DNA from: a virus | Virus record (IMG/VR): IMGVR_UViG_3300007735_000804 | Span: 1-64,000 of that record | Length of the DNA: 64,000 bases | Direction: 5' to 3' (one strand) | Shown: positions 1 to 64,000 of the stretch, in pieces | Position numbering within the stretch: position 1 is the first letter of the stretch | How the letters are laid out: each line of letters starts with the position of its first letter | Translations under genes and position numbers: made by a program | Notes under the pieces: generated by a model | The model's database searches: none | Told to the model about the DNA's origin: nothing | The model's input: the letters and a program-made list of their open reading frames with translations, nothing else

Positions 1-286
1 AAGTTGCTATTCCTGCTTATTTTGCATAAGTTGCTATTCCTGCTGATGTAGCATAAGTTGCAATACCTGCTGATGTTGCATAAGTTGCAATACCTGCATT
101 AGGAGCATAAGTTGCAATACCTGCTGATGTAGCATAAGTTGCAATACCTGCTGATGTTGCATAAGTTGCAATACCTGCATTAGGAGCATAAGTTGCAATA
201 CCTGCTGATGTAGCATAAGTTGCAATACCTGCATTAGGAGCATAAGTTGCAATACCTGCTGATGTTGCATAAGTTGCTATGCCTGC
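1..286 (-). repeat. 27-bp tandem repeat array inside the fibre gene
   Basis: About ten and a half copies of a 27-bp unit encode AGIATY plus ATS or APN. Two unit types (TS and PN) alternate irregularly. The array starts near 286, passes through the TAA stop at 17-19 and is still repeating when the window ends at base 1. The first 16 bases are identical to 28-43. Confidence 0.95.
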
Positions 287-3200
287 TATATCAGCATAAT
301 CAGAAGTAGCGGCATTACCACTTATATCAATATTATAAGTTCCAGATAATCTAGCACTGTTAATGGTTCCAGTAGTAATGTTTGCTGCATCGGTTAAGTT
401 AAATGCTGTAGTAGCAAATGATGCTGTAGAAGCAGTACCAGTTAAGTTAGCGGTAATCGTTCCAGCACTAAAGTTTCCAGAAGCATCTCTAGCGACAACT
501 TGATTAGTGGTATTTGCCGATGTTGCTGCAACACCAATCGTTAGTGTTGCACCTTCACTTCCTCCATCAGCACCAGTAATGTAACTTCCATTTGTAACAG
601 AAGCAACATAGTTTCCAGTGGTATCAGTTCCAAGTCCAACACTATTAGGTTGAATAGTTGCTGCTAAAGAAACATTACCAGTTCCATCAAAACTAATTGG
701 CGACGCTACAATATCTCCAGTGATTTCAAAAGTTCTAGAGTTTTGTAGTGCGGTTGCTACTTGTGCTGTAGATGCAGTACCAGTTAAGTTAGCAGTAATT
801 GTTCCTGCACTAAAGTTTCCAGAAGCATCACGAGCAACAATTGTACTAGGTGTATTATTACTAGTCGCATTGCTGGTAACAGTAAAAGTTGTCGCACCAG
901 AGTTATTATAAGTCGCAACTCCAGAAAGACCAGTTCCAGAAGTATTAAGTGTAAGATTATTTGCAAGAGTTCCAGTTATAATACCAGAAGCGTTAATGTT
1001 TCTTACAACTGCCAAATCTCGTTCGGTGAATTGAACCGATCCTGCAGCAAGTCTTGTACCTGATGGGAATTGAGTACTACCAATACCAATTGCATAATTA
1101 CTCAACCAAGCATCAGTATTCAGACCAGCAAAAGACCCTGCCTTGAACCACATAAATTTCTTGTATGTGGCAGGTAATGATTCTCCAATTGCAACATTAA
1201 CAAGTTGAACTAAAGGATTTCCTTCGGTTGATGCAATGGCAATACCACCATGATTTGCGGTAGTATCCGTTGAAGCATCATTACCATAAGTATTAGTTGT
1301 AAATCCAAGAGTTATATCAGCATCAGTAACTCTAAAATCTTGAACGATAATATAAGCAGTCGTACCACCAACTGTAATATTACCCGTGACATTTAAGTTA
1401 TTATTGACTTGTAAATCATTTCCAACTGTTACGTTTCCAGGTAATGTTGGATTTGAAGCAATCGATATAACAGGTGTAGATCCCTCTCCTGTTCCACCAG
1501 TAACTGTAATTTGTGCTACAGTCCCAGAAACCGACTGCACATAATCACCAGTAGTATCAGATCCAAGAGCAACCGAGTTTGGTTGGATTGTTGCTGCTAA
1601 AGAAACATTACCAGTTCCATCAAAACTAATTGGCGACGCTACAATATCTCCAGTGATTTCAAATGTTCTTGGAGTTTCTAATTTTGTTGCAGAAGCAGCA
1701 ATACCTGTCAGAGCACCGATGAATGTGGTTGCAGTAATAACACCAGAAACTTTCGCATCACCAACAACATCAAGTTTTGAAGTTGGTGTTACTGAACCAA
1801 CACCAAGATTAGTTCCAGTATTAATTGAAACAGTACCAACACCAGCAGTTGGTCCAATATTGATATTAGTGAATGAACCAGAAAGACCACCAGTTCCAAG
1901 GTTAATTGTTTTGGTATTTCCAGAAGCAGTAGCACCTGCCTGAATATCAGTTTGTTGTGATGCAGTTGAACGACCAAATGTGATTAATCCAGTTCCAGAA
2001 CTTCCCCCAAGTGTTATTGATCCTGTTGTTTGGTTACTTCCAAAAACGTGAGTGCCTGATGCTGAACCAGTTAATGAAAGTGTAGAAGTAGCACCCAATG
2101 TTGAGTTAATGGTTACAGCAGTAAATGTTTGAGTTCCACCAAATGATTGTGATAGTCCAAGAACTGCTACTGTATCAGTTCCAGTAATTACCGGTAGGTT
2201 GAGAGTTCTATTAGCAGTAATAGCACCACCAGTAATATCATATTGGAAAGTGTTTGCTGGGTTTTTTATCTTGAGTCCTGATGAAGTAAAGGTTCCAACA
2301 CCAGAAACATTCAGTTGTTGTGCTGTTAAACTTGTTGTACTTGTAACACCTAATGTACTGATACCAGTAACCTGAAGATCGGTAAATGTATTAGGAGCAT
2401 TAGCAATCGCACTTTCAATTGTTGATGTTGTTGTTGCGTCAAGAGAGGTAATATTTTGAAGTTGTCTACCAGAACTAATAACTTCAACCGCATTAATACT
2501 TAACGATCCAATTGTAGTAACTCCAGAAATTTTAACATCACCAACAACATCCAGTTTTGATGTTGGTGTTGTGGAATTGATACCAAGATTAGTACCAGCA
2601 TTAATTAAAATAGTACCAATACCAGAAGTTGGACCAATATTAATTCTAGTAAATGAACTAGAAAGACCTGCTGTACCAAAATTAATTGTTTTAACAGTGC
2701 CAACCCCAGAAGCACCAGCCGAATAATTTGTAGTATGAGTTACTGTAGATTGATCATAAGTTTGTGCGCCTGTTTGAGATACTCCACCCAAAAATATTGT
2801 ACCTGTTGTCTGAGATGCAACAATAAAATTATTAGTTGCACTATTAAATTGAAACCCACCACCAGAAATAGTAATTCCAGATCCAAATGTTTGCATCCCA
2901 ACAAACGTTTGAGGAAATCCAGTTACTGCAATACCAGTATCCGATGTAATAATTGGTAGATTTAAAACATAACTACCAGAAATTTCACTACCATAAATTG
3001 TATATTCATTAGTATTTGATGGATTTCTTATTTTTAAACCACTAGATCCAGGTGGTGAAGAATAAAAAACTCCAGATCCAGAAACATCAAGATTATAAGT
3101 ATCTAAATCTGTAAGTACATTTGCAGATCCAAGTGTAGTAAGTCCTGTGATTTGGCTATTGCCAACAACATATAAACTTCTTCCACCAGCGTTTGTTGTA

Positions 3201-3304
3201 CCAATACCTACTCTACCAATTACCTCAAGAGAAGTAAGATTTTCACTATATGATACAATACCTACTTTTAGATTTTTCTGTCTATTGCTGGTATACTTTG
3301 CCAT
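17..3304 (-). CDS. Large tail-fibre-like virion protein with C-terminal 9-residue repeats
   Basis: Protein of 1095 residues, rich in Gly, Thr, Ser, Ala and Asn and almost free of Cys, as in cyanophage fibre or baseplate-appendage proteins. It has several internal duplications. SKLDVVGD-type blocks occur twice, the block RTFEITGDIVASPISFDGTG occurs twice, and DASGNFSAGTITANLTGTAS occurs twice. The C-terminus is ten copies of a 9-residue unit, AGIATYATS or AGIATYAPN. The last copy ends AGIATYAK-stop, and the repeat DNA continues past the stop. The virion role is inferred from composition and from the two structural genes just upstream in the same direction. No chaperone or peptidase domain is recognisable. 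Confidence 0.75.
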   Translation of the reverse strand: MAKYTSNRQKNLKVGIVSYSENLTSLEVIGRVGIGTTNAGGRSLYVVGNSQITGLTTLGSANVLTDLDTYNLDVSGSGVFYSSPPGSSGLKIRNPSNTNEYTIYGSEISGSYVLNLPIITSDTGIAVTGFPQTFVGMQTFGSGITISGGGFQFNSATNNFIVASQTTGTIFLGGVSQTGAQTYDQSTVTHTTNYSAGASGVGTVKTINFGTAGLSSSFTRINIGPTSGIGTILINAGTNLGINSTTPTSKLDVVGDVKISGVTTIGSLSINAVEVISSGRQLQNITSLDATTTSTIESAIANAPNTFTDLQVTGISTLGVTSTTSLTAQQLNVSGVGTFTSSGLKIKNPANTFQYDITGGAITANRTLNLPVITGTDTVAVLGLSQSFGGTQTFTAVTINSTLGATSTLSLTGSASGTHVFGSNQTTGSITLGGSSGTGLITFGRSTASQQTDIQAGATASGNTKTINLGTGGLSGSFTNINIGPTAGVGTVSINTGTNLGVGSVTPTSKLDVVGDAKVSGVITATTFIGALTGIAASATKLETPRTFEITGDIVASPISFDGTGNVSLAATIQPNSVALGSDTTGDYVQSVSGTVAQITVTGGTGEGSTPVISIASNPTLPGNVTVGNDLQVNNNLNVTGNITVGGTTAYIIVQDFRVTDADITLGFTTNTYGNDASTDTTANHGGIAIASTEGNPLVQLVNVAIGESLPATYKKFMWFKAGSFAGLNTDAWLSNYAIGIGSTQFPSGTRLAAGSVQFTERDLAVVRNINASGIITGTLANNLTLNTSGTGLSGVATYNNSGATTFTVTSNATSNNTPSTIVARDASGNFSAGTITANLTGTASTAQVATALQNSRTFEITGDIVASPISFDGTGNVSLAATIQPNSVGLGTDTTGNYVASVTNGSYITGADGGSEGATLTIGVAATSANTTNQVVARDASGNFSAGTITANLTGTASTASFATTAFNLTDAANITTGTINSARLSGTYNIDISGNAATSDYADIAGIATYATSAGIATYAPNAGIATYATSAGIATYAPNAGIATYATSAGIATYATSAGIATYAPNAGIATYATSAGIATYATSAGIATYAK

Positions 3305-3319
3305 TTTAGGTAAAAGTTA

Positions 3320-3661
3320 TTAGTTAAGTGTTTCCAAAATACTGCCAAGAAATTTAACATCAGTTGCATTACTTGCAGATAAAACAAGAACATCACCGGA
3401 CTCAAGAACCAATTTGCCTGATAAAAGATTTGCAGAATCACTTGCAGAAATTGGAAAATCCTTCAATATTTCCGTAGTAACTGCAATTCCAGAAGTTGTT
3501 CTTTGATGTGAAAAAGAAATTGTTTGAGTATTATTTCCAATATTTGCTGCTTGTGCTAAAAGGACAACACCAGTATATCCAACAGGTGCAGTGTAGATTC
3601 CAACTGCATTTGTTGTAGAAACTTTAGTGATTGTTTTAAATACATTAAGTGCTAATGCCAT
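3320..3661 (-). CDS. Small virion structural protein candidate
   Basis: Protein of 113 residues starting MALALNVFKTITKVST, with alternating beta-type sequence, no Cys and no membrane segment. It lies 4 bp downstream of the 617-residue fibre-like gene and 15 bp upstream of the large fibre gene. A strong Shine-Dalgarno (AGGAGGAG) lies within the last codons of the upstream gene, which supports this ATG. The position suggests a minor tail or fibre-attachment component. No catalytic motif is visible. Confidence 0.6.
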   Translation of the reverse strand: MALALNVFKTITKVSTTNAVGIYTAPVGYTGVVLLAQAANIGNNTQTISFSHQRTTSGIAVTTEILKDFPISASDSANLLSGKLVLESGDVLVLSASNATDVKFLGSILETLN

Positions 3662-3665
3662 TTTC

Positions 3666-5519
3666 TTATTCTCCTCCTAATGCTAGTATGAATGGTGTCA
3701 TTGTTGAAAACAAACTTTTTGAATAAAATGTACCAGAAATTGTTCCAGTTGTTTGATTAATCACAACACCATCACCAATTCTAAAATTACCAGATTGATC
3801 TGTGCTTGTAAAAACTACTAGACCACCATTTCTCATATCAATTTCATTATCTTGAATTGGAACACCACCTTGAGCAGGAAGAGCACCATTAATATTTGTT
3901 CCAGAACCAATGTATTCAAAAGAATGTCCAGATGCCAATATTCTACTTTGCTTAAAGAATGGTACAGTTGACCCAACACCAACAGCATAAGGAACATTAT
4001 CAGTCAAAGTAATCGTACAAATTCCAGAAGAAACTGGTGTAGAACTTAAGATTGAATAATAAGTTGGAAGTAATTGTAAAGTAGATGTTGCAGTATTTAT
4101 TCCAACATCAGGACCAGCAATTGTGATTGATGGAGTTGTATCATAACCCCTACCACTTGAAACGATTTCGATTGCAGTTACACTTCCGTTTGTTACTTCT
4201 GCGACTGCGGTTGCCCGGACCCCCCAAGATGTAGTGGGGGCGTCAATTGTAATGATTGGACTTGAATTATATCCAGTTCCACCAGAACTCACTTGAATTT
4301 TTCCTATAGTGTAATATAGATTATCGAAATAAACAACCTGACCATCAAAAGGTCTTACGACATTAATCTTTGTAGTACCACCAGAAACATAAGTATGAGG
4401 AAGTGTTGATGGTCCAACATTCACCACAAGTTGATTTGCTGCCGGAACTGATTGAACCTCAAAAACATAACCAAAATTACCACTTGGATATGTTACAATA
4501 CCTGGTCCAGAAGGGCAGGTGAATCCAAGTCCAGCAAGAGTCACTCCCATCCCAACACTAAAATTATGATTTGTAGAAGTTGTAATCGTTGTTACACCGC
4601 TGACATTATCATAAACAGCATTCGATACGTTATAAGTTGGCACATTTAAATCAAGTATAAAAGTATCACTATTTGCTGCTGCTGTTGCCGTTACAATACC
4701 TGTGTATTTTCTAGGTCCGACACCATCAGCAACAAGACCATAATTACCAAAGGAAGCATTAGAGTTAGTTAAATCACAAGCACCACCAGATCCACAGAAG
4801 ACGGCAGTGTCTGGGCAGATTGTAAACAGTGAAACTAACTGTGCATATCCTTCGTTTGTAATTGAAACTCCGATACCACCCTGATTGTATTGGGTATAAG
4901 AGTCAAGAACCATTGATTTTGTTGGTCCAATTGAATACTTACCATCAACTTTCATTCCAATACTGTTTGGAATAAAGTTAGTGCAGTTTTGGATGTAAGG
5001 CGATTGATTATTATAAACTGGTTTATTTGGATTGAAAGCAAAGATAGCACCGGTGTTTGCTGAACCTACAAACGACATTTCAGCAATGTAGTTTCCATTA
5101 CCAACATAAAAAAGGTCTCCTTGATTTTGTGGAGTAACGGAGACCTCTCTTAAACTATCACCAACAATACTAACTTGATTTGGTATTTGAATTGGATTAT
5201 TTTCTACATAAGATCCAGCACTAACTCTAATAACGGAACCTGCTGTTGAGATTGCGACTGCTCCTGCGATGGTTGCTTTTGCGTCTCCGAGTTTGAGTCC
5301 TGTGTTTGTATCGCTTCCGTCTTTTGTGACATAGATGACATTAGTTACTGTTGCGCCTGCACCGATACGAATAATGTCTGTGCCGATTCCTGGACGCTCT
5401 CTTTTTGCAGTGAGTTCACCATCATAAGTATTATAGGCTAATTCAGCACTTAAAAGTTGGTCTACTGTAGGTCTTTTACCAGGAACAGCAGAGCGTTTAA
5501 TCCTGATCGGAGTTGACAT
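3666..5519 (-). CDS. Tail-fibre-like protein with beta-helix character
   Basis: Protein of 617 residues. The N-terminus (MSTPIRIKRSAVPGKRPT, then LAYNTYDGELTAK) is the kind that attaches cyanophage fibre proteins to the tail. Residues about 60-300 (YVTKDGSDTNTG, then repeated short beta strands such as SVIRVSAGSYVENNPI) look like a pectate-lyase-type right-handed beta-helix, as in depolymerising or receptor-binding tailspikes. Catalytic residues for polysaccharide cleavage cannot be assigned. An AATAAATA late promoter lies 50 bp upstream. It is followed by two further structural genes and is probably co-transcribed with them late in infection. Confidence 0.7.
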   Translation of the reverse strand: MSTPIRIKRSAVPGKRPTVDQLLSAELAYNTYDGELTAKRERPGIGTDIIRIGAGATVTNVIYVTKDGSDTNTGLKLGDAKATIAGAVAISTAGSVIRVSAGSYVENNPIQIPNQVSIVGDSLREVSVTPQNQGDLFYVGNGNYIAEMSFVGSANTGAIFAFNPNKPVYNNQSPYIQNCTNFIPNSIGMKVDGKYSIGPTKSMVLDSYTQYNQGGIGVSITNEGYAQLVSLFTICPDTAVFCGSGGACDLTNSNASFGNYGLVADGVGPRKYTGIVTATAAANSDTFILDLNVPTYNVSNAVYDNVSGVTTITTSTNHNFSVGMGVTLAGLGFTCPSGPGIVTYPSGNFGYVFEVQSVPAANQLVVNVGPSTLPHTYVSGGTTKINVVRPFDGQVVYFDNLYYTIGKIQVSSGGTGYNSSPIITIDAPTTSWGVRATAVAEVTNGSVTAIEIVSSGRGYDTTPSITIAGPDVGINTATSTLQLLPTYYSILSSTPVSSGICTITLTDNVPYAVGVGSTVPFFKQSRILASGHSFEYIGSGTNINGALPAQGGVPIQDNEIDMRNGGLVVFTSTDQSGNFRIGDGVVINQTTGTISGTFYSKSLFSTMTPFILALGGE

Positions 5520-5568
5520 TTATTGCATTCGGTATTTACCAGAAGAAGCAGTATGTACCGCTTTCATT

Positions 5569-5576
5569 TATTTATT
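5569..5576 (-). promoter_or_regulatory. T4-type late promoter (AATAAATA)
   Basis: One mismatch to TATAAATA, about 50 bp before the start of the 617-residue fibre gene. It overlaps the end of the HNH gene. Confidence 0.55.
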
Positions 5577-5947
5577 CAACTAGCATTATTACGTCTTGGA
5601 CGATATTTGGATAAGTTAACAGGAGGATCTGGTTTCATCCATTCTTCTATTTTATCAAATCTCTCTTCACTATAAAAGTCTTGCTGAACATACCACAGTT
5701 TCCAATGCTCATGCCCCTTCGATTGATTACATGAATGGCAGCAACATACTACATTTTTTGTAAAGTCCATTCCACCTTTAGACTGCGGAACAATATGGTC
5801 GATTGTTAAATTTTCTTCTGCACCACAATAAGCACACTTATTTTCCCAACTATCTTTTATGTTTTGTCTCCACAACCTTTTTGCTTCTCCGGAACTCATT
5901 GCATGTAAATGAAACATGTATTCTTGAGGCGAATGGAGATTAACCAT
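5576..5947 (-). CDS. HNH endonuclease
   Basis: Protein of 123 residues with a complete HNH core: CxxC at 38-41, LTIDHIVPQSKGG with D50-H51 as the catalytic pair, a second CxxC at 70-73 (CHSC) and the following NQSKGH. The paired Cys would bind a structural zinc. It could be a free-standing homing endonuclease; it sits between a structural operon and a run of small accessory genes, the usual place for such insertions. A packaging-type HNH is less likely because no terminase genes are nearby. Confidence 0.85.
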   Translation of the reverse strand: MVNLHSPQEYMFHLHAMSSGEAKRLWRQNIKDSWENKCAYCGAEENLTIDHIVPQSKGGMDFTKNVVCCCHSCNQSKGHEHWKLWYVQQDFYSEERFDKIEEWMKPDPPVNLSKYRPRRNNAS

Positions 5948-5965
5948 AAAGACCTTTCTTTTCTT

Positions 5966-6088
5966 CTATTTATTTTGAGTTTGTATAACCTCAATTAATT
6001 CCTTCAAAGTAATAAAAATATAATGAAACTCATCATAATAAGTAATGTCCTCATCCCTCTGAAGATTCTGTAGAATTTTTTTTAGCAC
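5966..6088 (-). CDS. Small ORF of 40 residues, GTG start
   Basis: Reads MLKKILQNLQRDEDITYY and ends KELIEVIQTQNK, an acidic helical composition typical of small phage proteins. It overlaps the 3' end of the preceding 68-residue gene in another frame and begins at GTG, so automatic callers would miss it. Function unknown. The coding call rests on composition and on filling an otherwise empty gap. Confidence 0.4.
   Translation of the reverse strand: MLKKILQNLQRDEDITYYDEFHYIFITLKELIEVIQTQNK
5967..5974 (-). promoter_or_regulatory. Late promoter candidate (AATAAATA)
   Basis: Twenty bp upstream of the HNH endonuclease start. It overlaps the stop codon of the 40-residue ORF before it. Confidence 0.45.
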
Positions 6089-6257
6089 AACGATCTCTTG
6101 CCCAAGCACGACTTACACTATTTACATAAGAACAAGACTTCTGTTTTTGACCACAATGGGGGCAAACAGCATCTGGTGGATCTGCAATATAACCATCAGG
6201 TGTATACATCCTTTTTTTCTTTTGGTTTTTTGCTTGTTTATGTTTGCGGTGATTCAT
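6051..6257 (-). CDS. Small basic protein with CxxC, unknown
   Basis: Protein of 68 residues: a basic N-terminus (MNHRKHKQAKNQKKKRMYT), then CPHCGQKQKSC and a later Cys. The CPHCG knuckle suggests a small zinc-binding fold. The start overlaps the stop of the upstream 104-residue gene by 4 bp, which implies translational coupling. Not recognised beyond that. Confidence 0.55.
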   Translation of the reverse strand: MNHRKHKQAKNQKKKRMYTPDGYIADPPDAVCPHCGQKQKSCSYVNSVSRAWARDRCAKKNSTESSEG

Positions 6258-6568
6258 ACAATCACAGGTTGCCCTTCACCTTCTGGAAGTTTAATCTGAG
6301 GCAATTGATTAATTTTTTCAACCATCCATTCTTCCTGATGTTGTTTATAAGGTTCTGTGTTGATTGCTAGTTCATTAGTCGGCAATGCTTTGGGCATCTC
6401 AATATCAATAACCTGCCCCATCATAAATTTGTTTCTTGTAATAGTTCTATTTTGTGGATCAAAAGCAACCATCATTAGAGCATCAATTTCTTCACCACAA
6501 TCGGCAATCTTTCGTCCAGTCTTGGTTTCGATGACTGAAAAATAATCTTCACTATTGTACTTTTTCAT
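6254..6568 (-). CDS. Hypothetical acidic protein, 104 residues
   Basis: Begins MKKYNSEDYFSVIETKTGRK and ends PEGEGQPVIV. It contains two-strand patches (GQVIDIEMPKALP) but no recognised motif, signal peptide or membrane segment. It overlaps the 41-residue ORF upstream by 17 bp and the next gene by 4 bp, so it belongs to a coupled operon following the phosphoesterase. Confidence 0.6.
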   Translation of the reverse strand: MKKYNSEDYFSVIETKTGRKIADCGEEIDALMMVAFDPQNRTITRNKFMMGQVIDIEMPKALPTNELAINTEPYKQHQEEWMVEKINQLPQIKLPEGEGQPVIV

Positions 6569-6677
6569 TGTTCTGTTGCTTTTCTTTATTATAAGGCACT
6601 TGTGGTCTTCTGTAAAGTTGTGGAAAAGTGTCTCTAATGATTTCTGCGAGTTTATAAGGTGTTTCCGTAGTAATCAT
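6552..6677 (-). CDS. Small ORF, 41 residues
   Basis: Reads MITTETPYKLAEIIRDTF and ends KQQNNEKVQ. Its ATG overlaps the stop of the phosphoesterase (TGATG) and its end overlaps the next gene by 17 bp. This precise junction and the helical composition support a real gene. Function unknown. Confidence 0.5.
   Translation of the reverse strand: MITTETPYKLAEIIRDTFPQLYRRPQVPYNKEKQQNNEKVQ
6588..6616 (-). promoter_or_regulatory. Sigma70-like promoter TTTACA-N17-TATAAT
   Basis: Lies inside the 41-residue ORF. It would start transcription just ahead of the 104-residue gene. The -10 is a consensus hexamer and the spacing is exact. Confidence 0.5.
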
Positions 6678-7381
6678 CAGTATTTTTCAAGTGCATACAT
6701 TCCATTCTTTTCCACAATCGCAGAGCAAGTATCCACAAAATCACCACAACACATATAAGTAATCTTTCCAAAGTTTCTTATATTTCCAGAATGAATATGT
6801 CCACAAATTACACCAGCATACTTCTTATCTCTTTGAGCACAATAAGAAGCAATATCAGTTTCATATTGATTGATATAATTCTTACCACGCACACTATTCT
6901 TCAGGAAATACACTAATGAAAAACGGAAAAATCTTTCTAACCATAAACTCAATGGTGTAATAATTTCATATCCTTTATTAAAAATGAGTTGTTTCCAAGA
7001 CCCAGAAGAATACTCAGAATACTTATCTCCATGAACACAAAGGAATTTATTTCCGTTCGAGTCTTCGTGAATATATTCATCCACCATTCTAAAATTCTTA
7101 TGTTTGAAATCACAGTACCGACGAATCTGACCTTCGTGATTTCCAAGAATATAAACGACTTCTGTGCCTTTCTTGACTAGGTTAAAAATCTGATGAACGC
7201 ACTCAGTATGCTCTTTTGTCCATCGAGTATTATATTTTTCCATACAGTAGATGTCTATAATATCACCTACTAAAACTAGTTTTTTAGTTTTGAGTTCTTT
7301 GAGAAACTTTAGAAATTTTTGAGTGTTACATCGTGGAGTGCCCAGATGCACATCAGAAATAAAGACTGTATCGTAAGTCAT
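6677..7381 (-). CDS. Calcineurin-like metallophosphoesterase
   Basis: Protein of 234 residues starting at ATG 7381 (an upstream TTG at 7387 is less likely). It has all the metal-site motifs of the family in order: DVHLG near residue 10, GDIID near 40, GNHEG near 85, HGDKY near 118 and GHIHSG near 195. The arrangement resembles UDP-2,3-diacylglucosamine hydrolases (LpxH-like), but the substrate cannot be read from sequence. It is probably cytoplasmic and hydrolyses a phosphoester, either a nucleotide or a lipid-linked sugar. It is coupled downstream to a 41-residue ORF. Confidence 0.85.
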   Translation of the reverse strand: MTYDTVFISDVHLGTPRCNTQKFLKFLKELKTKKLVLVGDIIDIYCMEKYNTRWTKEHTECVHQIFNLVKKGTEVVYILGNHEGQIRRYCDFKHKNFRMVDEYIHEDSNGNKFLCVHGDKYSEYSSGSWKQLIFNKGYEIITPLSLWLERFFRFSLVYFLKNSVRGKNYINQYETDIASYCAQRDKKYAGVICGHIHSGNIRNFGKITYMCCGDFVDTCSAIVEKNGMYALEKY

Positions 7382-7383
7382 AA

Positions 7384-7545
7384 TCAAAATCTTTTTGGGG
7401 TATATTCCATTCCTTCTAAAAGTGCATCTAACATTGCTCCATATTCTTTAAATCTTCTGTCTCCTGCGATGAAACATCTTTGTCTCATCCATACCGCATC
7501 TGCCAGAAGTTTAATCTGGTCTTCAGAAAGTTCTAGGTTTTTCAT
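7384..7545 (-). CDS. Small conserved protein, paralogue of the gene at 31147
   Basis: Protein of 53 residues: MKNLELSEDQIKLLADAVW, then MRQRCFIAGDRRFKEYG. The second block is identical, over 17 residues, to the protein encoded at 31147-31314, so the phage carries two copies of this family. One predicted helix-turn-helix-sized fold with a single Cys. It ends just before the phosphoesterase start. Function unknown. Confidence 0.75.
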   Translation of the reverse strand: MKNLELSEDQIKLLADAVWMRQRCFIAGDRRFKEYGAMLDALLEGMEYTPKRF

Positions 7546-7575
7546 TTAATAAAAGCAACCTCTCTATGTAGTATT

Positions 7576-7656
7576 TTAATAATGATAATGGTCTGTAAGT
7601 GAGAGTAAGAACATAAAGATGCCAAATGTTATGAAGAATGTGAGAATTAGGAACAT
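7576..7656 (-). CDS. Tiny hydrophobic peptide, 26 residues
   Basis: Reads MFLILTFFITFGIFMFLLSL, then TDHYHY: one membrane helix with a short polar tail. It begins 2 bp after the stop of the endonuclease VII-like gene. It may be a real membrane peptide, but the AT-rich hydrophobic frame could be chance. Confidence 0.35.
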   Translation of the reverse strand: MFLILTFFITFGIFMFLLSLTDHYHY

Positions 7657-7657
7657 T

Positions 7658-8086
7658 TTATTGGTGCTTTTGTAGGTATTTAATCATTTCTTCTAGAAGA
7701 TTTACATTATCACCTACTTGACCCAATACCATATTACAGTTCCTACAAAGCAACTGACGAACTTTACCTGTCTTATGATCGTGGTCTACACAAAGTTTTT
7801 TCCATTTACCATCACCTTCACCTTTACAAATAGCACAAACTCCTTTTTGCTCATCAAACATTTCTTGGTGTTCTTGAAGAGTTATACCATAGTTTCTTTT
7901 CAAGTCATTATTTCTTGTGCGTTCTGGATTATCTTGATGTCTTTTTTTAACTCTTTCTTTATCACATTCTTTACAAGATGAGTGACGAACCATAGTAGTT
8001 TTATTTCTTACATAAAAATCCGTAGCAAGTTTTTCTTTACCACAAGATATACAAGTTCTATAAAGTTCGGAGTATAGTTTAGTCAT
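7658..8086 (-). CDS. Endonuclease VII-like (HNH) nuclease, candidate psbA homing endonuclease
   Basis: Protein of 142 residues. The C-terminal half is a recombination-endonuclease-VII fold: CAIC at 84-87, the catalytic VDHDHKTGKVR around 100-110, and CRNC at 114-117. The N-terminal half has another paired CxxC (12-15, 38-41). It sits immediately downstream of an intron-containing psbA and has its own late promoter (TATAAATA, 24 bp upstream). A free-standing homing endonuclease next to an intron-bearing psbA is known from phage S-PM2 (F-CphI). By position this gene is a candidate for the same role: cutting intronless psbA. A role in DNA branch resolution is the alternative. Confidence 0.85.
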   Translation of the reverse strand: MTKLYSELYRTCISCGKEKLATDFYVRNKTTMVRHSSCKECDKERVKKRHQDNPERTRNNDLKRNYGITLQEHQEMFDEQKGVCAICKGEGDGKWKKLCVDHDHKTGKVRQLLCRNCNMVLGQVGDNVNLLEEMIKYLQKHQ

Positions 8087-8109
8087 TCGTGTTTTCTTTC
8101 GTGCATAAT

Positions 8110-8117
8110 TATTTATA
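8110..8117 (-). promoter_or_regulatory. Consensus T4-type late promoter TATAAATA
   Basis: Exact TATAAATA, directly continuous with the U-tract of the psbA terminator and 24 bp before the endonuclease VII-like gene. Confidence 0.75.
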
Positions 8118-8142
8118 AAAAAAGGAACTCCGAAGAGTTCCT
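8117..8142 (-). terminator. Intrinsic terminator of psbA
   Basis: Perfect stem AGGAACTC/GAGTTCCT with a UUCG tetraloop followed by seven T, 11 bp after the psbA stop codon. Confidence 0.9.
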
Positions 8143-8146
8143 TAAC

Positions 8147-8176
8147 ATTATATCACCCGATGGATGGTGCAGTCAA
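8147..8176 (-). promoter_or_regulatory. Sigma70-like promoter TTGACT-N18-TATAAT over the psbA stop
   Basis: The -35 lies in the last psbA codons and the -10 directly follows the stop codon. Transcription would start at the edge of the terminator stem. It may be fortuitous, but both hexamers are near consensus. Confidence 0.35.
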
Positions 8177-9439
8177 GGCAACCGAAGTTGTTTGAGCAGC
8201 AGCAAGGTCAAGTGGGAAGTTGTGAGCATTCCTTCTGTTTTAACCTCTGTCGCCAGAGGGAGCGGACTATATCATCACTTATAAGAGTGTCGGACGCTAG
8301 TGGCGTATTACGGATGAAGCGTCATCCACCGCCTAGTCTCTGAACCTTCCTTACACGCTTGCAAGGCTTGGATGCTGATTGTCTACAAGAGAGTTCCAGC
8401 AATTCATCCGATTTAACGAGCGCCATGCAGACACAAAACGCTCATGCATTACCTCAATCCCTAAATTAGCAGAATTCAATACATCTGCCCAAGTTTTAAT
8501 AACACGGTTTTGACTATCAGTAATGCTTTGAACAAAGTTAAATCCATTGAGATTATAACTCATAGTAGCAATACCTAAAGAAGTAAACCAAATTCCAACT
8601 ACAGGAAGTGCTGCTAGGAAAAAGTGCAGTGAACGGGAATTATTAAATGATGCGTATTGAAAAATCAATCGACCGAAATACCCGTGAGCAGCAACAATAT
8701 TATAGGTTTCCTCTTCTTGACCAAACTTGTATCCATAGTTTTGTGATTCAGATTCAGTCGTTTCACGAATGAGTGAAGAAGTAACCAAAGAACCGTGCAT
8801 TGCTCCAGCAAATGCACCACCAAAAACACCTGCAACTCCCATCATATGAAAAGGATGCATAAGGATATTGTGTTCTGCTTGGAATACAAGCATAAAGTTA
8901 AAAGTTCCAGAAATACCGAGAGGCATACCATCACTAAAACTTCCTTGTCCAATTGGATAGAGAAGAAATACCGCAGTTGCAGCAATAGCAGGAGCAGAAT
9001 AAGCAACAAAAATCCAAGGACGCATACCAAGACGATAAGAGAGTTCCCACTCTCGCATAGCATACATCCAAATACCAATCAGGAAGTGAAAAACAATTAG
9101 TTGATATTCACCACCATTATATGCCCATTCTTCTAAGGATTGTGCTTCCCAGATTGGGTAAAAGTGCAGTCCAATTGCATTGGACGAAGGAACAACAGCA
9201 CCAGAAATGATGTTGTTTCCCCACATAAGAGAACCAGCAACGGGTTCCCTAATACCGTCAATGTCTGTTGGGGGTGCTGCAATAAAAGCAAGAATAAAGC
9301 AAGCAGTAGCAGCAATAAGACACGGAATCATAATAGTTCCCGACCACCCCACATAAAGTCGGTTGTCGGTAGAAGTAACCCACTGGCAAAAAGATTCCCA
9401 AGGGTTAGTAGAATTGCGTTGTGCAATAGAAGCAGTCAT
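8153..9439 (-). CDS. psbA: Photosystem II D1 protein, interrupted by a group I intron
   Basis: Two exons, 9439-8438 (334 codons) and 8230-8153 (25 codons plus stop), encode a 359-residue D1. The start is [18 protein letters not shown]; an in-frame upstream ATG at 9541 would add an unrelated 34 residues. D1 landmarks are present: SDG (D170), QAEHN (E189, H198), MHPFH (H215) and the QB loop SFNNSRS. Mn-cluster ligands H332 and E333 end the first exon (VMHER). H337, D342 and A344 are in the second exon ([10 protein letters not shown]). Phage D1 replaces damaged host D1 in thylakoid photosystem II during infection. Substitutions such as YVGWSG (usually YVGWFG) are unusual. The promoter carries overlapping early and late elements. 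Confidence 0.95.
8231..8437 (-). other. Group I self-splicing intron in psbA (207 nt, no ORF)
   Basis: Removal joins codons 334 and 335 exactly. Exon 1 ends in U. The intron starts UUUGUGUC and ends AGAAGG. P1 can form between exon GAGCGU and intron GCGCUC, with the required terminal U-G wobble at the splice site. The conserved core elements are readable in order: P (AAUUGCUGGAA), Q (AAUCAGCAUCCAAGCC), R (GUUCAGAGACUA) and S (GAUAUAGUCC). Without splicing the frame would run 31 codons into the intron and lose three Mn ligands. The short length without an internal nuclease gene, plus a free-standing nuclease downstream, resembles the S-PM2 arrangement. Confidence 0.95.
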
Positions 9440-9604
9440 TTTCGTTAAAGGGTAAGTAAAAGTCCAGGGGGAACTGGATAGTACGTTATTCCCCACAGCA
9501 CCCTCCACTGTGGGCATGAGAGACGTTTTTATACTCCCCATAGGTCTCGGTTAGTGGGAGTCACAGTGTTGCGAAATGTTTTAATTTCGTAACATTTGTT
9601 TACC

Positions 9605-9638
9605 TATTTATCATACTACTGTTTCCCGTCCGTGTCAA
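9605..9638 (-). promoter_or_regulatory. Overlapping early and late promoters of psbA
   Basis: TTGACA (9633-9638), 17-nt spacer, TATGAT (9610-9615). The late element GATAAATA (9605-9612) shares bases with the -10. A leader of about 165 nt separates them from the psbA ATG. Confidence 0.7.
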
Positions 9639-9799
9639 GCCCCGTATTCTTCCAGTTTGTCCAGGACTTTGTTGAGATACTGGTGTGCCAACCATTTTGG
9701 ATCATATCCAGATTTATTCATCCACTCCTTATCCAAATCTCTTTTAATTTTGAGGATCTCACATTTTATGATGTCCTTTGTCAATTGTCCTCTTGGCAT
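9635..9799 (-). CDS. Conserved small cyanophage protein, 54 residues
   Basis: Reads MPRGQLTKDIIKCEILKIKR and ends LNKVLDKLEEYGA, with DPKWLAHQYLN before the end. It is a charged, all-helical protein of a type common in cyanophages. It lies between the hli terminator and the psbA promoter, whose -35 overlaps its stop codon. Function unknown. Confidence 0.75.
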   Translation of the reverse strand: MPRGQLTKDIIKCEILKIKRDLDKEWMNKSGYDPKWLAHQYLNKVLDKLEEYGA

Positions 9800-9807
9800 A
9801 TACAAAA

Positions 9808-9846
9808 AAAAACTCTGCCCCTTATTTAGAGCAGAGTTTATTATTA
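9808..9846 (-). terminator. Intrinsic terminator after the hli operon, with late-promoter-like loop
   Basis: Stem AAACTCTGC/GCAGAGTTT followed by nine T. The loop contains CTAAATAAG, close to a late promoter, and the 54-residue gene follows. Confidence 0.8.
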
Positions 9847-9858
9847 TGTAGAATTATT

Positions 9859-9966
9859 TCACCAAACACCGGGAATAATTTGTCCAGTCAGGGCATAAGA
9901 TCCCATTGCGGCAACGATTCCGATCATTGCGAACCAACCATTAATGCGTTCTGCACGTTCGTTCAT
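9859..9966 (-). CDS. hli: High-light-inducible protein, minimal form (35 residues)
   Basis: Reads MNERAERINGWFAMIGIVAA, then MGSYALTGQIIPGVW. It has the Hli/LHC signature ExxNGxxAMxG with the chlorophyll-ligand Glu and Asn, on a single membrane helix, and little else. A good Shine-Dalgarno (AAGGAG) precedes the ATG. Hli proteins bind chlorophyll in thylakoids and quench excess energy, protecting photosystem II during infection. It is the last gene of a compact five-gene operon that starts with a second hli. Confidence 0.95.
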   Translation of the reverse strand: MNERAERINGWFAMIGIVAAMGSYALTGQIIPGVW

Positions 9967-9978
9967 TGTTTTTCTCCT

Positions 9979-10164
9979 TTATTTTACATTAGAATAGATT
10001 GAAGTTTCACCATAATCACGGTGAATTTTATAACCAACAACTGCACCCTTCGTGTTCATCAGGGCAGGCATAAAAACAATTGTGAAGAACACTGCTGGTG
10101 CTCCAATAAAGAGAGCAGCAACGATCACATAATAAGTCAGAATTTCAATTAGAGAGTGTTCCAT
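9979..10164 (-). CDS. Small membrane protein in the hli operon, 61 residues
   Basis: Starts at MEHSLIEILTYYVIVAALFI (ATG 10164), followed by GAPAVFFTIVFM: one long or two short membrane helices, then a basic tail. The core LFIGAPAVFFTIVF loosely recalls the single helix of PsbM, but similarity over so few hydrophobic residues proves nothing. It overlaps the upstream gene by 20 bp and is 12 bp before the minimal hli, so a thylakoid location is plausible. Confidence 0.7.
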   Translation of the reverse strand: MEHSLIEILTYYVIVAALFIGAPAVFFTIVFMPALMNTKGAVVGYKIHRDYGETSIYSNVK

Positions 10165-10423
10165 TGTAAGGGTGTTGTTGTTTAAGTTCAGGATTTGGTT
10201 GTGAAGGAACAACTGGGTTCCTTGATTTATTTTTGATGACGATGAAGGCATCGTTTTGATAGGATATAGTTCCAAATGGTTTTGCCCATTTTGGATTTGC
10301 ATCTGGATGAGTTGCAGTTCCTGTGACTGCTACACCACCGATTTCAACAGAGATGTCATCATTAGCATCCCATCCGAGTTCTTGTAGGGCAAGAGCAAAT
10401 TGCCCAAGCATCGCAGCGGTCAT
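10145..10423 (-). CDS. Hypothetical protein in the hli operon, 92 residues
   Basis: Starts MTAAMLGQFALALQELGW, then a beta-rich stretch (VEIGGVAVTGTATHPDANP) and a polar tail. Its ATG overlaps the stop of the 28-residue gene (TGATG). No Cys, no membrane helix and no recognised motif. Confidence 0.65.
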   Translation of the reverse strand: MTAAMLGQFALALQELGWDANDDISVEIGGVAVTGTATHPDANPKWAKPFGTISYQNDAFIVIKNKSRNPVVPSQPNPELKQQHPYNGTLSN

Positions 10424-10509
10424 CAGTATGTTTCTGAAAGTTGCTCAATAGCATAACCCAAAATTACGAAAAATGCAATAGTGGTTACTGTCCAGAGTGC
10501 TTCAGTCAT
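10423..10509 (-). CDS. Tiny single-helix membrane protein, 28 residues
   Basis: Reads MTEALWTVTTIAFFVILGYA, then IEQLSETY. Coupled at both ends by TGATG overlaps, to the 69-residue Hli upstream and the 92-residue gene downstream. The size and single helix match low-molecular-weight subunits of photosystems or cytochrome b6f, but no specific subunit is recognisable. Confidence 0.65.
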   Translation of the reverse strand: MTEALWTVTTIAFFVILGYAIEQLSETY

Positions 10510-10718
10510 CAGAAGATTCCGAAGAAGAGTTTGCCAGTGAGAGCATAAGAAACAGCACCAGCAACAATGCCGACCATCGCCCAGCGTCCATTCATTTTCT
10601 CCGCTTTTTCTGCATAAGGTTCAAACCCATAACGCTCAATATCTTCTTTAGACATCCACATCGTAGGTTCTTTGGCAAACATATTCATTTGCCCGCGATC
10701 ATTAGTTGTTACAGTCAT
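10509..10718 (-). CDS. hli: High-light-inducible protein (69 residues)
   Basis: The start chosen is MTVTTNDRGQMNMF. The N-terminal half is polar (MSKEDIERYGFEPYAEK). The C-terminal half holds the Hli motif EKMNGRWAMVGIVAG and a membrane helix ending YALTGKLFFGIF. First gene of the operon, 28 nt after a consensus sigma70 -10 and preceded by the glycan-cassette terminator. It probably protects photosystem II along with the phage D1 and the second, shorter Hli. Confidence 0.95.
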   Translation of the reverse strand: MTVTTNDRGQMNMFAKEPTMWMSKEDIERYGFEPYAEKAEKMNGRWAMVGIVAGAVSYALTGKLFFGIF

Positions 10719-10745
10719 TGTACATTCGTTAAGAATTGTTACACA

Positions 10746-10782
10746 ATTATATAGTAAAAATAAAGGGGCGTCAAGCCCCTTT
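10746..10782 (-). promoter_or_regulatory. Terminator with embedded early promoter, ahead of hli
   Basis: Hairpin AAGGGGC-TTGAC-GCCCCTT plus T-rich tail terminates the glycan cassette. The loop supplies the -35 (TTGACG, 10769-10774). With a 17-nt spacer it faces a perfect TATAAT (10746-10751). Confidence 0.85.
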
Positions 10783-10813
10783 TGTTCGGATATCGTAACT
10801 TGAGTACAAATAC

Positions 10814-11596
10814 TCATCCACCAGGATTGCTAATACGATTTAAATAGGGATCATAGGTCATTAAATCAGAAATTTGCATATCACATCCTTGAGTTTGCCA
10901 AAAATTAATCAGTGCATCATGACTTCCTTTATGATAAATATCAATATGCTCTGGATGAATAGCAGAACCCAAATCGAGACGATATAAGAATAAAGGAATT
11001 GAATATGTTTTACCAGATCCAAAAATAGTATCTTCTGAAACTGCCCTAGGTTTTACACCATTATCAAGTTTGAATTTATTACCGCGAATATGATTCTTGA
11101 TAATCTTTGCTGCGTGGTGACGTGTAATCAGATAAGCTGCCGCAGAGAAATCATTAATAAAATAATGGTGTAAGCGAACATGAATATTACCAGTACAAAT
11201 CGTAGTTAACTGCACACAGTCCCAATCATGAGGTAACTTTGATACAAAATCCTTCCAAGTAAAGTTCCAATATCTGGTAGGTTCTAAAGCAATGTCATCT
11301 TCAAAAATAAGAATATATTCGGCATCAGTATTCTCATAAAAATATTTAATTGCTTTCAAATGGGACATGCAGCATCCAATTTCATTTTGAGACATGTTAT
11401 CAGGAGCACGTCCAATTAAGAACTCACATACATCATCAGTTCTTCCATCAAAACCAGAAATTCTTAAATGATTTTCAATTCCCCAATAAGTAAATTGATC
11501 CTCCATATACTGACGACGATGATCATCAGCATCAAGATTCAACCATAAAATTTGTGGTAAACCATTTAATTTGTATAATGACTTATTTATGTCCAC
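10814..11596 (-). CDS. Glycosyltransferase family 25 (LPS-type)
   Basis: Protein of 260 residues. GT25 features: LPQILWLNLDADDHRRQYME at the start, the conserved SQNEIGCCMSHLKA segment near 85-100, and the metal-binding EDD of LIFEDDIALEP near 120. Members add Gal or Glc to LPS cores. It overlaps the upstream GT4 gene by 14 bp and is the last gene of the glycan cassette before the terminator. The acceptor is unknown. Confidence 0.85.
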   Translation of the reverse strand: MDINKSLYKLNGLPQILWLNLDADDHRRQYMEDQFTYWGIENHLRISGFDGRTDDVCEFLIGRAPDNMSQNEIGCCMSHLKAIKYFYENTDAEYILIFEDDIALEPTRYWNFTWKDFVSKLPHDWDCVQLTTICTGNIHVRLHHYFINDFSAAAYLITRHHAAKIIKNHIRGNKFKLDNGVKPRAVSEDTIFGSGKTYSIPLFLYRLDLGSAIHPEHIDIYHKGSHDALINFWQTQGCDMQISDLMTYDPYLNRISNPGG

Positions 11597-12530
11597 GAAT
11601 CAGATTCTCCATAAACGGTAAATGATATTTTTGTAAAGTTGTATCCCAAGAAAATTGTTTAGAATATTCTACAATATTTTTTCTATTTTTTAAAGATACC
11701 TCTCTATTTTCTTTTATCTTTTCCCCTATAAAATTTATATCATTTATTTTATCTTCTGGTATTACAGTAATATATTCTTTACTTGTATCTAGATTTGCCG
11801 TTGCCCACTCCGAAATAACTAAACCCAATCCAGCAGATAAAGCTTCCATGCATACAAGAGCATGTGCTTCACCATCACTTAAAAGAACAAGGTTTGCAAA
11901 ATGCGTTAGATTATTATATAAGTCTTTCTTACTCCATTCGCCAAGATAATTTTTACTAGTGTCAAATCTACCATCTTCAATATTTCCAGCATAGTATAAT
12001 GAAGATATCTCCTGGAACATATATTGCCGTTTTCTATCCACAACTTTAGCAAGATAAAGGCTTTTATCAGAGTGCTCTGGGGTGTCAGTCACTTTAAAAT
12101 TTTCTGCATTTACCCCATTAGGTGTTACAAATATTTTTTCTTTTGGAATACCAAGATTTGAATACAATGTTGCAATCTCTTGAGATAATGCAAAAATATT
12201 AGGTTGAATCATTGGAAAGTAAGCAAGTTTTTGCCAATACCCTCCAATCAATTGAGGTCTACCCAAGTATCCATAATGAGTAGTAATTGCTGTTGGAAAT
12301 CTTAAGTGAGGATAAAGAACAACATAATCATCATACTGAATGTGTACAAAGTCTGGATTGAATGCATTAATCTCTTTCAATGCTTCATTAAGATCTGTTG
12401 TATTAACAATCTGAACATCATGTCCCATTTGCTTGTATGAAAGATTCATCTCCCATACAAGAATTTCAACTGCACCCCATCCTGTTGGAGGAATAGGGGA
12501 TAAACCAGGTCCAACTAATGTAATTTTCAT
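11583..12530 (-). CDS. Glycosyltransferase family 4-like, copy 1
   Basis: Protein of 315 residues with a GT-B layout: MKITLVGPGLSPIPPTGWG at the N-terminal nucleotide-fold start, VTPNGVNAENF in the middle, and a donor-site segment (ALVCMEALSAGLGLVISEWA) near 225-245. It shares the GxGLxxIPxxGWGAVEIL opening and the NYLGEW segment with the upstream gene, so the two are tandem duplicates. They probably retain the same donor type, transferring successive sugars. Four-bp overlap with its neighbour. Confidence 0.85.
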   Translation of the reverse strand: MKITLVGPGLSPIPPTGWGAVEILVWEMNLSYKQMGHDVQIVNTTDLNEALKEINAFNPDFVHIQYDDYVVLYPHLRFPTAITTHYGYLGRPQLIGGYWQKLAYFPMIQPNIFALSQEIATLYSNLGIPKEKIFVTPNGVNAENFKVTDTPEHSDKSLYLAKVVDRKRQYMFQEISSLYYAGNIEDGRFDTSKNYLGEWSKKDLYNNLTHFANLVLLSDGEAHALVCMEALSAGLGLVISEWATANLDTSKEYITVIPEDKINDINFIGEKIKENREVSLKNRKNIVEYSKQFSWDTTLQKYHLPFMENLIRGHK

Positions 12531-13489
12531 GTCAACTCTGTGATATTTTTTTCATAAAGTTTAACCAAACTTTCCCAAGAGAAGGTATTGGCGGCATAAT
12601 CTCTGATATCTTTTCTCATTTCAATAGATATTTTTCTATTTTCATCAATTGCTTTCGAAACATAATCAATGTCACTCCAATGCTCATCATCAATAATAGT
12701 GACATATGGTTCATTAGGAAGTTCATGTGCAGCCCACTTTGATGATACAACTCCAAGACCTGCCATCATACCTTCTTTAATGCAAAGAGGTGTTCCATTC
12801 TCACCATCAGATAAAAGAACTATATTTGCATAATCAGTTAGATGATCTAATTTGTATTGATGTTCCCATTCACCAAGATAATTTTTATTAGGATCAAATG
12901 GTGTAGTGTTTGTATACTTACCCACAAAATCTAGTGTATCAATCTGCTGATAAAGATACTGCCTTTTTCTTAATTCAATTTTAGCAAGATAAAGCGATCT
13001 ATTTGGTTTTATGCAAATATTTTTAAATGCGATTTCTTTATGATTTGCACCGTTTTGACAAATCCTTAATTTACTTTCGTCTGCCCCAGCATTCTTAAAT
13101 GCATTGTAATCTTTTTGAGAAATACAAAAATTATAGTATGTTTTATTTTTTGCTAGAAAATCAAAAACTGGTTTATAACCATACCGATTATGAATCTCTG
13201 GACGTTCAATATACGCATGATGACTACTGATTGCAATCTTTGCATTAGGTTGCAATTCTTTAATCCTATCCAGAATCTGATAGAACATATCATAATGAAG
13301 ATGAATGAAATCATATTGATCACTTACAAAATAATCAATAATTTCTTCAATATCGGGGGTGTTAATAATTACTCCCTCATGACCTAACTCACCCAATTCT
13401 TTTGCATACTCCCAGATTAAAATTTCAACTGCCCCCCAACCATTGGTTGGGATCTCCATAAGTCCTGGACCAATAAGTGCTATCTTCAT
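12527..13489 (-). CDS. Glycosyltransferase family 4-like, copy 2
   Basis: Protein of 320 residues starting at ATG 13489, which overlaps the upstream stop (TGATG). It opens MKIALIGPGLMEIPTNGWGA, has CQNGANHKEIAF in the middle and a donor-site region GTPLCIKEGMMAGLGVVSSK. Clearly paralogous to the next gene downstream; both have the NYLGEW block and LADYANIVLLSDGE-like stretches. It is cytoplasmic or membrane-peripheral and uses an unidentified nucleotide sugar. Confidence 0.85.
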   Translation of the reverse strand: MKIALIGPGLMEIPTNGWGAVEILIWEYAKELGELGHEGVIINTPDIEEIIDYFVSDQYDFIHLHYDMFYQILDRIKELQPNAKIAISSHHAYIERPEIHNRYGYKPVFDFLAKNKTYYNFCISQKDYNAFKNAGADESKLRICQNGANHKEIAFKNICIKPNRSLYLAKIELRKRQYLYQQIDTLDFVGKYTNTTPFDPNKNYLGEWEHQYKLDHLTDYANIVLLSDGENGTPLCIKEGMMAGLGVVSSKWAAHELPNEPYVTIIDDEHWSDIDYVSKAIDENRKISIEMRKDIRDYAANTFSWESLVKLYEKNITELT

Positions 13490-14211
13490 CAATAAAGCTC
13501 CTTATACGCATGTACTAAAGTAAATTCAGAATTTCTAAAATCTGGTGTCTTCCAGGTTTCAGTTAAATTTGTGTTGATCGTATACTCTTTACCACAAACA
13601 AAATAAGCAATCTGCATATAGAGATCTAGCCACCCAAATCTATGATCCATAGTATTTAAAATCAAATCAAAATCATCATCAATAAAATCATAAATTTTAT
13701 GATAGTTGTTCAAGAATGTTTCAATATTAAAGATACTGCCGCCGCCAGCACCATACCAATCAACATTAGGTTGAGCACCGTACTTTGTTTTAATGTGATC
13801 TAACAATGCTGGAGAAATCTTATTGCCTGGAACATCAAAACCAGCACATTCCCATATTGGATCAATTTTAACTTCACCTTGAGTAAGTACATCATCCTCC
13901 ATCATGATCATATGAGTGCCATCATTATTAGCAACATGCTTTGCAGCTTCTCTAAAATGATGCAACCAATGAAGTGATTCATCTTTTGTAAAACCATATA
14001 CCCCAGAAGGATCACCCCAATTCCTTCTGCCAATTCTCATATAGGAGTGTACATAGTTGCAGTTATATTTTTCAGCAAGATCCGAATAATCGACTCCACC
14101 ATCACAAATAATTGTGTATGGATTATTTGGATAATACTTGCGAAATTCTTGAAGGACAAATTCTGTTGCTCTTTTATTTTGAAAAACAGTATGAAAACAT
14201 CCGAAAGTCAT
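13489..14211 (-). CDS. Glycosyltransferase, GT-A type
   Basis: Protein of 240 residues: MTFGCFHTVFQNKRATEFVL then PYTIICDGGVDYSDLAEKYN, a nucleotide-binding start typical of GT-A enzymes, and a metal-binding MMEDDVLTQGE near residue 100. A Gly-rich loop (YGAGGGSIFN) and a late Asp-rich stretch (FIDDDFDLI) follow. The family is not identifiable by eye. It is part of the continuous glycan operon, 3 bp from its upstream neighbour. Confidence 0.7.
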   Translation of the reverse strand: MTFGCFHTVFQNKRATEFVLQEFRKYYPNNPYTIICDGGVDYSDLAEKYNCNYVHSYMRIGRRNWGDPSGVYGFTKDESLHWLHHFREAAKHVANNDGTHMIMMEDDVLTQGEVKIDPIWECAGFDVPGNKISPALLDHIKTKYGAQPNVDWYGAGGGSIFNIETFLNNYHKIYDFIDDDFDLILNTMDHRFGWLDLYMQIAYFVCGKEYTINTNLTETWKTPDFRNSEFTLVHAYKELY

Positions 14212-14213
14212 TT

Positions 14214-14984
14214 TTAATTTCCTTTTCTATAGTAGGGTTCAATGTCATCTCTATACAACCAAAACCAATGTGGTTCACCTGGAGGTGTTGGTTGAACATC
14301 AGGGATCATTCCTTTATGGTCATAACTAAAAGGTCCATTATAAAAACTAAACGATTTAGGATTATTCATCCCTACCCATTTTTCAAAATTCATTCTTGAG
14401 ATTGGACCAAAATCTCTAGAATCTTGTGGAAAAGCATCATTAATTGGATGGTGTAAAGTTCTAATATAAGAAGCATTAGACCACCAAAAATTACCACTCA
14501 TATGTGGCCATGGATCAATACAATAGTTTACACCAGAAACATCATGTGAGTCAAGCTTATTTACAGCATCTTTCCAATTATCAATGACACCCCATTCCAT
14601 AAAGTGTCTCCAACTATTAATTGCCCTAAACTTTCTATCAGAATAGTGATCTCTTGCACCAGCAAGATGACTCATACCTTTGGTATGAAAATAAAGAACT
14701 TTAATATTTGGATTATATGTACATTCTTCATAGAGATGTTTTAGAGTAAATCCTTCATATTGATCGTCAGTATTAGATACTTCTAAAACTCTTACCCAAT
14801 CATAAAGAGAAACAAACTCTGCAATTCTCGATCCTTGCTCACCGTTGATTGCACAATAAAATCTTGCTTCATCTAAAATCCCAGATCGATAAACACGTTT
14901 GAGTTGTTCGTCAACCATTAACTTCCAAAGATCAGTATTTGATGGACTCCAAATATGATAATAAATTGATAGATTCTTATCCAT
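14214..14984 (-). CDS. Glycan-assembly protein, glycosyltransferase-like
   Basis: Protein of 256 residues starting at MDKNLSIYYHIW. Features: KVLYFHTKGMSHLAGARDH near 100, HDVSGVNYCIDPWPH near 150 and MSGNFWWSNASYIRTLHH near 165-180. Such segments occur in uncharacterised glycosyltransferases of capsule and rhamnan clusters. No classical DXD is obvious. The ATG lies 2 bp after the stop of the GT6 gene. Confidence 0.6.
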   Translation of the reverse strand: MDKNLSIYYHIWSPSNTDLWKLMVDEQLKRVYRSGILDEARFYCAINGEQGSRIAEFVSLYDWVRVLEVSNTDDQYEGFTLKHLYEECTYNPNIKVLYFHTKGMSHLAGARDHYSDRKFRAINSWRHFMEWGVIDNWKDAVNKLDSHDVSGVNYCIDPWPHMSGNFWWSNASYIRTLHHPINDAFPQDSRDFGPISRMNFEKWVGMNNPKSFSFYNGPFSYDHKGMIPDVQPTPPGEPHWFWLYRDDIEPYYRKGN

Positions 14985-14986
14985 AA

Positions 14987-15727
14987 TTACCACTCTGGAT
15001 TTTCATGATACTGCTTATTGTCTTTAGATACATGGACAATTTTCTTTTCAAAATTACAAAATCTTTCAAATGATTCTGGAAATGCAAACTCTGGACCAAG
15101 AGTGACCACTTCACTTTTATTTAAAATATAAAACTTATTAATGTAACTTTCTTCATAAAATCTAGCAGTTACATTTTTTGACAGATCATCTTTAGTCCAA
15201 GAATCAATCTGACGCATCATATCAAATACATAGGGAACTTTGCCACCCCACAAACAAGTTTGCCAATACATTGATAGATCCATTCCAGGTTCAACACAAG
15301 CATTCGATTTTTGATTAGTATCAAAACAACCAGGAAGTCTATCATGAGGTGGCATCCTTAAGTAATGACATGGGTGATGAACACCAAGATATTTTTTACT
15401 ATCATCATTACCAAAAAATTCTTCAAATGTAACTTTATCATGTACAATCATGTCAGCATCAATCGTTACTAACCAATCACAATCCTCACAATCTTTTTCA
15501 ATCTCCAGCAATTTTTCAAATGTTTTAAAAAATGTATCTGGAAACCCATAATGCGGAATGTTTACTACTTTAATATTTTCAGGAATTTCTCCCTCAAACT
15601 CACCATCAGTAAAAACAAAATACTTTTTATCTACATTTGGCATGAAGTTTTCTTCAATAGAATCATACCAATCTGAAAAAAAATTTAAATATTTTTGTGT
15701 TCCCCAAAAAGTTATTGCAATAGTCAT
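14987..15727 (-). CDS. Family 6 glycosyltransferase (ABO / alpha-1,3-Gal type)
   Basis: Protein of 246 residues that matches the GT6 fold line by line: KKYFVFTDGEFEGEIP, VVNIPHYGFPDTFFKTFEKL, metal-binding TIDADMIV (DXD intact), CLWGGK, and ARFYEESYINKFYILN followed by LGPEFAFPE. The last block corresponds to the WHDESHLNKY catalytic segment of vertebrate enzymes. GT6 enzymes make alpha-1,3 Gal or GalNAc linkages as in blood-group antigens. The family is rare in phages; one cyanophage example has been reported. Acceptor and donor here are unknown. Confidence 0.8.
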   Translation of the reverse strand: MTIAITFWGTQKYLNFFSDWYDSIEENFMPNVDKKYFVFTDGEFEGEIPENIKVVNIPHYGFPDTFFKTFEKLLEIEKDCEDCDWLVTIDADMIVHDKVTFEEFFGNDDSKKYLGVHHPCHYLRMPPHDRLPGCFDTNQKSNACVEPGMDLSMYWQTCLWGGKVPYVFDMMRQIDSWTKDDLSKNVTARFYEESYINKFYILNKSEVVTLGPEFAFPESFERFCNFEKKIVHVSKDNKQYHENPEW

Positions 15728-15736
15728 TAATAAACC

Positions 15737-16534
15737 TCAAATTTTTAAGTCTTTTAAAAAGTGTTGACAAGACCAAGAAAAATATTCTTTAACCTTTGTA
15801 CAATCTAAATTTACGCAAGTTGTTTTTTGATTGCTTTTTTTAACTGTAATATCAAGTCTTCGAAGAGAAGCTATAATATCTATTATATCACAGATTTTAT
15901 AACTTTCATTACCAACCAAAAATGTAAAATGTTTAGTATCCATTTTTTTATAGATTGCCTTTAATATAAGTTCAACCAAATCTTCCACATGAATAACATC
16001 AACAATTGTATTAAGATTGGTATAAATCTCTACTTTTTCTTCTGCTGTTAAAAGTTTATCAATCAAACCATTTACTCTATTATTAACTGGTTTTCCAGAA
16101 TAAACATTGCTAACTCTAAATGCAATACTAGTAAATGAATATTTGTTGTGTAAAATTTCTACATAATTTTCCAAAAGAATTTTATGCGCCCCATATATTG
16201 ATTTTGGTCTTGGCGTAACATTTTCATTGATTACCTCATTAATTATTGAACTATGAAGATCTCCAGCAGAAGATAAGAATATAATTTTTCCATGAGGATT
16301 GGTTTGCAAATAATTTTCAAAGATTCGCAAAGGAATAAAAACATCACTAAAAAATGATTGCTCCACATCATCTATTGTATTTCTTGGAGTAGTTGATGAA
16401 GAAAGATGTACTAAAGTTGAATTAGAAGAAAATTTTACATCTGGTACATTATTTCTAAAAGTTATTGGATTTACTTTTATCTTATTAGATAAACACTTCC
16501 CTATCAAACCATTTGAACCAGTTACATAGATCAT
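15737..16534 (-). CDS. NAD-dependent epimerase/dehydratase (SDR)
   Basis: Protein of 265 residues with an SDR dinucleotide site at the start (MIYVTGSNGLIG), SSAGD near 88 and YGAHKILLENY (Y-x3-K) near 115. It is shorter than typical nucleotide-sugar 4,6-dehydratases. A reductase or epimerase acting late in deoxysugar synthesis is likely. Substrate unknown. Confidence 0.75.
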   Translation of the reverse strand: MIYVTGSNGLIGKCLSNKIKVNPITFRNNVPDVKFSSNSTLVHLSSSTTPRNTIDDVEQSFFSDVFIPLRIFENYLQTNPHGKIIFLSSAGDLHSSIINEVINENVTPRPKSIYGAHKILLENYVEILHNKYSFTSIAFRVSNVYSGKPVNNRVNGLIDKLLTAEEKVEIYTNLNTIVDVIHVEDLVELILKAIYKKMDTKHFTFLVGNESYKICDIIDIIASLRRLDITVKKSNQKTTCVNLDCTKVKEYFSWSCQHFLKDLKI

Positions 16535-17389
16535 TTAAATAATTTTCCATCCTTCACAATAAAGATCTTTAGTATTGTGTTGTGAGTATGCTGATCCAAA
16601 CCATTTACTTGGAGCAACAATTTTTTTATTTGGATTTTTCTGCAACCAAGAACCCCACCAACTTAAACTACTATTAGCAATAATAGCATGAGAACACAAA
16701 GACATTAAACACAAATCAATATATGGAACTAAAGCACCATCAGAATACTTATGTTCTGGTTCAGAGAACATAAATCTTTCATCCTTAAAAAACTCTTGCT
16801 CTTTAACCCAATCAATTGAATCTGAAAAAACAAGAAATTTCATATCGTTTGGAAATTCTTGTATTGCTTTTTCATAATATTCAATTGACTGGACGGGATG
16901 TTGATCCTGTAGATTTACATATGCCCATTTGAATCCACGTTTATCTGCAAGATTAGGATCTCCTCTTCTAACATGAATAAAACCTATCTCTTCTCCATCA
17001 AACTGAGTCATAAATTCAAGACAGGGTTCTAACCAATCTTTCTTAAATGTAAAATCTTCTCTTACTTGATTTTTAATTTTTTTAAAATATTTTTCAGTTT
17101 GAAAAAAACCAACTAAAGAAACATCGTCTTGACAGTTATTAAACAAATCTTCGTCGAAATGAAAATGTTTTTCCTGTGCTACTTTTTCTGTCTGAATAAA
17201 ACCAATTTTCTTATTAGTGCTTAATTCAAAGCATTCAAGCAAACCATAATTATCAATTTGATATTCATCATGTTGTGGAGGAATAGTATATTCCAATCCA
17301 CAATTTGAAGCGATTCCCTTCAATGAAGCATATTGAAACATTTGATTACCTAATCTTCCAAGTGTTCCAATAGAATTATTACCAATCAT
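16535..17389 (-). CDS. Alpha-1,2-fucosyltransferase, GT11 family
   Basis: Protein of 284 residues. GT11 signatures: GTLGRLGNQMFQYASLKGIA near 10-30, IHVRRGDPN near 140, SDSIDWV near 190 and SSLSWWGSWL near 235. It would transfer fucose (from GDP-fucose) or a related 6-deoxy sugar. The cassette encodes a GDP-mannose 4,6-dehydratase, the first step towards GDP-fucose, and several epimerase/reductases that could finish it. It overlaps the next gene upstream by 11 bp. Confidence 0.85.
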   Translation of the reverse strand: MIGNNSIGTLGRLGNQMFQYASLKGIASNCGLEYTIPPQHDEYQIDNYGLLECFELSTNKKIGFIQTEKVAQEKHFHFDEDLFNNCQDDVSLVGFFQTEKYFKKIKNQVREDFTFKKDWLEPCLEFMTQFDGEEIGFIHVRRGDPNLADKRGFKWAYVNLQDQHPVQSIEYYEKAIQEFPNDMKFLVFSDSIDWVKEQEFFKDERFMFSEPEHKYSDGALVPYIDLCLMSLCSHAIIANSSLSWWGSWLQKNPNKKIVAPSKWFGSAYSQHNTKDLYCEGWKII

Positions 17390-18230
17390 TTTTCATCTCC
17401 TGAAATACTTTAGAAATCCCACTCTCAATTGCTGTTTTTGGAATCCACCATTTAGTTATATAAGTATCTGGTTCGTTCTTTTTATTCATCTGAACCGTAT
17501 CTTTTTCAGTTGATGGTTGTATTTTTACGTTGTACTTTTCAATCAGATTGAATTGACCAATAATAATACTAGCAATATCTTTTATCTTGGTAGTTCTAAA
17601 ACTAGTAATATGTAAATTGTCTTCAGAAGTAAAGTCATCATAATTATTCATGATTGTTTCAAGAGCTTCGCAACAATCTTCTGCGTAAAGAAATTCTCTT
17701 TCTTCTTCACCATCAGTAAGCATATCAATTACACCCGTTTCAAATCCCTTACGAATGAAATCTGTAATGACATGTGACTTTTCATAATCTTTTTCAATAC
17801 CGTACACATTCCAAAATTTGACAATGAGACCATTCAAAGATTTGGTATAAATTTCCCCAACATTTTTCAACACTCCATAAGGTGAATAACTCATGTTACT
17901 CATCTGTGAAGATGCAAATACAAATCTTTTATTATACTTCTTCAGCAATCCAAAAGTATTTGCCATCAAACGACAATTATTATTAATGAATTGGAAAGTA
18001 TGTTGATACTTTTTAAGATATCTAGAACCACCTACATCAAATGCAAGAAAGAAAACAAAATCAGAATCTGCGATTCTTTCTTCAAGAAGAGGGTTTGGGA
18101 TCGTTGCCAAATCTTCAGATGAATCATTTACAATATCAAATTCATAAACATACTTCCCTTTATTTCGAAGGTATTCAGTTAAGTATGCACCAATTTGACC
18201 ACTAGATCCCAAGATTAAAATTTTATCCAT
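17379..18230 (-). CDS. NAD-dependent epimerase/dehydratase (SDR)
   Basis: Protein of 283 residues: KILILGSSGQIGAYLTEYLR (GxxGxxG), FASSQMSNMSYSPYGVLKN with the Y-x3-K pair, and EEREFLYAEDCCEALE. The overall plan resembles GDP-fucose synthase or other nucleotide-sugar epimerase/reductases. Substrate not determined. Single-base coupling to the methyltransferase gene upstream. Confidence 0.75.
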   Translation of the reverse strand: MDKILILGSSGQIGAYLTEYLRNKGKYVYEFDIVNDSSEDLATIPNPLLEERIADSDFVFFLAFDVGGSRYLKKYQHTFQFINNNCRLMANTFGLLKKYNKRFVFASSQMSNMSYSPYGVLKNVGEIYTKSLNGLIVKFWNVYGIEKDYEKSHVITDFIRKGFETGVIDMLTDGEEEREFLYAEDCCEALETIMNNYDDFTSEDNLHITSFRTTKIKDIASIIIGQFNLIEKYNVKIQPSTEKDTVQMNKKNEPDTYITKWWIPKTAIESGISKVFQEMKNDW

Positions 18231-19465
18231 CAGACAATTTCAATATACGGTAAAGGAAAAATAAACTTGCCTCCAGAACTTCTATACTCTTTTTCTCTTT
18301 GTATAATTCCATTTCTAAAGTGCCAAGGCAGAACAATCATGTAATCTGGTTTAATTTGTTTGACTTCAGACTCTGGAATAATTGGTATGTTTGTTCCTGG
18401 AGTTACACATCCATATTTGTCAGGATTAACTTCACCAATAGCAATAATATCTTCTGATGTTAATCCACACCATTGTAGCATAACATTACCTTTTGTGGAA
18501 GCACCATAACCATAAACTGTTTTACCATCAGCCCTCAAACCTCTGATTAAATTAACTAGTGATTCTTTATGAGATTCTACTCTTTCTGCAAACTCATAAT
18601 AAGGTTTAAGTGTATCTAAACCCATCTTATATTCTTCATCAATCAACCAATTAATAACTGCGGAATTAACTTTGATTTCAGTATTAGTATCTTTACACGC
18701 AGTCACAGCAAAACTACCACCATTAATATCATTCAAAGATACATCAACAATTTTCATTCCAGCAAGAGAAAGAATCTTGTTAACAGAAAGCATTGAATAA
18801 TATTCAATATGTTCATGACATGCAGTGTCATATGAAGTAGCTCGAAGCGTTGATGGTAAATATGCCTGCTCAAAGTGCCACAAACCATCATCAGAAAGAA
18901 TATCATGAATATCCTTTACAAAGGATACTGGGTCATCTAAATCATAAAAACAAGAAATAGATGTTACTAACTTACACTTTTTATCTTTCTCAACCGAATA
19001 GTATGATTCTTTTGAGAAGAAGTCTGCAACATATGCAATCTCTTCTGGATAATAATCAAGAAATTTTTTAATTGTTGGATCAATACCAATTCTCTTCGTA
19101 AACGTTGGCAGTGCTTTTAAGAAGGTGCAATCATTTGAACCGATATCAACAACTACATCACCATCTTTAAGTTCACATAATTCGGATAGATAACTAGCCT
19201 TTTGATTCAAGTGCTGAACCATTGAGTTATTCAAACTAGAAAGGTAACCATAGTTATCCCCATACATCTCTGTTGGTTCATATGTATGTTTTAATTGAAC
19301 CAAATAACTAGACGGACTCCAGACTAATTCAAGTGGACCGATTCCAACATCTTCATTTGGTTTTGGAAACACTCCCGTGAGATTTTGATTTCCAAGATTT
19401 AAAATTGTTTTAAGATCTTGAGTTTTTGTTACTCTACATGAATCAATTTCTTTGTAATTGGACAT
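18230..19465 (-). CDS. Sugar C-methyltransferase-like, zinc site degenerate
   Basis: Protein of 411 residues with the three-part layout of nucleotide-sugar C-methyltransferases. The N-terminal zinc domain is at 1-75, the class I SAM domain (VVDIGSNDCTFLKALP near 105) in the middle, and a C-terminal domain with YGYGASTKGNVMLQW near 325. The Cys that normally bind zinc are mostly missing: DSCRVTK keeps one, and the second knuckle reads VWSPSSYLVQL where CxxCGLVQL is usual. The SAM site looks intact. It probably methylates a dTDP- or GDP-ketosugar made by neighbouring dehydratases. Confidence 0.8.
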   Translation of the reverse strand: MSNYKEIDSCRVTKTQDLKTILNLGNQNLTGVFPKPNEDVGIGPLELVWSPSSYLVQLKHTYEPTEMYGDNYGYLSSLNNSMVQHLNQKASYLSELCELKDGDVVVDIGSNDCTFLKALPTFTKRIGIDPTIKKFLDYYPEEIAYVADFFSKESYYSVEKDKKCKLVTSISCFYDLDDPVSFVKDIHDILSDDGLWHFEQAYLPSTLRATSYDTACHEHIEYYSMLSVNKILSLAGMKIVDVSLNDINGGSFAVTACKDTNTEIKVNSAVINWLIDEEYKMGLDTLKPYYEFAERVESHKESLVNLIRGLRADGKTVYGYGASTKGNVMLQWCGLTSEDIIAIGEVNPDKYGCVTPGTNIPIIPESEVKQIKPDYMIVLPWHFRNGIIQREKEYRSSGGKFIFPLPYIEIV

Positions 19466-20394
19466 TATTCAAATTCCTCAATAATAGATAAAAGACCTTT
19501 GCATCGATTTATATAAGTGTGATCTTTTTTAACCACTTCCATTAAATGGATTATCAAATCTGTATTATATTGATTTTTTATACCCAAGTCATAAATTTCT
19601 TGAGCATTATCTGATGTTAAGAGATTATCGCTGATAAAACTTTTTGCATAATCACAATCAGAAACTACTAAACAACCGTAACTGATTGCTTTCATAATTC
19701 TATCTGAAGTATAACGATTTATCTTTTGTTCTTTAGGTCTAAAATCTGGAACAAAGATAGATTTTTGCATCAAATACATGTGTTCATCTTCAGTAGCTGG
19801 GTTAACCCAAGGATCCCTATGGGTAAAAGGAATATTATTATTTTTAATTATTTCTATAAAGTTTTGATGAAGTGGTTCACAATTAACTCTCGGTGCATGA
19901 ATAGTTCCTACAAAGTTATATTCATTATCCCTTTTAATTTTTGCCCAATCAAAATTTATTTCATGGGGTAGAAGATTAGTCGCATAATGAAAATGAATTA
20001 CATTATAATCTTCTATTGAATCATTATCAAATACCACTCCCTTTTCAATTTCAAGGTATCTTTCTCCATCTGGGATTGGATGTTTATATTCAGCTACTCT
20101 ATAATTAATTAAACCCTTAACCTTTCCCAGATATTTATTCAGATTGGTAAAGGTGTCATATGAAAAGTATATTCCAGATTCTAAAATTGGAACATTATTT
20201 TCAGACCTACCCTGGTTATCTACAAAAAATACTGCATTCTCATAATTAAACTCATCTACAGAAGGATAATTACCATCATGAAACCAATAAACTTGACTAC
20301 CAAGATATTCAAAAGCTTTTTTTAATCCATAATAAATGTATGAATGAGTATGAGATAAATGAGGGTATCCCCATAGAATAATTTTCCTATTCAT
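19465..20394 (-). CDS. Glycosyltransferase-like protein, GT-B type
   Basis: Protein of 309 residues. It opens [20 protein letters not shown] and has a C-terminal donor-like segment with [20 protein letters not shown] near 230-250, as in GT-B enzymes that end with a glycosyl_trans_1-type region. The middle is divergent. Overlaps gmd by 4 bp. Confidence 0.55.
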
Positions 20395-21416
20395 CTAGTG
20401 ACCCTCAAATCACATTCACACATTTCTTCAACAAGTTTTTCAAATGTGTATTCAGGTTTCCAACCAAGAACCTCTTTTGCCTTTGTACAATCACCAACTA
20501 GAGATTCTACTTCTGCAGGTCTATAATAATCTGGATTAATTTGAACTAATACTTTACCAGTATTTTTATCTATCGCAACTTCATCCTTACCTTCTCCAGA
20601 CCATTCAATATCGAACCCAATATAGTTGCAAGAAACATTGACAAAATCTCTTACAGAATGTTGTTCTTCCATAGAAACAACATAGTCATCAGCAAAATCA
20701 TGTTGTAACATTAACCACATAGATTTTACATAGTCTTTAGCATGTCCCCAATCTCTTTTGGCATCCAAATTTCCTAATTCAAGAGGTCCCTTTTTCTGAC
20801 CATTTTTTATTTCAGAAAGTGTTTTAGTAATTTTTTTTGTTACAAAAAGTTCACCTCTTCTAGGTGATTCATGATTAAAAAGTATTCCATTGCAACCAAA
20901 AAGATTATAAGACTCTCTATAATTTTTAGTAATCCAAAATCCATATAGTTTAGAAACACCATATGGAGATCTTGGATAAAATGGTGTGGTTTCTCTTTGG
21001 GGAACTTCTTGAACTTTGCCGAACAATTCAGAAGTAGAAGCCTGATAAAATCTAGTTTTATCTACAAGACCCAAAACTCTAATTGCTTCTAGCAATCTAA
21101 CTACACCAACAGCATCAACATCAGTCGTATAAAGAGAATTTGAAAAAGAAACTTTTACATGACTTTGTGCTGCTAAATTATAAACTTCATCTGGTTGAGT
21201 TTCTTGAATAATAGAAGTCACATTTGAAAAATCACTCAAATCACCATAATGCAATTTGATATTAGGATCTACCAACAACTCTTTTATACGATCAGTGCAA
21301 TCAGATGTAGAATTTCTACGGATGATACCATGAACCTTATACCCTTTACCTAAAAGTAATTCTGCAAGATACGATCCATCTTGCCCAGTAATTCCTGTAA
21401 TTAATGCTGTTTTCAT
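20391..21416 (-). CDS. gmd: GDP-mannose 4,6-dehydratase
   Basis: Protein of 341 residues, standard length. It opens [20 protein letters not shown] (NADP site) and has [31 protein letters not shown] and the catalytic YGVSKLYG, then [17 protein letters not shown]. All are diagnostic for Gmd. It converts GDP-mannose to GDP-4-keto-6-deoxymannose, the branch point to GDP-fucose, GDP-rhamnose or GDP-perosamine. It feeds the fucosyltransferase-like gene and the epimerases downstream. Confidence 0.95.
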
Positions 21417-21423
21417 TTTAAAA

Positions 21424-22173
21424 TTAATAATGAACCTTGAAATCTACTTTTTCAACTTTGACTTGATTATTTAAAATATGATGCTTCAATAAAAGTTCGT
21501 TACACCAGTACCCATCAATTTCATTAGACTGATTTACTAAATCATTAAGGTGATTATACACATTGGAGTAAATATTCATTACATTAGTTCTCCCCATTGC
21601 AAACCAATCTGCAATCATATCATCTGGTTGATATAAGTCATGATAAATTAATACATTATCTTCAAATTCATCAGTAAACATTTCATCAAATTTTAAAACC
21701 AAATGTGGAGCATGATCAATTCTATTTCTAATAACTAAATCATAAGTAACATTATTATCAACACAATATTGATTCTTAATATTATTTGACATCATTATAC
21801 TATAAAACATGCTATTTGCGGTGTTGCAAATATATTCTTTTGCCGAGTCTAAACCTGATGCAACTTCCAATGCCCAGGTCCATGCCTTAACAAAACAAAG
21901 ATCTGTAAACTCATATTTCTCATCCCAAAATTTCGGTCTATCGACTAAAATCTTTTTAGGTTTATAATACTGTTTTAATTTTTCAATTGCATTCGAATTT
22001 AATCTGTTTCCCTCTCTTCCTGGAATAACAGAATTTGTACTTAAATTATTTTTATCAAACCAAGTATGAATAAACACATCAACATCATTGTGTTTTAATA
22101 TTGACTCATTTAGGGCATGAAACCCACTATCAATCGATCTGGGTTGCCCAGATAAACAAAGTGCTATTTTCAT
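21424..22173 (-). CDS. Putative glycosyltransferase, SGQPR-type
   Basis: Protein of 249 residues opening [20 protein letters not shown] and containing [21 protein letters not shown] and [11 protein letters not shown]. These segments are shared by an uncharacterised group of cyanophage and bacterial capsule-cluster proteins, probably GT-A transferases. The function is inferred from context. Overlaps the next gene upstream by 4 bp. Confidence 0.6.
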
Positions 22174-22616
22174 AATTTTACCAAATTTGGATAATCAGTA
22201 CAGACACCATAGCAATCAAACTGGGAATAATCTTGTGCTGATTCTTTATTTATTAGGGGGATAATACTGCGATTATTGACAGTGCCCATCAAATCATGTA
22301 CCCACACATGACCAGTGCTGGTTAAGGTAAAAGAATCTGATTGATGGCAAAAATACTTTACATCTTTATCCTTTAAGTAATATGCAGATTCAACATTCTT
22401 ACAATGAATCCAGAGATAATCCTTTCTTACATTTAACCAATTATAATCTACCTTATATTGGGGGTCATCATGACCCAACCACAGTTCACCATTAATTGAA
22501 CGAACATCAATCTCTACATGATATCCATTACCAATTGCACAATCAATATAACTAGGGCGATTTTCTTTATCTGGTATTGGACCACGAATGTTTCCTCGAT
22601 GAGAAATGATTATCAT
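22170..22616 (-). CDS. Glycerophosphodiester phosphodiesterase-like protein
   Basis: Protein of 148 residues. It opens IIISHRGNIRGP (HRG catalytic His) and has VEIDVRSINGELWLGHDDP, matching the GDPD catalytic E-x-D and H. Only the first half of a typical GDPD barrel (about 240 residues) is present, with a short distinct C-terminus. Short GDPD-like genes of this kind occur in surface-glycan loci. Substrate unknown. Four-bp overlaps on both sides. Confidence 0.65.
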   Translation of the reverse strand: MIIISHRGNIRGPIPDKENRPSYIDCAIGNGYHVEIDVRSINGELWLGHDDPQYKVDYNWLNVRKDYLWIHCKNVESAYYLKDKDVKYFCHQSDSFTLTSTGHVWVHDLMGTVNNRSIIPLINKESAQDYSQFDCYGVCTDYPNLVKL

Positions 22617-22924
22617 AGTTCTTCAATCCTCAATGCTTTATCTTCGATGAACAGATCGTAAAATGGTTTATCTGCTCGCAACTCGTGGTACTTTGCACCC
22701 CACTCTGCAAGTTGCTGCCTAGTTAGTTCGGTCCAGTCAATCTGTTTTCTAGATCCACGGGCAGTCCAATAAACGATTGTATGACCTTCCTCATAGAGTT
22801 TATTGATCTTATCTATATTTTCTTGAATGGGTTTTGCTTTGGTATAATCGTGAGTTGTGCCAAAGTCAACAGAAGTTTCCCGATGACAAATGGTTTCATC
22901 AATATCAACATAAATGACTTTCAT
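22613..22924 (-). CDS. HAD-family phosphatase, small
   Basis: Protein of 103 residues: MKVIYVDIDETICH (DxD motif I), YWTARGSRKQ (motif II Thr) and FYDLFIEDKALRIEEL (motif IV-like acidic pair). A minimal C0-type HAD hydrolase, such as dephosphorylates sugar phosphates in glycan pathways. It lies between an aldolase and a GDPD-like gene, so it probably acts on a small sugar-phosphate intermediate. Confidence 0.75.
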   Translation of the reverse strand: MKVIYVDIDETICHRETSVDFGTTHDYTKAKPIQENIDKINKLYEEGHTIVYWTARGSRKQIDWTELTRQQLAEWGAKYHELRADKPFYDLFIEDKALRIEEL

Positions 22925-23601
22925 TGATACATTGTTCTCCTATAAATTTCATTTGGGCAGGTATCAACATCAGAAACTTCTTGTTTGGTCAAGAACTTAA
23001 TTCCGCCCAGAAGTTTTGCTCCAATAAAAATATCAGCAGATTTTTCACACATTAAAGTTGCAGCAACACAATCTTTTTTAGATGCAGATGCTGTTATTAT
23101 ACCATGATTTTGAAGTAGAATCAACTTCGGAAAGAAACCTTCATGATCTACAAATGCAGAAACATGTTTTTCAACTAACTTTAAAATTGCCTCTCCAGGG
23201 GGAGCATAAGGAACTGTACAAGACTTTGTTCCGTTTCTTACAATTTGATCAGGAAACCATCTATGGCTAGCAAACTGATGCAACTGACTTGAACAAAGAA
23301 TTTTAGTTGTATGTGGTGGATGTGTATGTGCAATAAAATTAATCTCTGGAAAAGTCTTCATAATCCAAGCATGAAATGACGTTTCAATGCTTGGTTTTTT
23401 ATGTGAAGGATTTAACTGAACTCCATGAATATTACATAGAGTTAGATCTTCCTCTACTAGAGTATGAAGACTTGTCCCACTTGCCTTAATTAAGAATGTA
23501 TTTTCATTTTGGCGCATAGAAACATTTCCTTCGCCACAAATAGTGTAGTCACATATTTCATATGATAGATCTAGAAGTTCTTTAATTGGTGAAATAGTCA
23601 T
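22921..23601 (-). CDS. Class II aldolase/adducin family protein
   Basis: Protein of 226 residues. Motifs: CGEGNVSMR near 25 (phosphate site), HTHPPHTTK near 97-105 (metal His pair) and LLQNHGIITA near 165 (third His). These residues define fuculose/ribulose-phosphate aldolases and related dehydratases. Here it is placed between a double nucleotidyltransferase (20-bp overlap) and a HAD phosphatase, suggesting synthesis of an unusual sugar or polyol precursor. Confidence 0.8.
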   Translation of the reverse strand: MTISPIKELLDLSYEICDYTICGEGNVSMRQNENTFLIKASGTSLHTLVEEDLTLCNIHGVQLNPSHKKPSIETSFHAWIMKTFPEINFIAHTHPPHTTKILCSSQLHQFASHRWFPDQIVRNGTKSCTVPYAPPGEAILKLVEKHVSAFVDHEGFFPKLILLQNHGIITASASKKDCVAATLMCEKSADIFIGAKLLGGIKFLTKQEVSDVDTCPNEIYRRTMYQ

Positions 23602-25138
23602 TTTTATAAGAGTAGGGGTGCCAGTTTACTTTATTAAAAAATGTTTGCCAATATTTATAGGTGTTTAAATCATTGGGTGTTCCCCAACAAATATATTCAT
23701 CAACTTCAAAATTTCTAACAATATATCCTAGTTCAATTGCTTCATTGAGAAGATTATCAATATAAAATTCACCATTGGTTTTTATATTTTTTTCATATAA
23801 ATTTTTAAGGGAATTGAGATAAATGTCTTTATTTCTAAAGAACATTGTTCCAACAATTGCATATTCCTCTAAAGGATTATTACCAGTGAAATTTTTAACA
23901 TTTACTTTTCTAATAATATTTTCAGCATCTACATCTAACCAAGAATACATATTGGGATTATAATAACTTGTATAATTGTTTCTATAACTCCAAACTATAA
24001 TATCATTATCAGTATCACCAACCAATTCTAAAAATTTATCTGCATCGTAAAATACTCCATTATCACAAGTAGAAACAAGGATAGATCCATCACCACAATG
24101 TTCTAGAATCTTCTCCGTAGTGCAAGCCTGACCTTCCAGAACTTCATCAATCCATAAAACTTCCCCTTTTGGGTGTGGTGATGTTTGTCTTCTTAAGCAA
24201 GCATAGATTGTCCTATCAGTTTTAGGTAAGCAGCGAACTGCTTGTTCAAACATATTCTTATCATTAACTTGAATGAATGGTTTTGGTTGCTCATAACCTT
24301 CTTTAGAAAATCTACTACCAGCACCTGCCATAGGAAGTGCAAGAGTGCAGTTCTCAAGTCTAACTTCTTTTTGCCCCTTTAATGCTTTAGAATAATAATC
24401 AGACCACTTCAAATACATATCCAAATCAAGAGGAGTTCCCCACTGAAGCATATGGGAAATTTCATAAACTAAAGAAGTAAGATTATCATTATACAAAAAA
24501 TTATAAATTAGACTTACATAATATTCTCCACTTAAATTTACATCATCATCCATCATCTTTTGAAAATATTTTTTAATATACTTTCCTTTCCCGAAATAAT
24601 ATGTTCCAGTGGAAGCATATTCGTTCATCTTATTGTCAGTAAATGGATGTTTCTCCTGAACTTCTAAAATTTTATTAGAATCATCTACCTTACAAAAAGC
24701 ATAGTTATCACTACCCAACATGTGGGGGTGAAATCCAGTATAACAAACTACACATCCATCACAATTAGATTCATTCACAAACTTTTCAAAATCATCATAA
24801 TCCCAATACATTGAGAAGTCGCAGTAGTTAATAATGACTTGCTCTTCATCATCTATAAGATCATATACAAATGAAGTTGTATAGACTGGTCCTTTTTTGT
24901 GATTTGATATAATTTCTACATAACTATTATCAACTAAAGATTCTAATAAAAATTTTACATTATATAATTCTTCGTGAATTTTATTTACTATAAAAATAAA
25001 TTCAGAATTTTTTGGATACAAATCAATGATGTGCTCAATAACCTTTTTACCATCAATCTCAATGAGATATTTTGGAATTTCATAACCGACGTTTGCAAAT
25101 CGGTTACTCATTCCAGACATGGGTATTATGACTTTCAC
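23582..25138 (-). CDS. Fused double sugar nucleotidyltransferase
   Basis: Protein of 518 residues made of two NTP_transferase domains. Domain 1 opens IIPMSGMSNRFANVGYEIPK with KYLIEIDGKKVIEHII. Domain 2, near residue 268, repeats it as LPMAGAGSRFSKEGYEQPKP with FIQVNDKNMFEQAV. Both end in similar WGTP-D-L-D/N-YxxW blocks (WGTPLDLDMYLKW; WGTPNDLNTYKYW). Domain 2 is more classic (GSRFSKEGYEQPKP). Domain 1 keeps the Gly loop and Lys. It may make two activated precursors or act as a bifunctional dimer-mimic. Confidence 0.85.
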   Translation of the reverse strand: MKVIIPMSGMSNRFANVGYEIPKYLIEIDGKKVIEHIIDLYPKNSEFIFIVNKIHEELYNVKFLLESLVDNSYVEIISNHKKGPVYTTSFVYDLIDDEEQVIINYCDFSMYWDYDDFEKFVNESNCDGCVVCYTGFHPHMLGSDNYAFCKVDDSNKILEVQEKHPFTDNKMNEYASTGTYYFGKGKYIKKYFQKMMDDDVNLSGEYYVSLIYNFLYNDNLTSLVYEISHMLQWGTPLDLDMYLKWSDYYSKALKGQKEVRLENCTLALPMAGAGSRFSKEGYEQPKPFIQVNDKNMFEQAVRCLPKTDRTIYACLRRQTSPHPKGEVLWIDEVLEGQACTTEKILEHCGDGSILVSTCDNGVFYDADKFLELVGDTDNDIIVWSYRNNYTSYYNPNMYSWLDVDAENIIRKVNVKNFTGNNPLEEYAIVGTMFFRNKDIYLNSLKNLYEKNIKTNGEFYIDNLLNEAIELGYIVRNFEVDEYICWGTPNDLNTYKYWQTFFNKVNWHPYSYKNDYFTN

Positions 25139-25788
25139 AATTCAAAAGTGTCTTTAATTTCTTGAATTAGTTCTGCATTATTTGAAGCAACACCCAATCC
25201 ACAAGAATTTGTAAAATTAACTTTGGGAACTTCTAATTGAGAAAAGAAAAGACCAACAGTATCAGGATTAGAAACAGTATCGTGAAACAAAATTACACCA
25301 TCCTCTTTAAGGAGAGGTGCCCAAGTCTCACAATCATTTTTACAGTTTTGGTAGTCATGAAGACCATCGATATGTAAAAGATCTATTTCTTTATCCCAAG
25401 TTTTTGCAACATCATCAAAATACCCTTTGATGATCTCCAAATTATTCAGTTTAAGCTTTTCTTTAGCCGATATTACAAATTCATAATCACGATCTTGTCG
25501 AATTCCATGCTTTGAAATATCAAAACAATCTATACCATAAACTACATTTTCTTGACACATTGCCATGACAAATGCAGAATAACCATAGTCAACTCCCAAT
25601 TCAACTGTAATTTCAGGTTTGATTCTTTCAATCAACCATTTAACAAATTCATAGTGACCTTTTGGAGGAACATTCCAAGCAGATGGAATTGCTCCTAGAA
25701 TTTCACTCACATTGTCATCATCGAGAGATAAAACATATTCTCTCCAATCTTCTCTTTTATTTTCAAACCAAGAAAAATTTTCAACCAT
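25135..25788 (-). CDS. Class I SAM methyltransferase (Methyltransf_24-like)
   Basis: Protein of 217 residues: EITVELGVDYGYSAFVMAMC (SAM motif I), VVYGIDCFDIS (motif II), DLLHIDGLHDYQNCKNDCE and GVILFHDTVS. The HIDG-HDY-HDT pattern is that of O-methyltransferases found in glycan and antibiotic clusters (CmcI-like). It would methylate a sugar hydroxyl. Overlaps GME by 8 bp. Confidence 0.8.
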   Translation of the reverse strand: MVENFSWFENKREDWREYVLSLDDDNVSEILGAIPSAWNVPPKGHYEFVKWLIERIKPEITVELGVDYGYSAFVMAMCQENVVYGIDCFDISKHGIRQDRDYEFVISAKEKLKLNNLEIIKGYFDDVAKTWDKEIDLLHIDGLHDYQNCKNDCETWAPLLKEDGVILFHDTVSNPDTVGLFFSQLEVPKVNFTNSCGLGVASNNAELIQEIKDTFEL

Positions 25789-26824
25789 TTAATTGCTCCT
25801 TAATCCAATTGTAAGTTTTACTAATTCCTTCTTCAAGGGTTTGGGAATAATCCCACCCAAGTTTTTCACGAATCAAATCATTATTAGAGTTACGTCCACG
25901 AACACCCAAAGGACCAGGGACATGATTCTTCTCAACTTTTTTACCAGCAACTTTTGCAGCAGTATCTGCAAGTTGATTAATAGTGACCATTTCTTCAGAT
26001 CCAATATTCACAGGACCGAGAAAATCAGATTGCATTAAACGACGAGTTGCTTCAATACATTCATCAATGTAGAGGAATGAACGAGTCTGCTTACCATCAC
26101 CCCAGATCTCAATTTCACCAGCGTCTTCAGTAAGTTCTGCAACCTTACGGCAAATTGCTGCAGGTGATTTTTCTTTACCACCAGTCCAAGTTCCTTCAGG
26201 TCCAAAAATATTGTGATAACGAGCAACTCTTACAGGAATCCCGTAGTTGCGGTGATAGGCAAAGTAAAGACGTTCAGAGAAAAGTTTTTCCCAACCATAC
26301 TCTGAATCAGGGGCAGCAGGGTAAGCATCGGATTCTTTTAGACCTGGGTTATCTACATCCATCTGTGCATATTCTGGATACATGCAAGCAGATGAAGAAT
26401 AGAAAATCTTTGTTGTATTTTTTCCACACTTCTCATTCAATTCTTTAACTGAACGAAGAACATTTAAATTGATAGTCGCAGAATTATTCATAACATCTGC
26501 ATCATGATCACCCGTAAAAATATATCCAGCGCCGCCCATGTCAGCAGCAAACTGATAGATCTCATCAAAGGGTTGGATGTAACGATAAGGAACAGAGTTA
26601 TAAAAGTTACCTCTGTCACCTTTATATTCAACAACCTTACTTACAAAATTTGCATTAGTAAGATCTCCTCTAATAAATTCATTTGCTTCATGTTTAGAAT
26701 ATTCTGGATACTTAAGGTCTACACCACGAACCCAATAACCTTCGGATCGCAGTCTACGCACCATATGACTTCCAATAAAACCACCAGCACCAAGTACAAG
26801 TGCTTTCTTGACGTATTGACTCAT
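25781..26824 (-). CDS. GDP-mannose 3,5-epimerase, plant type
   Basis: Protein of 347 residues closely resembling plant GME. Shared blocks: FAADMGGAGYIFTGD, NLNVLRSVKEL, FYSSSACMYPE (catalytic Cys region), LKESDAYPAAPDSEYGWEK (Y-x3-K), RYHNIFGPEGTWTGGKEKSP, QTRSFLYIDECIE, PVNIGSEEMV and HVPGPLGVRGRNSNN. GME turns GDP-D-mannose into GDP-L-galactose or GDP-L-gulose. In this cassette it offers a second branch from GDP-mannose beside Gmd. It has its own promoter upstream. Confidence 0.9.
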   Translation of the reverse strand: MSQYVKKALVLGAGGFIGSHMVRRLRSEGYWVRGVDLKYPEYSKHEANEFIRGDLTNANFVSKVVEYKGDRGNFYNSVPYRYIQPFDEIYQFAADMGGAGYIFTGDHDADVMNNSATINLNVLRSVKELNEKCGKNTTKIFYSSSACMYPEYAQMDVDNPGLKESDAYPAAPDSEYGWEKLFSERLYFAYHRNYGIPVRVARYHNIFGPEGTWTGGKEKSPAAICRKVAELTEDAGEIEIWGDGKQTRSFLYIDECIEATRRLMQSDFLGPVNIGSEEMVTINQLADTAAKVAGKKVEKNHVPGPLGVRGRNSNNDLIREKLGWDYSQTLEEGISKTYNWIKEQLNG

Positions 26825-26848
26825 AGATAAAAATTACTCCTAGTATAT

Positions 26849-26877
26849 ATTCTACATTACAAACAAGTAGTTTGCAA
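26849..26877 (-). promoter_or_regulatory. Promoter TTGCAA-N17-TAGAAT inside the glycan cassette
   Basis: Spans the stop of the upstream SDR gene and lies 25 bp before the GME start. One to two mismatches per hexamer with exact spacing. Confidence 0.5.
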
Positions 26878-27648
26878 GCCCTTTTCTAAAGAGATACTTT
26901 GATTGAATCCCAAAGATTTAAGTTTACCAACATTCAAGTAATAATCAAGTGCTGGATTAGGTAGATAATTAATTGTACTTTTGCTATCTAATATTTTTTT
27001 ACTATATTCAACAGCATCTTTAAATTCTGTAATTACTCCAGTTCCTATATTATAAATCTGATTAGTTTTCGAGTTATTCATTAATTGATAAAAAGCATTG
27101 CAGACATCATCTACAAAAATAAAATCTCTTTTGAACTTGCCATAGTTGTAAAGATCTACATCTTGATCATTTTTTAATAGATTAATGATATAACCAATAA
27201 CATTTTTCTTAAAAGAGCAATTCTTATCTTTACCATAAACATTTGCTAATCGAAAGATACGATACTTAACTCCAAATGTTTCGCAGAATGTTATTAACAT
27301 CTGCTCTGCAGTTCTTTTAGTTATTGAATAAAACCCTTTAGGATTACAAGAATCTTCCTCAGAAGCATTAATCACTTCAGAACCATAGACAAATCCAGAA
27401 CTGACAAAATTAAAAGTGATATTTTCACTTCTACAGTTATCTAGAACATCCATCAATACATTTAGATTTGTATTAATATCTACGTGAAGGTCTTCGTAGA
27501 TATTATGATTGGTGGTTGTGCTGATGCAATACAAGATATTATTAGTCTCTGGAACTTTCTGGTCTCTTGGAATTTTTACTCCACCATAAAGTTCGCAGAA
27601 CCGACCACCAATAAATCCAGTCGCACCAAATACAGATGTGTCACTCAT
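26857..27648 (-). CDS. NAD-dependent epimerase/dehydratase (SDR)
   Basis: Protein of 263 residues starting MSDTSVFGATGFIGGRFCEL; the ATG overlaps the rfbC stop by 8 bp. SDR site GATGFIG, FVSSGFVYGSE, YSITKRTAEQ (Y-x3-K) and VDDVCNAFYQ. It follows RfbB and RfbC, so it may reduce dTDP-4-keto-rhamnose (RfbD position), but its divergence prevents a firm assignment. Confidence 0.75.
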   Translation of the reverse strand: MSDTSVFGATGFIGGRFCELYGGVKIPRDQKVPETNNILYCISTTTNHNIYEDLHVDINTNLNVLMDVLDNCRSENITFNFVSSGFVYGSEVINASEEDSCNPKGFYSITKRTAEQMLITFCETFGVKYRIFRLANVYGKDKNCSFKKNVIGYIINLLKNDQDVDLYNYGKFKRDFIFVDDVCNAFYQLMNNSKTNQIYNIGTGVITEFKDAVEYSKKILDSKSTINYLPNPALDYYLNVGKLKSLGFNQSISLEKGLQTTCL

Positions 27649-28177
27649 ACTTATCACAATCCTTAAATGATACTCCCTTAAGATCTTTGTCAGAAAGAAT
27701 CGGAGATGCTAAATTCCAATTAATATTCAAATCTTCATCATTCCACAAAAGAGTACGTTCATGTTCTTGGTAACGATAATCAGTTACCTTATATAATACT
27801 TCTGCTTGATGTGAGAGAACACAAAAACTATGAGCAAATCCAGGTGGAACCCATAACTGTTCAGATCCTGGCGAAAGTTTAACTCCTATCCATTCTCCAA
27901 ATGTTGGGGAACTTTTACGCAAATCAACAATTACATCATAAATCTCACCAGCAATACATCGAACAAGTTTACCTTGTGCATGTTCAATCTGATAATGCAA
28001 ACCTCGTAAAACATTTTTTGTAGAAACTGAATGACAGTCCTGTACAAATTCATAATTTCCAATAATTTTTTGAATATCACGAAGATTAAAAGACTCAGTG
28101 AAAGAACCTCGACTATCTTCAAAAATATTTGTGCTAATAATGTATGCGTCTTTTAGACTAGTTCCGATTGCGTTCAT
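27641..28177 (-). CDS. rfbC: dTDP-4-dehydrorhamnose 3,5-epimerase
   Basis: Protein of 178 residues starting at MNAIGTSLKDAY, where the ATG overlaps the end of rfbB. Signature cupin blocks: VLRGLHYQIEHAQGKLVRCI, GEIYDVIVDLRKSSPTFG, WVPPGFAHSFCVLSH (catalytic His), YKVTDYRYQEHERTLLWND. It epimerises C3 and C5 of the 4-keto-6-deoxyglucose made by RfbB. Confidence 0.95.
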   Translation of the reverse strand: MNAIGTSLKDAYIISTNIFEDSRGSFTESFNLRDIQKIIGNYEFVQDCHSVSTKNVLRGLHYQIEHAQGKLVRCIAGEIYDVIVDLRKSSPTFGEWIGVKLSPGSEQLWVPPGFAHSFCVLSHQAEVLYKVTDYRYQEHERTLLWNDEDLNINWNLASPILSDKDLKGVSFKDCDKYE

Positions 28178-29084
28178 ACCATTTAATTGTTTTATCAAGT
28201 CCATTTTCAAAAGTAAATCTAGGAGACCAGTCCAATTTATTTTTTATCTTTGTAATATCTGTAGAATAACGACGATCATGTCCCAGTCTATCATCTACAT
28301 ATTCTATCATATCTTCAGTCATATTCATACGCTCTAAAATCATCTTAACCAAATCAATGTTGCGAAGTTCGCATTCACCACCTATATTATACTTTTCACC
28401 AATAGAACCCCTTTCAGCAATTGCTGAAAGTGCCTCACAATGATCTTGAACATATAACCAATCCCGAATTTGTTTACCATCACCATAGATAGGAACTTTC
28501 TTACCAACTAAAAGATTGCTAATAGTTTTAGGTATCATTTTTTCATGATACTGCCTTGGTCCATAGTTATTAGAACAGTTTGTAATTATGGTGGGCAACC
28601 CATAAGTATTATGATATGCCATTACAAAATGATCACTTGCTGCTTTAGATGCCGAATATGGATTCCTTGGAGAATAATTAGACTCTTCAGTGAATGAACC
28701 CGCATTTATGGAACCATAAACTTCGTCTGTAGAAATGTGAAGAAACTTTTCAATTCCATTCTTAACAGCAAGATTTAAAAGATTAACTGTTCCCTCAATA
28801 TTTGTATGAATGAATTCTGAACAATTTTTAATTGAGTTATCAACATGACTTTCTGCAGCAAAATGAAAAATTGTTTTAATTTTGTGCTTATCAAAAACAT
28901 ATTGACAACTCTGTTCAGAAGCAATATCAATTGTATAAAATTTGACTGGATCTGGTATGTTGTGCCAGTCTGCAGCATATGTCAATTTATCAATACAAAT
29001 AAGTTCTTCATCAGTTTTTGTCGATAAGTGATGAAGAAAATTACTTCCAATAAATCCTGCACCACCTGTAACTAAAATTGCCAT
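28158..29084 (-). CDS. rfbB: dTDP-glucose 4,6-dehydratase
   Basis: Protein of 308 residues: AILVTGGAGFIGSNFLHHLS, IDKLTYAADWHNI, FAAESHVDNSI, HISTDEVYGSI, YSASKAASDHFV (Y-x3-K) and NCSNNYGPRQYHEKMIP. All are classic RfbB motifs. First dedicated step of dTDP-rhamnose synthesis. The thymidylyltransferase RfbA is not recognisable here, so dTDP-glucose may come from the host or the double nucleotidyltransferase. Confidence 0.95.
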   Translation of the reverse strand: MAILVTGGAGFIGSNFLHHLSTKTDEELICIDKLTYAADWHNIPDPVKFYTIDIASEQSCQYVFDKHKIKTIFHFAAESHVDNSIKNCSEFIHTNIEGTVNLLNLAVKNGIEKFLHISTDEVYGSINAGSFTEESNYSPRNPYSASKAASDHFVMAYHNTYGLPTIITNCSNNYGPRQYHEKMIPKTISNLLVGKKVPIYGDGKQIRDWLYVQDHCEALSAIAERGSIGEKYNIGGECELRNIDLVKMILERMNMTEDMIEYVDDRLGHDRRYSTDITKIKNKLDWSPRFTFENGLDKTIKWYERNRN

Positions 29085-29087
29085 TGA

Positions 29088-29588
29088 TTAATCACTTCTT
29101 AATGAATATTTTTCTAAAAGTTGTGGGGAGTATTGTTCTAAAACAGGTGCATCTCCACTCTCTTCTCTTTTTTTCTTCTCAAGATCATATACTCTATTTC
29201 TAATTTCAGTTGAAGAATACTTATGTTTTCTCAAATGATAAAATAAGTCTATATCATGATCAATACAATACTGTTTACCAGTAAAGTCTCTATCTACATA
29301 CTCTTCACTCAAAAAACGGATATGAATTGTTTGAGTTTGAATTAGATTAAGTAAATCTTCTTCAGTCTCATAAACTAGAATCTCATCAACATATTTACAT
29401 GCTTGAAGTTGAACATAACGTTCATATACAGATTGAGCTGGTTTATTTTTAACACCAGGTCTATCAATTGTTGGATCAACTTGAAGTGCAACTTTAAGAT
29501 AATCACACATTTCTTTTTCCATTTTGAGCATTGTAACATGCCCAGCATGAAATAAATCAAACGAGCTACAATTAAATCCTATTTTCAT
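29088..29588 (-). CDS. Cytidylyltransferase-like nucleotidyltransferase (TagD-type)
   Basis: Protein of 166 residues: MKIGFNCSSFDLFHAGHVTM (HxGH), RPGVKNKPAQSVYERYVQL (RYxQV-like) and HKYSSTEIRNRV (STxxR). These define the CTP:glycerol-3-phosphate or ethanolamine-phosphate cytidylyltransferase family. First gene of the glycan operon, just after its promoter. It would activate a polyol or alcohol phosphate for transfer. Confidence 0.85.
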   Translation of the reverse strand: MKIGFNCSSFDLFHAGHVTMLKMEKEMCDYLKVALQVDPTIDRPGVKNKPAQSVYERYVQLQACKYVDEILVYETEEDLLNLIQTQTIHIRFLSEEYVDRDFTGKQYCIDHDIDLFYHLRKHKYSSTEIRNRVYDLEKKKREESGDAPVLEQYSPQLLEKYSLRSD

Positions 29589-29609
29589 ATGAGTATTGTT
29601 TTTTTTATA

Positions 29610-29644
29610 ATTATACTAAAAAAGATGGGTTTATGCAACCCACC
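29610..29644 (-). promoter_or_regulatory. Terminator with embedded promoter ahead of the glycan cassette
   Basis: Eight-bp hairpin (GGTGGGTT/AACCCATC) followed by T6. TTGCAT (29633-29638), running from stem into loop, pairs with TATAAT (29610-29615) at a 17-nt spacing. It drives the 22-gene cassette. Confidence 0.8.
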
Positions 29645-29666
29645 TTCATGTACTCAGGCTCGCCAC

Positions 29667-29794
29667 CAATTCTTTGACTGGAAATTGGAAACCAGGCGGG
29701 AGAGAGTCCCATCCGCACCACTTGCTTTTTAATGGAAAAGCAAGAAACCATAAGGGGTCAGATTGACTCCACCACTTGGTTTTAGGAAACCAAG
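29667..29794 (-). ncRNA. Three tandem hairpins, possible structured RNA
   Basis: Three stem-loops in a row, each followed by TGGTG or TGGCG. Hairpin 1 (29794-29775) has stem CTTGGTTT/AAACCAAG. Hairpin 2 (29744-29721) has stem CTTGCTTTT/AAAAGCAAG. Hairpin 3 (29689-29667) has stem CCAATT/AATTGG. No ORF crosses the region, which lies between the end of a membrane-protein gene and the cassette terminator. Could be a processed 3' UTR or a small RNA. Confidence 0.4.
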
Positions 29795-30009
29795 AAAAGT
29801 TGGGTTAACTTTGATAGTTCGGTAATACCAAAGAATGCTATCAGAAATAGCACGTCCCAGAGTTTAAGTTTGATAGCAAAAGGAATACCAAAGAGTCCTC
29901 CGATAAACTTAATTGCTAGACCAAACTTAAAGTTTCCCCACAACATAACTTGATAACCAAGCATTAGGAGAAAGTTTCCAAGATACCTCAAGATACTTGA
30001 TTTAGACAT
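29782..30009 (-). CDS. Small membrane protein, 75 residues
   Basis: Reads MSKSSILRYLGNFLLMLGYQ, then two or three hydrophobic segments (WGNFKFGLAIKFIGGLFGI, WDVLFLIAFFGI). Its stop lies in the first hairpin of the structured region. Inner-membrane location is likely. Function unknown. Confidence 0.6.
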   Translation of the reverse strand: MSKSSILRYLGNFLLMLGYQVMLWGNFKFGLAIKFIGGLFGIPFAIKLKLWDVLFLIAFFGITELSKLTQLFLVS

Positions 30010-30056
30010 AAGGGGTTTGCTCCCGACCAGGGCTTAGTTTTGAGTCATAACCGAGA

Positions 30057-30293
30057 CTATTCATCATCGTCTTTTACATAACAAGGAACTCGATCTGGAT
30101 CTAACCATTTCGCATACTCAATATCCTCCATTGCAGTAGAACATTGTAGAACATTATCAAAAAGATAAATGTCATTCCAGCGTTTTGTATAGTAATTTTG
30201 TTTTTGTAAACGATAATCGGGGTTACCGTTTATTTCAAGGATACCTGCTTCAACAAAACGATATCCTTCACGCTCCAGGAGAACCTTACTCAC
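30057..30293 (-). CDS. Hypothetical protein, 78 residues, GTG start
   Basis: Starts at GTG, overlapping the TGA of the upstream gene. Sequence MSKVLLEREGYRFVEAGILE onward is soluble and acidic at the end (YVKDDDE). No recognised motif. Part of a two-gene operon with the next entry. Confidence 0.6.
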   Translation of the reverse strand: MSKVLLEREGYRFVEAGILEINGNPDYRLQKQNYYTKRWNDIYLFDNVLQCSTAMEDIEYAKWLDPDRVPCYVKDDDE

Positions 30294-30502
30294 GCTTCAA
30301 CTGCCTCAAGATCGCTGGCGACATACTCCATAAGCATTTCGTAGTCGTCAAGGGGGTCACCAGAAAATACCACTCCTTCATTTTCGTAGAAGCGGCGCAC
30401 CTTTTTATAAAGTTTCGGACTCTTTACATCAAGATAGATTTCCCCGTTAGCAGCAAGACGGAGAGTGCTAACATCTTTTTTGAATTTTTGAATCAGAGAC
30501 AT
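30290..30502 (-). CDS. Hypothetical protein, 70 residues
   Basis: Starts MSLIQKFKKDVSTLRLAANG at ATG 30502; the longer upstream frame runs back through the promoter and is not real. Contains EIYLDVKSPKLYKKVRRFY and an acidic tail. TTGACT-N17-TATAAT directly precedes it. Function unknown. Confidence 0.65.
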   Translation of the reverse strand: MSLIQKFKKDVSTLRLAANGEIYLDVKSPKLYKKVRRFYENEGVVFSGDPLDDYEMLMEYVASDLEAVEA

Positions 30503-30524
30503 TGTTTTGAATTGTTGCCTTAGT

Positions 30525-30553
30525 ATTATAAGGGTTGTTGAGTGTTTAGTCAA
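30525..30553 (-). promoter_or_regulatory. Early promoter TTGACT-N17-TATAAT
   Basis: Between tRNA-Pro and the 70-residue gene, in otherwise empty DNA. The -10 is a perfect consensus hexamer. Confidence 0.75.
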
Positions 30554-30577
30554 GTGTGCCAGTGAAGTAACTGGCAA

Positions 30578-30651
30578 TCGGGCATAGAGGATTTGAACCT
30601 CTGGCCTTTCCGCCCCAAACGGAACGCGCTACCAAACTGCGCTAATGCCCG
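30578..30651 (-). tRNA. tRNA-Pro (UGG)
   Basis: Cloverleaf with acceptor CGGGCAT/ATGCCCG, anticodon loop TTTGGGG, T-arm AGAGG-TTCAAAT-CCTCT. CCA not encoded. Confidence 0.95.
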
Positions 30652-30685
30652 TTGCGTTGAGTGGTCTTGCCTCCCAACAGAAGTA

Positions 30686-30714
30686 ATTATACTACTTCTT
30701 GTGCCCCCTGTCAA
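30686..30714 (-). promoter_or_regulatory. Early promoter TTGACA-N17-TATAAT for tRNA-Pro
   Basis: Perfect consensus at both hexamers, embedded in the 3' end of the 50-residue membrane-protein gene and 35 bp before the tRNA. Confidence 0.85.
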
Positions 30715-30844
30715 ACGGAGCCCAGTGCTGCCATCCGTATTTATGAATTGCCCAGATACCCATAATAGGCAGAACAATCAAAAGATATCCAATAATACCA
30801 AGAGTATAAGGATTTTCTAATACCCATCTTGCAAAGTGTCCCAT
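30692..30844 (-). CDS. Small single-helix membrane protein, 50 residues
   Basis: Reads MGHFARWVLENPYTLGIIGY, then LLIVLPIMGIWAIHKYGWQ and a basic tail. Shine-Dalgarno GGAGGGG lies upstream. The ATG overlaps the previous stop (TAATG). Clear single membrane helix. Function unknown. Its 3' codons also serve as the tRNA-Pro promoter. Confidence 0.75.
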   Translation of the reverse strand: MGHFARWVLENPYTLGIIGYLLIVLPIMGIWAIHKYGWQHWAPFDRGHKK

Positions 30845-31065
30845 TAATATCCCCTCCAAGTCTTAAATTCGTAGTAAAAATATTGGTCAAGAATTTTATC
30901 ATCTAATGGAGCATTCTCTTCCCTATGTGCCCACTCAACACAGAAATCTACAATCTTATGGTCGTGTAATGAACTATGTCCCCACATTCTTACGAATGCA
31001 GTTGCAGCAAAGTGATATCGTTGCCTAATGTGCGGTTCCGTTTCCCTTATAATCTTTGGAGTCAT
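30844..31065 (-). CDS. Hypothetical protein, 73 residues
   Basis: Sequence MTPKIIRETEPHIRQRYHFA onward, rich in His, Trp and Arg (FVRMWGHSSLHDHKIVDFC). A strong AGGAGG sits 7 nt before the ATG. The start overlaps the 40-residue membrane-protein gene by 41 bp. No known motif. Confidence 0.7.
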   Translation of the reverse strand: MTPKIIRETEPHIRQRYHFAATAFVRMWGHSSLHDHKIVDFCVEWAHREENAPLDDKILDQYFYYEFKTWRGY

Positions 31066-31147
31066 AGTATCCTCCTTTTGTTCCGAAATAGAGTGTTGTT
31101 AAAACAAACGGGACTGAAACAAATAAAAGTGCTTTTGCGAGTAACAT
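31025..31147 (-). CDS. Small membrane protein with YFGTKGGYYDS motif, 40 residues
   Basis: Reads MLLAKALLFVSVPFVLTTLY, then FGTKGGYYDSKDYKGNGTAH. One membrane helix followed by a distinctive Gly/Tyr/Asp tail. Starts at TAATG on the preceding stop and overlaps the next gene by 41 bp in another frame. It is probably a conserved cyanophage protein, but the role is unknown. Confidence 0.7.
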   Translation of the reverse strand: MLLAKALLFVSVPFVLTTLYFGTKGGYYDSKDYKGNGTAH

Positions 31148-31314
31148 TATGAAAATACTCCTGGAACATAATCAATTCTTTCACGAAGTTCATCTAGAAG
31201 GACGCCATACTCCTTGAACCTTCTATCACCAGCAATGAAACATCTTTGTCTCATCCATACTGCATCTGCGATTAATTTTAGTTCGTAATCTGAAAAATCT
31301 TTAAAGCGTTCCAT
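31147..31314 (-). CDS. Small conserved protein, paralogue of the gene at 7384
   Basis: Protein of 55 residues starting MERFKDFSDYELKLIADAVW at ATG 31314, with Shine-Dalgarno AGGAGA. Contains the same MRQRCFIAGDRRFKEYG block as the 53-residue protein at 7384-7545. Function unknown; retention of two copies implies a useful role. Confidence 0.8.
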   Translation of the reverse strand: MERFKDFSDYELKLIADAVWMRQRCFIAGDRRFKEYGVLLDELRERIDYVPGVFS

Positions 31315-31321
31315 ATTTCTC

Positions 31322-31417
31322 CTAGTGGGGTGGATATGCATGATTGAGTCCCCATACAATGAAGCACCCTATCGCACCAAAAATAGTTAATGCCTTGAAC
31401 AATAGATTAGTATTCAT
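31322..31417 (-). CDS. Tiny membrane protein, 31 residues
   Basis: Reads MNTNLLFKALTIFGAIGCFI, then VWGLNHAYPPH. A single membrane helix. The start is preceded by GAGGATGAGGAT, and the stop overlaps the Shine-Dalgarno of the next gene. Overlaps the 34-residue ORF by 11 bp. Confidence 0.6.
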   Translation of the reverse strand: MNTNLLFKALTIFGAIGCFIVWGLNHAYPPH

Positions 31418-31511
31418 TATCCTCATCCTCGTAAGTAGATGGTTCTTCTATCTTTTGCTGTAAAACTCTTTGTTGTAGTTCTTGAATATCTTCGTCCGTA
31501 ATAGATATCAT
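31407..31511 (-). CDS. Small acidic protein, 34 residues
   Basis: Reads MISITDEDIQELQQRVLQQK, then IEEPSTYEDEDNEY. Amphipathic helix then acidic tail. The ATG overlaps the stop of the 59-residue gene (ATGA). Function unknown. Confidence 0.55.
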   Translation of the reverse strand: MISITDEDIQELQQRVLQQKIEEPSTYEDEDNEY

Positions 31512-31687
31512 TTGTCCTTGAGTAGTTCTTCTATTCTTTGACGCATATTTATGCTGTCCTGTTTCATATAGTCCCGAAGAGAATATCCCTTCTGACCTCT
31601 CATAATACAGGTGCCTTGATAGAACATCGTGGCTGCAAATACTAACAGGAGAACGATACCAATTATTTCAGGGTAATGTTGAGCCAT
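31508..31687 (-). CDS. Small membrane protein, 59 residues
   Basis: Reads MAQHYPEIIGIVLLLVFAAT, then MFYQGTCIMRGQKGYSLRDY and a basic/acidic helix. One membrane helix followed by a cytoplasmic coiled segment. It overlaps the preceding 68-residue gene by 25 bp and the following one by 4 bp. Confidence 0.65.
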   Translation of the reverse strand: MAQHYPEIIGIVLLLVFAATMFYQGTCIMRGQKGYSLRDYMKQDSINMRQRIEELLKDK

Positions 31688-31869
31688 GGTAGTACTGGTG
31701 GAATAACTCCGATAAGTCTTAACAATCCTTCAGCAAATAGAGCAAGAACCACCCAACCAACACACATAGAAATAATGGAAGCATTCCGATTGTGTTGTCG
31801 TATAGCAGCATCAATCATCTCCTGGACTTCAGAACGAGATACATAATCGTCATCAAACGGTTCCATCAT
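31663..31869 (-). CDS. Small membrane protein, 68 residues
   Basis: Polar N-terminus (MMEPFDDDYVSRSEVQEMID), then a membrane helix (IISMCVGWVVLALFAEGLLRL) and a short hydrophobic end. The ATGATG start overlaps the TGA of the 49-residue gene. Function unknown. Confidence 0.65.
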   Translation of the reverse strand: MMEPFDDDYVSRSEVQEMIDAAIRQHNRNASIISMCVGWVVLALFAEGLLRLIGVIPPVLPWLNITLK

Positions 31870-32015
31870 TTCTCATCTCCAAGAAACTTTGCAAGAGGAT
31901 CCTTGCGAGTTTTAACTATTTCAACTGCTCTCTTGTAGAACATATTATCCATGTTCCCAGAGGCTTCAAAAGTCTCCTTGATCTTCACCCAGTTCTCATA
32001 GGTGTGCTGATCCAT
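31866..32015 (-). CDS. Hypothetical protein, 49 residues
   Basis: Reads MDQHTYENWVKIKETFEASG and ends KDPLAKFLGDEK. Soluble, charged. First gene of a tightly overlapped run of about eight tiny genes (32015 to 30692), preceded by a weak promoter. Confidence 0.65.
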   Translation of the reverse strand: MDQHTYENWVKIKETFEASGNMDNMFYKRAVEIVKTRKDPLAKFLGDEK

Positions 32016-32042
32016 AGGTTTAAAGTTTGAATACTACTAGTT

Positions 32043-32070
32043 ATGCTAGTGAGTAATTCTACTATGTCAA
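32043..32070 (-). promoter_or_regulatory. Promoter candidate TTGACA-N16-TAGCAT
   Basis: In the AT-rich gap between tRNA-Ser(UGA) and the small-gene operon. The -35 is consensus and the -10 weak. Confidence 0.4.
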
Positions 32071-32131
32071 GTTTGTGTTGATATAAAAATATACATTAAG
32101 ACAATCTTAAAATTGTAATATTTTTTTTAAA

Positions 32132-32215
32132 CGGAAAGGGTGGGATTCGAACCCACGGTGCTATTAACACGACAGTTTTCAAGACTGTTTCCTTAAACCA
32201 CTCGGACACCTTTCC
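32132..32215 (-). tRNA. tRNA-Ser (UGA)
   Basis: Type II tRNA with long variable arm. Acceptor GGAAAGG/CCTTTCC, anticodon loop CTTGAAA, T-arm GTGGG-TTCGAAT-CCCAC. Confidence 0.95.
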
Positions 32216-32222
32216 ATATAAA

Positions 32223-32294
32223 TGGGAAATGCTAGATTTGAACTAGCGACCTCTGCGTTATCAGCACATTGCTCTACCGCTGAGCTAATCTCCC
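32223..32294 (-). tRNA. tRNA-Ile (GAU)
   Basis: Acceptor GGGAGAT paired with ATTTCCC, D-arm GCTCAGCGGTAGAGC, anticodon loop TGATAAC, canonical TTCAAAT T-loop. Confidence 0.93.
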
Positions 32295-32297
32295 ATA

Positions 32298-32389
32298 CGG
32301 AGGATGTTGGATTTGAACCAACGGATGCACTTAAAGTACATCGGGGGATTAGCAATCCCCTGCATTAAACCTAACTCTGCCAATCCTCC
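32298..32389 (-). tRNA. tRNA-Ser (GCU)
   Basis: Type II tRNA: acceptor GGAGGAT/ATCCTCC, anticodon stem GGGGA with loop TTGCTAA, long variable arm, T-loop TTCAAAT. Its 5' end abuts the stop of the zinc-ribbon gene. Confidence 0.95.
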
Positions 32390-32646
32390 TATCGGATTTC
32401 AAAGTCTAGGCGTTTTACTTTACGCTGACGCCTTGCTTCCTGAAAAGCAAGATCTTCGTTTGAAAGAACACCAGACTTTGATTTTGTATGATAGGAGTTT
32501 AGCATAACGACAGATGATAAGTCAACTGCAGAGATCTTATCACCACGAATAGTTGACATATTGGGACAACCACACGTCACAGTTTTAGTAGGATGCCCCT
32601 CTAACTCCTTACCACAGGAGCGGCATCTGATTCTTAAATTATCCAT
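32389..32646 (-). CDS. Small zinc-ribbon-like protein, 85 residues
   Basis: MDNLRIRCRSCGKELEGHPT then VTCGCPNMSTIRGD gives CxxC and CxC pairs, likely one zinc knuckle. The rest is charged (ARRQRKVKRLDFEIR). Possibly nucleic-acid binding. A weak promoter (TTGACT-N18-TAAACT, 32496-32525) inside it could drive the tRNA trio downstream. Confidence 0.65.
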   Translation of the reverse strand: MDNLRIRCRSCGKELEGHPTKTVTCGCPNMSTIRGDKISAVDLSSVVMLNSYHTKSKSGVLSNEDLAFQEARRQRKVKRLDFEIR

Positions 32647-32652
32647 TTTATA

Positions 32653-33090
32653 CTATTTTTCAGTAAATGAACGCAACATCCAAATGTATTTTCCGTGTGC
32701 TTCGTTTAGATCATCAAGAAGATTAATCGTTCCTCTTGACTTTTGCTCTTCCGCTTCAACAGCAGCAGCATCAAACATAGCAACTATTTTTTTATGATCC
32801 TCAAGAAGATCACGAATCATTTCCATTGAAGAAATGTTAGTCTTTGCTTCAGAAACCCCAGAAACTTCCAATACTCGTGAAAGAGAACTGATAGGTTTAA
32901 TACCTAAGAATCTCATATGTTCTGATAATCTATCAATCTCTTCCTGAATAGTAAGATATTGCTCCCCAAACAAATCATGAATCTGTTTAAAGTCTTCCCC
33001 TACAACATGCCAATGATAAACCCAAGTTTTCTGAAAGAGTAAAAAGAGCGATGCTTGCGTATCACTCAGAAGTTTATATAGAGATTCCAT
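32653..33090 (-). CDS. Dps-like miniferritin
   Basis: Protein of 145 residues with the four-helix Dps plan. The ferroxidase signature is HWHVVGEDFKQIH (H26, H38), then D53 and E57 in EEIDRLSEHMRFLG. The acidic residue usual four positions after the second His is Gly here, with Glu next. Dps dodecamers oxidise and store iron and may bind DNA, protecting it from peroxide. An exact TATAAATA late promoter is 19 bp upstream, so expression is probably late. It may act in the lysing host or with virion DNA. Confidence 0.85.
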   Translation of the reverse strand: MESLYKLLSDTQASLFLLFQKTWVYHWHVVGEDFKQIHDLFGEQYLTIQEEIDRLSEHMRFLGIKPISSLSRVLEVSGVSEAKTNISSMEMIRDLLEDHKKIVAMFDAAAVEAEEQKSRGTINLLDDLNEAHGKYIWMLRSFTEK

Positions 33091-33108
33091 TATACTTCTT
33101 TTTGAAAG

Positions 33109-33116
33109 TATTTATA
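33109..33116 (-). promoter_or_regulatory. Late promoter TATAAATA for the Dps-like gene
   Basis: Exact consensus, 19 bp before the ATG and just after the tRNA-Val-like gene. Confidence 0.75.
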
Positions 33117-33120
33117 AAAG

Positions 33121-33193
33121 TGCCCGATATAGGTTCCGCCCCTACCGATGCCTGCTTGTAAGGCAGGTCCCTTCACTAGCTGGGTCATCGGGC
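33121..33193 (-). tRNA. tRNA-Val-like (UAC) with non-canonical D and T loops
   Basis: Exactly 73 nt. Acceptor GCCCGAT/ATCGGGC and anticodon arm CCTGC-CTTACAA-GCAGG are perfect, and a 5-bp T-stem (GTAGG/CCTAT) is present. But the T-loop reads GGCGGAA in place of TTCRANY, and tertiary-contact bases at 8, 14, 15, 19, 54, 55 and 58 are all changed. The D-stem has only three pairs. It could be a tRNA pseudogene, a tRNA mimic, or an unusual functional tRNA. Confidence 0.6.
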
Positions 33194-33199
33194 AAAAAA

Positions 33200-33364
33200 T
33201 TAAAGTTTTTCCATCATATATTCTACAGTATTTGCTACATCATTCATAGCGTTCCGTAAATTTTCTCTTTGACCCGACTCTTGCCTTACGACTGGGCGAT
33301 GGTCGTCTGTAAGAGTCCAACGCCATTGATTCATATCCTTACAAAACCAGAGATTAATTTTCAT
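33200..33364 (-). CDS. Hypothetical protein, 54 residues
   Basis: Reads MKINLWFCKDMNQWRWTLTD, then DHRPVVRQESGQRENLRNAM and an amphipathic end. Aromatic-rich strand segment followed by a helix. Overlaps the 52-residue gene by 11 bp. Function unknown. Confidence 0.65.
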   Translation of the reverse strand: MKINLWFCKDMNQWRWTLTDDHRPVVRQESGQRENLRNAMNDVANTVEYMMEKL

Positions 33365-33512
33365 TCTTGAAATACTCTAGTTCGATCCATTTGAGAAGAG
33401 TATTGTATGAATAGATTGCTGCTTCATTGCAATTATTCTTTTTCATATCTTGAATATAAAATTCAAGAGCATCAATAACCATCTCACGATCTTTTTGGGA
33501 AATAAGAGACAT
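33354..33512 (-). CDS. Hypothetical protein, 52 residues
   Basis: Reads MSLISQKDREMVIDALEFYI, then QDMKKNNCNEAAIYSYNTLL. Two helices with a TPR-like spacing. Strong AGGAGG before the ATG and a consensus early promoter 22 bp upstream. Function unknown. Confidence 0.7.
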   Translation of the reverse strand: MSLISQKDREMVIDALEFYIQDMKKNNCNEAAIYSYNTLLKWIELEYFKNEN

Positions 33513-33533
33513 AAACCTCCTAACTCGTTATCT

Positions 33534-33570
33534 ATAATACATTAAAAAGGGGGTCTTGTCAACCCCCCAT
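33534..33570 (-). promoter_or_regulatory. Terminator with embedded early promoter (TTGACA-N17-TATTAT)
   Basis: Stem GGGGGT/ACCCCC and T5 terminate the outer-membrane-protein gene. The -35 TTGACA (33557-33562) sits in the loop, with TATTAT at 33534-33539. It drives the 52- and 54-residue genes. Confidence 0.85.
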
Positions 33571-33591
33571 TCTATATTATGTAGTTAGGTA

Positions 33592-33963
33592 TCAGAAGGA
33601 ATAACGCACCTTCAGTTCACCGCCCATATCAAACACTTTGGACAGTCCACCATATTCACCAGTCACTTTGGCATTCACACCAACATTCTTGGAAACTTTG
33701 GATTTCACACCAACTTCACCAACGGTCACATACTCATTACGGGTAGAACCAGTATTCCACTCATAACCAGGACCGATCTCACCAAAAACAACAACGTTCT
33801 TGGCAACTTTATCTTCATAACCGATACGCAGTTCGGTTTGTGCGGACTTATAGTTGCCGTCAGAAAGAGCAGTAGTGGTCTTGCTTTCTACATAAGGGCC
33901 AGCAAATGCAGCCGAAGCAAGGAAAGGAGTTGCAGCAACAGCTGCGATTGCGGATTTAAACAT
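33592..33963 (-). CDS. Exported beta-barrel outer-membrane-type protein
   Basis: Protein of 123 residues starting MFKSAIAAVAATPFLASAAF at ATG 33963, with Shine-Dalgarno AGAGG. Signal peptide with AFA cleavage before GPYVESKTTT. The mature part is alternating beta strands with strongly amphipathic character (LRIGYEDKVAKNVVVFGEIG) and ends in Phe (KVRYSF), as outer-membrane barrels do. It could alter permeability of the host outer membrane or block other phages. It has its own terminator. Confidence 0.75.
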   Translation of the reverse strand: MFKSAIAAVAATPFLASAAFAGPYVESKTTTALSDGNYKSAQTELRIGYEDKVAKNVVVFGEIGPGYEWNTGSTRNEYVTVGEVGVKSKVSKNVGVNAKVTGEYGGLSKVFDMGGELKVRYSF

Positions 33964-34105
33964 AATAGTACCTCTATATTTTCTCGCAGAGTTTCCTGCG
34001 GATGTAAGGAGTTTCGACAAACTCCCTTTAGTTCAGTGACTCAACAAGTATTTGAGGTTTCATCACTTGATTTATTTAGATATTAACGGGAATTCGGTTT
34101 CCCGA
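33964..34105 (-). promoter_or_regulatory. Upstream leader of the outer-membrane-protein gene
   Basis: Contains a CTAAATAAA late-promoter-like element near 34073-34081, a hairpin CGGGAAACCGAATTCCCG next to tRNA-Gly, and a hairpin GGAGTTT-GTCG-AAACTCC near 34003-34020. No ORF. Confidence 0.4.
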
Positions 34106-34177
34106 AGCGGAGTATCGGATTCGAACCGACGACGAACTGCTTGGAAGGCAGTCATTCTACCACTGAATTAACTCCGC
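34106..34177 (-). tRNA. tRNA-Gly (UCC)
   Basis: Acceptor GCGGAGT/ACTCCGC, anticodon loop TTCCAAG, T-loop TTCGAAT. Confidence 0.95.
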
Positions 34178-34223
34178 AAAGTGGGGGATTTCTCCCCCAA
34201 CACACTTCCTTCACACAAAAGAA

Positions 34224-34252
34224 AGTATAAGACATAATATGAATTATGTCAA
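34224..34252 (-). promoter_or_regulatory. Early promoter TTGACA-N17-TATACT for tRNA-Gly
   Basis: In the gap between tRNA-Thr and tRNA-Gly. Consensus -35 and a one-mismatch -10. Confidence 0.75.
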
Positions 34253-34253
34253 G

Positions 34254-34326
34254 AGCCCCCGCTCGGAATCGAACCGAGAATCTTCCGCTTACAAGGCGGA
34301 TGCAGTAACCGTTATGCTACAAGGGC
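34254..34326 (-). tRNA. tRNA-Thr (UGU)
   Basis: Acceptor GCCCTTG with CGGGGGC (one G-U and one weak pair), anticodon loop TTGTAAG, T-arm CTCGG-TTCGATT-CCGAG. Confidence 0.93.
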
Positions 34327-34346
34327 AAATGGGTAACGAGTGCCCG

Positions 34347-34523
34347 TCACCCGCAGAAGACACTTTCTGCAATTTTCACTGCATTAGAGGGCAGTGAATA
34401 AAAACATTTCCAGTAGCCGCTCTTATCTCCCATAAGGAAGATGTAGGCATCGAACCTACAAAGGACAGTCCCGAAGAACTGCTGGGAATTCCACCCAGAA
34501 TGTAGTTTAGAAGAATCAGACAT
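34347..34523 (-). CDS. Hypothetical protein in the tRNA cluster, 58 residues
   Basis: Starts MSDSSKLHSGWNSQQFFGTV at ATG 34523, with AGAGGGA upstream. It continues LCRFDAYIFLMGDKSGYWK and ends ESVFCG. Composition is protein-like, and it fits exactly between tRNA-Asn and tRNA-Thr. The RNA also contains hairpins, so a structured RNA is the alternative. Confidence 0.5.
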   Translation of the reverse strand: MSDSSKLHSGWNSQQFFGTVLCRFDAYIFLMGDKSGYWKCFYSLPSNAVKIAESVFCG

Positions 34524-34538
34524 TTCCAATCCCTCTAA

Positions 34539-34610
34539 CTCCCCAACCTCGATTCGAACGAGGGACAGCAAAATTAACAGTTTTGAGTTCTACCACTGAA
34601 CTATTGGGGA
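34539..34610 (-). tRNA. tRNA-Asn (GUU)
   Basis: Acceptor TCCCCAA/TTGGGGA, anticodon loop CTGTTAA, T-loop TTCGAAT. Confidence 0.95.
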
Positions 34611-34635
34611 ATGGTTTGGAGCATTATACTCCAAG

Positions 34636-34708
34636 CAGGGCAGGAGGGATTTGAACCCCCATCTTACATCTTAGAAGGATGGTGCATGATCCGTCATGCT
34701 GCTGCCCC
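34636..34708 (-). tRNA. tRNA-Arg (UCU)
   Basis: Acceptor GGGGCAG with CTGCCCT (G-U first pair), anticodon loop TTCTAAG, T-loop TTCAAAT. Confidence 0.95.
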
Positions 34709-34720
34709 GTGTATGAAAGT

Positions 34721-34756
34721 ATTATATCAGTCCTTGGGGCAGTCGTCAACCCAAGG
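34721..34756 (-). promoter_or_regulatory. Early promoter TTGACG-N17-TATAAT for the tRNA cluster
   Basis: The -35 (34744-34749) lies in the loop of hairpin CTTGGG/CCCAAG at the end of the 130-residue gene. Consensus TATAAT is 13 bp before tRNA-Arg. Confidence 0.8.
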
Positions 34757-35119
34757 AGCACAGATTCTCATTTCTCCACCAAGCAGTCTCTGTGCCTCGC
34801 TGCCGTCTGGTGGTTTCTCAACATATCTAGGTTTCTTTATTAATTCGTTAATAATGCGATCATATTCAGGTGTAACATCATCAATCGCACGATCAACATC
34901 GCGTTTGATTCTACGCCCTAACTTCGCAGGATCTTTAATAACAAACTCATTAAGAATAGTTTGTGGGAAATATTTTCTTTGAATCTCATCCAATAAGTCC
35001 CAAAGTCCATCTTGAGATACCCCAGTGCATTGTGAGAGTGCTGCGATAATGGACAATAATACTATTCCGATTATAGCATATTGCTTTATGTCTGGTTTTT
35101 GTTTTCCAAACTTAAACAT
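34727..35119 (-). CDS. Membrane-anchored protein, 130 residues
   Basis: One N-terminal membrane helix (YAIIGIVLLSIIAALSQC), then a charged helical domain (LGRRIKRDVDRAIDDVTPEY) and a Pro-rich end with two Cys (CAPWVDDC). A Cys at the end of the helix (LSQC) is not in a clear lipobox. Probably periplasm-facing. Function unknown. It sits between tRNAs and the small coiled-coil gene. Confidence 0.65.
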   Translation of the reverse strand: MFKFGKQKPDIKQYAIIGIVLLSIIAALSQCTGVSQDGLWDLLDEIQRKYFPQTILNEFVIKDPAKLGRRIKRDVDRAIDDVTPEYDRIINELIKKPRYVEKPPDGSEAQRLLGGEMRICAPWVDDCPKD

Positions 35120-35144
35120 AAAAGCGCAGCACTCTTACTATGTA

Positions 35145-35336
35145 TCACTCCTCTTCAGTAAATTCTGCAGTAGTTTTTTCTGTTGATTTTGGTTCTGGAA
35201 GGGTTACACCGATTTGAGTCAAATACTCAATTGCACCTTGGACTTTCCAAAACAATTCTCTATTTTGAGAAATTTGCTGATCTAAAGTAGATCTTTGTTG
35301 TAAAAGATTTTGAAGATGTTCTTGTTGTTCAGTCAT
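35145..35336 (-). CDS. Small coiled-coil protein, 63 residues
   Basis: Starts MTEQQEHLQNLLQQRSTLDQ at ATG 35336. A Gln/Leu-rich helix, then GVTLPEP and an acidic Thr-rich tail. The longer frame upstream runs through the lysozyme terminator and is rejected. Function unknown. Confidence 0.7.
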   Translation of the reverse strand: MTEQQEHLQNLLQQRSTLDQQISQNRELFWKVQGAIEYLTQIGVTLPEPKSTEKTTAEFTEEE

Positions 35337-35362
35337 TGTTCTATAAAAAGTAAACAGTAAAA

Positions 35363-35395
35363 AGTAAGGGGGAGTCATTCCACTCCCCCTATATA
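35363..35395 (-). terminator. Intrinsic terminator after the lysozyme-like gene
   Basis: Stem GGGGGAGT/ACTCCCCC with a 6-nt loop, then TTACTTTTT, starting at the stop codon. Confidence 0.8.
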
Positions 35396-36085
35396 TCAAA
35401 CTTCTACCATGATCAGTTTGGAAGCATACTCATGAGCATACGAAGTGCGGGCGCCATGATGCCCCCAACCAATCCAACTATACGCATAGTCCATATAACG
35501 GTTAATCGATTTACCAGGAGTCTTCATACGCTCCTCAATCTTTTGCCATTGGACCTCGTTTGTAAGATAACGAAGTTGCGTATCCAGAGATGATGGTGAC
35601 CCACCATTCCTTCTAGCAAAATCACCCAATCCATAATATCTGTTGGCAGATGTCCATTGAATCAGTCCGTAACCGCCGTAGCAATTACGCCAACTGGTTC
35701 TGCTACCACCTTCGCAAATGTTAGGAATAAAAGTTGATTCCTGACGAATATTACCCATGATGGTAGCAAGGGCGTTTCTGTCTTTAATACCACGATCCTG
35801 GAAGTATGCCAGGGTAGCATTCTCATGTTCATTACACCCTTTACAAATTAGCCTTTTCTCTTTTGGCTTTTCAGCGGGAGCAACCTCTTTGGTCGCTGTC
35901 GGTGTTTCAAACTCCTTAACGATTGCAAATGGCGGAGCATCTACAGGTGGAGGTGGAAACAGGGGCAGTGTTGCCGCATTGGTTGTAACCGTTGCCAGGA
36001 GAGGCAGGGCTACTGTAAAGAAATTTTGCACTAGTTTTAATTGAACTCTACATCCGTATAGAAAGGGGGTACACCCTCTTCTCAA
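35396..36085 (-). CDS. Exported tail-lysozyme-type peptidoglycan hydrolase
   Basis: Protein of up to 229 residues. The N-terminal region looks like an export signal (VQNFFTVALPLLATVTTNA), followed by a Pro-rich linker and CKGCNEHEN. The catalytic domain, residues about 85-229, has the phage_lysozyme2 pattern NIRQESTFIP (catalytic Glu), then GGYGLIQWTSANRY. Start uncertain: ATG 36085 gives a 20-residue basic extension, and an internal GTG is possible. Probably degrades peptidoglycan at lysis. A late promoter and an early promoter both precede it. Confidence 0.75.
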   Translation of the reverse strand: MRRGCTPFLYGCRVQLKLVQNFFTVALPLLATVTTNAATLPLFPPPPVDAPPFAIVKEFETPTATKEVAPAEKPKEKRLICKGCNEHENATLAYFQDRGIKDRNALATIMGNIRQESTFIPNICEGGSRTSWRNCYGGYGLIQWTSANRYYGLGDFARRNGGSPSSLDTQLRYLTNEVQWQKIEERMKTPGKSINRYMDYAYSWIGWGHHGARTSYAHEYASKLIMVEV

Positions 36086-36160
36086 AGGGCACTTTCCACG
36101 GCTCTAATTGTCACTCAAAGTCTCATTACGAGAAAACCCACCATAAGAATGGGTTTGTTC

Positions 36161-36189
36161 ATAATAAGTTAATATTTATGATTTGTCAA
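36161..36189 (-). promoter_or_regulatory. Early promoter TTGACA-N17-TATTAT with late element in the spacer
   Basis: -35 at 36184-36189, -10 at 36161-36166, and CATAAATA (36173-36180) between them. Drives the lysozyme-like gene leftwards. A CCCATTC/GGTGGG hairpin lies in the leader. Confidence 0.6.
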
Positions 36190-36211
36190 GATGCCAGTTT
36201 AGAAAATGTCT

Positions 36212-36232
36212 TTCCTAAATAAGCTAGGTTCA
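36212..36232 (+). promoter_or_regulatory. Late-promoter-like element (CTAAATAA) for the plus-strand cassette
   Basis: CCTAAATAAG about 20 bp before the first plus-strand ATG. It resembles a one-base variant of TATAAATA. No better promoter is visible on this strand. Confidence 0.4.
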
Positions 36233-36243
36233 TATTTAAAAAA

Positions 36244-36705
36244 ATGAAAAGACTTCTATTAGCCTTTTCGTTATTCTTTACTACTCCTGCTTTTGCTGGT
36301 GAAATTACATCCAAAATCGTGGATTCAATACAATTAAGCGTTCAGGGTGCAGCGGTACAATCAGAGAGAGTCGGTGGACAATATGCCGTCTCTGGTACAA
36401 ATATCAACGTAACAACTCTTGGTGGAGTTGGTAGTGCAGGTTCTTATGCGATCAACACAAACGGACAAGCATTTAGTTTCTCCGAATCATCAATTACTGC
36501 AGATACTGTTGTCACCACTCAGTCGGCAGCTTCTGGAACAATTGCTTCTCCCAACCTTTACAGCAACTCTACTACTCAGTTAGGTGGAGACAAGGGTTCT
36601 CTTGCAGGTACACTTTCACCAACAAGTATTCCTACTATCACTGCAGGTGGTCCTGGAAGCACTGGTACTGCACAAAGAACCATCGAGTTAAGCGTATTCA
36701 AGTGA
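36244..36705 (+). CDS. Secreted protein 1 of plus-strand cassette
   Basis: Protein of 153 residues with a clear signal peptide (MKRLLLAFSLFFTTPAFAGE, cleavage after AFA). The mature part is beta-type and Ser/Thr/Gly rich, with the block YAVSGTNINVTTLGG followed by YAINTNGQAFSFSESS. This block recurs in the next gene (YTVTGTNINIPDRPG, YTIQTQGAPFQFSET), so the two are diverged paralogues. It would go to the periplasm or outer surface of the host, or be a virion part. No known family recognised. Confidence 0.8.
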   Translation: MKRLLLAFSLFFTTPAFAGEITSKIVDSIQLSVQGAAVQSERVGGQYAVSGTNINVTTLGGVGSAGSYAINTNGQAFSFSESSITADTVVTTQSAASGTIASPNLYSNSTTQLGGDKGSLAGTLSPTSIPTITAGGPGSTGTAQRTIELSVFK

Positions 36706-37064
36706 GACACATAACTCCCGTTTTGCTGCTTGCAACGGGACTTATATCTCCCTGTTATGCAGCGCCTGTCACTCCTAATTTTACGAGTGGCACGATTACT
36801 TCTGAGACCAGAACTCGCACTGAGGTGGTTGAAGTTATCAAACAAATAGAATATACAACTGGAACATCTTATACTGTCACTGGTACTAATATTAATATAC
36901 CTGACCGTCCTGGTCCAGGCACGAACTACACAATTCAAACGCAAGGTGCTCCGTTCCAGTTTAGTGAGACTTATCTGACTCCTGGAATTGCGAAAGAAAC
37001 ATGGATAGATCGCAAAACAGTAGAGGAATCTACTACAAATTCATTGTCGGTCTTTACGCAATAG
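36702..37064 (+). CDS. Secreted protein 2 of plus-strand cassette, paralogue of protein 1
   Basis: Protein of 120 residues. Signal peptide MRHITPVLLLATGLISPCYA, then APVTPNFTSGTITSETRTRT. Its ATG overlaps the upstream stop by 4 bp. It shares the GTNIN...Y.I.T.G..F.FSE block with protein 1. The C-terminus overlaps protein 3 by 64 bp in another frame. Function unknown. Confidence 0.8.
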   Translation: MRHITPVLLLATGLISPCYAAPVTPNFTSGTITSETRTRTEVVEVIKQIEYTTGTSYTVTGTNINIPDRPGPGTNYTIQTQGAPFQFSETYLTPGIAKETWIDRKTVEESTTNSLSVFTQ

Positions 37065-37597
37065 TATTTGCTCTACCAGCAACTGCTCAGCAAGCACCGT
37101 CTAATACGAATATTGCAGGACCCTCAGCATCTGCCACTGGTAATGTAACCAATCAGGCAGTTCAAGTGCTTCAGGGTCCTTTTGCTGTGAATACTTATGG
37201 TTCTGGTGTTTCATGTCAAGGTCCAACATTAAGTCTACAAACATTTGGATATAACAGTATTGCAGGTAGTAATGATCCAACATCTTATCAGACCAGTTCA
37301 TTCAATGGAGGACTCTCTGCAGGGTTCTCTATACCGCTTGACGGGTCATTTCAAGAACTATGTAAGACAAGAGTGAGAACTGAAATATCCAGACAGCAGG
37401 CAGAGGCAGACAAGGCACGACTTGATTTTGAATTGGTGCGTCTACTTAAATGTGGTGAGGCAATTAAGTCAGGTATTACATTTCATCCAGAAAGTCCCTA
37501 TGCAAAAATATGTGCTGATGTAGTTGTTAAGTATCCCAGAGTACAGGATGTAGTCAATGGAAATAAAAATAATCAGTCCATCGTCCGTAAGAATTGA
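37001..37597 (+). CDS. Secreted protein 3 of plus-strand cassette
   Basis: Protein of 198 residues. Signal-like helix YYKFIVGLYAIVFALPATAQ, then a Gly/Asn/Thr-rich beta region (GPFAVNTYGSGVSCQGP) and an alpha-helical C-terminal half with four Cys (SCQGP, ELCKTR, LLKCGEA, KICADV). The Cys could pair in the periplasm. The long overlap with protein 2 suggests strict co-expression. Confidence 0.75.
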   Translation: MDRSQNSRGIYYKFIVGLYAIVFALPATAQQAPSNTNIAGPSASATGNVTNQAVQVLQGPFAVNTYGSGVSCQGPTLSLQTFGYNSIAGSNDPTSYQTSSFNGGLSAGFSIPLDGSFQELCKTRVRTEISRQQAEADKARLDFELVRLLKCGEAIKSGITFHPESPYAKICADVVVKYPRVQDVVNGNKNNQSIVRKN

Positions 37598-38240
37598 AGA
37601 ACCACCAATCATTCCTACGATAGAACCTCCTGTTACAAGAAGAGCGGAACGAACTGTAACACGTGGATTAGAACTTCCAATTATCAATATTCCAGACCCA
37701 TCATTCAAATATCCAGTCATTGATGTTCCGACTCAAGAAGAGTTTGATGCTGCGGTAAGAGCAGAACAAAAGAAACAAGAAGAGGAAAAAGAAGAAAAAA
37801 CTAGAAGTCTTCCTGACTCAAAACCAATCGTTCCACAAGTTCAAGTTCCTCAAGAGTCAGTACAAGACAAAATTATCAAAGAAACCAATACAGAAAACAA
37901 CAATTTAGGAGTTCCTGTCATTGAAGTACCAATCATCGGGGAAGTTCCAGTCCCACCTAAAGAGCAGGTTATTCTTGCTGGCACCACTGCTACTGCTTCT
38001 GTTGCTGCGGCTCTTGTTGGCAAATCTTTGGTGGAATGGATGGTAAAGAAGATGAAACCAGTTGTTGAACAGATATTCGTAAGGGGTAAGAAACTCTTGA
38101 GTAGAGATCTTACCCCATATGAACTTCAGATCTACTTTGCGTTTGAGAAAAGTCAGTCTCTGAAGAAAGTTAATAAGTTACTTAAAAAAGAACAAAAGAA
38201 AGAAAAGAAAGAACAATACAAAAAGTTTCACGAGAAGTGA
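37557..38240 (+). CDS. Proline-rich membrane protein of plus-strand cassette
   Basis: Protein of 227 residues. The N-terminal 140 residues are Pro/Glu-rich and extended (EPPIIPTIEPPVTRRAERTV, IPDPSFKYPVIDVPTQEEF), then a Gly/Ala membrane helix near 145-165 (LAGTTATASVAAALVGKSLV) and a strongly basic C-terminal tail. The layout recalls TonB- or spanin-like envelope-crossing proteins. Overlaps protein 3 by 41 bp. Converges tail to tail with the SNase gene with no gap. Confidence 0.75.
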   Translation: MEIKIISPSSVRIEEPPIIPTIEPPVTRRAERTVTRGLELPIINIPDPSFKYPVIDVPTQEEFDAAVRAEQKKQEEEKEEKTRSLPDSKPIVPQVQVPQESVQDKIIKETNTENNNLGVPVIEVPIIGEVPVPPKEQVILAGTTATASVAAALVGKSLVEWMVKKMKPVVEQIFVRGKKLLSRDLTPYELQIYFAFEKSQSLKKVNKLLKKEQKKEKKEQYKKFHEK

Positions 38241-38654
38241 TTACTTCTTACGCTTTGCATCCAGTTCAGCAAAGTTCTTGACCTTGGTGCCGCCATCATA
38301 AGACCAAGCATATCCCTCAATAATCATTTGGTCGTTGAGAGATGTTGGTTCATCATTAATAAACAAGTGTCCGATGATCCTACCATACTTCTCCGTAGAA
38401 TCAGGAAGTTCTGTCTTGATTAGAATGTTTTTAGCATTTTCACAACGATGCTTCAACCATTCTTTTGATTCAAGTCCGTATTTTTTCTCATTCGCATCAG
38501 CGGTGCGGCTTTCAGGAGTATCAACCCCAGCAAGGCGAATGCGTTTAGTGAGAGATATGTCAAACCCCAAATCAATATCAGCGTCAATAGTGTCCCCATC
38601 GACTACTTTATGGATTGAGCGAATACGATATATGTATGGGTCTTTATTATCCAT
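38241..38654 (-). CDS. Staphylococcal-nuclease-like (SNase) protein
   Basis: Protein of 137 residues with an OB-fold SNase core: HKVVDGDTIDADIDLGF, RIRLAGVDTPESR (supplying the Arg35 and Glu43 equivalents) and EKYGRIIGHLF (Arg87 equivalent), then the IIEGYAWSYDGG end. The active site looks complete, so it probably is a Ca-dependent nuclease of DNA and RNA. No signal peptide. Could scavenge host nucleic acid. Confidence 0.85.
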   Translation of the reverse strand: MDNKDPYIYRIRSIHKVVDGDTIDADIDLGFDISLTKRIRLAGVDTPESRTADANEKKYGLESKEWLKHRCENAKNILIKTELPDSTEKYGRIIGHLFINDEPTSLNDQMIIEGYAWSYDGGTKVKNFAELDAKRKK

Positions 38655-38866
38655 TAGAAAGGAAACTTAATACTCGCAGTATTTAGTTTCGGAATAGATA
38701 ATTTTTCAAATGCTCTGTTGACTTGATTCTCTACAACCTTACCAACAAACTCTTCTGGGTTGTTTAGAATTGCTTCTGCTCTCTTATAAGTCACATAAGC
38801 ACCATAACAAAGTGCTCCACTAATGAGAAGGCTTGTCGTCGATAGAATGATTGCTAGGTTCTTCAT
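38654..38866 (-). CDS. Small membrane protein, 70 residues
   Basis: N-terminal membrane helix (LAIILSTTSLLISGALCYGA), then a soluble amphipathic part (NPEEFVGKVVENQVNRAFEK). It begins within the last 47 bp of the 50-residue membrane gene and ends at the SNase start. Type and position fit lysis accessory proteins, but there is no proof. Confidence 0.65.
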   Translation of the reverse strand: MKNLAIILSTTSLLISGALCYGAYVTYKRAEAILNNPEEFVGKVVENQVNRAFEKLSIPKLNTASIKFPF

Positions 38867-38972
38867 TTTTCATTTCCTCATTTGCTAATCGTAATATGTA
38901 GAAGATCACATATGCAGTAAAAGCAAGTCCACACCCAAGTAAAGTCAACACTCCCCAGGGAAAATCATTCAT
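38820..38972 (-). CDS. Small membrane protein, 50 residues
   Basis: Reads MNDFPWGVLTLLGCGLAFTA, then YVIFYILRLANEEMKNEEPS. One membrane helix with a charged tail. Shine-Dalgarno AGGAGG. Overlaps the next membrane-protein gene by 47 bp in another frame, as spanin pairs do, though no lipobox is seen. Confidence 0.65.
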   Translation of the reverse strand: MNDFPWGVLTLLGCGLAFTAYVIFYILRLANEEMKNEEPSNHSIDDKPSH

Positions 38973-39165
38973 TCCAACCTCCTTCCTGTTTATGTATCCA
39001 AACTTTCAAATTTTTTACATATTTTCTTAATGTTTCTGCTTGAGAAAGATGCCAATCATCACCTGTCATAAGATGCTGCCGCATATGTTCATCGACAGCA
39101 TCCAGACATTTCTTAATTACAGGATTCCAGGGTTCCCTTATAGGATTGTTCCACTCTCGTGGCAT
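38965..39165 (-). CDS. Hypothetical protein, 66 residues
   Basis: Sequence MPREWNNPIREPWNPVIKKC followed by a helical domain (DDWHLSQAETLRKYVKNLKV). Typical small cyanophage protein. The Trp-rich start and single Cys are notable. Overlaps the 50-residue gene by 8 bp. Function unknown. Confidence 0.65.
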   Translation of the reverse strand: MPREWNNPIREPWNPVIKKCLDAVDEHMRQHLMTGDDWHLSQAETLRKYVKNLKVWIHKQEGGWNE

Positions 39166-39171
39166 AAAACC

Positions 39172-39285
39172 TCACTTTTTCTTTCCACCGTTTTTTGCTT
39201 TTTTAGCAGTCGCATTACCTTGATTCTGTTTAGAGTTTTTACTTCCAGTAGAACCTTTTTTACCTTTGTTTGCGGACTTTGCCAT
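39172..39285 (-). CDS. Very basic Lys-rich peptide, 37 residues
   Basis: Reads MAKSANKGKKGSTGSKNSKQ, then NQGNATAKKAKNGGKKK. About one third Lys, no acidic residues, low complexity. Its ATG overlaps the holin-candidate stop (TGATG). Likely binds nucleic acid or membrane phospholipid; it resembles a histone tail in composition. Confidence 0.7.
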   Translation of the reverse strand: MAKSANKGKKGSTGSKNSKQNQGNATAKKAKNGGKKK

Positions 39286-39617
39286 CAAACTCCACCTGTT
39301 CTTGGTTGAACTTGTCCTTCAAGAACTTCAACTCTTTCTTCAAGAGATACAGTTGCTTCAGGAGCAGGTGGTTCTGGTGGTGCTTCTACAACTTCTTCTC
39401 TGCGTGGCTCTTCTTTCTTCTCATCATCCTCACCACCTTTCTTCATCGTGTTAATACCAAATGTGGCAGCGGATGCTGTAAAGACTGTAGCAATAAAGGT
39501 AGGATCCATTTTGGATAGCATACCAGCATAGCTAGCAGTAAGAAGAGCAGCAGACCAACTCAAGATAGAAATACGAATAATCTGACTCATACATTTACCT
39601 TTCTTGTCGTTTTCCAT
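39285..39617 (-). CDS. Holin-like membrane protein
   Basis: Up to 110 residues; an internal start at MSQIIRISILSWSAALL is possible. Two membrane helices (residues about 12-35 and 38-58), then a basic GINTMKKGG and a long acidic Pro-rich cytoplasmic tail with a coiled segment. The size, two-helix hairpin and place just after the endolysin gene suggest a class II holin. Confidence 0.6.
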   Translation of the reverse strand: MENDKKGKCMSQIIRISILSWSAALLTASYAGMLSKMDPTFIATVFTASAATFGINTMKKGGEDDEKKEEPRREEVVEAPPEPPAPEATVSLEERVEVLEGQVQPRTGGV

Positions 39618-39635
39618 TTTAGTTTGTGTGTGAAG

Positions 39636-40298
39636 TTAACCTTTTTTCCAAGCTTCACCTTCTGCTTTTCTTCTACGTGCTAAACCTGCTTCTACATTTG
39701 AACCAGGATTTCTGTAAAGATAAAGCGCATCGGGCACCAGATCCCATTCTTTATTTTTTAGGCGTTTAGTAATAGTATTGAAGTTATCACCACCGTAGAA
39801 ACCAGCCCCAAGATTATAAGCAAAGCTAAGAAGAGCTCCTCTTTTTCCATCTGACATTTCATTCCAGTGTGGGATTTTACGAAGTGATGGAAGAAAATTA
39901 TGCTTACACTCTTCAATCAGAAGTTCATCTGCTTCTGCTTGTGTAATTGTATCTCCCATGTGGAATGGTTTACCATTTTTATCTCTTGTACATCCCCAAC
40001 CGATTGTGATTGGAAGTCCACCCGATAGAGGATCAGGATAGGCATTCAGTCTACATCCTTCAAACTCTTTGATAAGTTTGATACCCATCATTGGAACATC
40101 ACCACCTGTTACAGGAGCTGCAGCAGCGGGTGCCGGTGCAGCACTAGTCTTTTTTCCACGATAAATCTCTGCCCAATCTACATTATCCTCCAAAAACTTA
40201 ACTGGTAGGTTGTCTTCTAACCATTGAACTGCCTTCACATGGTTAGGGTTCTTCTCATCATAGAATTGAAAGAAGTTATGTAAATCAATTCTTGCCAT
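39636..40298 (-). CDS. GH24 endolysin (T4 lysozyme type) with extra N-terminal domain
   Basis: Protein of 220 residues. Residues 1-48 (DLHNFFQFYDEKNPNHVKAV, WLEDNLP, IYRGK) match the start of the C39-type gene next door, followed by an Ala/Pro linker. The GH24 domain begins near 70. E80, D89 and T98 align with the T4 lysozyme triad E11-D20-T26 (KEFEGCRLNAYPD, then ITIGWG). It cleaves the glycan strands of peptidoglycan at lysis. GGAGG precedes the ATG. No signal peptide, so it needs a holin. Confidence 0.9.
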   Translation of the reverse strand: MARIDLHNFFQFYDEKNPNHVKAVQWLEDNLPVKFLEDNVDWAEIYRGKKTSAAPAPAAAAPVTGGDVPMMGIKLIKEFEGCRLNAYPDPLSGGLPITIGWGCTRDKNGKPFHMGDTITQAEADELLIEECKHNFLPSLRKIPHWNEMSDGKRGALLSFAYNLGAGFYGGDNFNTITKRLKNKEWDLVPDALYLYRNPGSNVEAGLARRRKAEGEAWKKG

Positions 40299-40383
40299 TG
40301 TTGCCTCCGAAGTATTTTTGATAAAGTTGATTTGCTTCTAAGTGTTTACCATGATTTGTAAGATCCTTAATGATCTTAAGCAT
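40285..40383 (-). CDS. Small ORF, 32 residues
   Basis: Reads MLKIIKDLTNHGKHLEANQL, then YQKYFGGNNGKN. It fills the gap between the two hydrolase genes and carries the endolysin Shine-Dalgarno in its last codons. Amphipathic helix. Function unknown. Confidence 0.5.
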   Translation of the reverse strand: MLKIIKDLTNHGKHLEANQLYQKYFGGNNGKN

Positions 40384-40396
40384 CTTTCTCTTAAAA

Positions 40397-41068
40397 TTAA
40401 TCGAAGATTCTTCCCCATCCATCATTACCTCCTGGGCACCAACGATACTTCAACATAGCCTTTGTATAAATGGTCTTCTTACCGTTGGTAACAGGACCAG
40501 TGTAGTTGTCATTACACGAACCATATGGGTCATTACAATAGTAACCTTTGCCATCTGGTGTTTTACCGATGACTACAACCATGTGCCCACCAGTAGGAGC
40601 AGAAAGAGGACCCCTGTGGAGGATACCAATAACGACAGGTTTCCCAGCGTCAAGACTTTTATCAATGTCAGCAAAAGAAAGATTGTAACTAAAGTGTGAC
40701 TTAACTCCATAACCTGCCAGAACCTTTGTCTGAACCGCATGGTCAGTCGTGTCACCAATCGCAAATACTTTCTTGACATACTCATCGTCGCCTTTGATGC
40801 TGCCTGGCTTGAGGAAAGCAAGGCACATAGCGCACGATGAACTGTTACAAGTTCTATGTGCATCTCTATAGTTATCTACTTGATTAAAGTATGGAACATC
40901 GAGTACTGCTGGTGTTGGTGGTTTTGTTCTGTAAATACCAATCCAGTCAGTCTCTGCGTCATCTAGGAATTGAGCAGGAAGGTTATCTTCTAACCATTGA
41001 ACTGCCGCTACATGATTTGAATTTTTTTCGTCGTAAAATTTAAAAAAATTGTGAAGGTCTAGTGTCAT
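40397..41068 (-). CDS. Papain-like (C39-type) peptidase with shared N-terminal domain
   Basis: Protein of 223 residues. N-terminus TLDLHNFFKFYDEKNSNHVA and AVQWLEDNLPAQFLDD duplicates that of the endolysin. The catalytic part has the cysteine-peptidase triad layout: DVPYFNQVDNYRDAHRTCNS-SSCAMCLAFL (nucleophile Cys), GGHMVVVIG (His) and YCNDPYG (Asp). It likely cleaves a peptide bond, perhaps peptidoglycan cross-links, as the partner of the GH24 endolysin. Overlaps the upstream gene by 29 bp. Confidence 0.8.
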   Translation of the reverse strand: MTLDLHNFFKFYDEKNSNHVAAVQWLEDNLPAQFLDDAETDWIGIYRTKPPTPAVLDVPYFNQVDNYRDAHRTCNSSSCAMCLAFLKPGSIKGDDEYVKKVFAIGDTTDHAVQTKVLAGYGVKSHFSYNLSFADIDKSLDAGKPVVIGILHRGPLSAPTGGHMVVVIGKTPDGKGYYCNDPYGSCNDNYTGPVTNGKKTIYTKAMLKYRWCPGGNDGWGRIFD

Positions 41069-41246
41069 CTCCCTCTCCTATGAACTCTAATGAGAAAATG
41101 TCATGATCAGGAATTTCTGGATTCAACCATTCACGAAATTCAGATTGAATCGCATGGGCATCTTCAATGTTCTTTTCACAGAGAGTATGAATACGGTCAA
41201 CTGCCCAATCATGTGTTTGGCGAAGAGTCTTTTCCAAAGTTTCCAT
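41040..41246 (-). CDS. Hypothetical protein, 68 residues
   Basis: Sequence METLEKTLRQTHDWAVDRIH, then CEKNIEDAHAIQSEFREWLN and an acidic end. All-helical. Its 5' end overlaps the GIY-YIG gene by 38 bp and it is served by a consensus early promoter. Function unknown. Confidence 0.65.
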   Translation of the reverse strand: METLEKTLRQTHDWAVDRIHTLCEKNIEDAHAIQSEFREWLNPEIPDHDIFSLEFIGEGDDTRPSQFF

Positions 41247-41658
41247 AATCTTTTCGCATATAGCGTCCTAGAATATTGCTATTATAGTACGCAGGAGAAC
41301 CATCGTCAAGAGACTCGATCAACACATTATTTAGGAAAAGTTGTTTTGTTTCTTCATAGTTACACTGTCCTTTGGTTCGATGGAGGCTAAGTATTCTTCT
41401 GTCGCAGGATGCTTTTCCCCAAACGTCAATGTCTGCTTTAAGTTCTGGGCAGGAACCGTAATACTTTTTCCAATCAGACTCTGATTTAACTTTTCTACTT
41501 TTTCCTTTTGGTTTACGAAAACTCCACAGATACTTCCTCCCAATATATTTACGACCAGTTGGACGGCAATGTATAAGATATACAAAACCAAAATAATCTT
41601 GAATATGATCAGAATCAAATACTTCCCCATTGTAGATCCAGGGATTCTCATAGCTCAT
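41209..41658 (-). CDS. GIY-YIG-type putative endonuclease
   Basis: Protein of 149 residues with a GIY-YIG-like core: FGFVYLIHCRPTGRKYIGRK near 23-42 (the Y-x-Y and YIG strands), then a basic segment (KPKGKSRKVKSESDWKKYYG) and NYEETKQLF with the acidic metal-site Glu. Plausible free-standing homing or repair endonuclease. The start codon lies in a perfect 10-bp hairpin, and both an early and a late promoter are upstream. Confidence 0.75.
   Translation of the reverse strand: MSYENPWIYNGEVFDSDHIQDYFGFVYLIHCRPTGRKYIGRKYLWSFRKPKGKSRKVKSESDWKKYYGSCPELKADIDVWGKASCDRRILSLHRTKGQCNYEETKQLFLNNVLIESLDDGSPAYYNSNILGRYMRKDYGNFGKDSSPNT
41281..41309 (-). promoter_or_regulatory. Early promoter TTGACG-N17-TATAAT
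   Basis: Within the last codons of the GIY-YIG gene, 35 bp before the 68-residue gene. It would drive the hydrolase operon early or in the middle period. Confidence 0.75.
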
Positions 41659-41688
41659 ATTAAAGTATCTTATGAGCTATTATTTATC
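41650..41688 (-). promoter_or_regulatory. Late promoter plus hairpin that buries the start codon
   Basis: GATAAATA (41681-41688) is followed by the perfect inverted repeat ATAGCTCATA / TATGAGCTAT (41680-41671 and 41659-41650, 11-nt loop). The second arm contains the ATG. A late transcript would begin inside the first arm and could not form the full stem. A longer early transcript could. Confidence 0.7.
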
Positions 41689-41706
41689 TTCAACGGGAAC
41701 AAAGCA

Positions 41707-41745
41707 ATTCTAGCAATAAAAAAGCACCCCTGTCAAGAGGTGCTT
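41707..41745 (-). promoter_or_regulatory. Terminator with embedded early promoter (TTGACA-N18-TAGAAT)
   Basis: Stem AAGCACC/GGTGCTT and T6 end the 389-residue gene. The loop holds TTGACA (41731-41736); TAGAAT is at 41707-41712. It would make the early transcript of the GIY-YIG gene. Confidence 0.8.
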
Positions 41746-41763
41746 GAGATTATGTTAGAAAAC

Positions 41764-42933
41764 TTAAGCTTGATTTTTCGATTCTTTTCCTCTATTTGAA
41801 CTAGAAGTTCCTCTAGCAAGTCTCACACCCGTCGCTTTAGGTGCAGGTGGTTCTCCATATTGACCACCGCCACTAGGTCCAGGAATTCTTGGACCAACAT
41901 CTTGCTTATAGCGATTTTTTAACTCATCCCTTCTATTGTTAAAATCATCAATTCTACTTGGAATGGTAAAACCAACACCACCCTCAACAATACTCTTAAT
42001 CATTTTAGAATCCATCTCAAGCATTACATAATGCGCTTCGTCTACGGTATCTACGTGCCCGTTCTCCAGGAGATAGTCAAGAACGAGATCATAAGCATCT
42101 TCATACTCATAACCTGCTGCAATCTGAGTTTTTGCAGGTGCTACTGGCGCTGGAGTCTTAGTAGCAGCAATAGCAGCGGTTTTCTTAACTTCAGGTGCTG
42201 CTTTGAATGCATTTGGATTTTGAGTTAATGATTGATTGCCAGCACCCAATTTAGCAACTTCTGGTGCCTGAACTGAAGGAGATTTCATAGGAAGACTAGA
42301 TCTCATATCCTTCATTAAAGGATTGTCAGTCTGCTGTGTTCCACGAATTCTTGCCTTTTCAGCAGCTGCAGCAGCAAGTTTTGGATTTGCCTTTGCCCAC
42401 TGATCCATTGCAGAAAGTTTTGGTTCTGATGCTTGTGGTTTTGATGGAACAACTTTGGGTGCTGCTGGTGATGTAGATGCTGCTGTTCGGCGTTGCGGTT
42501 GGGGCGATTCTTGTCTAGGAGAGTTTGGATTGATAGCTGGTTTAATTCCAACAGCTTGTTGTGCTTTTGCAATATTCTGTGGTGTATACTTTGGATTTAT
42601 GGCTTTGGTTAAATTATCCTTATTCCATCCATTATTGGGTCCACCTCTAGCTTTTTGTCTATCCAACATTCCCTGAATAGCTGCCTGCTGCATTTGCTTA
42701 GGACTGCTACCTGCAGGTGCCGCTGACCTTTCCCTATCTTTGGATGCTTGTATAGCAGTATTTTGTTGGGATCTCTTCTTATTTCTAGATGCCTCTGCTC
42801 TGGCAGCTGCATCTTGTGCAGCTCTAATAGTAGATGCATCATATTGACCTTCATTCAAAACTTCTTGCTCAGAAGAAACAATACTTTCATATAAATTTGC
42901 AATCTCATTCAGGTTACTCGAAGAAAGAGTCAT
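41764..42933 (-). CDS. Virion-associated protein, Ala/Pro/Gln-rich
   Basis: Protein of 389 residues. Helical start (NLNEIANLYESIVSSEQEVL), then a long low-complexity region rich in Ala, Gln, Pro and Lys, a repeat of the helical type near 270-320 (YEYEDAYDLVLDYLLENGHV) and a Gly/Pro-rich end. Such proteins are common in cyanophage virions. It has a consensus late promoter directly upstream. Confidence 0.65.
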   Translation of the reverse strand: MTLSSSNLNEIANLYESIVSSEQEVLNEGQYDASTIRAAQDAAARAEASRNKKRSQQNTAIQASKDRERSAAPAGSSPKQMQQAAIQGMLDRQKARGGPNNGWNKDNLTKAINPKYTPQNIAKAQQAVGIKPAINPNSPRQESPQPQRRTAASTSPAAPKVVPSKPQASEPKLSAMDQWAKANPKLAAAAAEKARIRGTQQTDNPLMKDMRSSLPMKSPSVQAPEVAKLGAGNQSLTQNPNAFKAAPEVKKTAAIAATKTPAPVAPAKTQIAAGYEYEDAYDLVLDYLLENGHVDTVDEAHYVMLEMDSKMIKSIVEGGVGFTIPSRIDDFNNRRDELKNRYKQDVGPRIPGPSGGGQYGEPPAPKATGVRLARGTSSSNRGKESKNQA

Positions 42934-42958
42934 CTTGCTAATACGTTTTACTTTCTTT

Positions 42959-42991
42959 TATTTATAAAAAAAGAGGGTCCGAAGACCCTCT
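42959..42991 (-). promoter_or_regulatory. nrdB terminator fused to late promoter TATAAATA
   Basis: Stem AGAGGGTC/GACCCTCT with UUCG loop and T7 (42967-42991) runs straight into TATAAATA (42959-42966), which drives the 389-residue gene. Confidence 0.85.
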
Positions 42992-42994
42992 GTA

Positions 42995-44137
42995 TTAAAG
43001 TTGGAATCCTGCAAAGGAATCTTTTGTAACGTCTTGTTTGATTCCTCCAACAATGTAAGACTCAACTTCAGTTTCTTGTGGGGCAACTTGAAGACCTTTC
43101 GAAGAAATCCAATGCTCAGTCCATGGAAGTGGATTATTCTTTGCTGAAATATCATAAAGTGGGCGAAGACCAATTGCCTTCATTCTACGATTTGCAATCC
43201 ATTCAACATACTGCTGCAACAGTTTGTCATTCAGACCAATCATAGAACCATCCTTGAACAAATATTCTGCCCAAAGTTTTTCCTGATTGACTGCATTATC
43301 AAAAGTCTTATAAAACCACTGCTCTTCCTCTTTGGCAATAAGTGCCATCTCAGGGTCATCACCCTCTTTCCATTTATTCAGAATGTTTTGAGTGATAACC
43401 AAATGTTGATTTTCATCACGAGCAATTAATGAAATTATCTTTGCACTTCCCTCCATAAGCTTGAGCTCGCCAAACGCAAAACTACAAGCGAAGCTGACGT
43501 AAAAGCGAATACCTTCAAGAATATTAACGTTTGCAACTGCTCTGAACAATTTACGTTTGAGTTCATACCTTGCTTCTCGTGCGTATGGTACTTGTTCTAA
43601 TGCGTGAACCCACTCATTTGAATTATCATACTGATGAGCACTATTAATAAAATCATTGTATGCCTGAGTGACACTCACGGCACGTTCCATAATGCGATCT
43701 TCTTTAAGAATAGTATCAAAAACTTCAGATGGGTCTGAATATACGTTTTTGATAATGTAAGTGTATGAACGAGAATGGATCATCTCCATAAACTCCCATA
43801 CTTTCATACACGCTTCCAGTTCAGGAAGTGAACAGTATGGAGCAAACGCCATACCAGGTCCACGACCCTGAACAGAATCCAGCATCACCTGATATTTCAA
43901 ATTGCTGGTGAAGATATGTTTTTGCTCTGGGCGTAGCATATGATAATCGCTACGATCTTTTTGAAGAGATACCTCTTCGGGTCTCCAGAAATAACCCAAT
44001 TGTTGTGTGGTTAATTTATCGAAAATTGGATACTTGTAAGAATCGTATCTTTGTATTCCTAATGGTTTTCCAAAAAACATAGGTTGTTTTTTAGTGTCTA
44101 CTTCTTCAGAGTTAAAAACGGTCATTGAATTGACCAT
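42995..44137 (-). CDS. nrdB: Ribonucleotide reductase small subunit, class Ia
   Basis: Protein of 380 residues starting MVNSMTVFNSEEVDTKKQPM (ATG 44137, Shine-Dalgarno GAGGAG). Di-iron and radical residues are present: VMLDSVQGR (Asp), WEFMEMIHSRSY (Glu, His and radical Tyr), then later LEGIRFYVSF and DENQHLVIT. Forms the tyrosyl radical for NrdA, making dNTPs for phage replication. Acts with nrdA, just upstream (22-bp gap). Confidence 0.95.
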   Translation of the reverse strand: MVNSMTVFNSEEVDTKKQPMFFGKPLGIQRYDSYKYPIFDKLTTQQLGYFWRPEEVSLQKDRSDYHMLRPEQKHIFTSNLKYQVMLDSVQGRGPGMAFAPYCSLPELEACMKVWEFMEMIHSRSYTYIIKNVYSDPSEVFDTILKEDRIMERAVSVTQAYNDFINSAHQYDNSNEWVHALEQVPYAREARYELKRKLFRAVANVNILEGIRFYVSFACSFAFGELKLMEGSAKIISLIARDENQHLVITQNILNKWKEGDDPEMALIAKEEEQWFYKTFDNAVNQEKLWAEYLFKDGSMIGLNDKLLQQYVEWIANRRMKAIGLRPLYDISAKNNPLPWTEHWISSKGLQVAPQETEVESYIVGGIKQDVTKDSFAGFQL

Positions 44138-44159
44138 TGGTTTCTCCTCTAGATGGGTT

Positions 44160-46457
44160 TTAAATCTTACAAGACTCACAATCTTCTTCCTCCGTCGATA
44201 AAATGTCAGAAACTAAACTTTCAAGTGATTGACGGGGTTCTTCAACCTCATCATTCTTCATGTCGTGGGTGTTTTGATAGTAGCTGGTTTTCCAGCCGTA
44301 CTTATATGTAGTCAAAAGGTCCTGTGCCATTACTGAAGTAGGAACTTCATTATCTGGGTAATGCTCTGGATTATAGGACCAGTTTCCAGAAATCGCTTGA
44401 TCAAAGAACTTTTGCATAACAGCAACAATATGAATGTACCCACGATTGCTAGACATATCCCACAGCAGCGTATAATTGTTCTTAAGTGTTTGATACTGGG
44501 GAACAATCTGCTTGAGTGGACCCTTCTTGGACTTCTTAATGGACAAGTACCCGCGAGGTGGTTCGATTCCATTTGTTGCATTTGACACAACGGAACTGCT
44601 CTCCGATGGCATCTGTGCGGACAGTGTTGAGTTCCGTACCCCGTATTGTAGTACTTGTGCTCTAAGACCTTCCCAATCATATTTCAACTCGTTTGGAACG
44701 ATTTCATCCACATCCTTCTTGTATGTATCAATCGGGAGAATCCCTTGTCCATACTTGGTACGATGCGAATATTCACAGGCACCTTTCTCCTTTGCAAGAT
44801 TAACTGTTGCCTGAATGAGATAATATTGGAATGCTTCAGTTAAGTCATGAACCAGTTTCCAAGCACCAGGATCATCGTAATGCTCACCGTGCTTGGCAAG
44901 ATAGTGTGCAAGACCAATGTATCCTACCCCAAGTGAACGACGTGCTCTGGTGGCGATTTCTGCTGCTCTGACGGGATATCCTTGAAAATCAATGAGTTCA
45001 TCAAGACTCCTAACAGCAAGATCGCAAAGAAGTTCAAGATCCTCATTAGTTTTAATTTTACCAACATTAATAGCAGAAAGGATGCAAAGAGCAATTTCAC
45101 CATCAGTATCGTCAATATGTTGAAGAGGTTTAGTGGGCAAAGTGATTTCCTGACACAGATTACTCATCTCAACTTTATCAATAAAAGATGAGTGAGAGTT
45201 GCAGTGGTCGATATTCATAATGTAAATACGACCAGTCTCTGCTCGCTCTTTTAAAAGTGAAAGAAATAGTTCTTGACCGCCAATAGTTTTTCTTGGAACA
45301 GACTCATTTCGTTCATAAGATACATATAACTCGTCAAATCCATCAGTGCCAAAAGCATCATACAAACCAGGAACATCGTGTGGAGAGAAGAGTGAAATGT
45401 CTTCGTTGCGGATGAATCGTTCATAGAAGAGTTTAGAGATTTGGATACTATAGTCTAACTTACGAACACGATTATCCTCGGTTCCTTTATTATTTTTCAA
45501 TACTAGGATGTCTTGGATTTCTTGATGCCAGATAGGAAAGTGGACTGTAGCTGAACCACCTCTGATCCCGTTTTGAGTGCAGCATCGTACAGTTGCTTCA
45601 AACTTTTTAAGGAAGGGGACAACGCCTGTGTGTTGTACCTCTCCGCCTCTGATTTTACTGTTGATGCCACGGATGCGACCTGCGTTGATACCGATACCCG
45701 CCCTTTGTGCAACATATCTGCCAATAGCCATATCGCTAGTAAAGATACTATCGAGGGTGTCATCAACATCAACAAGGACACAACTAGCGTATTGTCGAAG
45801 TGGTGTTCTAACTCCCGCCATGATGGGGGTTGGAATGTTGATTTTGTGCTTGGAGATTGCGTCATAATACCTCTTAACGTAATCTAAACGTGTCTCCTTT
45901 GGATACTTTGAAAATATAGTTGCAGCAATCAAAAGATACATAAACTGTGGCGTTTCATAAAGTGCCCCAGTGCTTCTATCCTGCACGAGATACTTATCAA
46001 CGACCTGACGTAGACCTGCATAAGTGAACAGATAGTCACGACTATGATCAATGAACGACTGAAGTTTATCAAACTCTTCATCGGAATACAGTGACAGAAT
46101 CTCTGGGTCATACACACCTCTACCCACACAACGCTCTACATGCTGCTTCACAGTGGGACAATCGTAAATACCTCCAAACAACTGCTTGCGAAGGGAAAAT
46201 AGCAATAGGCGGGCAGCAACAAACTGATAATTGGGGTGGTCCAGGTCAATCAAATCTGAAGCAGAGCGAATCAGAATCTCCTGAATCTCTGCTGTCGTAA
46301 TACCATTATAAAATTGAATCCCAGACTGCATCTCAACTTGTGAGGCAGACACACCAGCTAGATCTTTACATGCCTCTTCCACCATGACGTGGAGTTTATT
46401 CAAATCAAGAGGTTCTGTATTACCATCTCTCTTGACAACGTTTGTTCCGTTACTCAT
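44160..46457 (-). CDS. nrdA: Ribonucleotide reductase large subunit, class Ia
   Basis: Protein of 765 residues starting MSNGTNVVKRDGNTEPL (ATG 46457; the longer frame would begin at TTG). ATP-cone-like N-terminus, ASCVLVDVDDTLDSI (first redox Cys), the catalytic loop NLCQEI and the C-terminal CESCKI swinging-arm thiols are all intact. Overlaps the primase gene by 4 bp, linking nucleotide supply to replication. Confidence 0.95.
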   Translation of the reverse strand: MSNGTNVVKRDGNTEPLDLNKLHVMVEEACKDLAGVSASQVEMQSGIQFYNGITTAEIQEILIRSASDLIDLDHPNYQFVAARLLLFSLRKQLFGGIYDCPTVKQHVERCVGRGVYDPEILSLYSDEEFDKLQSFIDHSRDYLFTYAGLRQVVDKYLVQDRSTGALYETPQFMYLLIAATIFSKYPKETRLDYVKRYYDAISKHKINIPTPIMAGVRTPLRQYASCVLVDVDDTLDSIFTSDMAIGRYVAQRAGIGINAGRIRGINSKIRGGEVQHTGVVPFLKKFEATVRCCTQNGIRGGSATVHFPIWHQEIQDILVLKNNKGTEDNRVRKLDYSIQISKLFYERFIRNEDISLFSPHDVPGLYDAFGTDGFDELYVSYERNESVPRKTIGGQELFLSLLKERAETGRIYIMNIDHCNSHSSFIDKVEMSNLCQEITLPTKPLQHIDDTDGEIALCILSAINVGKIKTNEDLELLCDLAVRSLDELIDFQGYPVRAAEIATRARRSLGVGYIGLAHYLAKHGEHYDDPGAWKLVHDLTEAFQYYLIQATVNLAKEKGACEYSHRTKYGQGILPIDTYKKDVDEIVPNELKYDWEGLRAQVLQYGVRNSTLSAQMPSESSSVVSNATNGIEPPRGYLSIKKSKKGPLKQIVPQYQTLKNNYTLLWDMSSNRGYIHIVAVMQKFFDQAISGNWSYNPEHYPDNEVPTSVMAQDLLTTYKYGWKTSYYQNTHDMKNDEVEEPRQSLESLVSDILSTEEEDCESCKI

Positions 46458-47425
46458 ACCTTCTTCCAATTGTTAAACTTAATTTTTGCTTCTAATCCAG
46501 AGTAGATATTTGATTTTAACACATCCATAACCTGATGTCCAGCGAGCACCATATCATTGATATCCTTTTGCTGAACAAATGTTGGCCAAATAATCACCTT
46601 GTCGCCTCTGTCGATGGTCTTTGATATTCGGTTAATGATTTCTCGATTACGTGGTTCGTTATCAAAAACGTAAATATAATTGCTCCAACCAAACGACCTA
46701 ATATTAATGTCGGACCCACACATAGCAACAGCATTTTGTACAAACGTGGAGTCGAAGGGTCCTTCAACAATGTAAATAGGTTTCGAAAAATCCACTTGGT
46801 CGAGACCGTAAATTTTGGGAGCATCATCAAAAAGCATCACGGTAATGTATTTAACCGGATTAGGACCCAGTGCTCTTCCCTGAAAACCAATCAAATTACT
46901 TTCAGTATCATACATTGGTATAATAATGCGACTCTCATCCCTACCAATAGTGTCAAAAGTAACTTTTTGAGTATTTGTCCATTCTTTAAATTTGTTAGCA
47001 AAATAAAACTTTTCGGGATCAAGTCGCCTTTTTTCCAAATAGTTTTTTGCTATTTCTACTTCTGATGCTTTAGGTAAATCCAGTTTCTTTTTAAAGACTG
47101 GTTTAGTGAACTCAAACTTGGGTTCTTCTACAACGAAGTTTTTTCCAGTGTGCCCTTCTTTAAACTTCTCCATTGTGTACTGTTTATACAGCACAGTATC
47201 AATCTCTTTGAGAAAGTTATTGAACGACATACTCGCACCACAATTGTGGCACTTAAAGTTGGTATTGTTCTTTACAGGATACAGATATCCCCTCGTCTTG
47301 TTCTTGTTCTTCTGGGAGTCTCCACAGATAGGGCAGCGGAAGTTGTAGAGATCCGTCTTGACCCTTTTAAATTTTTGCAAGCGTGATGAAACGAGTCCAA
47401 TATACTTGGAGTCAACAAAATCCAT
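46454..47425 (-). CDS. 61: DNA primase, T4 gp61 type
   Basis: Protein of 323 residues. Zinc ribbon CPICGDS...CHNCGAS at 33-60; a TOPRIM core with YIVEGPFDSTF near 220 and VFDNEPRNRE near 255. Makes RNA primers with helicase gp41, encoded at 54.7 kb. A sigma70-like promoter (TTGACT-N17-TATAAT) precedes it. Confidence 0.9.
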   Translation of the reverse strand: MDFVDSKYIGLVSSRLQKFKRVKTDLYNFRCPICGDSQKNKNKTRGYLYPVKNNTNFKCHNCGASMSFNNFLKEIDTVLYKQYTMEKFKEGHTGKNFVVEEPKFEFTKPVFKKKLDLPKASEVEIAKNYLEKRRLDPEKFYFANKFKEWTNTQKVTFDTIGRDESRIIIPMYDTESNLIGFQGRALGPNPVKYITVMLFDDAPKIYGLDQVDFSKPIYIVEGPFDSTFVQNAVAMCGSDINIRSFGWSNYIYVFDNEPRNREIINRISKTIDRGDKVIIWPTFVQQKDINDMVLAGHQVMDVLKSNIYSGLEAKIKFNNWKKV

Positions 47426-47438
47426 TATGAAGGTAATA

Positions 47439-47861
47439 TTACTTCGTTCTTTCTATTATAGCAGGTGCTGGTTTAGGAGTCAAGAACGATGTGATTGATG
47501 GAAGCAGTCCAATAACAACCACAGCGACAGCAAGAACACCACCAATTTGCCATCTAAACTTAAAAAGATTTTCTACTTTTTGTTCTACTTTTCCTATTCT
47601 TTCACCCAATTCTTTGCTAATTTCTTCATGTTGTTCCTTTGAAGATTTTTTAATTTCTTCAATCATTGTAACAATGATACCATCAGTTCTATTACATTGT
47701 TCAATCTTTTCATTATGAATGGCAAGCATTTGACTAATATTTTGACTCGTCTCACCAATCTTTTGAATTGCAGTATCAATACGCTCCATCATCTGCTCAT
47801 AAACATTAATGCGTTCTTCAAGTAGTGCTATCTTTGTTTCGGTAGATGATTGCTGAAACAT
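47439..47861 (-). CDS. Coiled-coil protein with C-terminal membrane anchor
   Basis: Protein of 140 residues starting MFQQSSTETKIALLEERINV at ATG 47861; the longer frame to 48029 overlaps another gene. A continuous coiled coil (residues about 8-105) is followed by a membrane helix (WQIGGVLAVAVVVIGLL) and a Pro-rich end. Resembles small phage holin or membrane-tether proteins. Function unproven. Confidence 0.65.
   Translation of the reverse strand: MFQQSSTETKIALLEERINVYEQMMERIDTAIQKIGETSQNISQMLAIHNEKIEQCNRTDGIIVTMIEEIKKSSKEQHEEISKELGERIGKVEQKVENLFKFRWQIGGVLAVAVVVIGLLPSITSFLTPKPAPAIIERTK
47455..47483 (-). promoter_or_regulatory. Early promoter TTGACT-N17-TATAAT for primase-nrdAB
   Basis: Overlaps the 3' end of the coiled-coil membrane gene. 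The -10 is consensus and lies 30 bp before the primase ATG. Confidence 0.75.
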
Positions 47862-47865
47862 TGTT

Positions 47866-48078
47866 TTACTGCGGTGGTTTTCTTCTTTGCATCCAACGTC
47901 TACGAGAACCTGCACCAAGATATGCGTTTTTCTTTTTTCTAGGAAACACGGGAGGCGTTTCTGTATTTGGATTAAACCCAAGACCAGCAGTGTTTGCTGC
48001 ATTAGTTGGTCCAGAAACCACAGCAGCATCTTCCTTTAGATGACGAATAGTTTGTATTAATCTATCTATTTTATCCAT
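47866..48078 (-). CDS. Hypothetical basic protein, 70 residues
   Basis: Starts MDKIDRLIQTIRHLKEDAAV at ATG 48078, which overlaps the upstream gene's stop region. An N-terminal helix, an Asn/Pro-rich middle (NTAGLGFNPNTETPP) and a very basic tail (SRRRWMQRRK). Possibly a virion or DNA-contact protein. Confidence 0.65.
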   Translation of the reverse strand: MDKIDRLIQTIRHLKEDAAVVSGPTNAANTAGLGFNPNTETPPVFPRKKKNAYLGAGSRRRWMQRRKPPQ

Positions 48079-48449
48079 TAGACTGCTTGCAATTGCGTAA
48101 GACACTCAACGTCTTCTTTGATGTCGTGAATTTGAGTTTTAGGATATTCTGGAAAACGATTTAAAAATAATAAAAAACTTTTTATTGATGGCCACAATTC
48201 TCTCTCTAAATTGTAAAATAATAATGGAACTGCAGCATCATTAAAGACATTGAAAAGTATAATTAAATGATTTAAGATAAGATGAGTTTTAAGCTCTCCA
48301 GTATTTTTATACTTTTTAAGTAATCTTTTAACATAACGAATTCGCTTCAAGTCAGATTGAAAATCCTCCATCGTAATTGCTTGAGGATTTTCATAGAATT
48401 TTATAGCAAATAACAAATAGTTATCTTCATTCAACTCATCAAATCTCAT
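48078..48449 (-). CDS. Conserved cyanophage hypothetical protein, 123 residues
   Basis: All-helical, with many Leu, Phe and Tyr: FYENPQAITMEDFQSDLKRI, HLILNHLIILFNVFNDAAVP. No signal peptide. In T4-like cyanophages a protein of this type usually accompanies tail or neck genes. Overlaps the next gene by one base. Confidence 0.6.
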   Translation of the reverse strand: MRFDELNEDNYLLFAIKFYENPQAITMEDFQSDLKRIRYVKRLLKKYKNTGELKTHLILNHLIILFNVFNDAAVPLLFYNLERELWPSIKSFLLFLNRFPEYPKTQIHDIKEDVECLTQLQAV

Positions 48450-48455
48450 AGACTA

Positions 48456-49220
48456 TTATTTTGCTGTTGGATATAAAATACCGTCGGAACCAGTTGTAAT
48501 ACCAGACATTGCAACAAGAACTTCACTCTTAACTCTCAAATTACCATGTGTATCGGTATATGTCATAATTCCTACCCAACCTTGATGGGTAAATCCTCTA
48601 TAAGCAGCAGGAACAGAAGATGCGTCAGTTGAAATGCCATAAACTTGTCTATCATAACCATCAGTGTATCTCTTAAATGTGAGAGATGCTCCAGTGGCAA
48701 TTCCTGCAGAAATCGTAGATCCTAAAGTAATGGTGTTTGTTCCGAGTGTGGATACTACAAGGTCATTACCATTATTTAACATCGTATCTCCAACAATCAA
48801 ACCTGATGGAGGGACAACTGGAATAATACTAGTGCCAATATTAGCGTTTGTTGTTGCTGTTCCAGTAATACCTAAATTAATAAGAGTTTGTGCAGCATCA
48901 TTTCTGTTACTAAATGATGAATCGAGAGTAGTATATTTTGGAAGTTGGCTAATATAAAAACTTGTAGCAGCAATTGCAGCACCAGAAAGACCTGCAGTTG
49001 ATGCGATTGATAATTGAGTTGTACTTGCGATTCCAACAATTACCGCATCTCCAAAATATGTCCCACCACTACCACGAATTCCAAAACGAATTACATCACC
49101 AGTTGCAGCGGCACCAACTTGCCCAAAAGTTGTACCAGATCCAGTAACAACAAGGGTTGAATAGTTCAGGGATACAGTTCCGCCTGAACCTTTATTATCG
49201 TTTCTTCCCCAAAGAGACAT
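48456..49220 (-). CDS. Virion structural protein, 254 residues
   Basis: Starts MSLWGRNDNKGSGGTVSL. Beta-rich, Thr/Gly/Ser/Ala composition without Cys (VVTGSGTTFGQVGAAATGDV, VGIASTTQLSIASTAGL), typical for cyanophage baseplate or tail sheath accessory proteins. TATAAATA lies 34 bp upstream. No enzymatic motif. Confidence 0.7.
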   Translation of the reverse strand: MSLWGRNDNKGSGGTVSLNYSTLVVTGSGTTFGQVGAAATGDVIRFGIRGSGGTYFGDAVIVGIASTTQLSIASTAGLSGAAIAATSFYISQLPKYTTLDSSFSNRNDAAQTLINLGITGTATTNANIGTSIIPVVPPSGLIVGDTMLNNGNDLVVSTLGTNTITLGSTISAGIATGASLTFKRYTDGYDRQVYGISTDASSVPAAYRGFTHQGWVGIMTYTDTHGNLRVKSEVLVAMSGITTGSDGILYPTAK

Positions 49221-49253
49221 TTGACGTACCTGATAAATTTCTTTTTATAATGA

Positions 49254-49291
49254 TATTTATAAAAAAAAGAGACCTTATAAAAAGGTCTCCA
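49254..49291 (-). promoter_or_regulatory. Terminator fused to late promoter TATAAATA
   Basis: Stem GAGACCTT/AAGGTCTC, five-nt loop and T8 (49262-49289) end the upstream 59-residue gene. The U-tract leads straight into TATAAATA (49254-49261) for the 254-residue gene. Confidence 0.85.
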
Positions 49292-49307
49292 ATATTAAGA
49301 TATTAAC

Positions 49308-49487
49308 TCAAGGAGTTAAATCTTTTGCACCCTTTGCTTTTAGTTGTCCTTGAACTTGTAAAAGAATGAGTGAAAGAATGCCGTTGGACTTTACTTTTGG
49401 GTTTGCGCCAAGTGCTTCAGAAACTGCAAACAGAACTGTTGCAATTAAAGCCTGATTAGCAAGACACCAAGCGATGAGTGCCGACAT
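49308..49487 (-). CDS. Small hydrophobic protein, 59 residues
   Basis: Reads MSALIAWCLANQALIATVLF, then AVSEALGANPKVKSNGILSL. One membrane-type helix then an amphipathic helix. GGAGG precedes the ATG. Terminated by the stem-loop after it. Function unknown; a holin-like role cannot be excluded. Confidence 0.65.
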   Translation of the reverse strand: MSALIAWCLANQALIATVLFAVSEALGANPKVKSNGILSLILLQVQGQLKAKGAKDLTP

Positions 49488-49527
49488 GATGACCTCCGTG
49501 TGAAGAGTATCCTGTCTTATTTAGTAA

Positions 49528-51252
49528 TCAATCATATCTAGAATGCATATGAGATTGATCTCTTCTATTTGCCTGCATTTGAGCATATCTACCTGCACCT
49601 TGTCGGTTTTCAGGTCCACCATAGGTTCCACCAGGTTGATCAACATAACGGCGAGTTGATGCTCTTCTTTGCTCTTTTGTTGTACCACCCTTACCTCTTA
49701 AATGAGGATTTTGACCTCCAGAATAAGAAGTTACTGGTCTTCTACCACCAGGACCTGATTCTCCAGATTTCATTCTTTTTCTTTCAGAACCAGTTGACCC
49801 CAGACCTCTTTTTTCTTCTGCTCTTGCCTCATCCACCATTTCACCTTCTGGTTCATAAGACTGGCGAAGTTGTTGCATTGCGGCATCCATTTGTGATGCT
49901 CTATTTCCAAGTCTTCCAGCAATACCGGTATTTGAACTGGTTGTAGATGATGTTTGTTTTTTAGCAAGTGGATTTTTAATTCCCAATCTTGGATGACCAA
50001 GATAACCATCACCAGGTTGACCGCCCAAAACTTCATCAATCTGATCACCTTCTGGATCATAAGAACACTTAAGACCCATCGCTCTTAACTCGTTCTTTGC
50101 AAGATTTACTGCAGTTGGAATTGAGCGAGGATCCATTTCATCCTGCTCTTTTTTTGCTTTTTTGTCTGCTTGGGCAACAGTTTCTTCAGCAACTCTTTTT
50201 GCCACTTTAGTAGCAGTAGCATACATCACTTCTTTACCACGACCAGGATATCTCTTTTCAAATTCTTCTCCTTTATCTTTCATAGACTTTACAATCTCTT
50301 CTTTCTTTTTAGTTTCAGGTGCAGTCAAAGTTCTTTCTTGAACCATTTTAGCCAATTTCATTTCAGATTCTGAAAGTGGGTTGCCTTGCATATCATAATG
50401 AGCAACCTGCATGAATGAAGAAGATTGCTTACCACTACCAGGAAGTTCTGGAGCAATCACAACTTTATTTTCCCCTTTCATTACATCAATTTTTTTTCCA
50501 TTTGCATCTGGATTAGACTTTTCAGTATTCACTTCACCAAGAAATTCTTCAGAAACACCTTTTCTTTTTGCAATCGCTGCCCCAACCGCATTGCGACGCT
50601 TCATCAGATACTTATCAGACTTATCCTCATCACCATCATTATCGATATCACCATCTTCTTTACCAACAGGATCCAAACCTTTACCCGCTTTTACAGCAGC
50701 AGTATTAGCACCTTTTGATTTTTCTTTTTTTGCATCCTTATTAACTTCACTCATTTCAACGGAAGCAATATTTGGATTAGCACGAAGTTCTGCAATCTTT
50801 TCACGAGTTGCATCACGAGTATAAGTATTTCCAGTCTTCTTGTCCTTTACAATAACGTGATAGATTCTTTCACCTTTCTTATTAACTCTTGAATAAAACT
50901 CCTTCAATTCTTCTACTTGCTCTTCAACATTATCCTCTTTCTTTTCTACAAAAACTTTATAGAGAGCGGTTGCAATAGCATCTGTTGCCATATCTTTTGG
51001 ATCAACAGAACTCATAACCTCTTCCTTTACATTTCCAGTAAGCATTTGCTTTGCTCTTGCTTTTACTGCTGGAGCGGCAGATGACTTGGCAAGTTGAGCA
51101 AGATATGCTTTTGTAACAGAAGCAGGATCAAGTCTTGATCCACTCGTGGACTTCATCATCTGCTTGACTTTGTAGCGTGTATCATAAGCAAGCTGTCTTG
51201 CCTGCTTTTCAATTTTCTGTGTCGCGCCGACACCAGCTGTAGGTTTATCCAT
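49528..51252 (-). CDS. Large charged virion/internal-head candidate with Ca-binding-like loop
   Basis: Protein of 574 residues, about half charged, little hydrophobic core. Lys/Glu-rich N-terminal part, then an Asp-rich loop (GDIDNDGDEDKSDKYLMKRR near 200-220) that resembles a calcium-binding dockerin or EF-hand loop. Later blocks are Gly/Arg/Gln rich and disordered. The CATAAATA late promoter lies in the end of the upstream gene. Probably a virion protein. Confidence 0.65.
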   Translation of the reverse strand: MDKPTAGVGATQKIEKQARQLAYDTRYKVKQMMKSTSGSRLDPASVTKAYLAQLAKSSAAPAVKARAKQMLTGNVKEEVMSSVDPKDMATDAIATALYKVFVEKKEDNVEEQVEELKEFYSRVNKKGERIYHVIVKDKKTGNTYTRDATREKIAELRANPNIASVEMSEVNKDAKKEKSKGANTAAVKAGKGLDPVGKEDGDIDNDGDEDKSDKYLMKRRNAVGAAIAKRKGVSEEFLGEVNTEKSNPDANGKKIDVMKGENKVVIAPELPGSGKQSSSFMQVAHYDMQGNPLSESEMKLAKMVQERTLTAPETKKKEEIVKSMKDKGEEFEKRYPGRGKEVMYATATKVAKRVAEETVAQADKKAKKEQDEMDPRSIPTAVNLAKNELRAMGLKCSYDPEGDQIDEVLGGQPGDGYLGHPRLGIKNPLAKKQTSSTTSSNTGIAGRLGNRASQMDAAMQQLRQSYEPEGEMVDEARAEEKRGLGSTGSERKRMKSGESGPGGRRPVTSYSGGQNPHLRGKGGTTKEQRRASTRRYVDQPGGTYGGPENRQGAGRYAQMQANRRDQSHMHSRYD

Positions 51253-51268
51253 TAGAAAGTCTAATTGC

Positions 51269-52591
51269 TTACTTTTTCCTATACTTATTTATGAATTCTT
51301 TTATATTATAACCTTTGTATGCTTTTCCACCTGGTTGAAGATTCTCTTTTCCTGTTCCGATTGCTCCTGGAGTCATATCAGAGAAATGTCTGAATGCACC
51401 TAAAGTTCCCTCAAGAGTATTGGGTTTTCCAGGTAATCTCATTTTACGATCCATTCTAACTTCGGTATATTCTCTCAAATCTTTAATCCAAGACTTGAAC
51501 ATCATACCAGACTCACTTACGCAAATCAAATAGTTGGTTCCTCTGCGAATAATACGACCAACCATTCCCGTATTCAAGTTCTCTACTAACTCACCAATTC
51601 TAAAAATAGATTCTTGGAGATAATGCTCACGAAGATTTCTAAAGTCAAACTTCGGTGCAATTTCCCATATATCCCACCCCTCTTTCACACTCATCGCACC
51701 ACGAAGCATATTGAATAACTCTTTCGCTTCTGCTGGTTTGACTTCTGGCGGAAGACCTGATCTGAATGTCTTAAAATCTCCCTCTGCAGCAGCAAGTCTC
51801 ATTCTTGAAGCGGACATTCCCTCTACGCCTTGTGCATCAGGATCTCTATCACCAGCAGAAACAACCTCAATATTATCAAAGTTATACAGTTGCCCATTAT
51901 ACTGATTTGACAGTTTTTCAAACTCTTTAACTCTATCTCCACCACCAATAATTCTTACACCAGCATATCCATTATTATGTGCCATTTTGAGCACATCAAA
52001 AATAGTTTTGGTGTTGGCATCGTTTACAATATTGCCCGCGTGATTTGGGTAAAACTTCTGCATATAAGCAATCTTTGTATCAGGGTCAAGAGGATTCTTT
52101 TTTTTGTCCTGACTTCTTGATGGGAAAATTAAATACTGCCCATCCTGATCCTGCGACGCTGCCTGTGCTGCAACATCCATTAACTGTTGGTGTCCAATCG
52201 TTGGAGGATTGAAACGACCGAATGCAACAGTAAGAGTTCCTTTTGTTTTAGGAACTGGTAGATATTGAGCAGGTGGTGCTTCTTGCGCTGCCATTTGCTG
52301 CTCTGGTGCAGGTGGTTGTTCTGTCGGTGCTTGTTGTTGTGCTGCCTGTTGTTGAAGTGCTGGATCATTATATCCAGGTGATGCTACTTTCTTTTCTTTC
52401 TCAGTTTGCGCTGGGTCTTTACCACCAACCTTTTGACGCTTATTATAAAACTTTAACTGACCACCTTCTGTTTTTGCTACAAATTCCCCTTGCTTATCGT
52501 ACCAACCGCCGTGACCATCACCAACAAGACCAAGACGCTGCGCTTGTTGAGAGGCAGTTGCTTCTGCGATGAATTGGAAAAAACTTTTCAT
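51269..52591 (-). CDS. Nucleotidyltransferase with a T4-type capsid-targeting N-terminus
   Basis: Protein of 440 residues. It opens MKSFFQFIAEATASQQAQRL, very close to the MKTYQEFIAEA capsid-targeting peptide of T4 internal protein III. A prohead protease site FIAE-A is present. Residues about 110-280 form an HxGH nucleotidyltransferase: LTVAFGRFNPPTIGHQQLMD, RIIGGGDRVKEFEKL and EGMSASRMRLAA (ISxTxxR equivalent). The C-terminal third is a distinct domain. Predicted to be packaged in the head and to adenylylate or cytidylylate a small molecule such as NMN or a phosphate ester. Confidence 0.8.
   Translation of the reverse strand: MKSFFQFIAEATASQQAQRLGLVGDGHGGWYDKQGEFVAKTEGGQLKFYNKRQKVGGKDPAQTEKEKKVASPGYNDPALQQQAAQQQAPTEQPPAPEQQMAAQEAPPAQYLPVPKTKGTLTVAFGRFNPPTIGHQQLMDVAAQAASQDQDGQYLIFPSRSQDKKKNPLDPDTKIAYMQKFYPNHAGNIVNDANTKTIFDVLKMAHNNGYAGVRIIGGGDRVKEFEKLSNQYNGQLYNFDNIEVVSAGDRDPDAQGVEGMSASRMRLAAAEGDFKTFRSGLPPEVKPAEAKELFNMLRGAMSVKEGWDIWEIAPKFDFRNLREHYLQESIFRIGELVENLNTGMVGRIIRRGTNYLICVSESGMMFKSWIKDLREYTEVRMDRKMRLPGKPNTLEGTLGAFRHFSDMTPGAIGTGKENLQPGGKAYKGYNIKEFINKYRKK
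51286..51293 (-). promoter_or_regulatory. Late promoter (CATAAATA)
   Basis: Thirty-five bp before the 574-residue gene, within the 3' codons of the nucleotidyltransferase gene. Confidence 0.6.
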
Positions 52592-52632
52592 TATCTACTT
52601 TATAGTATGACTCAATACCTTTTAATACTTAT

Positions 52633-52640
52633 ATTTATTA
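52633..52640 (-). promoter_or_regulatory. Late promoter (AATAAATA)
   Basis: About 42 bp before the packaged-nucleotidyltransferase gene, in a short AT-rich gap. Confidence 0.55.
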
Positions 52641-52644
52641 TTAT

Positions 52645-53508
52645 TTACCTATAGACTCCAAAAGGATCCAAAGCTAACTGTATTTGTTCTCCACCTTCTT
52701 CCCTTGAATCTAAACTAAAACCACTTTTTGATGGATTTTTATCTATTAATAATGCTGTAGAAAATCTATAATTCCAAGGTTCCGTGCTACTTCCTCCAGG
52801 TTTTCTTCTTACCCTCAATTTCAAAGTTCCATCAAATTTTTTAACTCCTATTTTTTGAAGTTGTAATGGATCAGAACTCATATAATATAATCCATATCCA
52901 CCTATTTGAATATAATGAGTTCCTTTTGATCCATAATAACTAAAAAGAGTGCTAGTTTGTGGCGCATTTGAACCACTCATTATAACATCTTTAAAATTTT
53001 GAATATCATATTGATAATCAACAGGTAACATATCCCTACCAGTTTTTGTTGCAGTAAACTTTTTTGGTGGACCATATTTACCCCATTCAGCATTAACTTT
53101 TTGAGCAACTTGAAGCCTGCTTAAAAGATTTCTCATTTCTATTGCCTCCGTGGTTGATGCTCCAGCAAGATACCAATTTTTTCCAGGAGCCCACTTTAAT
53201 CCACTTTGTCCAAAATCTGCAGCAGTATTTAATTTTATCTCAACTTTTCCTATTTGTTTTACAAGACTTGAAGAATATTTTTTTTGTCCTACCCCAGCCA
53301 CTCTAATTTTAAGGTCAGGCAACAAATTAGAAGATCCTGCGGGAGCAAATCCTGGAGGAACTAATCCAAGTTCTTTAAGACTAGAAAATAAATAATCCTC
53401 ATATATAAATCCACCGCCACCAGATTTTAAGTATCCTCCAGCACCTGCAGATTCCCAAAGATCATAATAATCTGGATCACCTTGAACTTCGCTTTGAACT
53501 ACTGCCAT
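52645..53508 (-). CDS. Virion-type protein of unknown function, 287 residues
   Basis: Starts MAVVQSEVQGDPDYYDLWES at ATG 53508; the longer open frame runs through tRNA-Leu and is not real. It has Gly-rich and beta segments (GGYLKSGGGGFIYEDYLFSS, KVEIKLNTAADFGQSGLKW) and a Gly/Tyr-rich centre (YIQIGGYGLYYMSSDPLQL). A structural or internal-head role is inferred from neighbours. A CTAAATAAA late-like element precedes it. Confidence 0.55.
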   Translation of the reverse strand: MAVVQSEVQGDPDYYDLWESAGAGGYLKSGGGGFIYEDYLFSSLKELGLVPPGFAPAGSSNLLPDLKIRVAGVGQKKYSSSLVKQIGKVEIKLNTAADFGQSGLKWAPGKNWYLAGASTTEAIEMRNLLSRLQVAQKVNAEWGKYGPPKKFTATKTGRDMLPVDYQYDIQNFKDVIMSGSNAPQTSTLFSYYGSKGTHYIQIGGYGLYYMSSDPLQLQKIGVKKFDGTLKLRVRRKPGGSSTEPWNYRFSTALLIDKNPSKSGFSLDSREEGGEQIQLALDPFGVYR

Positions 53509-53531
53509 AAGTATTTTATTTTTATTTAGAA

Positions 53532-53613
53532 TGCCCAAAAGAGGACTTGAACCTCCACAGATATTTCTACAGGAACCTAAACCCTGCGCGTCTACCAATT
53601 CCGCCATTTGGGC
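53532..53613 (-). tRNA. tRNA-Leu (UAG)
   Basis: Type II tRNA: acceptor GCCCAAA/TTTGGGC, anticodon loop TTTAGGT, long variable arm, T-loop TTCAAGT. Confidence 0.95.
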
Positions 53614-53616
53614 AAG

Positions 53617-53690
53617 TGGAGAATATCGGACTCGAACCGATGACTTCATCCTTGCAAAGGATGCGCTACTACCAACTGAGCTAATTCCCC
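53617..53690 (-). tRNA. tRNA-Ala (UGC)
   Basis: Acceptor GGGGAAT with ATTCTCC (two wobble pairs), anticodon loop TTTGCAA, T-loop TTCGAGT. The D-arm carries one extra base and a mismatched pair compared with normal tRNA-Ala. Confidence 0.9.
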
Positions 53691-53699
53691 AATAAAAAA

Positions 53700-53728
53700 A
53701 TTATATCACCTAATTGGCATTAGGTCAA
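53700..53728 (-). promoter_or_regulatory. Early promoter TTGACC-N17-TATAAT with inverted repeat in the spacer
   Basis: Drives tRNA-Ala and tRNA-Leu. A perfect inverted repeat ACCTAAT-GCCA-ATTAGGT fills the gap between -35 and -10. It overlaps the stop of the peptidase gene. Confidence 0.8.
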
Positions 53729-54104
53729 ATAATTCTGGGTGTAAATTTCCATACTTTCTCATCAGTTCTCCTGCTTTTGCATTTGCTTGATTTTCAATCA
53801 TACTTCCAGCAGATGAACTCATATTTTTACCTTGCATAACTTGCTTGTAATGAACAACCTCATGTGCAAAGGTTCTCAAAATATCCATAGGATGACGATT
53901 AACTACACTCACGTAAATAATTTTATTATTCATAATCCCAAATGCTTTTTCTTTTTTTGCAAAATCAGCATCATCCATTAACACATAAGGGATATCATAT
54001 GATAAATTTAATTCTCTTTTAAGAAATATTAAAAATCTTTTGAGAATTGCATCAAACTGTGTACTTGTAGTTGGTCTTCCTTTTCTTTTACCAAGTAAAG
54101 ACAT
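53706..54104 (-). CDS. Zinc metallopeptidase (HExxH), small
   Basis: Protein of 132 residues. The zinc motif AHEVVHYKQVMQ (HEVVH) is near residue 80, followed by a conserved ENQANAKAGELMRKYG, whose Glu may be the third ligand. Lacks signal peptide and propeptide. Similar proteins are widespread in T4-like cyanophages. Substrate unknown; late expression (AATAAATA upstream) suggests a role in virion maturation or lysis. Confidence 0.8.
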   Translation of the reverse strand: MSLLGKRKGRPTTSTQFDAILKRFLIFLKRELNLSYDIPYVLMDDADFAKKEKAFGIMNNKIIYVSVVNRHPMDILRTFAHEVVHYKQVMQGKNMSSSAGSMIENQANAKAGELMRKYGNLHPELFDLMPIR

Positions 54105-54113
54105 TTTTTAAAA

Positions 54114-54121
54114 TATTTATT
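54114..54121 (-). promoter_or_regulatory. Late promoter (AATAAATA)
   Basis: Ten bp before the peptidase start. It overlaps the stop codon of the 60-residue gene upstream. Confidence 0.5.
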
Positions 54122-54299
54122 CTACACCAAGGACGGCACTGATATTATCATCAAGGTCTTGAATGACTGCACGAATATCAGTAATACGTTCTGGAACATA
54201 GTTATAACTATATCCCCTCTGCGCTTCAAATAGAACTTGACGAACTGCGGCAGCGCAGCGAACATCCATTTTAATTGTTACTTTTTTTTCTTTAGTCAT
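54117..54299 (-). CDS. Hypothetical protein, 60 residues
   Basis: Sequence MTKEKKVTIKMDVRCAAAVR, then QVLFEAQRGYSYNYVPERIT and an acidic end. One beta strand then helices. It overlaps mazG by 4 bp. Function unknown; probably conserved beside mazG. Confidence 0.6.
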   Translation of the reverse strand: MTKEKKVTIKMDVRCAAAVRQVLFEAQRGYSYNYVPERITDIRAVIQDLDDNISAVLGVE

Positions 54300-54712
54300 C
54301 GGTCGTCAGCAGCGCGGTTTTCGGAGAAGTAAACATCAAAAGCACCTTCAGGATAACGCTTGAGAAGTTTTTGCACATTACGAGCAACCACATCATCAAG
54401 TGTGGTATCAAGTGCCATACAAGCTTGGGCAACATACCACATAATGTCACCCAACTCAATAATCAGATGCTCACGATTATCTTCATTGAAGGGTTTACCT
54501 TGAAAGATCATTTTCTTAATGATTTCAAGAAATTCACCACCTTCAGCATTAATCCCAACACCAGCAGTCAGAAGACGTTCAATGTTTGCACCCTTTTCAT
54601 CCAGTTGAACTAGACGGTCAGATAGAGCAAGGAAGTCTTTTGATGCTTCGGACGTTACAGCATCAACAAACTCAACATACTTATCAAAATTAACATGTTT
54701 AGCAGTTTCCAT
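54296..54712 (-). CDS. mazG: MazG-type nucleotide pyrophosphohydrolase
   Basis: Protein of 138 residues. The MazG helix-bundle motifs are visible: EGGEFLEIIKK near 58 (ExxE) and ELGDIMWYVAQACMALD near 87 (ExxD). A C-terminal NVQKLLKRYPEGAF matches the family. Cyanophage MazG proteins hydrolyse dNTPs such as dGTP and dCTP and may recycle host nucleotides. Single-base coupling to gene 41. Confidence 0.9.
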   Translation of the reverse strand: METAKHVNFDKYVEFVDAVTSEASKDFLALSDRLVQLDEKGANIERLLTAGVGINAEGGEFLEIIKKMIFQGKPFNEDNREHLIIELGDIMWYVAQACMALDTTLDDVVARNVQKLLKRYPEGAFDVYFSENRAADDR

Positions 54713-56088
54713 TAAAATTTAAATCCTTCAAACGACTTTTTAGGTTTCCTGTCCTCATCATTATACTCGTCATCTTGTCCAGAGTCAAGTATATCTTTTT
54801 GAGCAGTCTGTTCACAATCATACAATCTCATCTTTGCCCGGTCAATACCCACAATAAAACGCTTGTAGATAGTAGGGTCATTATATCGGTTCTTCAGTTG
54901 TTTCACCATAATTTGCCCAAGTGCCTCCAACTCTTCAGTGCTAATAAGGGCAAACATAAGGTCAGCAGTAGCAGGGAGACCAAAGGACTCGCTAGTATCA
55001 GTAAGTTCAACATCGCTATTGCCATAACCTGAACGAGTGGTCTGAGTAGCGGAGACAATTGGGACATTAAACTCCACTGCGAGTCCTCTAAGTTCTTCTG
55101 CAATTGCTTTAATATATGAATAAGAATTGACAGAGAGATTTGACTTATACCTGCTGGAAGCACAAATATTAAGGTAATCAATGAAAATAATATCAGGTCT
55201 AAATGACTTCTTAAGTGCAAGTTCATTAAGAAGTGCTTTAAAGTGTCCACTATGCGCTGATGCAGTGGGATACTCCTTAATTATAAGAGATCCTTGAGTT
55301 TTCTTTGAGATGTTTGTAACTTTATTTTCAAACATTTGGCGTGGCAAATCAACCAGTTGCTGAATCGGAACATTGAGAAGGTTTGCATCAATTCTTTCTG
55401 CAATTCGTTCCTCCGCCATTTCAAGAGTGATATAGAGCACGGACCTGCCCTGTAGCAAGACGGAGCTAGCCAGATGACACATAAACAGCGATTTCCCAAC
55501 ACCCGTTCCAGCGAGAGCAATATTGAGAGTCTTGTTAGGAAGACCACCTTTCGTGATTTTGTTGAAATATTCCAGGTCAAACTCGATTTTATCTTCCTTA
55601 CGGTGGTAAAATTCATATCGCTCCTCATAGTTTTGAAGATAATCGTGTCCGATATTGTTATCAAAACTTACAGCAAGAGCATCTGATAGAATGCTTGGAA
55701 TTGCATCACGACTCTTATCTTTGTTATTCCCGTCAGCAATATGGATTGACTCCATAAGTGCCAAATAGATAGCACGGTCACGACACCACTTTTCAGTGGT
55801 ATCAAGCAACCATTGTTTTTCTACAGGAGAATCATTCAGAGAATTATTGATTTGTCTGATATCCTTGATTTCTGTTTCGTTTAGGTCAGTTCTATTCTCT
55901 ATCTCGATATTGAGTGCTTCAATGGTGATTGCTGAACCATACTTGACAATAAATTGAACAACCTCCTCAAAAATGACCTTCTCCGCCTTTTGCTCAAAAT
56001 AATCTGGTTGTATGAAAGGAATAACTTTCCGCGAATAGTCTTCATTAAAAATTAGATTCCGTAAAATAGTGTGTTCAAGTCTTTCCAT
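54712..56088 (-). CDS. 41: Replicative DNA helicase, T4 gp41 type
   Basis: Protein of 458 residues, DnaB-like. Walker A ALAGTGVGKS near 191-200, Walker B IIFIDYLNIC near 300, then PIVSATQTTRSGYG and LKNRYNDPTIYKRF. Unwinds DNA 5'->3' ahead of polymerase 43 and binds primase 61. Coupled to the oxygenase gene at its start. Confidence 0.95.
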   Translation of the reverse strand: MERLEHTILRNLIFNEDYSRKVIPFIQPDYFEQKAEKVIFEEVVQFIVKYGSAITIEALNIEIENRTDLNETEIKDIRQINNSLNDSPVEKQWLLDTTEKWCRDRAIYLALMESIHIADGNNKDKSRDAIPSILSDALAVSFDNNIGHDYLQNYEERYEFYHRKEDKIEFDLEYFNKITKGGLPNKTLNIALAGTGVGKSLFMCHLASSVLLQGRSVLYITLEMAEERIAERIDANLLNVPIQQLVDLPRQMFENKVTNISKKTQGSLIIKEYPTASAHSGHFKALLNELALKKSFRPDIIFIDYLNICASSRYKSNLSVNSYSYIKAIAEELRGLAVEFNVPIVSATQTTRSGYGNSDVELTDTSESFGLPATADLMFALISTEELEALGQIMVKQLKNRYNDPTIYKRFIVGIDRAKMRLYDCEQTAQKDILDSGQDDEYNDEDRKPKKSFEGFKF

Positions 56089-56645
56089 TACTTATAATGC
56101 AAGTAGGCACTCATAATATACTTTGGACCACTGATTGGAGGTTCACCTTTGTGAGGGAACATCCAAAGTGGTGGGAATATCAATAGTGTTCCTTTTTTAG
56201 GTTGAACAGATAAGTCTTTAAAGATAGTTTCCCCACCAGATTCAACATCATTCAAATACCACATAAAAGATAAAAATCTCCTTGCCGATTCATGATCAAC
56301 AACATCAACATGTGTATCAAAACGATCTTCACCACCAGGATTATACTTCTTTATACGAAATTGTTCAAATGCATTTTCTTCTGGAAAAACTCTCCTGTCA
56401 GTAAATTCATAATACTGATCACGATATTCAAATATTTTTTTAATAATACAATTATGAACTTGATTAACTTCTGGTGCAAGTTCTCGATATTCTGTTAAAT
56501 TAAATTGAGTAAAATTAGGTTTTCCTTCATTGTCATGACGCTCGTGTTTATCTGAAACTTGCTCAAATAAAGAAATTAAAAAATCACAAATATCAGACTC
56601 TAAAGCGTTCTCGTAAACATGAATGAAGTCATTAAGTTCAACCAT
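56088..56645 (-). CDS. 2OG-Fe(II) oxygenase
   Basis: Protein of 185 residues starting MVELNDFIHVYENALESDIC, where the ATG overlaps the UvsX stop. Iron ligands HVD (FDTHVDVVDH), then the distal His in FPHKGEPPISG, with K/R for 2-oxoglutarate (SGPKYIMSAYLHY) and the WYLNDVESGGETIF block. Such enzymes are very common in cyanomyoviruses; the substrate (nucleic acid or protein) is unknown. Confidence 0.9.
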   Translation of the reverse strand: MVELNDFIHVYENALESDICDFLISLFEQVSDKHERHDNEGKPNFTQFNLTEYRELAPEVNQVHNCIIKKIFEYRDQYYEFTDRRVFPEENAFEQFRIKKYNPGGEDRFDTHVDVVDHESARRFLSFMWYLNDVESGGETIFKDLSVQPKKGTLLIFPPLWMFPHKGEPPISGPKYIMSAYLHYK

Positions 56646-57639
56646 AACTGAATTCTTCTTTGGCAATTGCATCAAGTTGTTGCATTACCTCTTCGGTAAA
56701 ATACTGATCTGGATTCTTTAGAATTTCTTTGGCGTAAATTTTCTTACCATCCATCTCATAACGGCCCGCAACATTTTTCCAGAGTCCGCCGAGTTCCCCG
56801 AGTTCCAGAAGACCATAATAGCGATCAAGACCGCGCTCATCATAAAATAGACGGATTTCAACGTCTTTATTCTCCTTACTCAAACGCGATTTAGCAGTCT
56901 TAGCCTTAATAATATTGCCGACCACTTCCGTTCCATCCTTTTCTTTCTTTTTGCTGAGATAGATGATCGTAGACGCTGCGTACTTGAGTCCAGAACCTCC
57001 TCCCATCTCTTTCGTTGGTACATAAGCTCCGATGACATCGTATGTATGATTTGTGACAATGAGCGGGACATTTGCTTGACCTAGTTTAAGTGTGAGCATT
57101 CGAAATGCACCTTTGACCAATTGCGATTTAGTCATATCACGAACTTGCTTATCATTTAGTGCATCAGTAATTTCTTTCTCGGTAGAAAGCATACCCAGAG
57201 AGTCTAACACAAACATACAAGGTTTGCGTTCTCCTTCAGGTTTTTTTAAGTATAGGTCTACTGCCTTGAGTGCTTTACTACGAAACTCTTCTATGGTGAC
57301 AACATTAACCACGACAAGACGAGATGTGTCGATGCCGCGTGATTCCAGGAGTGACTTTGTAATGGCAGCCTCAGTATCAAAGTAGAGACAATAACCATCG
57401 GGGTGAGTATCAAGAAAATTCTTAACCACAGCGAGAGAGAAGAAAGTTTTTCCAGTAGAAGACTCTCCAGCAATAGCAGTAATCTTATTCCCAGATACAC
57501 CACCAAATATGCTACCTGAAACCAGTGCATTAAAAATGTACGAACCCGTATCAACATACTTTTCAGTTTCATCAATATCAGAAGCAAGTTGTGTATACTC
57601 ACCACCAATTTCTTTTACAATATCTTTAAGAAAATCCAT
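56638..57639 (-). CDS. uvsX: RecA-like recombinase UvsX
   Basis: Protein of 333 residues. Walker A GESSTGKT at 58-65, Walker B LDSLGML near 150, DNA-binding loop with YVPTKEMGGGSGLKYAAS, and the end EEFSYG. Loads on single-stranded DNA for strand invasion and recombination-driven replication. It lies directly after gene 43 with single-base coupling. Confidence 0.95.
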   Translation of the reverse strand: MDFLKDIVKEIGGEYTQLASDIDETEKYVDTGSYIFNALVSGSIFGGVSGNKITAIAGESSTGKTFFSLAVVKNFLDTHPDGYCLYFDTEAAITKSLLESRGIDTSRLVVVNVVTIEEFRSKALKAVDLYLKKPEGERKPCMFVLDSLGMLSTEKEITDALNDKQVRDMTKSQLVKGAFRMLTLKLGQANVPLIVTNHTYDVIGAYVPTKEMGGGSGLKYAASTIIYLSKKKEKDGTEVVGNIIKAKTAKSRLSKENKDVEIRLFYDERGLDRYYGLLELGELGGLWKNVAGRYEMDGKKIYAKEILKNPDQYFTEEVMQQLDAIAKEEFSYG

Positions 57640-60140
57640 CAGGTAAAAAATAGTTCAAGGTTTACAGTTTTTTCCACATTCCATCCAATTGAATCGAGAA
57701 TAGATTTTAATGGTTCCACAAAACTCTTCTCAAATTGTAAGTCATAATCAATATATTTGTCAAGACCAAGTTCTTTTGGAAAATCTTGAATGAATGAAAT
57801 AATATTTTCTTGAATGATATTTGGTTTTTTCAAATACACAAATTTAATTTTTTCACCATTAGCAATTAACGAATATTTATTAGTCAATTTCTTCTCCTTT
57901 ATATAATGATTAAACAAAAGTGCTCCACGAATATGAATGGGAGTTTTGTGGGCATAAATTGTTGATGATGCTGCATATTTTCGAACATCAGAAGCCGTTC
58001 GTGGGAAAGCAATTTGTTCTGGAGGCAGAGATTTAAACTCTTCACGACATTTATCAATGAAATTAATTACATCTTCTTCAGTTCCACTCATCATCAACTT
58101 TAAACCATCTTTAATCATTTTGCGACAAGGTGCTGGAGTTGATGACTTGACTGCCTCAATGCCCATCATTTTCAGTTTGGGTTCTTCATAACGAACACCT
58201 TCACTGTCCCACACATTCAAAATGTAACGCTTCTTGGCAGTCCAGATTCCACGTTCGGCAATGTTCTCACGCTTCATCTGCATCTTTTGGTCATATGCGT
58301 TCACATAGTCAGCCAGTTCTTTGTAGCAACCTTCAATATACTTTTCAAGTTCCACTTGACAGACCTTATCAAGGAACGAAACAATGCCTTCAGTAGTTTT
58401 CTCTCTTCCCGCGAATACACATTCAACCAAAGGACCCATATTAAGGTAAATAGAATCAGTATCTGAAGCAATAACATAATCAACCTCACTAGTCTTTAAG
58501 AGTTTGTTGAGATAGGCATTCATCTTGTTCTCAATCCAACGGATTGAAACTTGACCAGACAAGGTGATTGCCTCAGCATTTGCTAGTTTGTAATAACGAA
58601 AATACTGATTGCCGATAGCACCATAAGCAGAGTTAAGTTGAATCTTCCTTGCCATTTGGATGTTGTTGCATCGAGCAATCTCTTTAATTAATTCCTTATT
58701 TTTTGTCTTTTCATATTCTTGCTTTGCAGCAAGCATCTTCTTTTTGTAAATGGTGCGGTCCTGATAGATCTTCTCCATCAGTTCAGGCAAGAACCCACGC
58801 ACATCCTTGCGGAACATTGCCCCATTAGCACAAACTGCTTTATCTTTATACAGTTCAAATGTAATGTCCTGGTTCAGGATCTTATCAACAGTTACAGTTG
58901 GGTGCTTCTCATCCAGAAGAGTTTCTGGAGAAATATTATATTGCATAATGAGGTGAGGATATAGCGAGTTGAGGTCAAAAGACACAACCCAATCATACTT
59001 CCCTGGAATCGGTTCCTTAACATAAGCACCTGCATACTTGGAATCCTTATCAGAACGCTCTTTGGGAGGAATAACAATGTTTCTCTTTTTCAGATAGTTG
59101 TAAATAATCGTATCCCACATCCGAACTTGAGAGAACACATCAGCATAATTTGCCTTTGCGTCATATGCCATTGTGATTGCAAGTTCAATCAATTTCATCT
59201 TGTCTTCCAAACGGTCAACAAGTTCTACGTCAATGATGTTGTATTCTACAAACTTCTGCCAACCTTTAGTGTAAAAGTCTTTAAAGGTATCAAATTCAGA
59301 GTGGTCTAATTTTTTTGAATCAAGTTCTACGCTTGCAATATAATCAAGACGATATGATTCTTGTGCTTTATATGTAAATTTCTTATATAGATTCAAATAA
59401 TCAAGTTGAGTAATGCCACCCACATCATAAGAAATATGTTTACGACCAGCAATATAAATCTCACTTTCAGTAACAAGACCCCAGGGAGAAAAACGCTTCA
59501 TCAGTTTTTCACCTAAAACGCGATCCAAACGCCGAACGATATATGGAATATCATACAATTCAATATTCCATCCAGTTAAAACTTCTGGAGTATTATCCTC
59601 GACCATCCACCAATTAATAAAGTCATTCAATAAATCTCTTTCATTATCAAATCCTCTATAAATCACATTTGATTGATTATTATCAAACTTACCCATACCC
59701 CAGGTGCGGATTTGTTTAGAACTATAATCCTGAATAGTAATTAACAAAATTTCTTCAGAAGCTGATTCTACGTCGGGAAATCCATTCTCAGAGGCAACTT
59801 CAATATCAAGAGTAGTAACTTTAATTTTACCAATATCAAACTTCATCTCATCATTGGGGTACGTTTCTGAAATGTATTGATAAATGTATGCGGTATTTCC
59901 ATAGATTTTAAAATTTTCTACGCCCTCATATTTCTTAATAAATTCACGACATTCCCGAATAGATCCAGGTTGAACTGACTCAACATACTCACCATTTAGA
60001 GTTTGATATTTAGTTTTTTTATTTGCAGGGACAAAAAGAGTCGGGTTAAACTTCTCACGAGTCATGAAGTGTTTTCCATCTTCATAACCACGAACCAAGA
60101 AGTGGTCCCCGACCATCTGGACATTTGTGTAAAATCTCAT
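57639..60140 (-). CDS. 43: DNA polymerase, family B (T4 gp43 type)
   Basis: Protein of 833 residues, normal for cyanophage gp43. Exonuclease site VTTLDIEVASE near 110. Polymerase motif A SFDLNSLYPHL, motif B KIQLNSAYGAIGNQY, motif C IASDTDSIYLNM; all catalytic Asp intact. The C-terminal LELFFT resembles a sliding-clamp-binding peptide. No intein or split is seen. Co-transcribed with the two small genes upstream. Confidence 0.97.
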   Translation of the reverse strand: MRFYTNVQMVGDHFLVRGYEDGKHFMTREKFNPTLFVPANKKTKYQTLNGEYVESVQPGSIRECREFIKKYEGVENFKIYGNTAYIYQYISETYPNDEMKFDIGKIKVTTLDIEVASENGFPDVESASEEILLITIQDYSSKQIRTWGMGKFDNNQSNVIYRGFDNERDLLNDFINWWMVEDNTPEVLTGWNIELYDIPYIVRRLDRVLGEKLMKRFSPWGLVTESEIYIAGRKHISYDVGGITQLDYLNLYKKFTYKAQESYRLDYIASVELDSKKLDHSEFDTFKDFYTKGWQKFVEYNIIDVELVDRLEDKMKLIELAITMAYDAKANYADVFSQVRMWDTIIYNYLKKRNIVIPPKERSDKDSKYAGAYVKEPIPGKYDWVVSFDLNSLYPHLIMQYNISPETLLDEKHPTVTVDKILNQDITFELYKDKAVCANGAMFRKDVRGFLPELMEKIYQDRTIYKKKMLAAKQEYEKTKNKELIKEIARCNNIQMARKIQLNSAYGAIGNQYFRYYKLANAEAITLSGQVSIRWIENKMNAYLNKLLKTSEVDYVIASDTDSIYLNMGPLVECVFAGREKTTEGIVSFLDKVCQVELEKYIEGCYKELADYVNAYDQKMQMKRENIAERGIWTAKKRYILNVWDSEGVRYEEPKLKMMGIEAVKSSTPAPCRKMIKDGLKLMMSGTEEDVINFIDKCREEFKSLPPEQIAFPRTASDVRKYAASSTIYAHKTPIHIRGALLFNHYIKEKKLTNKYSLIANGEKIKFVYLKKPNIIQENIISFIQDFPKELGLDKYIDYDLQFEKSFVEPLKSILDSIGWNVEKTVNLELFFT

Positions 60141-60394
60141 TATGCAGTTAATTCAAGATACTTTTCAACAATTTCTTTTTTTGGATCTACAATCGTAAGA
60201 ATACTGTCAGAGTGAATCATCATCTCTGTCTGGTCAGTTACATCTGGCCAAGGAGTTAAATTACCTTCAGCATCAATACGGTGTGGATTAATTAATTTGC
60301 AATCAGGTTCTCCAAGTTCAGAACCAACTTCAATAATTTCTGTGACAATTACGTTATCAACTTTCAGTAAAAGACACTTGACTGTTTTGTCCAT
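60140..60394 (-). CDS. Small protein next to gene 43, paralogue of the gene at 60357
   Basis: Protein of 84 residues: MDKTVKCLLLKVDNVIVTEI, CKLINPHRIDAEGNLTPWPD and SDSILTIVDPKKEIVEKYLE. The order KxxLLK, NPH, LTPW/LSPW, ITIVxP and xIxxxY is shared with the next gene upstream, indicating a diverged tandem duplication. Fold resembles a small beta-barrel. Function unknown. Confidence 0.75.
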   Translation of the reverse strand: MDKTVKCLLLKVDNVIVTEIIEVGSELGEPDCKLINPHRIDAEGNLTPWPDVTDQTEMMIHSDSILTIVDPKKEIVEKYLELTA

Positions 60395-60689
60395 TTACTT
60401 TCTCCTCATACATTTTTTTAATAGTTTGAATTGGTTCCACAATCGTAATGATCCAATCAGGTGGAACTGGAATCTGGGTGTCGCTAGTAAGAACAATCCA
60501 TGGAGATAAAGACACTTCTAAATCTCCATGAGGACTTTCATTTTCTTCCACGAGCAAAATTGTTTTACGAGTTTCTACTTTATGTGGATTTGTAAATAGA
60601 TATCCACATACTTTATCATCAGAAATCAGTTCTTTGGCATCAGAAATGATTGTTTCACCAGATTTCAATAATGCTAACTTAATTGACAT
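60357..60689 (-). CDS. Small protein next to gene 43, 110 residues
   Basis: Starts MSIKLALLKSGETIISDAKE at ATG 60689; the longer frame runs into its promoter. It continues with YLFTNPHKVETRKTILLVEE, VSLSPWIVLTSDTQIPVPPD and WIITIVEPIQTIKKMYEEKV. Paralogous to the 84-residue gene and overlapping it by 38 bp. A beta-barrel (Sm/OB-like) fold is a guess. Confidence 0.75.
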   Translation of the reverse strand: MSIKLALLKSGETIISDAKELISDDKVCGYLFTNPHKVETRKTILLVEENESPHGDLEVSLSPWIVLTSDTQIPVPPDWIITIVEPIQTIKKMYEEKVNGQNSQVSFTES

Positions 60690-60711
60690 TTTTTCTAATA
60701 TTCCTCCATAT

Positions 60712-60763
60712 ATTATACCAAGAAAAATGGGAGGCGTCAACTGGATTTTGCCAGTTGCCTCCC
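60712..60763 (-). promoter_or_regulatory. Terminator with embedded early promoter for the gene 43 operon
   Basis: Long bulged stem (GGGAGG and CAACTGG arms, T5 tail). TTGACG (60735-60740) in the 3' arm and TATAAT (60712-60717) are 17 nt apart. Confidence 0.85.
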
Positions 60764-60786
60764 GCGCCGACGATATTCGAAACTAT

Positions 60787-60948
60787 TTATTCCTCTTCAC
60801 AACCCTTTCCACCACCACCTGGATTAAATGGAACTGCTTTTCCAGCAGGAACATTTTGAACTTTTCCGTGCATATAAACCTTATGTGGCTTTGCCATAGG
60901 ATATTTGATGGTTTTTATTTCACTTAAAAACTGCTGGAAGGTCTTCAT
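60787..60948 (-). CDS. Small protein with capsid-targeting-like N-terminus, 53 residues
   Basis: Reads MKTFQQFLSEIKTIKYPMAK and ends PFNPGGGGKGCEEE. The first 10 residues match the T4 capsid-targeting pattern (MKTYQEFIAEA) and the start of the packaged-nucleotidyltransferase candidate (MKSFFQFIAEA). CTAAATAAA lies just upstream, a late-like promoter. It may be a small internal head protein or a prohead-protease target. Confidence 0.65.
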   Translation of the reverse strand: MKTFQQFLSEIKTIKYPMAKPHKVYMHGKVQNVPAGKAVPFNPGGGGKGCEEE

Positions 60949-60965
60949 TTAAGTTTTTCTTTTAT

Positions 60966-61400
60966 TTAGAGATAGTCCTTCCTTTGATGGTGATCGGGAA
61001 CAATCTTTCCAAGTTTCACAGTTAGCAGTCCATCCTCAAATACCACTTCCCGTACTTCCGTGTCGTCGGATAATGTCCACGCTCTCTTGAAAGATCGTTG
61101 AGCCAGTCCCTTATGGACGTAGTTGGTATCAGATTCTCTGTCTTCCTTCTGCCCTTCGACAAAAAGTTTTCCATACTCTGTGTATACATAAACTTCTCCT
61201 TTCTTAAATCCAGCAAGTGCAAGTTCTAAACGTGATTCTACGTTACTGATTTGAACAAGATTGTAAGGGGGATAATTAGAAGTAGTTTCGTGGAGATTGA
61301 ATAAACGATCAAAATATTCGTCCATTCCAATGCTGTGACGAGTAATCCTATCCATCAAGGCAGGAAGATCCGCAGCAGTATACCTTGTGAGGTTAGTCAT
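60966..61400 (-). CDS. hsp20: Small heat-shock protein (Hsp20)
   Basis: Protein of 144 residues. Alpha-crystallin domain from about 45: NLVQISNVESRLELALAGFK, VYTEYGKLFVEGQKE, HKGLAQRSFKRAWTLSDD and VVFEDGLLTVKLGK. Cyanophage Hsp20s resemble IbpA and are linked with capsid assembly or host-proteome protection. A strong Shine-Dalgarno (AAAGGAGC) and a TATAAT-like element precede the gene. Confidence 0.95.
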   Translation of the reverse strand: MTNLTRYTAADLPALMDRITRHSIGMDEYFDRLFNLHETTSNYPPYNLVQISNVESRLELALAGFKKGEVYVYTEYGKLFVEGQKEDRESDTNYVHKGLAQRSFKRAWTLSDDTEVREVVFEDGLLTVKLGKIVPDHHQRKDYL

Positions 61401-61477
61401 TATAGTAGCTCCTTTAAAAGCGAGTTTGTGTTTTGTGGACCCAGAAGGCGTCCTTACTATTATATAGTTAAAAACAA

Positions 61478-61506
61478 TAAAAAAGGGAGTGTTGAACTCC
61501 CCACTT
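61478..61506 (-). terminator. Intrinsic terminator after regA
   Basis: Stem GGGAGT/ACTCCC with 5-nt loop then T6, directly after the regA stop. A TATAAT lies 26 nt further on, before hsp20, without a well-placed -35. Confidence 0.85.
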
Positions 61507-61508
61507 TT

Positions 61509-61949
61509 TTATTCGGCATCCTCTACCTTTTTCTTCTTCGCACCAATATTATACTTGGTTTCCAGAATCCAATCACCCTTGTCCTTATAAGCAAGAACTT
61601 TAATTTGGTTCAGGGGAGCGATATCTTGGATTTTATTCAGGTCTATAATCTCAATTAAACCCCAATCGGCAAGAAGTTGGGCGATACGATTGCGACGTTG
61701 TACATCATTCACAGTTAGATTTGCGTGTTTGCCGTCCAGAGCAAACAGTTCCTTAAAGTGAACGAGGTAATATCTACCTTGTTTGTGTAGAATATGGCAA
61801 GACTGATAGATTTTCTTTTCCTTTCTTGAAGCAACTCCGATACGGGTCAAAGTCTCACGAACCTTCAAAAAGTCATCGGGTTCGTTAAGAATCACTTCCA
61901 CCATTTGGTCGGGCGTCCACTTCACTTCAGGTTCTTGAACGACACTCAT
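61509..61949 (-). CDS. regA: RegA translational repressor
   Basis: Protein of 146 residues that lines up with T4 RegA: DDFLKVRETLTRIGVAS, YQSCHILHKQGRYYLVHFKE, RNRIAQLLADWGLIEI. It has a 14-residue N-terminal and a short basic C-terminal extension. Binds early mRNAs near start codons to shut off translation. T4 order 43-(x)-regA-62 is preserved apart from hsp20 and small genes. Confidence 0.95.
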   Translation of the reverse strand: MSVVQEPEVKWTPDQMVEVILNEPDDFLKVRETLTRIGVASRKEKKIYQSCHILHKQGRYYLVHFKELFALDGKHANLTVNDVQRRNRIAQLLADWGLIEIIDLNKIQDIAPLNQIKVLAYKDKGDWILETKYNIGAKKKKVEDAE

Positions 61950-62326
61950 TTTGTTCCTCCAGTTTCAAATTTCGATTTAATAAAAGTAAGTTGTTCTTTA
62001 GTAAGAATCCTCAAAGCTTGTTTTGCCTTCTCATTACTATAACCATAATAACGCTTAACATAATCAAGGTCTTTGATTTTATCTTGTCGGAGCCAGGGAG
62101 AAAATCTCTTCTTTTTCCTCAGACTATTTATAAAAAAGTCATACTGGAGTTTTTTTGGAAGAAAATGATATTGATTCATTTCATTCGCAAACAAAACGCA
62201 ATCAAGATGACCTGATAGACAACGATTGATAATATAAGGAGCATATTCCTTCTCAAGTGAAGGGTCTTCATCAATCAAATGTTTCTTCGTTTGATTGATC
62301 GAATTTAACCAGTCCTTCAATTCCAT
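61946..62326 (-). CDS. 62: Clamp-loader small subunit, T4 gp62 type
   Basis: Protein of 126 residues starting MELKDWLNSINQTKKHLIDE at ATG 62326. Conserved gp62 blocks: YAPYIINRCLSGHLDCVLFA, NQYHFLPKKLQYDFFINSLR, KKKRFSPWLRQD. Works with gp44 to load the sliding clamp. Overlaps the methylase gene by 56 bp and regA by 4 bp. Confidence 0.92.
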   Translation of the reverse strand: MELKDWLNSINQTKKHLIDEDPSLEKEYAPYIINRCLSGHLDCVLFANEMNQYHFLPKKLQYDFFINSLRKKKRFSPWLRQDKIKDLDYVKRYYGYSNEKAKQALRILTKEQLTFIKSKFETGGTK

Positions 62327-63143
62327 AATTAAATAACAGTAGTTCTTTACGTTGTTTTTGCTCTCGCATATATTCACCAACCGAACGCATCGTATAAGTC
62401 AAATCAAACTCTGCGGCATTCCAGTTTTTGAACCTATCCTTTACAAGTTGATCAGAATTATAACTTACCAACTGGTCCATATCATTAGAATCGCAGTCAG
62501 AAGCAAACTTATCGTGATCAAATCCTTTGTGCATTGATCCCTTACGCCCATAGAGATTATCCTTAATGTCATAAGGAGGATCGAGATACATAAAAGCACC
62601 TTTATTTCCATCCATCAGATAATCGTAGGAATAATTAGTTATACGCCAATGTGCAATTAATTCAGAATACGCAGGCAGTTTTTGGATCCCTCGCAAACTG
62701 AAGTTGGCATTGGAGGCTTGTTCAGAAAATGAGGAGCTCTCTGTGAGACCACTGAAAGAACACTTATTGACAACATAAAAAGCCACAGCACGATCAAAAT
62801 TTGACACGGTTTTGTCATTGATCCGTTCCTTCGATTGGAGAAAGAGTTCTTTCGCTTTGTCTGGGGTAATATTTGCCTGCTTTAAATCAACTAGTTCGCT
62901 TTTCAAATCATACCCAAACATCTGAAGTTGTTGCCAAAAGTTTACAAGAGGTTCATACAAATCATTTACCCAAATATCTAGGCTGGGATATTTTTTGGTG
63001 ATATGAATCGCAACACTTCCTCCCCCAAGAAATGGTTCACGGAACTCATCATAATTGCGAAGATCTGGAAAATAAGGATCCATCTTGACGCAAGCACGGG
63101 ACTTACCGCCAGGGTAACGTAATGGGGTTTTAAGAGACTTCAT
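62271..63143 (-). CDS. dam: Dam-type DNA N6-adenine methyltransferase
   Basis: Protein of 290 residues. Motifs: KTPLRYPGGKSRACVKMDPY, FREPFLGGGSVAIHI (SAM motif I), and MYLDPPYDIK (motif IV, DPPY). Alpha-type target recognition between them. Probably GATC methylation, but the site is unproven. It sits between clamp-loader genes 62 and 44, which are adjacent in T4, overlapping 62 by 56 bp and the 69-residue gene by 14 bp. Confidence 0.92.
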   Translation of the reverse strand: MKSLKTPLRYPGGKSRACVKMDPYFPDLRNYDEFREPFLGGGSVAIHITKKYPSLDIWVNDLYEPLVNFWQQLQMFGYDLKSELVDLKQANITPDKAKELFLQSKERINDKTVSNFDRAVAFYVVNKCSFSGLTESSSFSEQASNANFSLRGIQKLPAYSELIAHWRITNYSYDYLMDGNKGAFMYLDPPYDIKDNLYGRKGSMHKGFDHDKFASDCDSNDMDQLVSYNSDQLVKDRFKNWNAAEFDLTYTMRSVGEYMREQKQRKELLLFNYGIEGLVKFDQSNEETFD

Positions 63144-63339
63144 AATCTGCTGGATGATACTTCAAATATTCTCTAAAGGTGAGTTTCATTTCTTTCTGCG
63201 TCATACCACAATGCTTTGCGGCAGCAGGTATAGTCATTTTTGCACGGAAAAGTGCTTCGTTTGCTTCTTTTACATTTTCAGGAGTTGTCTTCACGGGAAC
63301 TTCGTAAAGAGATGCCTTATCAATTTTGAGCAGACTCAT
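63130..63339 (-). CDS. Small conserved protein next to gene 44, 69 residues
   Basis: Sequence MSLLKIDKASLYEVPVKTTP, AMTIPAAAKHCGMTQKEMKL-type helix-turn-helix near 40-60 and EYLKYHPADYEVS. The AAAKHCGMTQKEMK stretch looks like a winged or Myb-like HTH. May bind DNA or assist the clamp loader. Four-bp overlap with gene 44. Confidence 0.7.
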   Translation of the reverse strand: MSLLKIDKASLYEVPVKTTPENVKEANEALFRAKMTIPAAAKHCGMTQKEMKLTFREYLKYHPADYEVS

Positions 63340-64000
63340 TTAAACTCACACTCCACCATAATCTCAGTCAGACAGGCAAGCATATTTATTTCTTGATCTG
63401 CTACGAACGCACTCTGATACTGATACTTAGCAAGAACAAGCACAGCAGCAGGAATACTATTGTTTTCAAGGGTGCTATAAAGAGCATCGTAAATACGGCG
63501 CAACAATAAAGTAATATCATTGTCCATATTAGCCACCACCCACTTCCGAACTTCAGGGAAGTTCTTTTCTTTAAGGTTTTGAAGAAGATCATTTACAGCA
63601 ACATCGGAGAAAGTAGCAAGAATTCCAGAATCAATTTGCCCACTTACGGAGTATCGTTGGCACTCATTGAGAACTCGCCTGAAATCGGGAAAATGTTTTG
63701 ATACCAATTCAATAAGAACTTTTTGATCATATGCAATTTTTTCATTATCTAGGATAGTTTGCAACCGTTTAAAAAAAGAACTTGCTAGTTGTGCCTTTTC
63801 TTTACCCTTTAAACTAAAATCAACAACTGCACAACGAGAATGTAATGGTTCAATTATTTTATTTTTATAATTACACGTAAAAATAAACCTACAATTGTTA
63901 TAAAACGTTTCAATATTTGCTCTTAGCAAAAGTTGAACATCATTACCTGTGTTGTCTGCCTCATCTATGATAATGATTTTATGTTTAGAGTCTGCGGTTA
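63336..64000 (-). CDS. 44: Clamp-loader large subunit, T4 gp44 type, partial (5' end off window)
   Basis: The visible 221 residues lack the N-terminal part. Walker B KIIIIDEADN is at the start of the visible region, then LLLRANIETFYNNCRFIFTC (sensor 1 region), EPLHSRCAVVDF (SRC arginine-finger motif) and FPDFRRVLNECQRY (sensor 2). The C-terminal clamp-loader collar follows. The gene continues past base 64000; the ATG at 63929 is internal. Confidence 0.95.
   Translation of the reverse strand, partial: TADSKHKIIIIDEADNTGNDVQLLLRANIETFYNNCRFIFTCNYKNKIIEPLHSRCAVVDFSLKGKEKAQLASSFFKRLQTILDNEKIAYDQKVLIELVSKHFPDFRRVLNECQRYSVSGQIDSGILATFSDVAVNDLLQNLKEKNFPEVRKWVVANMDNDITLLLRRIYDALYSTLENNSIPAAVLVLAKYQYQSAFVADQEINMLACLTEIMVECEFK

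Follow-up and report, generated by a model that had tools for sequence, protein, structure and literature searches.

The D/T-loop elbow of tRNA, formed by G18G19 with U54-Psi55-C56, is regarded, mitochondria excepted, as nearly universal, and its readers include modification enzymes. In tRNAs used outside the ribosome, such as the peptidoglycan tRNA-Gly of staphylococci, the T arm and D loop are altered. Suppressor tRNAs with alternative D/T contacts were reportedly selected in the laboratory by the Steinberg group, and the bacterial ribosome is said to accept such alternative elbow sets. The canonical tertiary geometry has been described (PMC7912444), and the elbow is also read by RNase P, T-boxes and the L1 stalk of the ribosome (PMC4810234). 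The closest precedent for the locus described below is bacterial tRNA-Pyl, in which G8 accompanies an unusual D/T contact (PMC7609411). Metazoan mitochondrial tRNAs with a lost elbow, which lack G18G19 and TPsiC, are functional (PMC7609411, PMC4810234).

The window analyzed here is a 64,000-nt stretch (positions 1 to 64,000) of the IMG/VR record IMGVR_UViG_3300007735_000804, a 213-kb viral contig in which ARAGORN detected 13 tRNAs. On its minus strand (33193 to 33121), between two co-oriented genes, lies a 73-nt element which, split by structural part, reads GCCCGAT GA CCC AGCUAGUGAA GGG A in the 5' part and CCUGC CUUACAA GCAGG CAUCG GUAGG GGCGGAA CCUAU AUCGGGC A in the 3' part (Table 1). The complete cloverleaf was the minimum-free-energy fold (−28.1 kcal/mol for a 74-nt stretch), comprising a 7-bp acceptor stem, a CCC/GGG D stem enclosing the loop AGCUAGUGAA, a 5-bp anticodon stem with the loop CUUACAA (U33, UAC and A37), a 5-nt variable region, and a 5-bp T stem with the loop GGCGGAA. 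This fold agrees with an earlier sequence-only reading, which had described a tRNA-Val(UAC)-like element with perfect acceptor and anticodon arms and a T stem of intact length. The plus strand was rejected as the functional strand, its fold being slightly weaker and all eight ordinary tRNAs of the surrounding 30.5-34.7 kb cluster being on the minus strand. A self-cleaving RNA or riboswitch was also rejected, as the element had no match to any Rfam family at E ≤ 10. ARAGORN, which found ten other tRNAs in the window, did not find the element, and the Rfam tRNA model RF00005 did not report it at E ≤ 10; the same model gave no match to the family copies, introduced below, at loci L024, L044, L117, L180, L248, L261 and L283. 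The search for an ordinary tRNA-Val with ARAGORN was negative throughout the 213-kb record, and GUA and GUU make up most of the Val codons in the long ORFs of this phage.

Table 1. Coordinates in the window of the tRNA-Val(UAC)-like gene, its structural parts and the flanking ORFs
Feature	Position	Strand	Observation
Whole tRNA-Val(UAC)-like gene, non-canonical elbow	33121..33193	-	73 nt including A73, CCA not encoded; cloverleaf fold
Acceptor stem 5' half, G1-U7 = GCCCGAT	33187..33193	-	all 7 pairs changed on both sides in the 63-member alignment
G8 A9, G8 for canonical U8	33185..33186	-	G8 in 63/63, A9 in 62/63 aligned members
D arm CCC-AGCUAGUGAA-GGG: A13 G14 C15 ... A-G (proposed A18 G19) ... 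A21 A22	33169..33184	-	sequence, covariation
Anticodon arm CCUGC CUUACAA GCAGG	33151..33167	-	sequence; U33 in 62/63, A37 in 63/63 aligned members
Anticodon UAC (Val)	33158..33160	-	sequence; no ordinary tRNA-Val elsewhere in the 213-kb record
Variable region CAUCG, last base G48	33146..33150	-	G48 in 152/152 copies listed
T arm GUAGG-GGCGGAA-CCUAU	33129..33145	-	T-loop R54 G55 C56 R57 K58 W59 A60 for UUCRANY
Acceptor stem 3' half AUCGGGC and discriminator A73	33121..33128	-	A73 in all Val copies listed
Context: upstream 54-aa ORF	33200..33364	-	conserved in S-SRM01
Context: downstream 145-aa ORF (Dps-like)	32653..33090	-	conserved in S-SRM01

The non-canonical bases listed in the sequence-only reading were present as described at G8 (normally U8), G14 (A14) and C15 (R15) and, in the T-loop GGCGGAA, at G54, G55 and G58 (normally U54, U55 and A58), while G48 (normally Y48) was a further such base absent from that list. 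Position 19, which had also been listed, counts as non-canonical only under length-based numbering of the D-loop; with the A-G of GCUAGUGA assigned to 18-19, both G19 and C56 are retained and A18 replaces G18. Measured against canonical tRNA, the element has a 7/3-4/5/5 cloverleaf with compensatory changes, a 7-nt anticodon loop with U33 and a purine at 37, and a discriminator suited to the anticodon (152/152 among the copies listed). Of the T-loop feature U54 U55 C56 R57 A58 it retains C56 and R57 alone, and it has A-G for G18 G19, G8.G14 for U8.A14 and C15/G48 for R15-Y48. Because the cloverleaf, anticodon and discriminator are those of a tRNA but the TPsiC, GG, U8.A14 and R15-Y48 features are lacking, the element is filed, on its sequence, in an alternative-elbow tRNA class and apart from ordinary tRNA-Val.

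Canonical tRNA-Val(UAC), such as that in the corresponding slot of Synechococcus phage S-SRM01, shares with the element the cloverleaf, the U33/A37 loop, A73, the slot, the strand and the array context, but its U8, A14, R15, G18, Y48, U54, U55, A58 and Y60 are all replaced. The likeness to tRNA-Pyl, particularly the Desulfitobacterium form, consists of G8 for U8, the unusual D/T contact and the missing GG and TPsiC (PMC7609411), whereas the class has ordinary sense anticodons, a 5-bp anticodon stem and many isoacceptors; the CUA anticodon and 6-bp anticodon stem of tRNA-Pyl are replaced in the element by UAC and a 5-bp stem. In contrast to the mitochondrial tRNAs, the class gains a new conserved base set, keeps full-length stems and would be used by bacterial ribosomes and enzymes. 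It also differs from the Steinberg-group suppressors, which are artificial, in being natural. A viral tRNA-like structure of the TYMV type, a 3'-terminal pseudoknotted acceptor of an RNA genome, is not matched by the element, which is an internal gene of a DNA phage contig with a plain acceptor stem.

By blastn, five other Synechococcus phages (S-N03, MA10, MA01, ME01 and MC09) were each found to carry a copy of 83.6% identity that had not been annotated. The exact 17-base D arm matched 29 stretches of IMG/VR viral contigs, and all 29 proved to be copies of the element. These split into Val(UAC) and Ile(GAU) types with common D and T loops and with different, fully compensated acceptor stems. 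A related D-arm search of cellular genomes yielded a copy in 1 of 78 stretches, and the other 77 matches failed the cloverleaf. It was this comparison (29/29 viral versus 1/78 cellular), and not the fold energy alone, from which the element was deduced not to be due to chance, the fold energy being modest (z of approximately −1.8 to −2.2). Wider patterns and a covariance model added Asn(GUU), Cys(GCA), His(GUG), Glu(UUC) and Met(CAU) types, so that the same form, which the sequence-only reading had proposed to seek in other phages, was found in a structure-checked total of at least 152 copies on 145 fetched loci. The family covariance model R2 scored the element at 83.1 bits (E = 8.5e-22). The class signature is G8, C15, A-G replacing G18-G19, G48 and a T-loop RGCRNWA; since the loci were fetched by D- and T-loop patterns, the invariance of the loops is partly imposed by this selection, and related phages are not independent.

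Several candidates were dropped. Chance pattern matches (L035, L039, L040, L047, L050, L051, L053, L060-L063 and L237) failed the cloverleaf by eye or structure check; weak model matches of 29-45 bits (L011:4774, L038:4828, L167:3605, L157:9982, L285 and others) were ordinary tRNAs or looser relatives; and a match in Acinetobacter phage DLP3, having a T-loop AUCGUUA with GG and no matching acceptor, was not a class member. When the CC-N D-stem class was scanned for anticodons having a pyrimidine at 34 and a non-A base at 35, no real member emerged, and blastn of the Cys and Ile copies against named phages gave no match.

Among the copies listed there were at least seven isoacceptors, namely Asn (GUU/G73), Val (UAC/A73), Ile (GAU/A73), Cys (GCA/U73), His (GUG/C73), Met (CAU/A73) and Glu (UUC/A73), with at least 76, 47, 13, 11, 2, 2 and 1 copies, respectively. 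The discriminators expected from the identity-element rules for bacterial tRNAs (PMC9976931) agreed with the anticodon in every copy listed (152/152). The ordinary tRNAs of the same loci had discriminators of G for Asn, U for Cys, A for Val and Ile, mostly C for His and mostly A for Glu (A73 in 13 of 14, like the odd Glu copy). In the His copy of L117, G-1 was visible together with C73, while the Met copies had an A1.A72 mismatch as in initiators and encoded CCA, as did some copies of the class. For the element itself, A73 is a bacterial Val identity base (PMC9976931); the minor Val identity pairs G3-C70 and U4-A69 are absent, the acceptor having C3-G70 and C4-G69.

The cloverleaf was further supported by covariation. 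For 18 distinct sequences in a padded alignment made without fitting to the structure, the value was 0.670 compared to 0.197 when shuffled, and 63 model-aligned, structure-fitted sequences gave 0.835 compared to 0.186, with 96.7% of cells paired. The D stem co-varied as CCC/GGG, CCG/CGG, CCA/TGG, GAC/GTC, GAG/CTC and GGA/TCC. These data strongly support the earlier view that stems were kept while loops changed and that this is not random decay. The D-loop consensus AGCWAGNGAA was present in all 63 aligned members, as were G55, C56 and A60, which were partly fixed by the search patterns. U33 and A37 (Table 1) were outside the patterns that built the alignment, and G48 was never in any search pattern.

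The nature of the elbow was deduced from a scan of the fetched loci for strict cloverleafs with any 7-nt T-loop, which gave 428 distinct sequences. A D-loop GG was present in 379 of 384 U55 cloverleafs versus 5 of 39 G55 cloverleafs and, with redundancy reduced and the odd class removed, in 255 of 260 versus 4 of 16. The G55 tRNAs outside the class, which include Pro with C1-G72, Lys, Thr, Gln and the Ile of cyanobacterial arrays, nearly all have A-G at the usual G18-G19 site. The alternative elbow is supported because these other G55 tRNAs of the same arrays also have A-G where the U55 tRNAs have G-G. Bases 54 and 58 were found to switch together, each of the 21 strict class members having either G.G or A.U. 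In the simplest model, A-G within GCWAGNGA represents A18-G19, G19-C56 would be kept and A18.G55 would replace G18.U55, although within the class, where these bases are invariant, A18.G55 is not separable from a G14C15-G55C56 pairing or from the C15-G20 pair drawn by RNAfold. C15 with G48 would be a reversed Levitt pair. Separately, some otherwise ordinary phage tRNAs (L012:2170, L166:390 and similar) have a T-loop UUU with a D-loop G-A, in which G19-C56 has become A19-U56 with both sides changed.

The ordinary tRNA nearest to a copy was at a median distance of 99 nt and, among the copies listed, shared its strand in 117 of 117 cases. Replacement was counted over those distinct array configurations, among the loci listed, in which four or more ordinary tRNAs were present, with Fisher p values that are not corrected for phage kinship. 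Ordinary Asn occurred in 3 of 57 arrays with odd Asn versus 17 of 32 without (p 4e-7), ordinary Val in 0 of 23 with odd Val versus 32 of 66 without (p 5e-6), and ordinary Ile in 0 of 11 with odd Ile versus 41 of 78 without (p 6e-4). One locus (L018) had 22 ordinary tRNAs with no Ile among them and carried an odd Ile, and another (L011) had 21 with no Val or Asn and carried both an odd Val and an odd Asn. In S-SRM01 an ordinary tRNA-Val(UAC) occupies the slot of the window's element, with both flanking genes and junctions conserved. An ordinary tRNA-Val in relatives had been named as grounds for refutation, and it was indeed found in this one relative; because the odd form is conserved in dozens of other phages, the slot reads instead as the replacement of one apparently working tRNA by another.

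The element is considered likely to be a functional tRNA-Val(UAC) gene belonging to an alternative-elbow tRNA class spread by phages. The sequences themselves establish the class, its covariation, its identity bases, its substitution for ordinary tRNAs in arrays and the coupling of D and T loops, and its members are taken to be working tRNAs because there are at least seven isoacceptors with matching discriminators and because they replace the same isoacceptor in phage arrays. From these sequence patterns we infer that the odd tRNAs are transcribed, charged and used on the ribosome, what their exact tertiary pairs are and that they confer an advantage, as follows. The gene would be cotranscribed with its neighbors, and the RNA would be matured by host enzymes, with CCA added. 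The acceptor stem, discriminator and anticodon are those of a normal, chargeable elongator tRNA, combined with a coordinated replacement set (G8, C15 with G48, A18-G19 facing G55-C56, and G.G or A.U at 54.58). The L shape would be held by G19-C56 and by A18.G55 in place of G18.Psi55, without the usually modified bases s4U8, m5U54 and Psi55. Charged by ValRS, the tRNA would be used at GUA and perhaps GUU and GUG codons, and would take over from the ordinary tRNA-Val the supply of Val-tRNA for phage genes, in which GUA and GUU codons abound. The advantage, probable but speculative, may be independence from host elbow modification or escape from host enzymes that read the elbow.

A tRNA mimic or decoy, as entertained in the sequence-only reading, would soak up host tRNA enzymes or anticodon nucleases and take no part in translation. 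The identity bases and anticodon loop are intact while the elbow (the part read by RNase P, T-boxes and the L1 stalk; PMC4810234) is changed, and a decoy aimed at synthetases would also keep the aaRS identity bases, which is a caveat to the tRNA reading. A decoy, however, need not substitute for a missing tRNA, whereas the odd tRNAs replace the ordinary isoacceptor in arrays; this, the at least seven isoacceptors, the His copy with G-1, the CCA encoded in some copies and the 1-72 mismatch of the Met copy make a decoy an unlikely explanation. A charged tRNA used outside the ribosome, whose altered elbow would bar EF-Tu and the ribosome as in the staphylococcal peptidoglycan tRNA-Gly, accords with the altered T arm and D loop of such tRNAs, but it is rendered very improbable by the range of seven amino acids, with an initiator-like mismatch in a Met copy, and by the position within ordinary phage tRNA sets. 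The processing or punctuation signal of the earlier reading, a tRNA shape for cutting phage transcripts, is similarly hard to credit: the element does lie between two co-oriented genes and cloverleafs do recruit RNase P, but such a signal would not require the anticodon to be conserved, the discriminator to match or A37 to be present, nor would it require mutual exclusion with the same ordinary isoacceptor. Together, the isoacceptors, matching discriminators and replacement of ordinary tRNAs indicate that neither mimic, decoy nor processing signal is the best reading. A decaying pseudogene, which the ordinary tRNA-Val in the S-SRM01 slot might suggest, is already contradicted by the covariation, with the same loop changes in at least 152 copies and compensatory changes in all stems, and is exceedingly improbable.

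The hosts of the copies were nearly all phages or viral contigs (cyanophages, including Kyanoviridae isolates, and many IMG/VR contigs). Microcystis phage Mwe-JY26 carries an unannotated odd Asn inside a 12-tRNA array, and the His copy of L117 lies in a bacterial tRNA array whose other ORFs were not phage-like by eye. The exact class was absent from 292 cyanobacterial genomes at the threshold used. Seven of these (L286-L292, match at approximately 1501-1573 in each) carry an Ile(GAU) gene with A73 and the T-loop GGCAGUA, mostly inside long tRNA arrays in which ARAGORN found no other Ile, and the same gene is carried by plasmids of Nostoc, Tolypothrix and Calothrix. This gene has a related T-loop but a GAAAAGYGA-like D-loop and mostly A8, and is assigned as a looser relative and not as a member of the class. 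The likeness of the phage arrays to the long cyanobacterial ones, such as the trn operon of Anabaena, which is induced by translational stress (PMC10272220), consists in such arrays and plasmids holding this Ile(GAU) with its related T-loop.

Other RNAs were observed in these surroundings. A Cys(GCA)/U73 tRNA with the T-loop AGCGUUA (L293:1501-1572), within an 11-tRNA array of a bacterial genome, has a D arm that pairs through as GAGCAAG/CUUGCUC. Two adjoining G55 tRNAs on the minus strand of a phage contig (L248, approximately 289-442) are the class Glu(UUC) and a His(GUG)/C73 with a different D-loop. An odd Met(CAU) with A1.A72 and encoded CCA (L261:1631-1704) is the only tRNA detected on its phage contig, which carries terminase-like and portal-like ORFs. 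Phage arrays with odd Ile contain ARAGORN tRNAs with the anticodon UCA, labeled SeC (L007:3807-3882 and L031:7690-7767), possibly opal suppressors. A tmRNA-like gene is present on phage contigs with odd tRNA-Val (L015:12294-12588 and L028:2036-2337), and an abiF RNA (RF03085, 53.8 bits, above gathering) lies directly upstream of a phage tRNA array (L024:8344-8380). The tRNA-Gly/tRNA-Thr gap of the window (34178-34252) contains strong hairpins (GGGGGAGAAAUCCCCC) after a promoter-like TTGACA, and the corresponding gap of L024 (7248-7318) contains a cloverleaf-like RNA whose anticodon stem is shortened and whose T-loop has 8 nt.

Within the papers open to search, a part of the literature only, no earlier description of the class was found. 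More tentatively, the class may represent a second self-consistent elbow code (A18-G19/G55-C56, G8 and C15-G48) in phages and mobile tRNA arrays, covering at least seven isoacceptors, which possibly spread by freeing tRNAs from host elbow modification or from elbow-reading enzymes or defenses and so gave phages a private tRNA supply. If the tRNA class is real, phage tRNA counts are too low, since standard finders miss such genes. A natural bacterial-type family would then have swapped the whole contact set with amino-acid identity kept, implying that the elbow code can be changed as a unit, and it would allow a direct test of whether each elbow-reading step is indispensable.

Follow-up and report, generated by a model that had tools for sequence, protein, structure and literature searches.

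Only a few genes of coliphages and Aeromonas phages are known to carry the T4 late-unlocked switch. Hairpins with this logic have been described for e, soc, I-TevI-III, segB and mobE (PMC3014915, PMC2988022), and a review lists no early promoter for free-standing endonucleases (PMC2988022). In cyanophages, NATAAATA is the late promoter, and middle genes have been described with early plus late promoters (PMC2984593). A literature search, with most subscription papers outside its reach, turned up no cyanophage for which such a switch is described. Here, the leader of a segE gene is analysed, which probably acts as a T4-type late-unlocked translational switch. The gene was found in a 64,000-nucleotide stretch (the window), part of a 213,274-base virus record resembling T4-like cyanophages such as S-SRM01, and its leader, read on the minus strand, separates a 389-aa gene from the 149-aa ORF of segE itself (Table 1).

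Table 1. Features of the segE locus (window positions) and of other genes with comparable leaders (genome positions).
Feature	Position	Strand	Basis or remark
C39-peptidase/endolysin-like gene, 223 aa	40397..41068	minus	PF13529 3.5e-15; phrog_10051 endolysin 4.7e-77
68-aa ORF overlapping segE end	41040..41246	minus	Most of 80 related loci have it ~412 nt past the segE start
SegE-type GIY-YIG protein, 149 aa	41209..41658	minus	PF19835 SegE_GIY-YIG 1.8e-51, full profile
Right arm UAUGAGCUAU	41650..41659	minus	Contains ATG 41658-41656
Left arm AUAGCUCAUA	41671..41680	minus	Directly 3' of late octamer; conservation in relatives
Predicted late RNA start, inside left arm	41675 (+/- 1 nt)	minus	Inferred from T4 geometry
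Late promoter octamer GATAAATA	41681..41688	minus	22 nt before ATG; adjoins left arm
Predicted early sigma-70-like promoter TTGACA-18-TAGAAT	41707..41736	minus	Sequence; relatives; -35 TTGACA 41736-41731, 18-nt spacer, -10 TAGAAT 41712-41707
Intrinsic terminator of upstream gene: 10-bp stem, loop TGAC, T6	41718..41745	minus	Fold, -14.3 kcal/mol, z -5.2
I-TevI-like GIY-YIG gene	genome 64302-64835 (L082:302-835), just outside window		PF01541 plus PF20987
Endonuclease-VII-like gene	genome 75131-75715 (L082:11131-11715)		PF02945
Small gene of unknown function, after tRNAs	genome 157250-157555 (L086:13250-13555)		phrog_4134

The profile match of the 149-aa protein bears out the GIY-YIG part of the original prediction, which had called the gene a homing nuclease; homing is unproven, since segE is syntenic. 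In most of 80 loci it is preceded by nrdB and followed by the 68-aa ORF and endolysin-like genes, and because this place is conserved, segE is suggested to be a resident nuclease. The 68-aa ORF is in turn overlapped by the endolysin-like gene. S-SRM01 carries a diverged segE copy among genes of the opposite strand. Both phrog_447 and many cyanophage records label SegE-type proteins 'NAD synthetase', which appears to be an error.

A perfect 10-bp hairpin burying the start codon of the GIY-YIG gene, with an early promoter upstream of it and a late element that would start RNA within its first arm, had been claimed for this leader, and all coordinates hold. The arms enclose an 11-nt loop, and the AUG sits in the right arm, where it is predicted to be sequestered in the long RNA: for the 46-nt leader, a fold of -11.2 kcal/mol was obtained (z -4.2, matched by none of 200 shuffles), and for RNA from the predicted late start one of just -1.5 kcal/mol. 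Upstream of the segE start, no Shine-Dalgarno sequence was seen. In a 77-nt context, z is only -1.1, yet the hairpin is present in the best structure; because of this unremarkable value, the energy by itself would not be convincing. Analysis of the 213,274-base genome revealed 14 perfect 10-bp inverted repeats (loop 3-15), with 9, 1 and 2 in simulated genomes, and of the 14, the segE hairpin alone coincides with a start codon.

For RNA crossing segE early, a conserved sigma-70-like promoter is present, but it is overlapped by a terminator. TTGACA followed by a -10 box was found in 91/94 related leaders at a spacing of 16-18, including leaders without a terminator. In the window, TTGACA also forms the loop/upper stem of the intrinsic terminator, which the original prediction had missed; a terminator-like structure overlaps TTGACA in 62/91 related leaders, with stem sequences that differ widely around a constant TTGACA. 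Two more copies of a promoter-like stretch, TTGACA-17-TAGACT...TTTGTCT...TTGAAGAT, were observed at genome +76358 and -148306, the former (+ strand) with no predicted gene downstream.

T4 late promoters place the octamer at -13 to -6 relative to the RNA start. In this genome, N[A/C]TAAATA shows strong enrichment at a distance of 14-28 nt from gene starts, on their upstream side, and 35 NATAAATA octamers lie at most 80 nt upstream of predicted genes, most commonly 18-22 nt before the start. Over the whole genome, CTAAATA was seen 8 times at 14-28 nt before starts (0.29 expected), and neither GTAAATA nor TTAAATA showed enrichment there; judged by position, CTAAATA appears to behave as a late promoter variant.

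For comparison with relatives, 236 SegE sequences (the window's included) were reduced to 177 distinct leaders, 165 of them with an octamer. Of the cultured relatives, S-SKS1 (host Synechococcus WH7803) shares the segE leader of the window. The window's clade comprised 96 distinct leaders of related cyanophages, and 35 leaders of a SegE lineage in which segE follows another upstream ORF served as the comparison set. The original prediction had been staked in part on conservation of the hairpin, and the hairpin is conserved: in the 96 clade leaders, conservation is 99-100% at octamer positions and 92-98% in the left-arm stretch ATAGCTC, drops to 77-80% in the AT that follows, and reaches only about 40-70% in the loop. 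Significant complementarity between left arm and start region was present in 96% of clade leaders vs 3% of the 35, and the latter lineage (~35 leaders) has the late octamer and lacks such a hairpin. The second codon, for serine, reads AGY in nearly all related leaders, and a G-C or G-U pair is thereby kept. Within the clade, 90% of arm cells were paired, vs 23-46% when the arms were slid. Compensatory change, proposed as a further check, gave a mixed answer: the covariation score of the clade was reached by 7/500 shuffles, a modest excess, and a second pairing count showed no excess over shuffles, the weakness of the signal being due to arms that hardly vary.

In other SegE lineages, unrelated hairpins occupy the same place. 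S-CREM1 and L101-L103 have one (in S-CREM1 at -13.7 kcal/mol, with the octamer at or in the left arm), and in L243 the octamer ends the left arm of another, which falls from -14.0 to -2.8 kcal/mol. The segE hairpins of L245 and S-SCSM1 are weaker (z -1.9 and -1.2), and segE of ACG-2014j and P-SSM2 has the late octamer and no such hairpin. Clade-wide energy clustering of SegE leaders was too coarse for use.

The genome was scanned for start regions that open in late-started relative to long RNA by at least 5 kcal/mol. Among 44 octamer-gene pairs, five genes were picked: segE, the I-TevI-like, endonuclease-VII-like and phrog_4134 genes, and a gp25-like gene; 4% of genes without a late octamer passed the same opening-energy test, which is its chance level. 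The clearest case is the endonuclease-VII-like gene, in which the right arm holds the Shine-Dalgarno sequence GGAG, the octamer lies between the arms, and the hairpin falls from -15.8 to 0 kcal/mol in late RNA. Its relatives (L377-L422) provide 15 distinct arm pairs with 166/180 cells paired (2/2000 shuffles as good) and both-sided, compensatory changes at 5/12 pairs; a 19-row alignment, with the long-loop group left out, was not decisive for covariation, and L377 has the full hairpin without an octamer.

The I-TevI-like gene, flanked by a clamp-loader-like gene and another gene, has a 15-bp hairpin over the ATG and a Shine-Dalgarno-like GAGG, with a CTAAATA octamer within the left arm. This hairpin falls from -19.2 to -1.4 kcal/mol in late RNA and is conserved in relatives L247-L292, whose alignment showed no covariation and was not decisive. 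The sequence TATAAATA at the hairpin foot was rejected as the late octamer: relatives mostly have TGTAAATA or TTTAAATA, and since these are unenriched before starts, CTAAATA within the left arm is preferred. For the phrog_4134 gene, the late octamer and start-masking hairpin are kept although the sequences upstream, tRNAs and others, differ greatly; a short stem persists in the predicted late RNA, and consensus folding of its leaders found no compensatory pairs. The gp25-like baseplate gene (genome 120447-120848, L084:16447-16848) has arms GAACATA/TATGTTC with the octamer overlapping the left arm. At a head-closure (TnsA-like) gene (genome 180056), the palindrome CTAAATAC...GTATTTAG was set aside; it resembled a further case, but its right arm reads as an opposite-strand late octamer, and divergent late promoters would account for it. 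The psbA region of the window (7658-9571) includes PhotoRC-II RNA, an endonuclease-VII-like ORF (7658-8086) and a group I intron (8243-8482), an arrangement reminiscent of psbA in S-PM2.

Family searches revealed four endonuclease genes of these kinds in the genome, 4/4 with a late octamer and 3/4 with a hairpin; the opening-energy test was passed by 3/4 endonuclease vs 2/38 other late genes (Fisher p 0.003, in a comparison set up post hoc). Since the same logic recurs with unrelated hairpins on two other endonuclease genes, the switch looks recurrent rather than accidental. For the same reason, and because unrelated hairpins take the same place in other SegE lineages, the "ancient or convergent" control of the original prediction can be narrowed, with convergence favoured over an ancient origin.

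The same elements could be read in other ways. The inverted repeat could act as DNA, as an operator through which SegE, for instance, represses itself, much as I-TevI represses its own late promoter via an overlapping operator (PMC2988022), and the conserved stretch of the clade leaders does extend upstream of the octamer. However, the 7-bp arms are ~16 to 21 nt apart, depending on the leader, and about half of the leaders have the right arm AGT, which pairs as G-U in RNA and breaks the palindrome in DNA; variable loop length and G-U for G-C therefore fit an RNA hairpin better than an operator, which is quite unlikely given also the unrelated repeats in other lineages and a layout common to other genes. 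If ATAGCTC extended the late promoter or belonged to the initial transcribed sequence, and matched the start codon by chance, its high conservation directly 3' of the octamer would be explained. This is very improbable, since ATAGCTC follows no other late octamer in this genome, hairpins of other lineages and genes are unrelated, and octamer-arm spacing shifts with pairing kept, as in L018, L025, L189 and L230, where the octamer, TCTAAATA, stands 3 nt away from its usual place beside the arm.

An RNA hairpin could also affect RNA stability or lower translation constantly, its placement relative to the late promoter being secondary. The 5'-UTR hairpin of S-PM2d psbA, near early and late promoters, has been read in this way (PMC5931967), and both the short stem retained in phrog_4134 late RNA and the octamer-less hairpin of L377 would fit. 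This explanation is nevertheless unlikely, as the arms adjoin or flank the octamer in the SegE, I-TevI-like and endonuclease-VII-like genes, so that late RNA loses the fold.

For the late-unlocked switch, we infer both RNA starts, the block and the release from the promoter elements, predicted folds, conservation and recurrence. Early RNA from TTGACA-18-TAGAAT would carry both arms, leaving the start codon and preceding region double-stranded and segE little translated. A phage late sigma factor of the gp55 type would use GATAAATA, with RNA beginning ~6 nt past the octamer and thus within the left arm; a stem of only 5 bp would be left, too short to hold, and the start codon would be free. Across the genes with this layout, late RNA would begin either within the left arm or beyond it. 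The presumable purpose is to keep a DNA-cutting enzyme, perhaps with the overlapping endolysin-like genes, off until late. An early promoter on a masked gene may serve early expression of downstream genes; in the opposite case, the segE/68-aa ORF/endolysin-like overlaps would couple translation and keep all of them silent until late. A wider reading, offered tentatively and with some doubt, is that late-unlocked start hairpins on DNA-cutting genes have arisen repeatedly and independently in cyanophages, and that here the switch gates the overlapping segE/68-aa ORF/endolysin-like operon via translational coupling, one conserved early promoter yielding a deliberately silent transcript. The predicted switch is found on several cyanophage nuclease genes, with unrelated hairpins and, for one gene, compensatory change. 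This points to repeated selection for late-only endonuclease translation in the T4 superfamily, and the cyanophage genes offer examples, in phages with photosynthetic hosts, on which it could readily be tested.

Compared with described systems, the anatomy fits, on predicted folds, the logic of T4 I-TevI, e and soc, as originally proposed (PMC3014915, PMC2988022). As in the T4 e, soc and 49 leaders, where the Shine-Dalgarno and/or AUG are buried in long RNAs and freed in late ones, the segE start would be masked and released; unlike these, which precede other genes, segE is overlapped by an ORF, which is in turn overlapped by an endolysin-like gene (PMC3014915). The S-PM2d psbA leader shares with segE a cyanophage setting, early and late promoters together and a 5'-UTR hairpin, but that hairpin has been read as an mRNA stability/light response element, not as a late-unlocked start (PMC5931967). 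A further likeness is to T4 I-TevI, I-TevII, I-TevIII, segB and Aeh1 mobE, endonuclease genes with GIY-YIG members among them, in which the initiation region is masked in upstream-started RNA and the late promoter is placed so that late RNA is without the 5' arm (PMC2988022). The T4/Aeh1 set masks the Shine-Dalgarno sequence, whereas segE would mask its AUG. A T4 counterpart of a dedicated early promoter on a masked gene was not found in two reviews (PMC2988022, PMC3014915); the early RNA of the T4/Aeh1 set is read-through from neighbours (PMC2988022), whereas segE has a dedicated, conserved predicted early promoter of its own.
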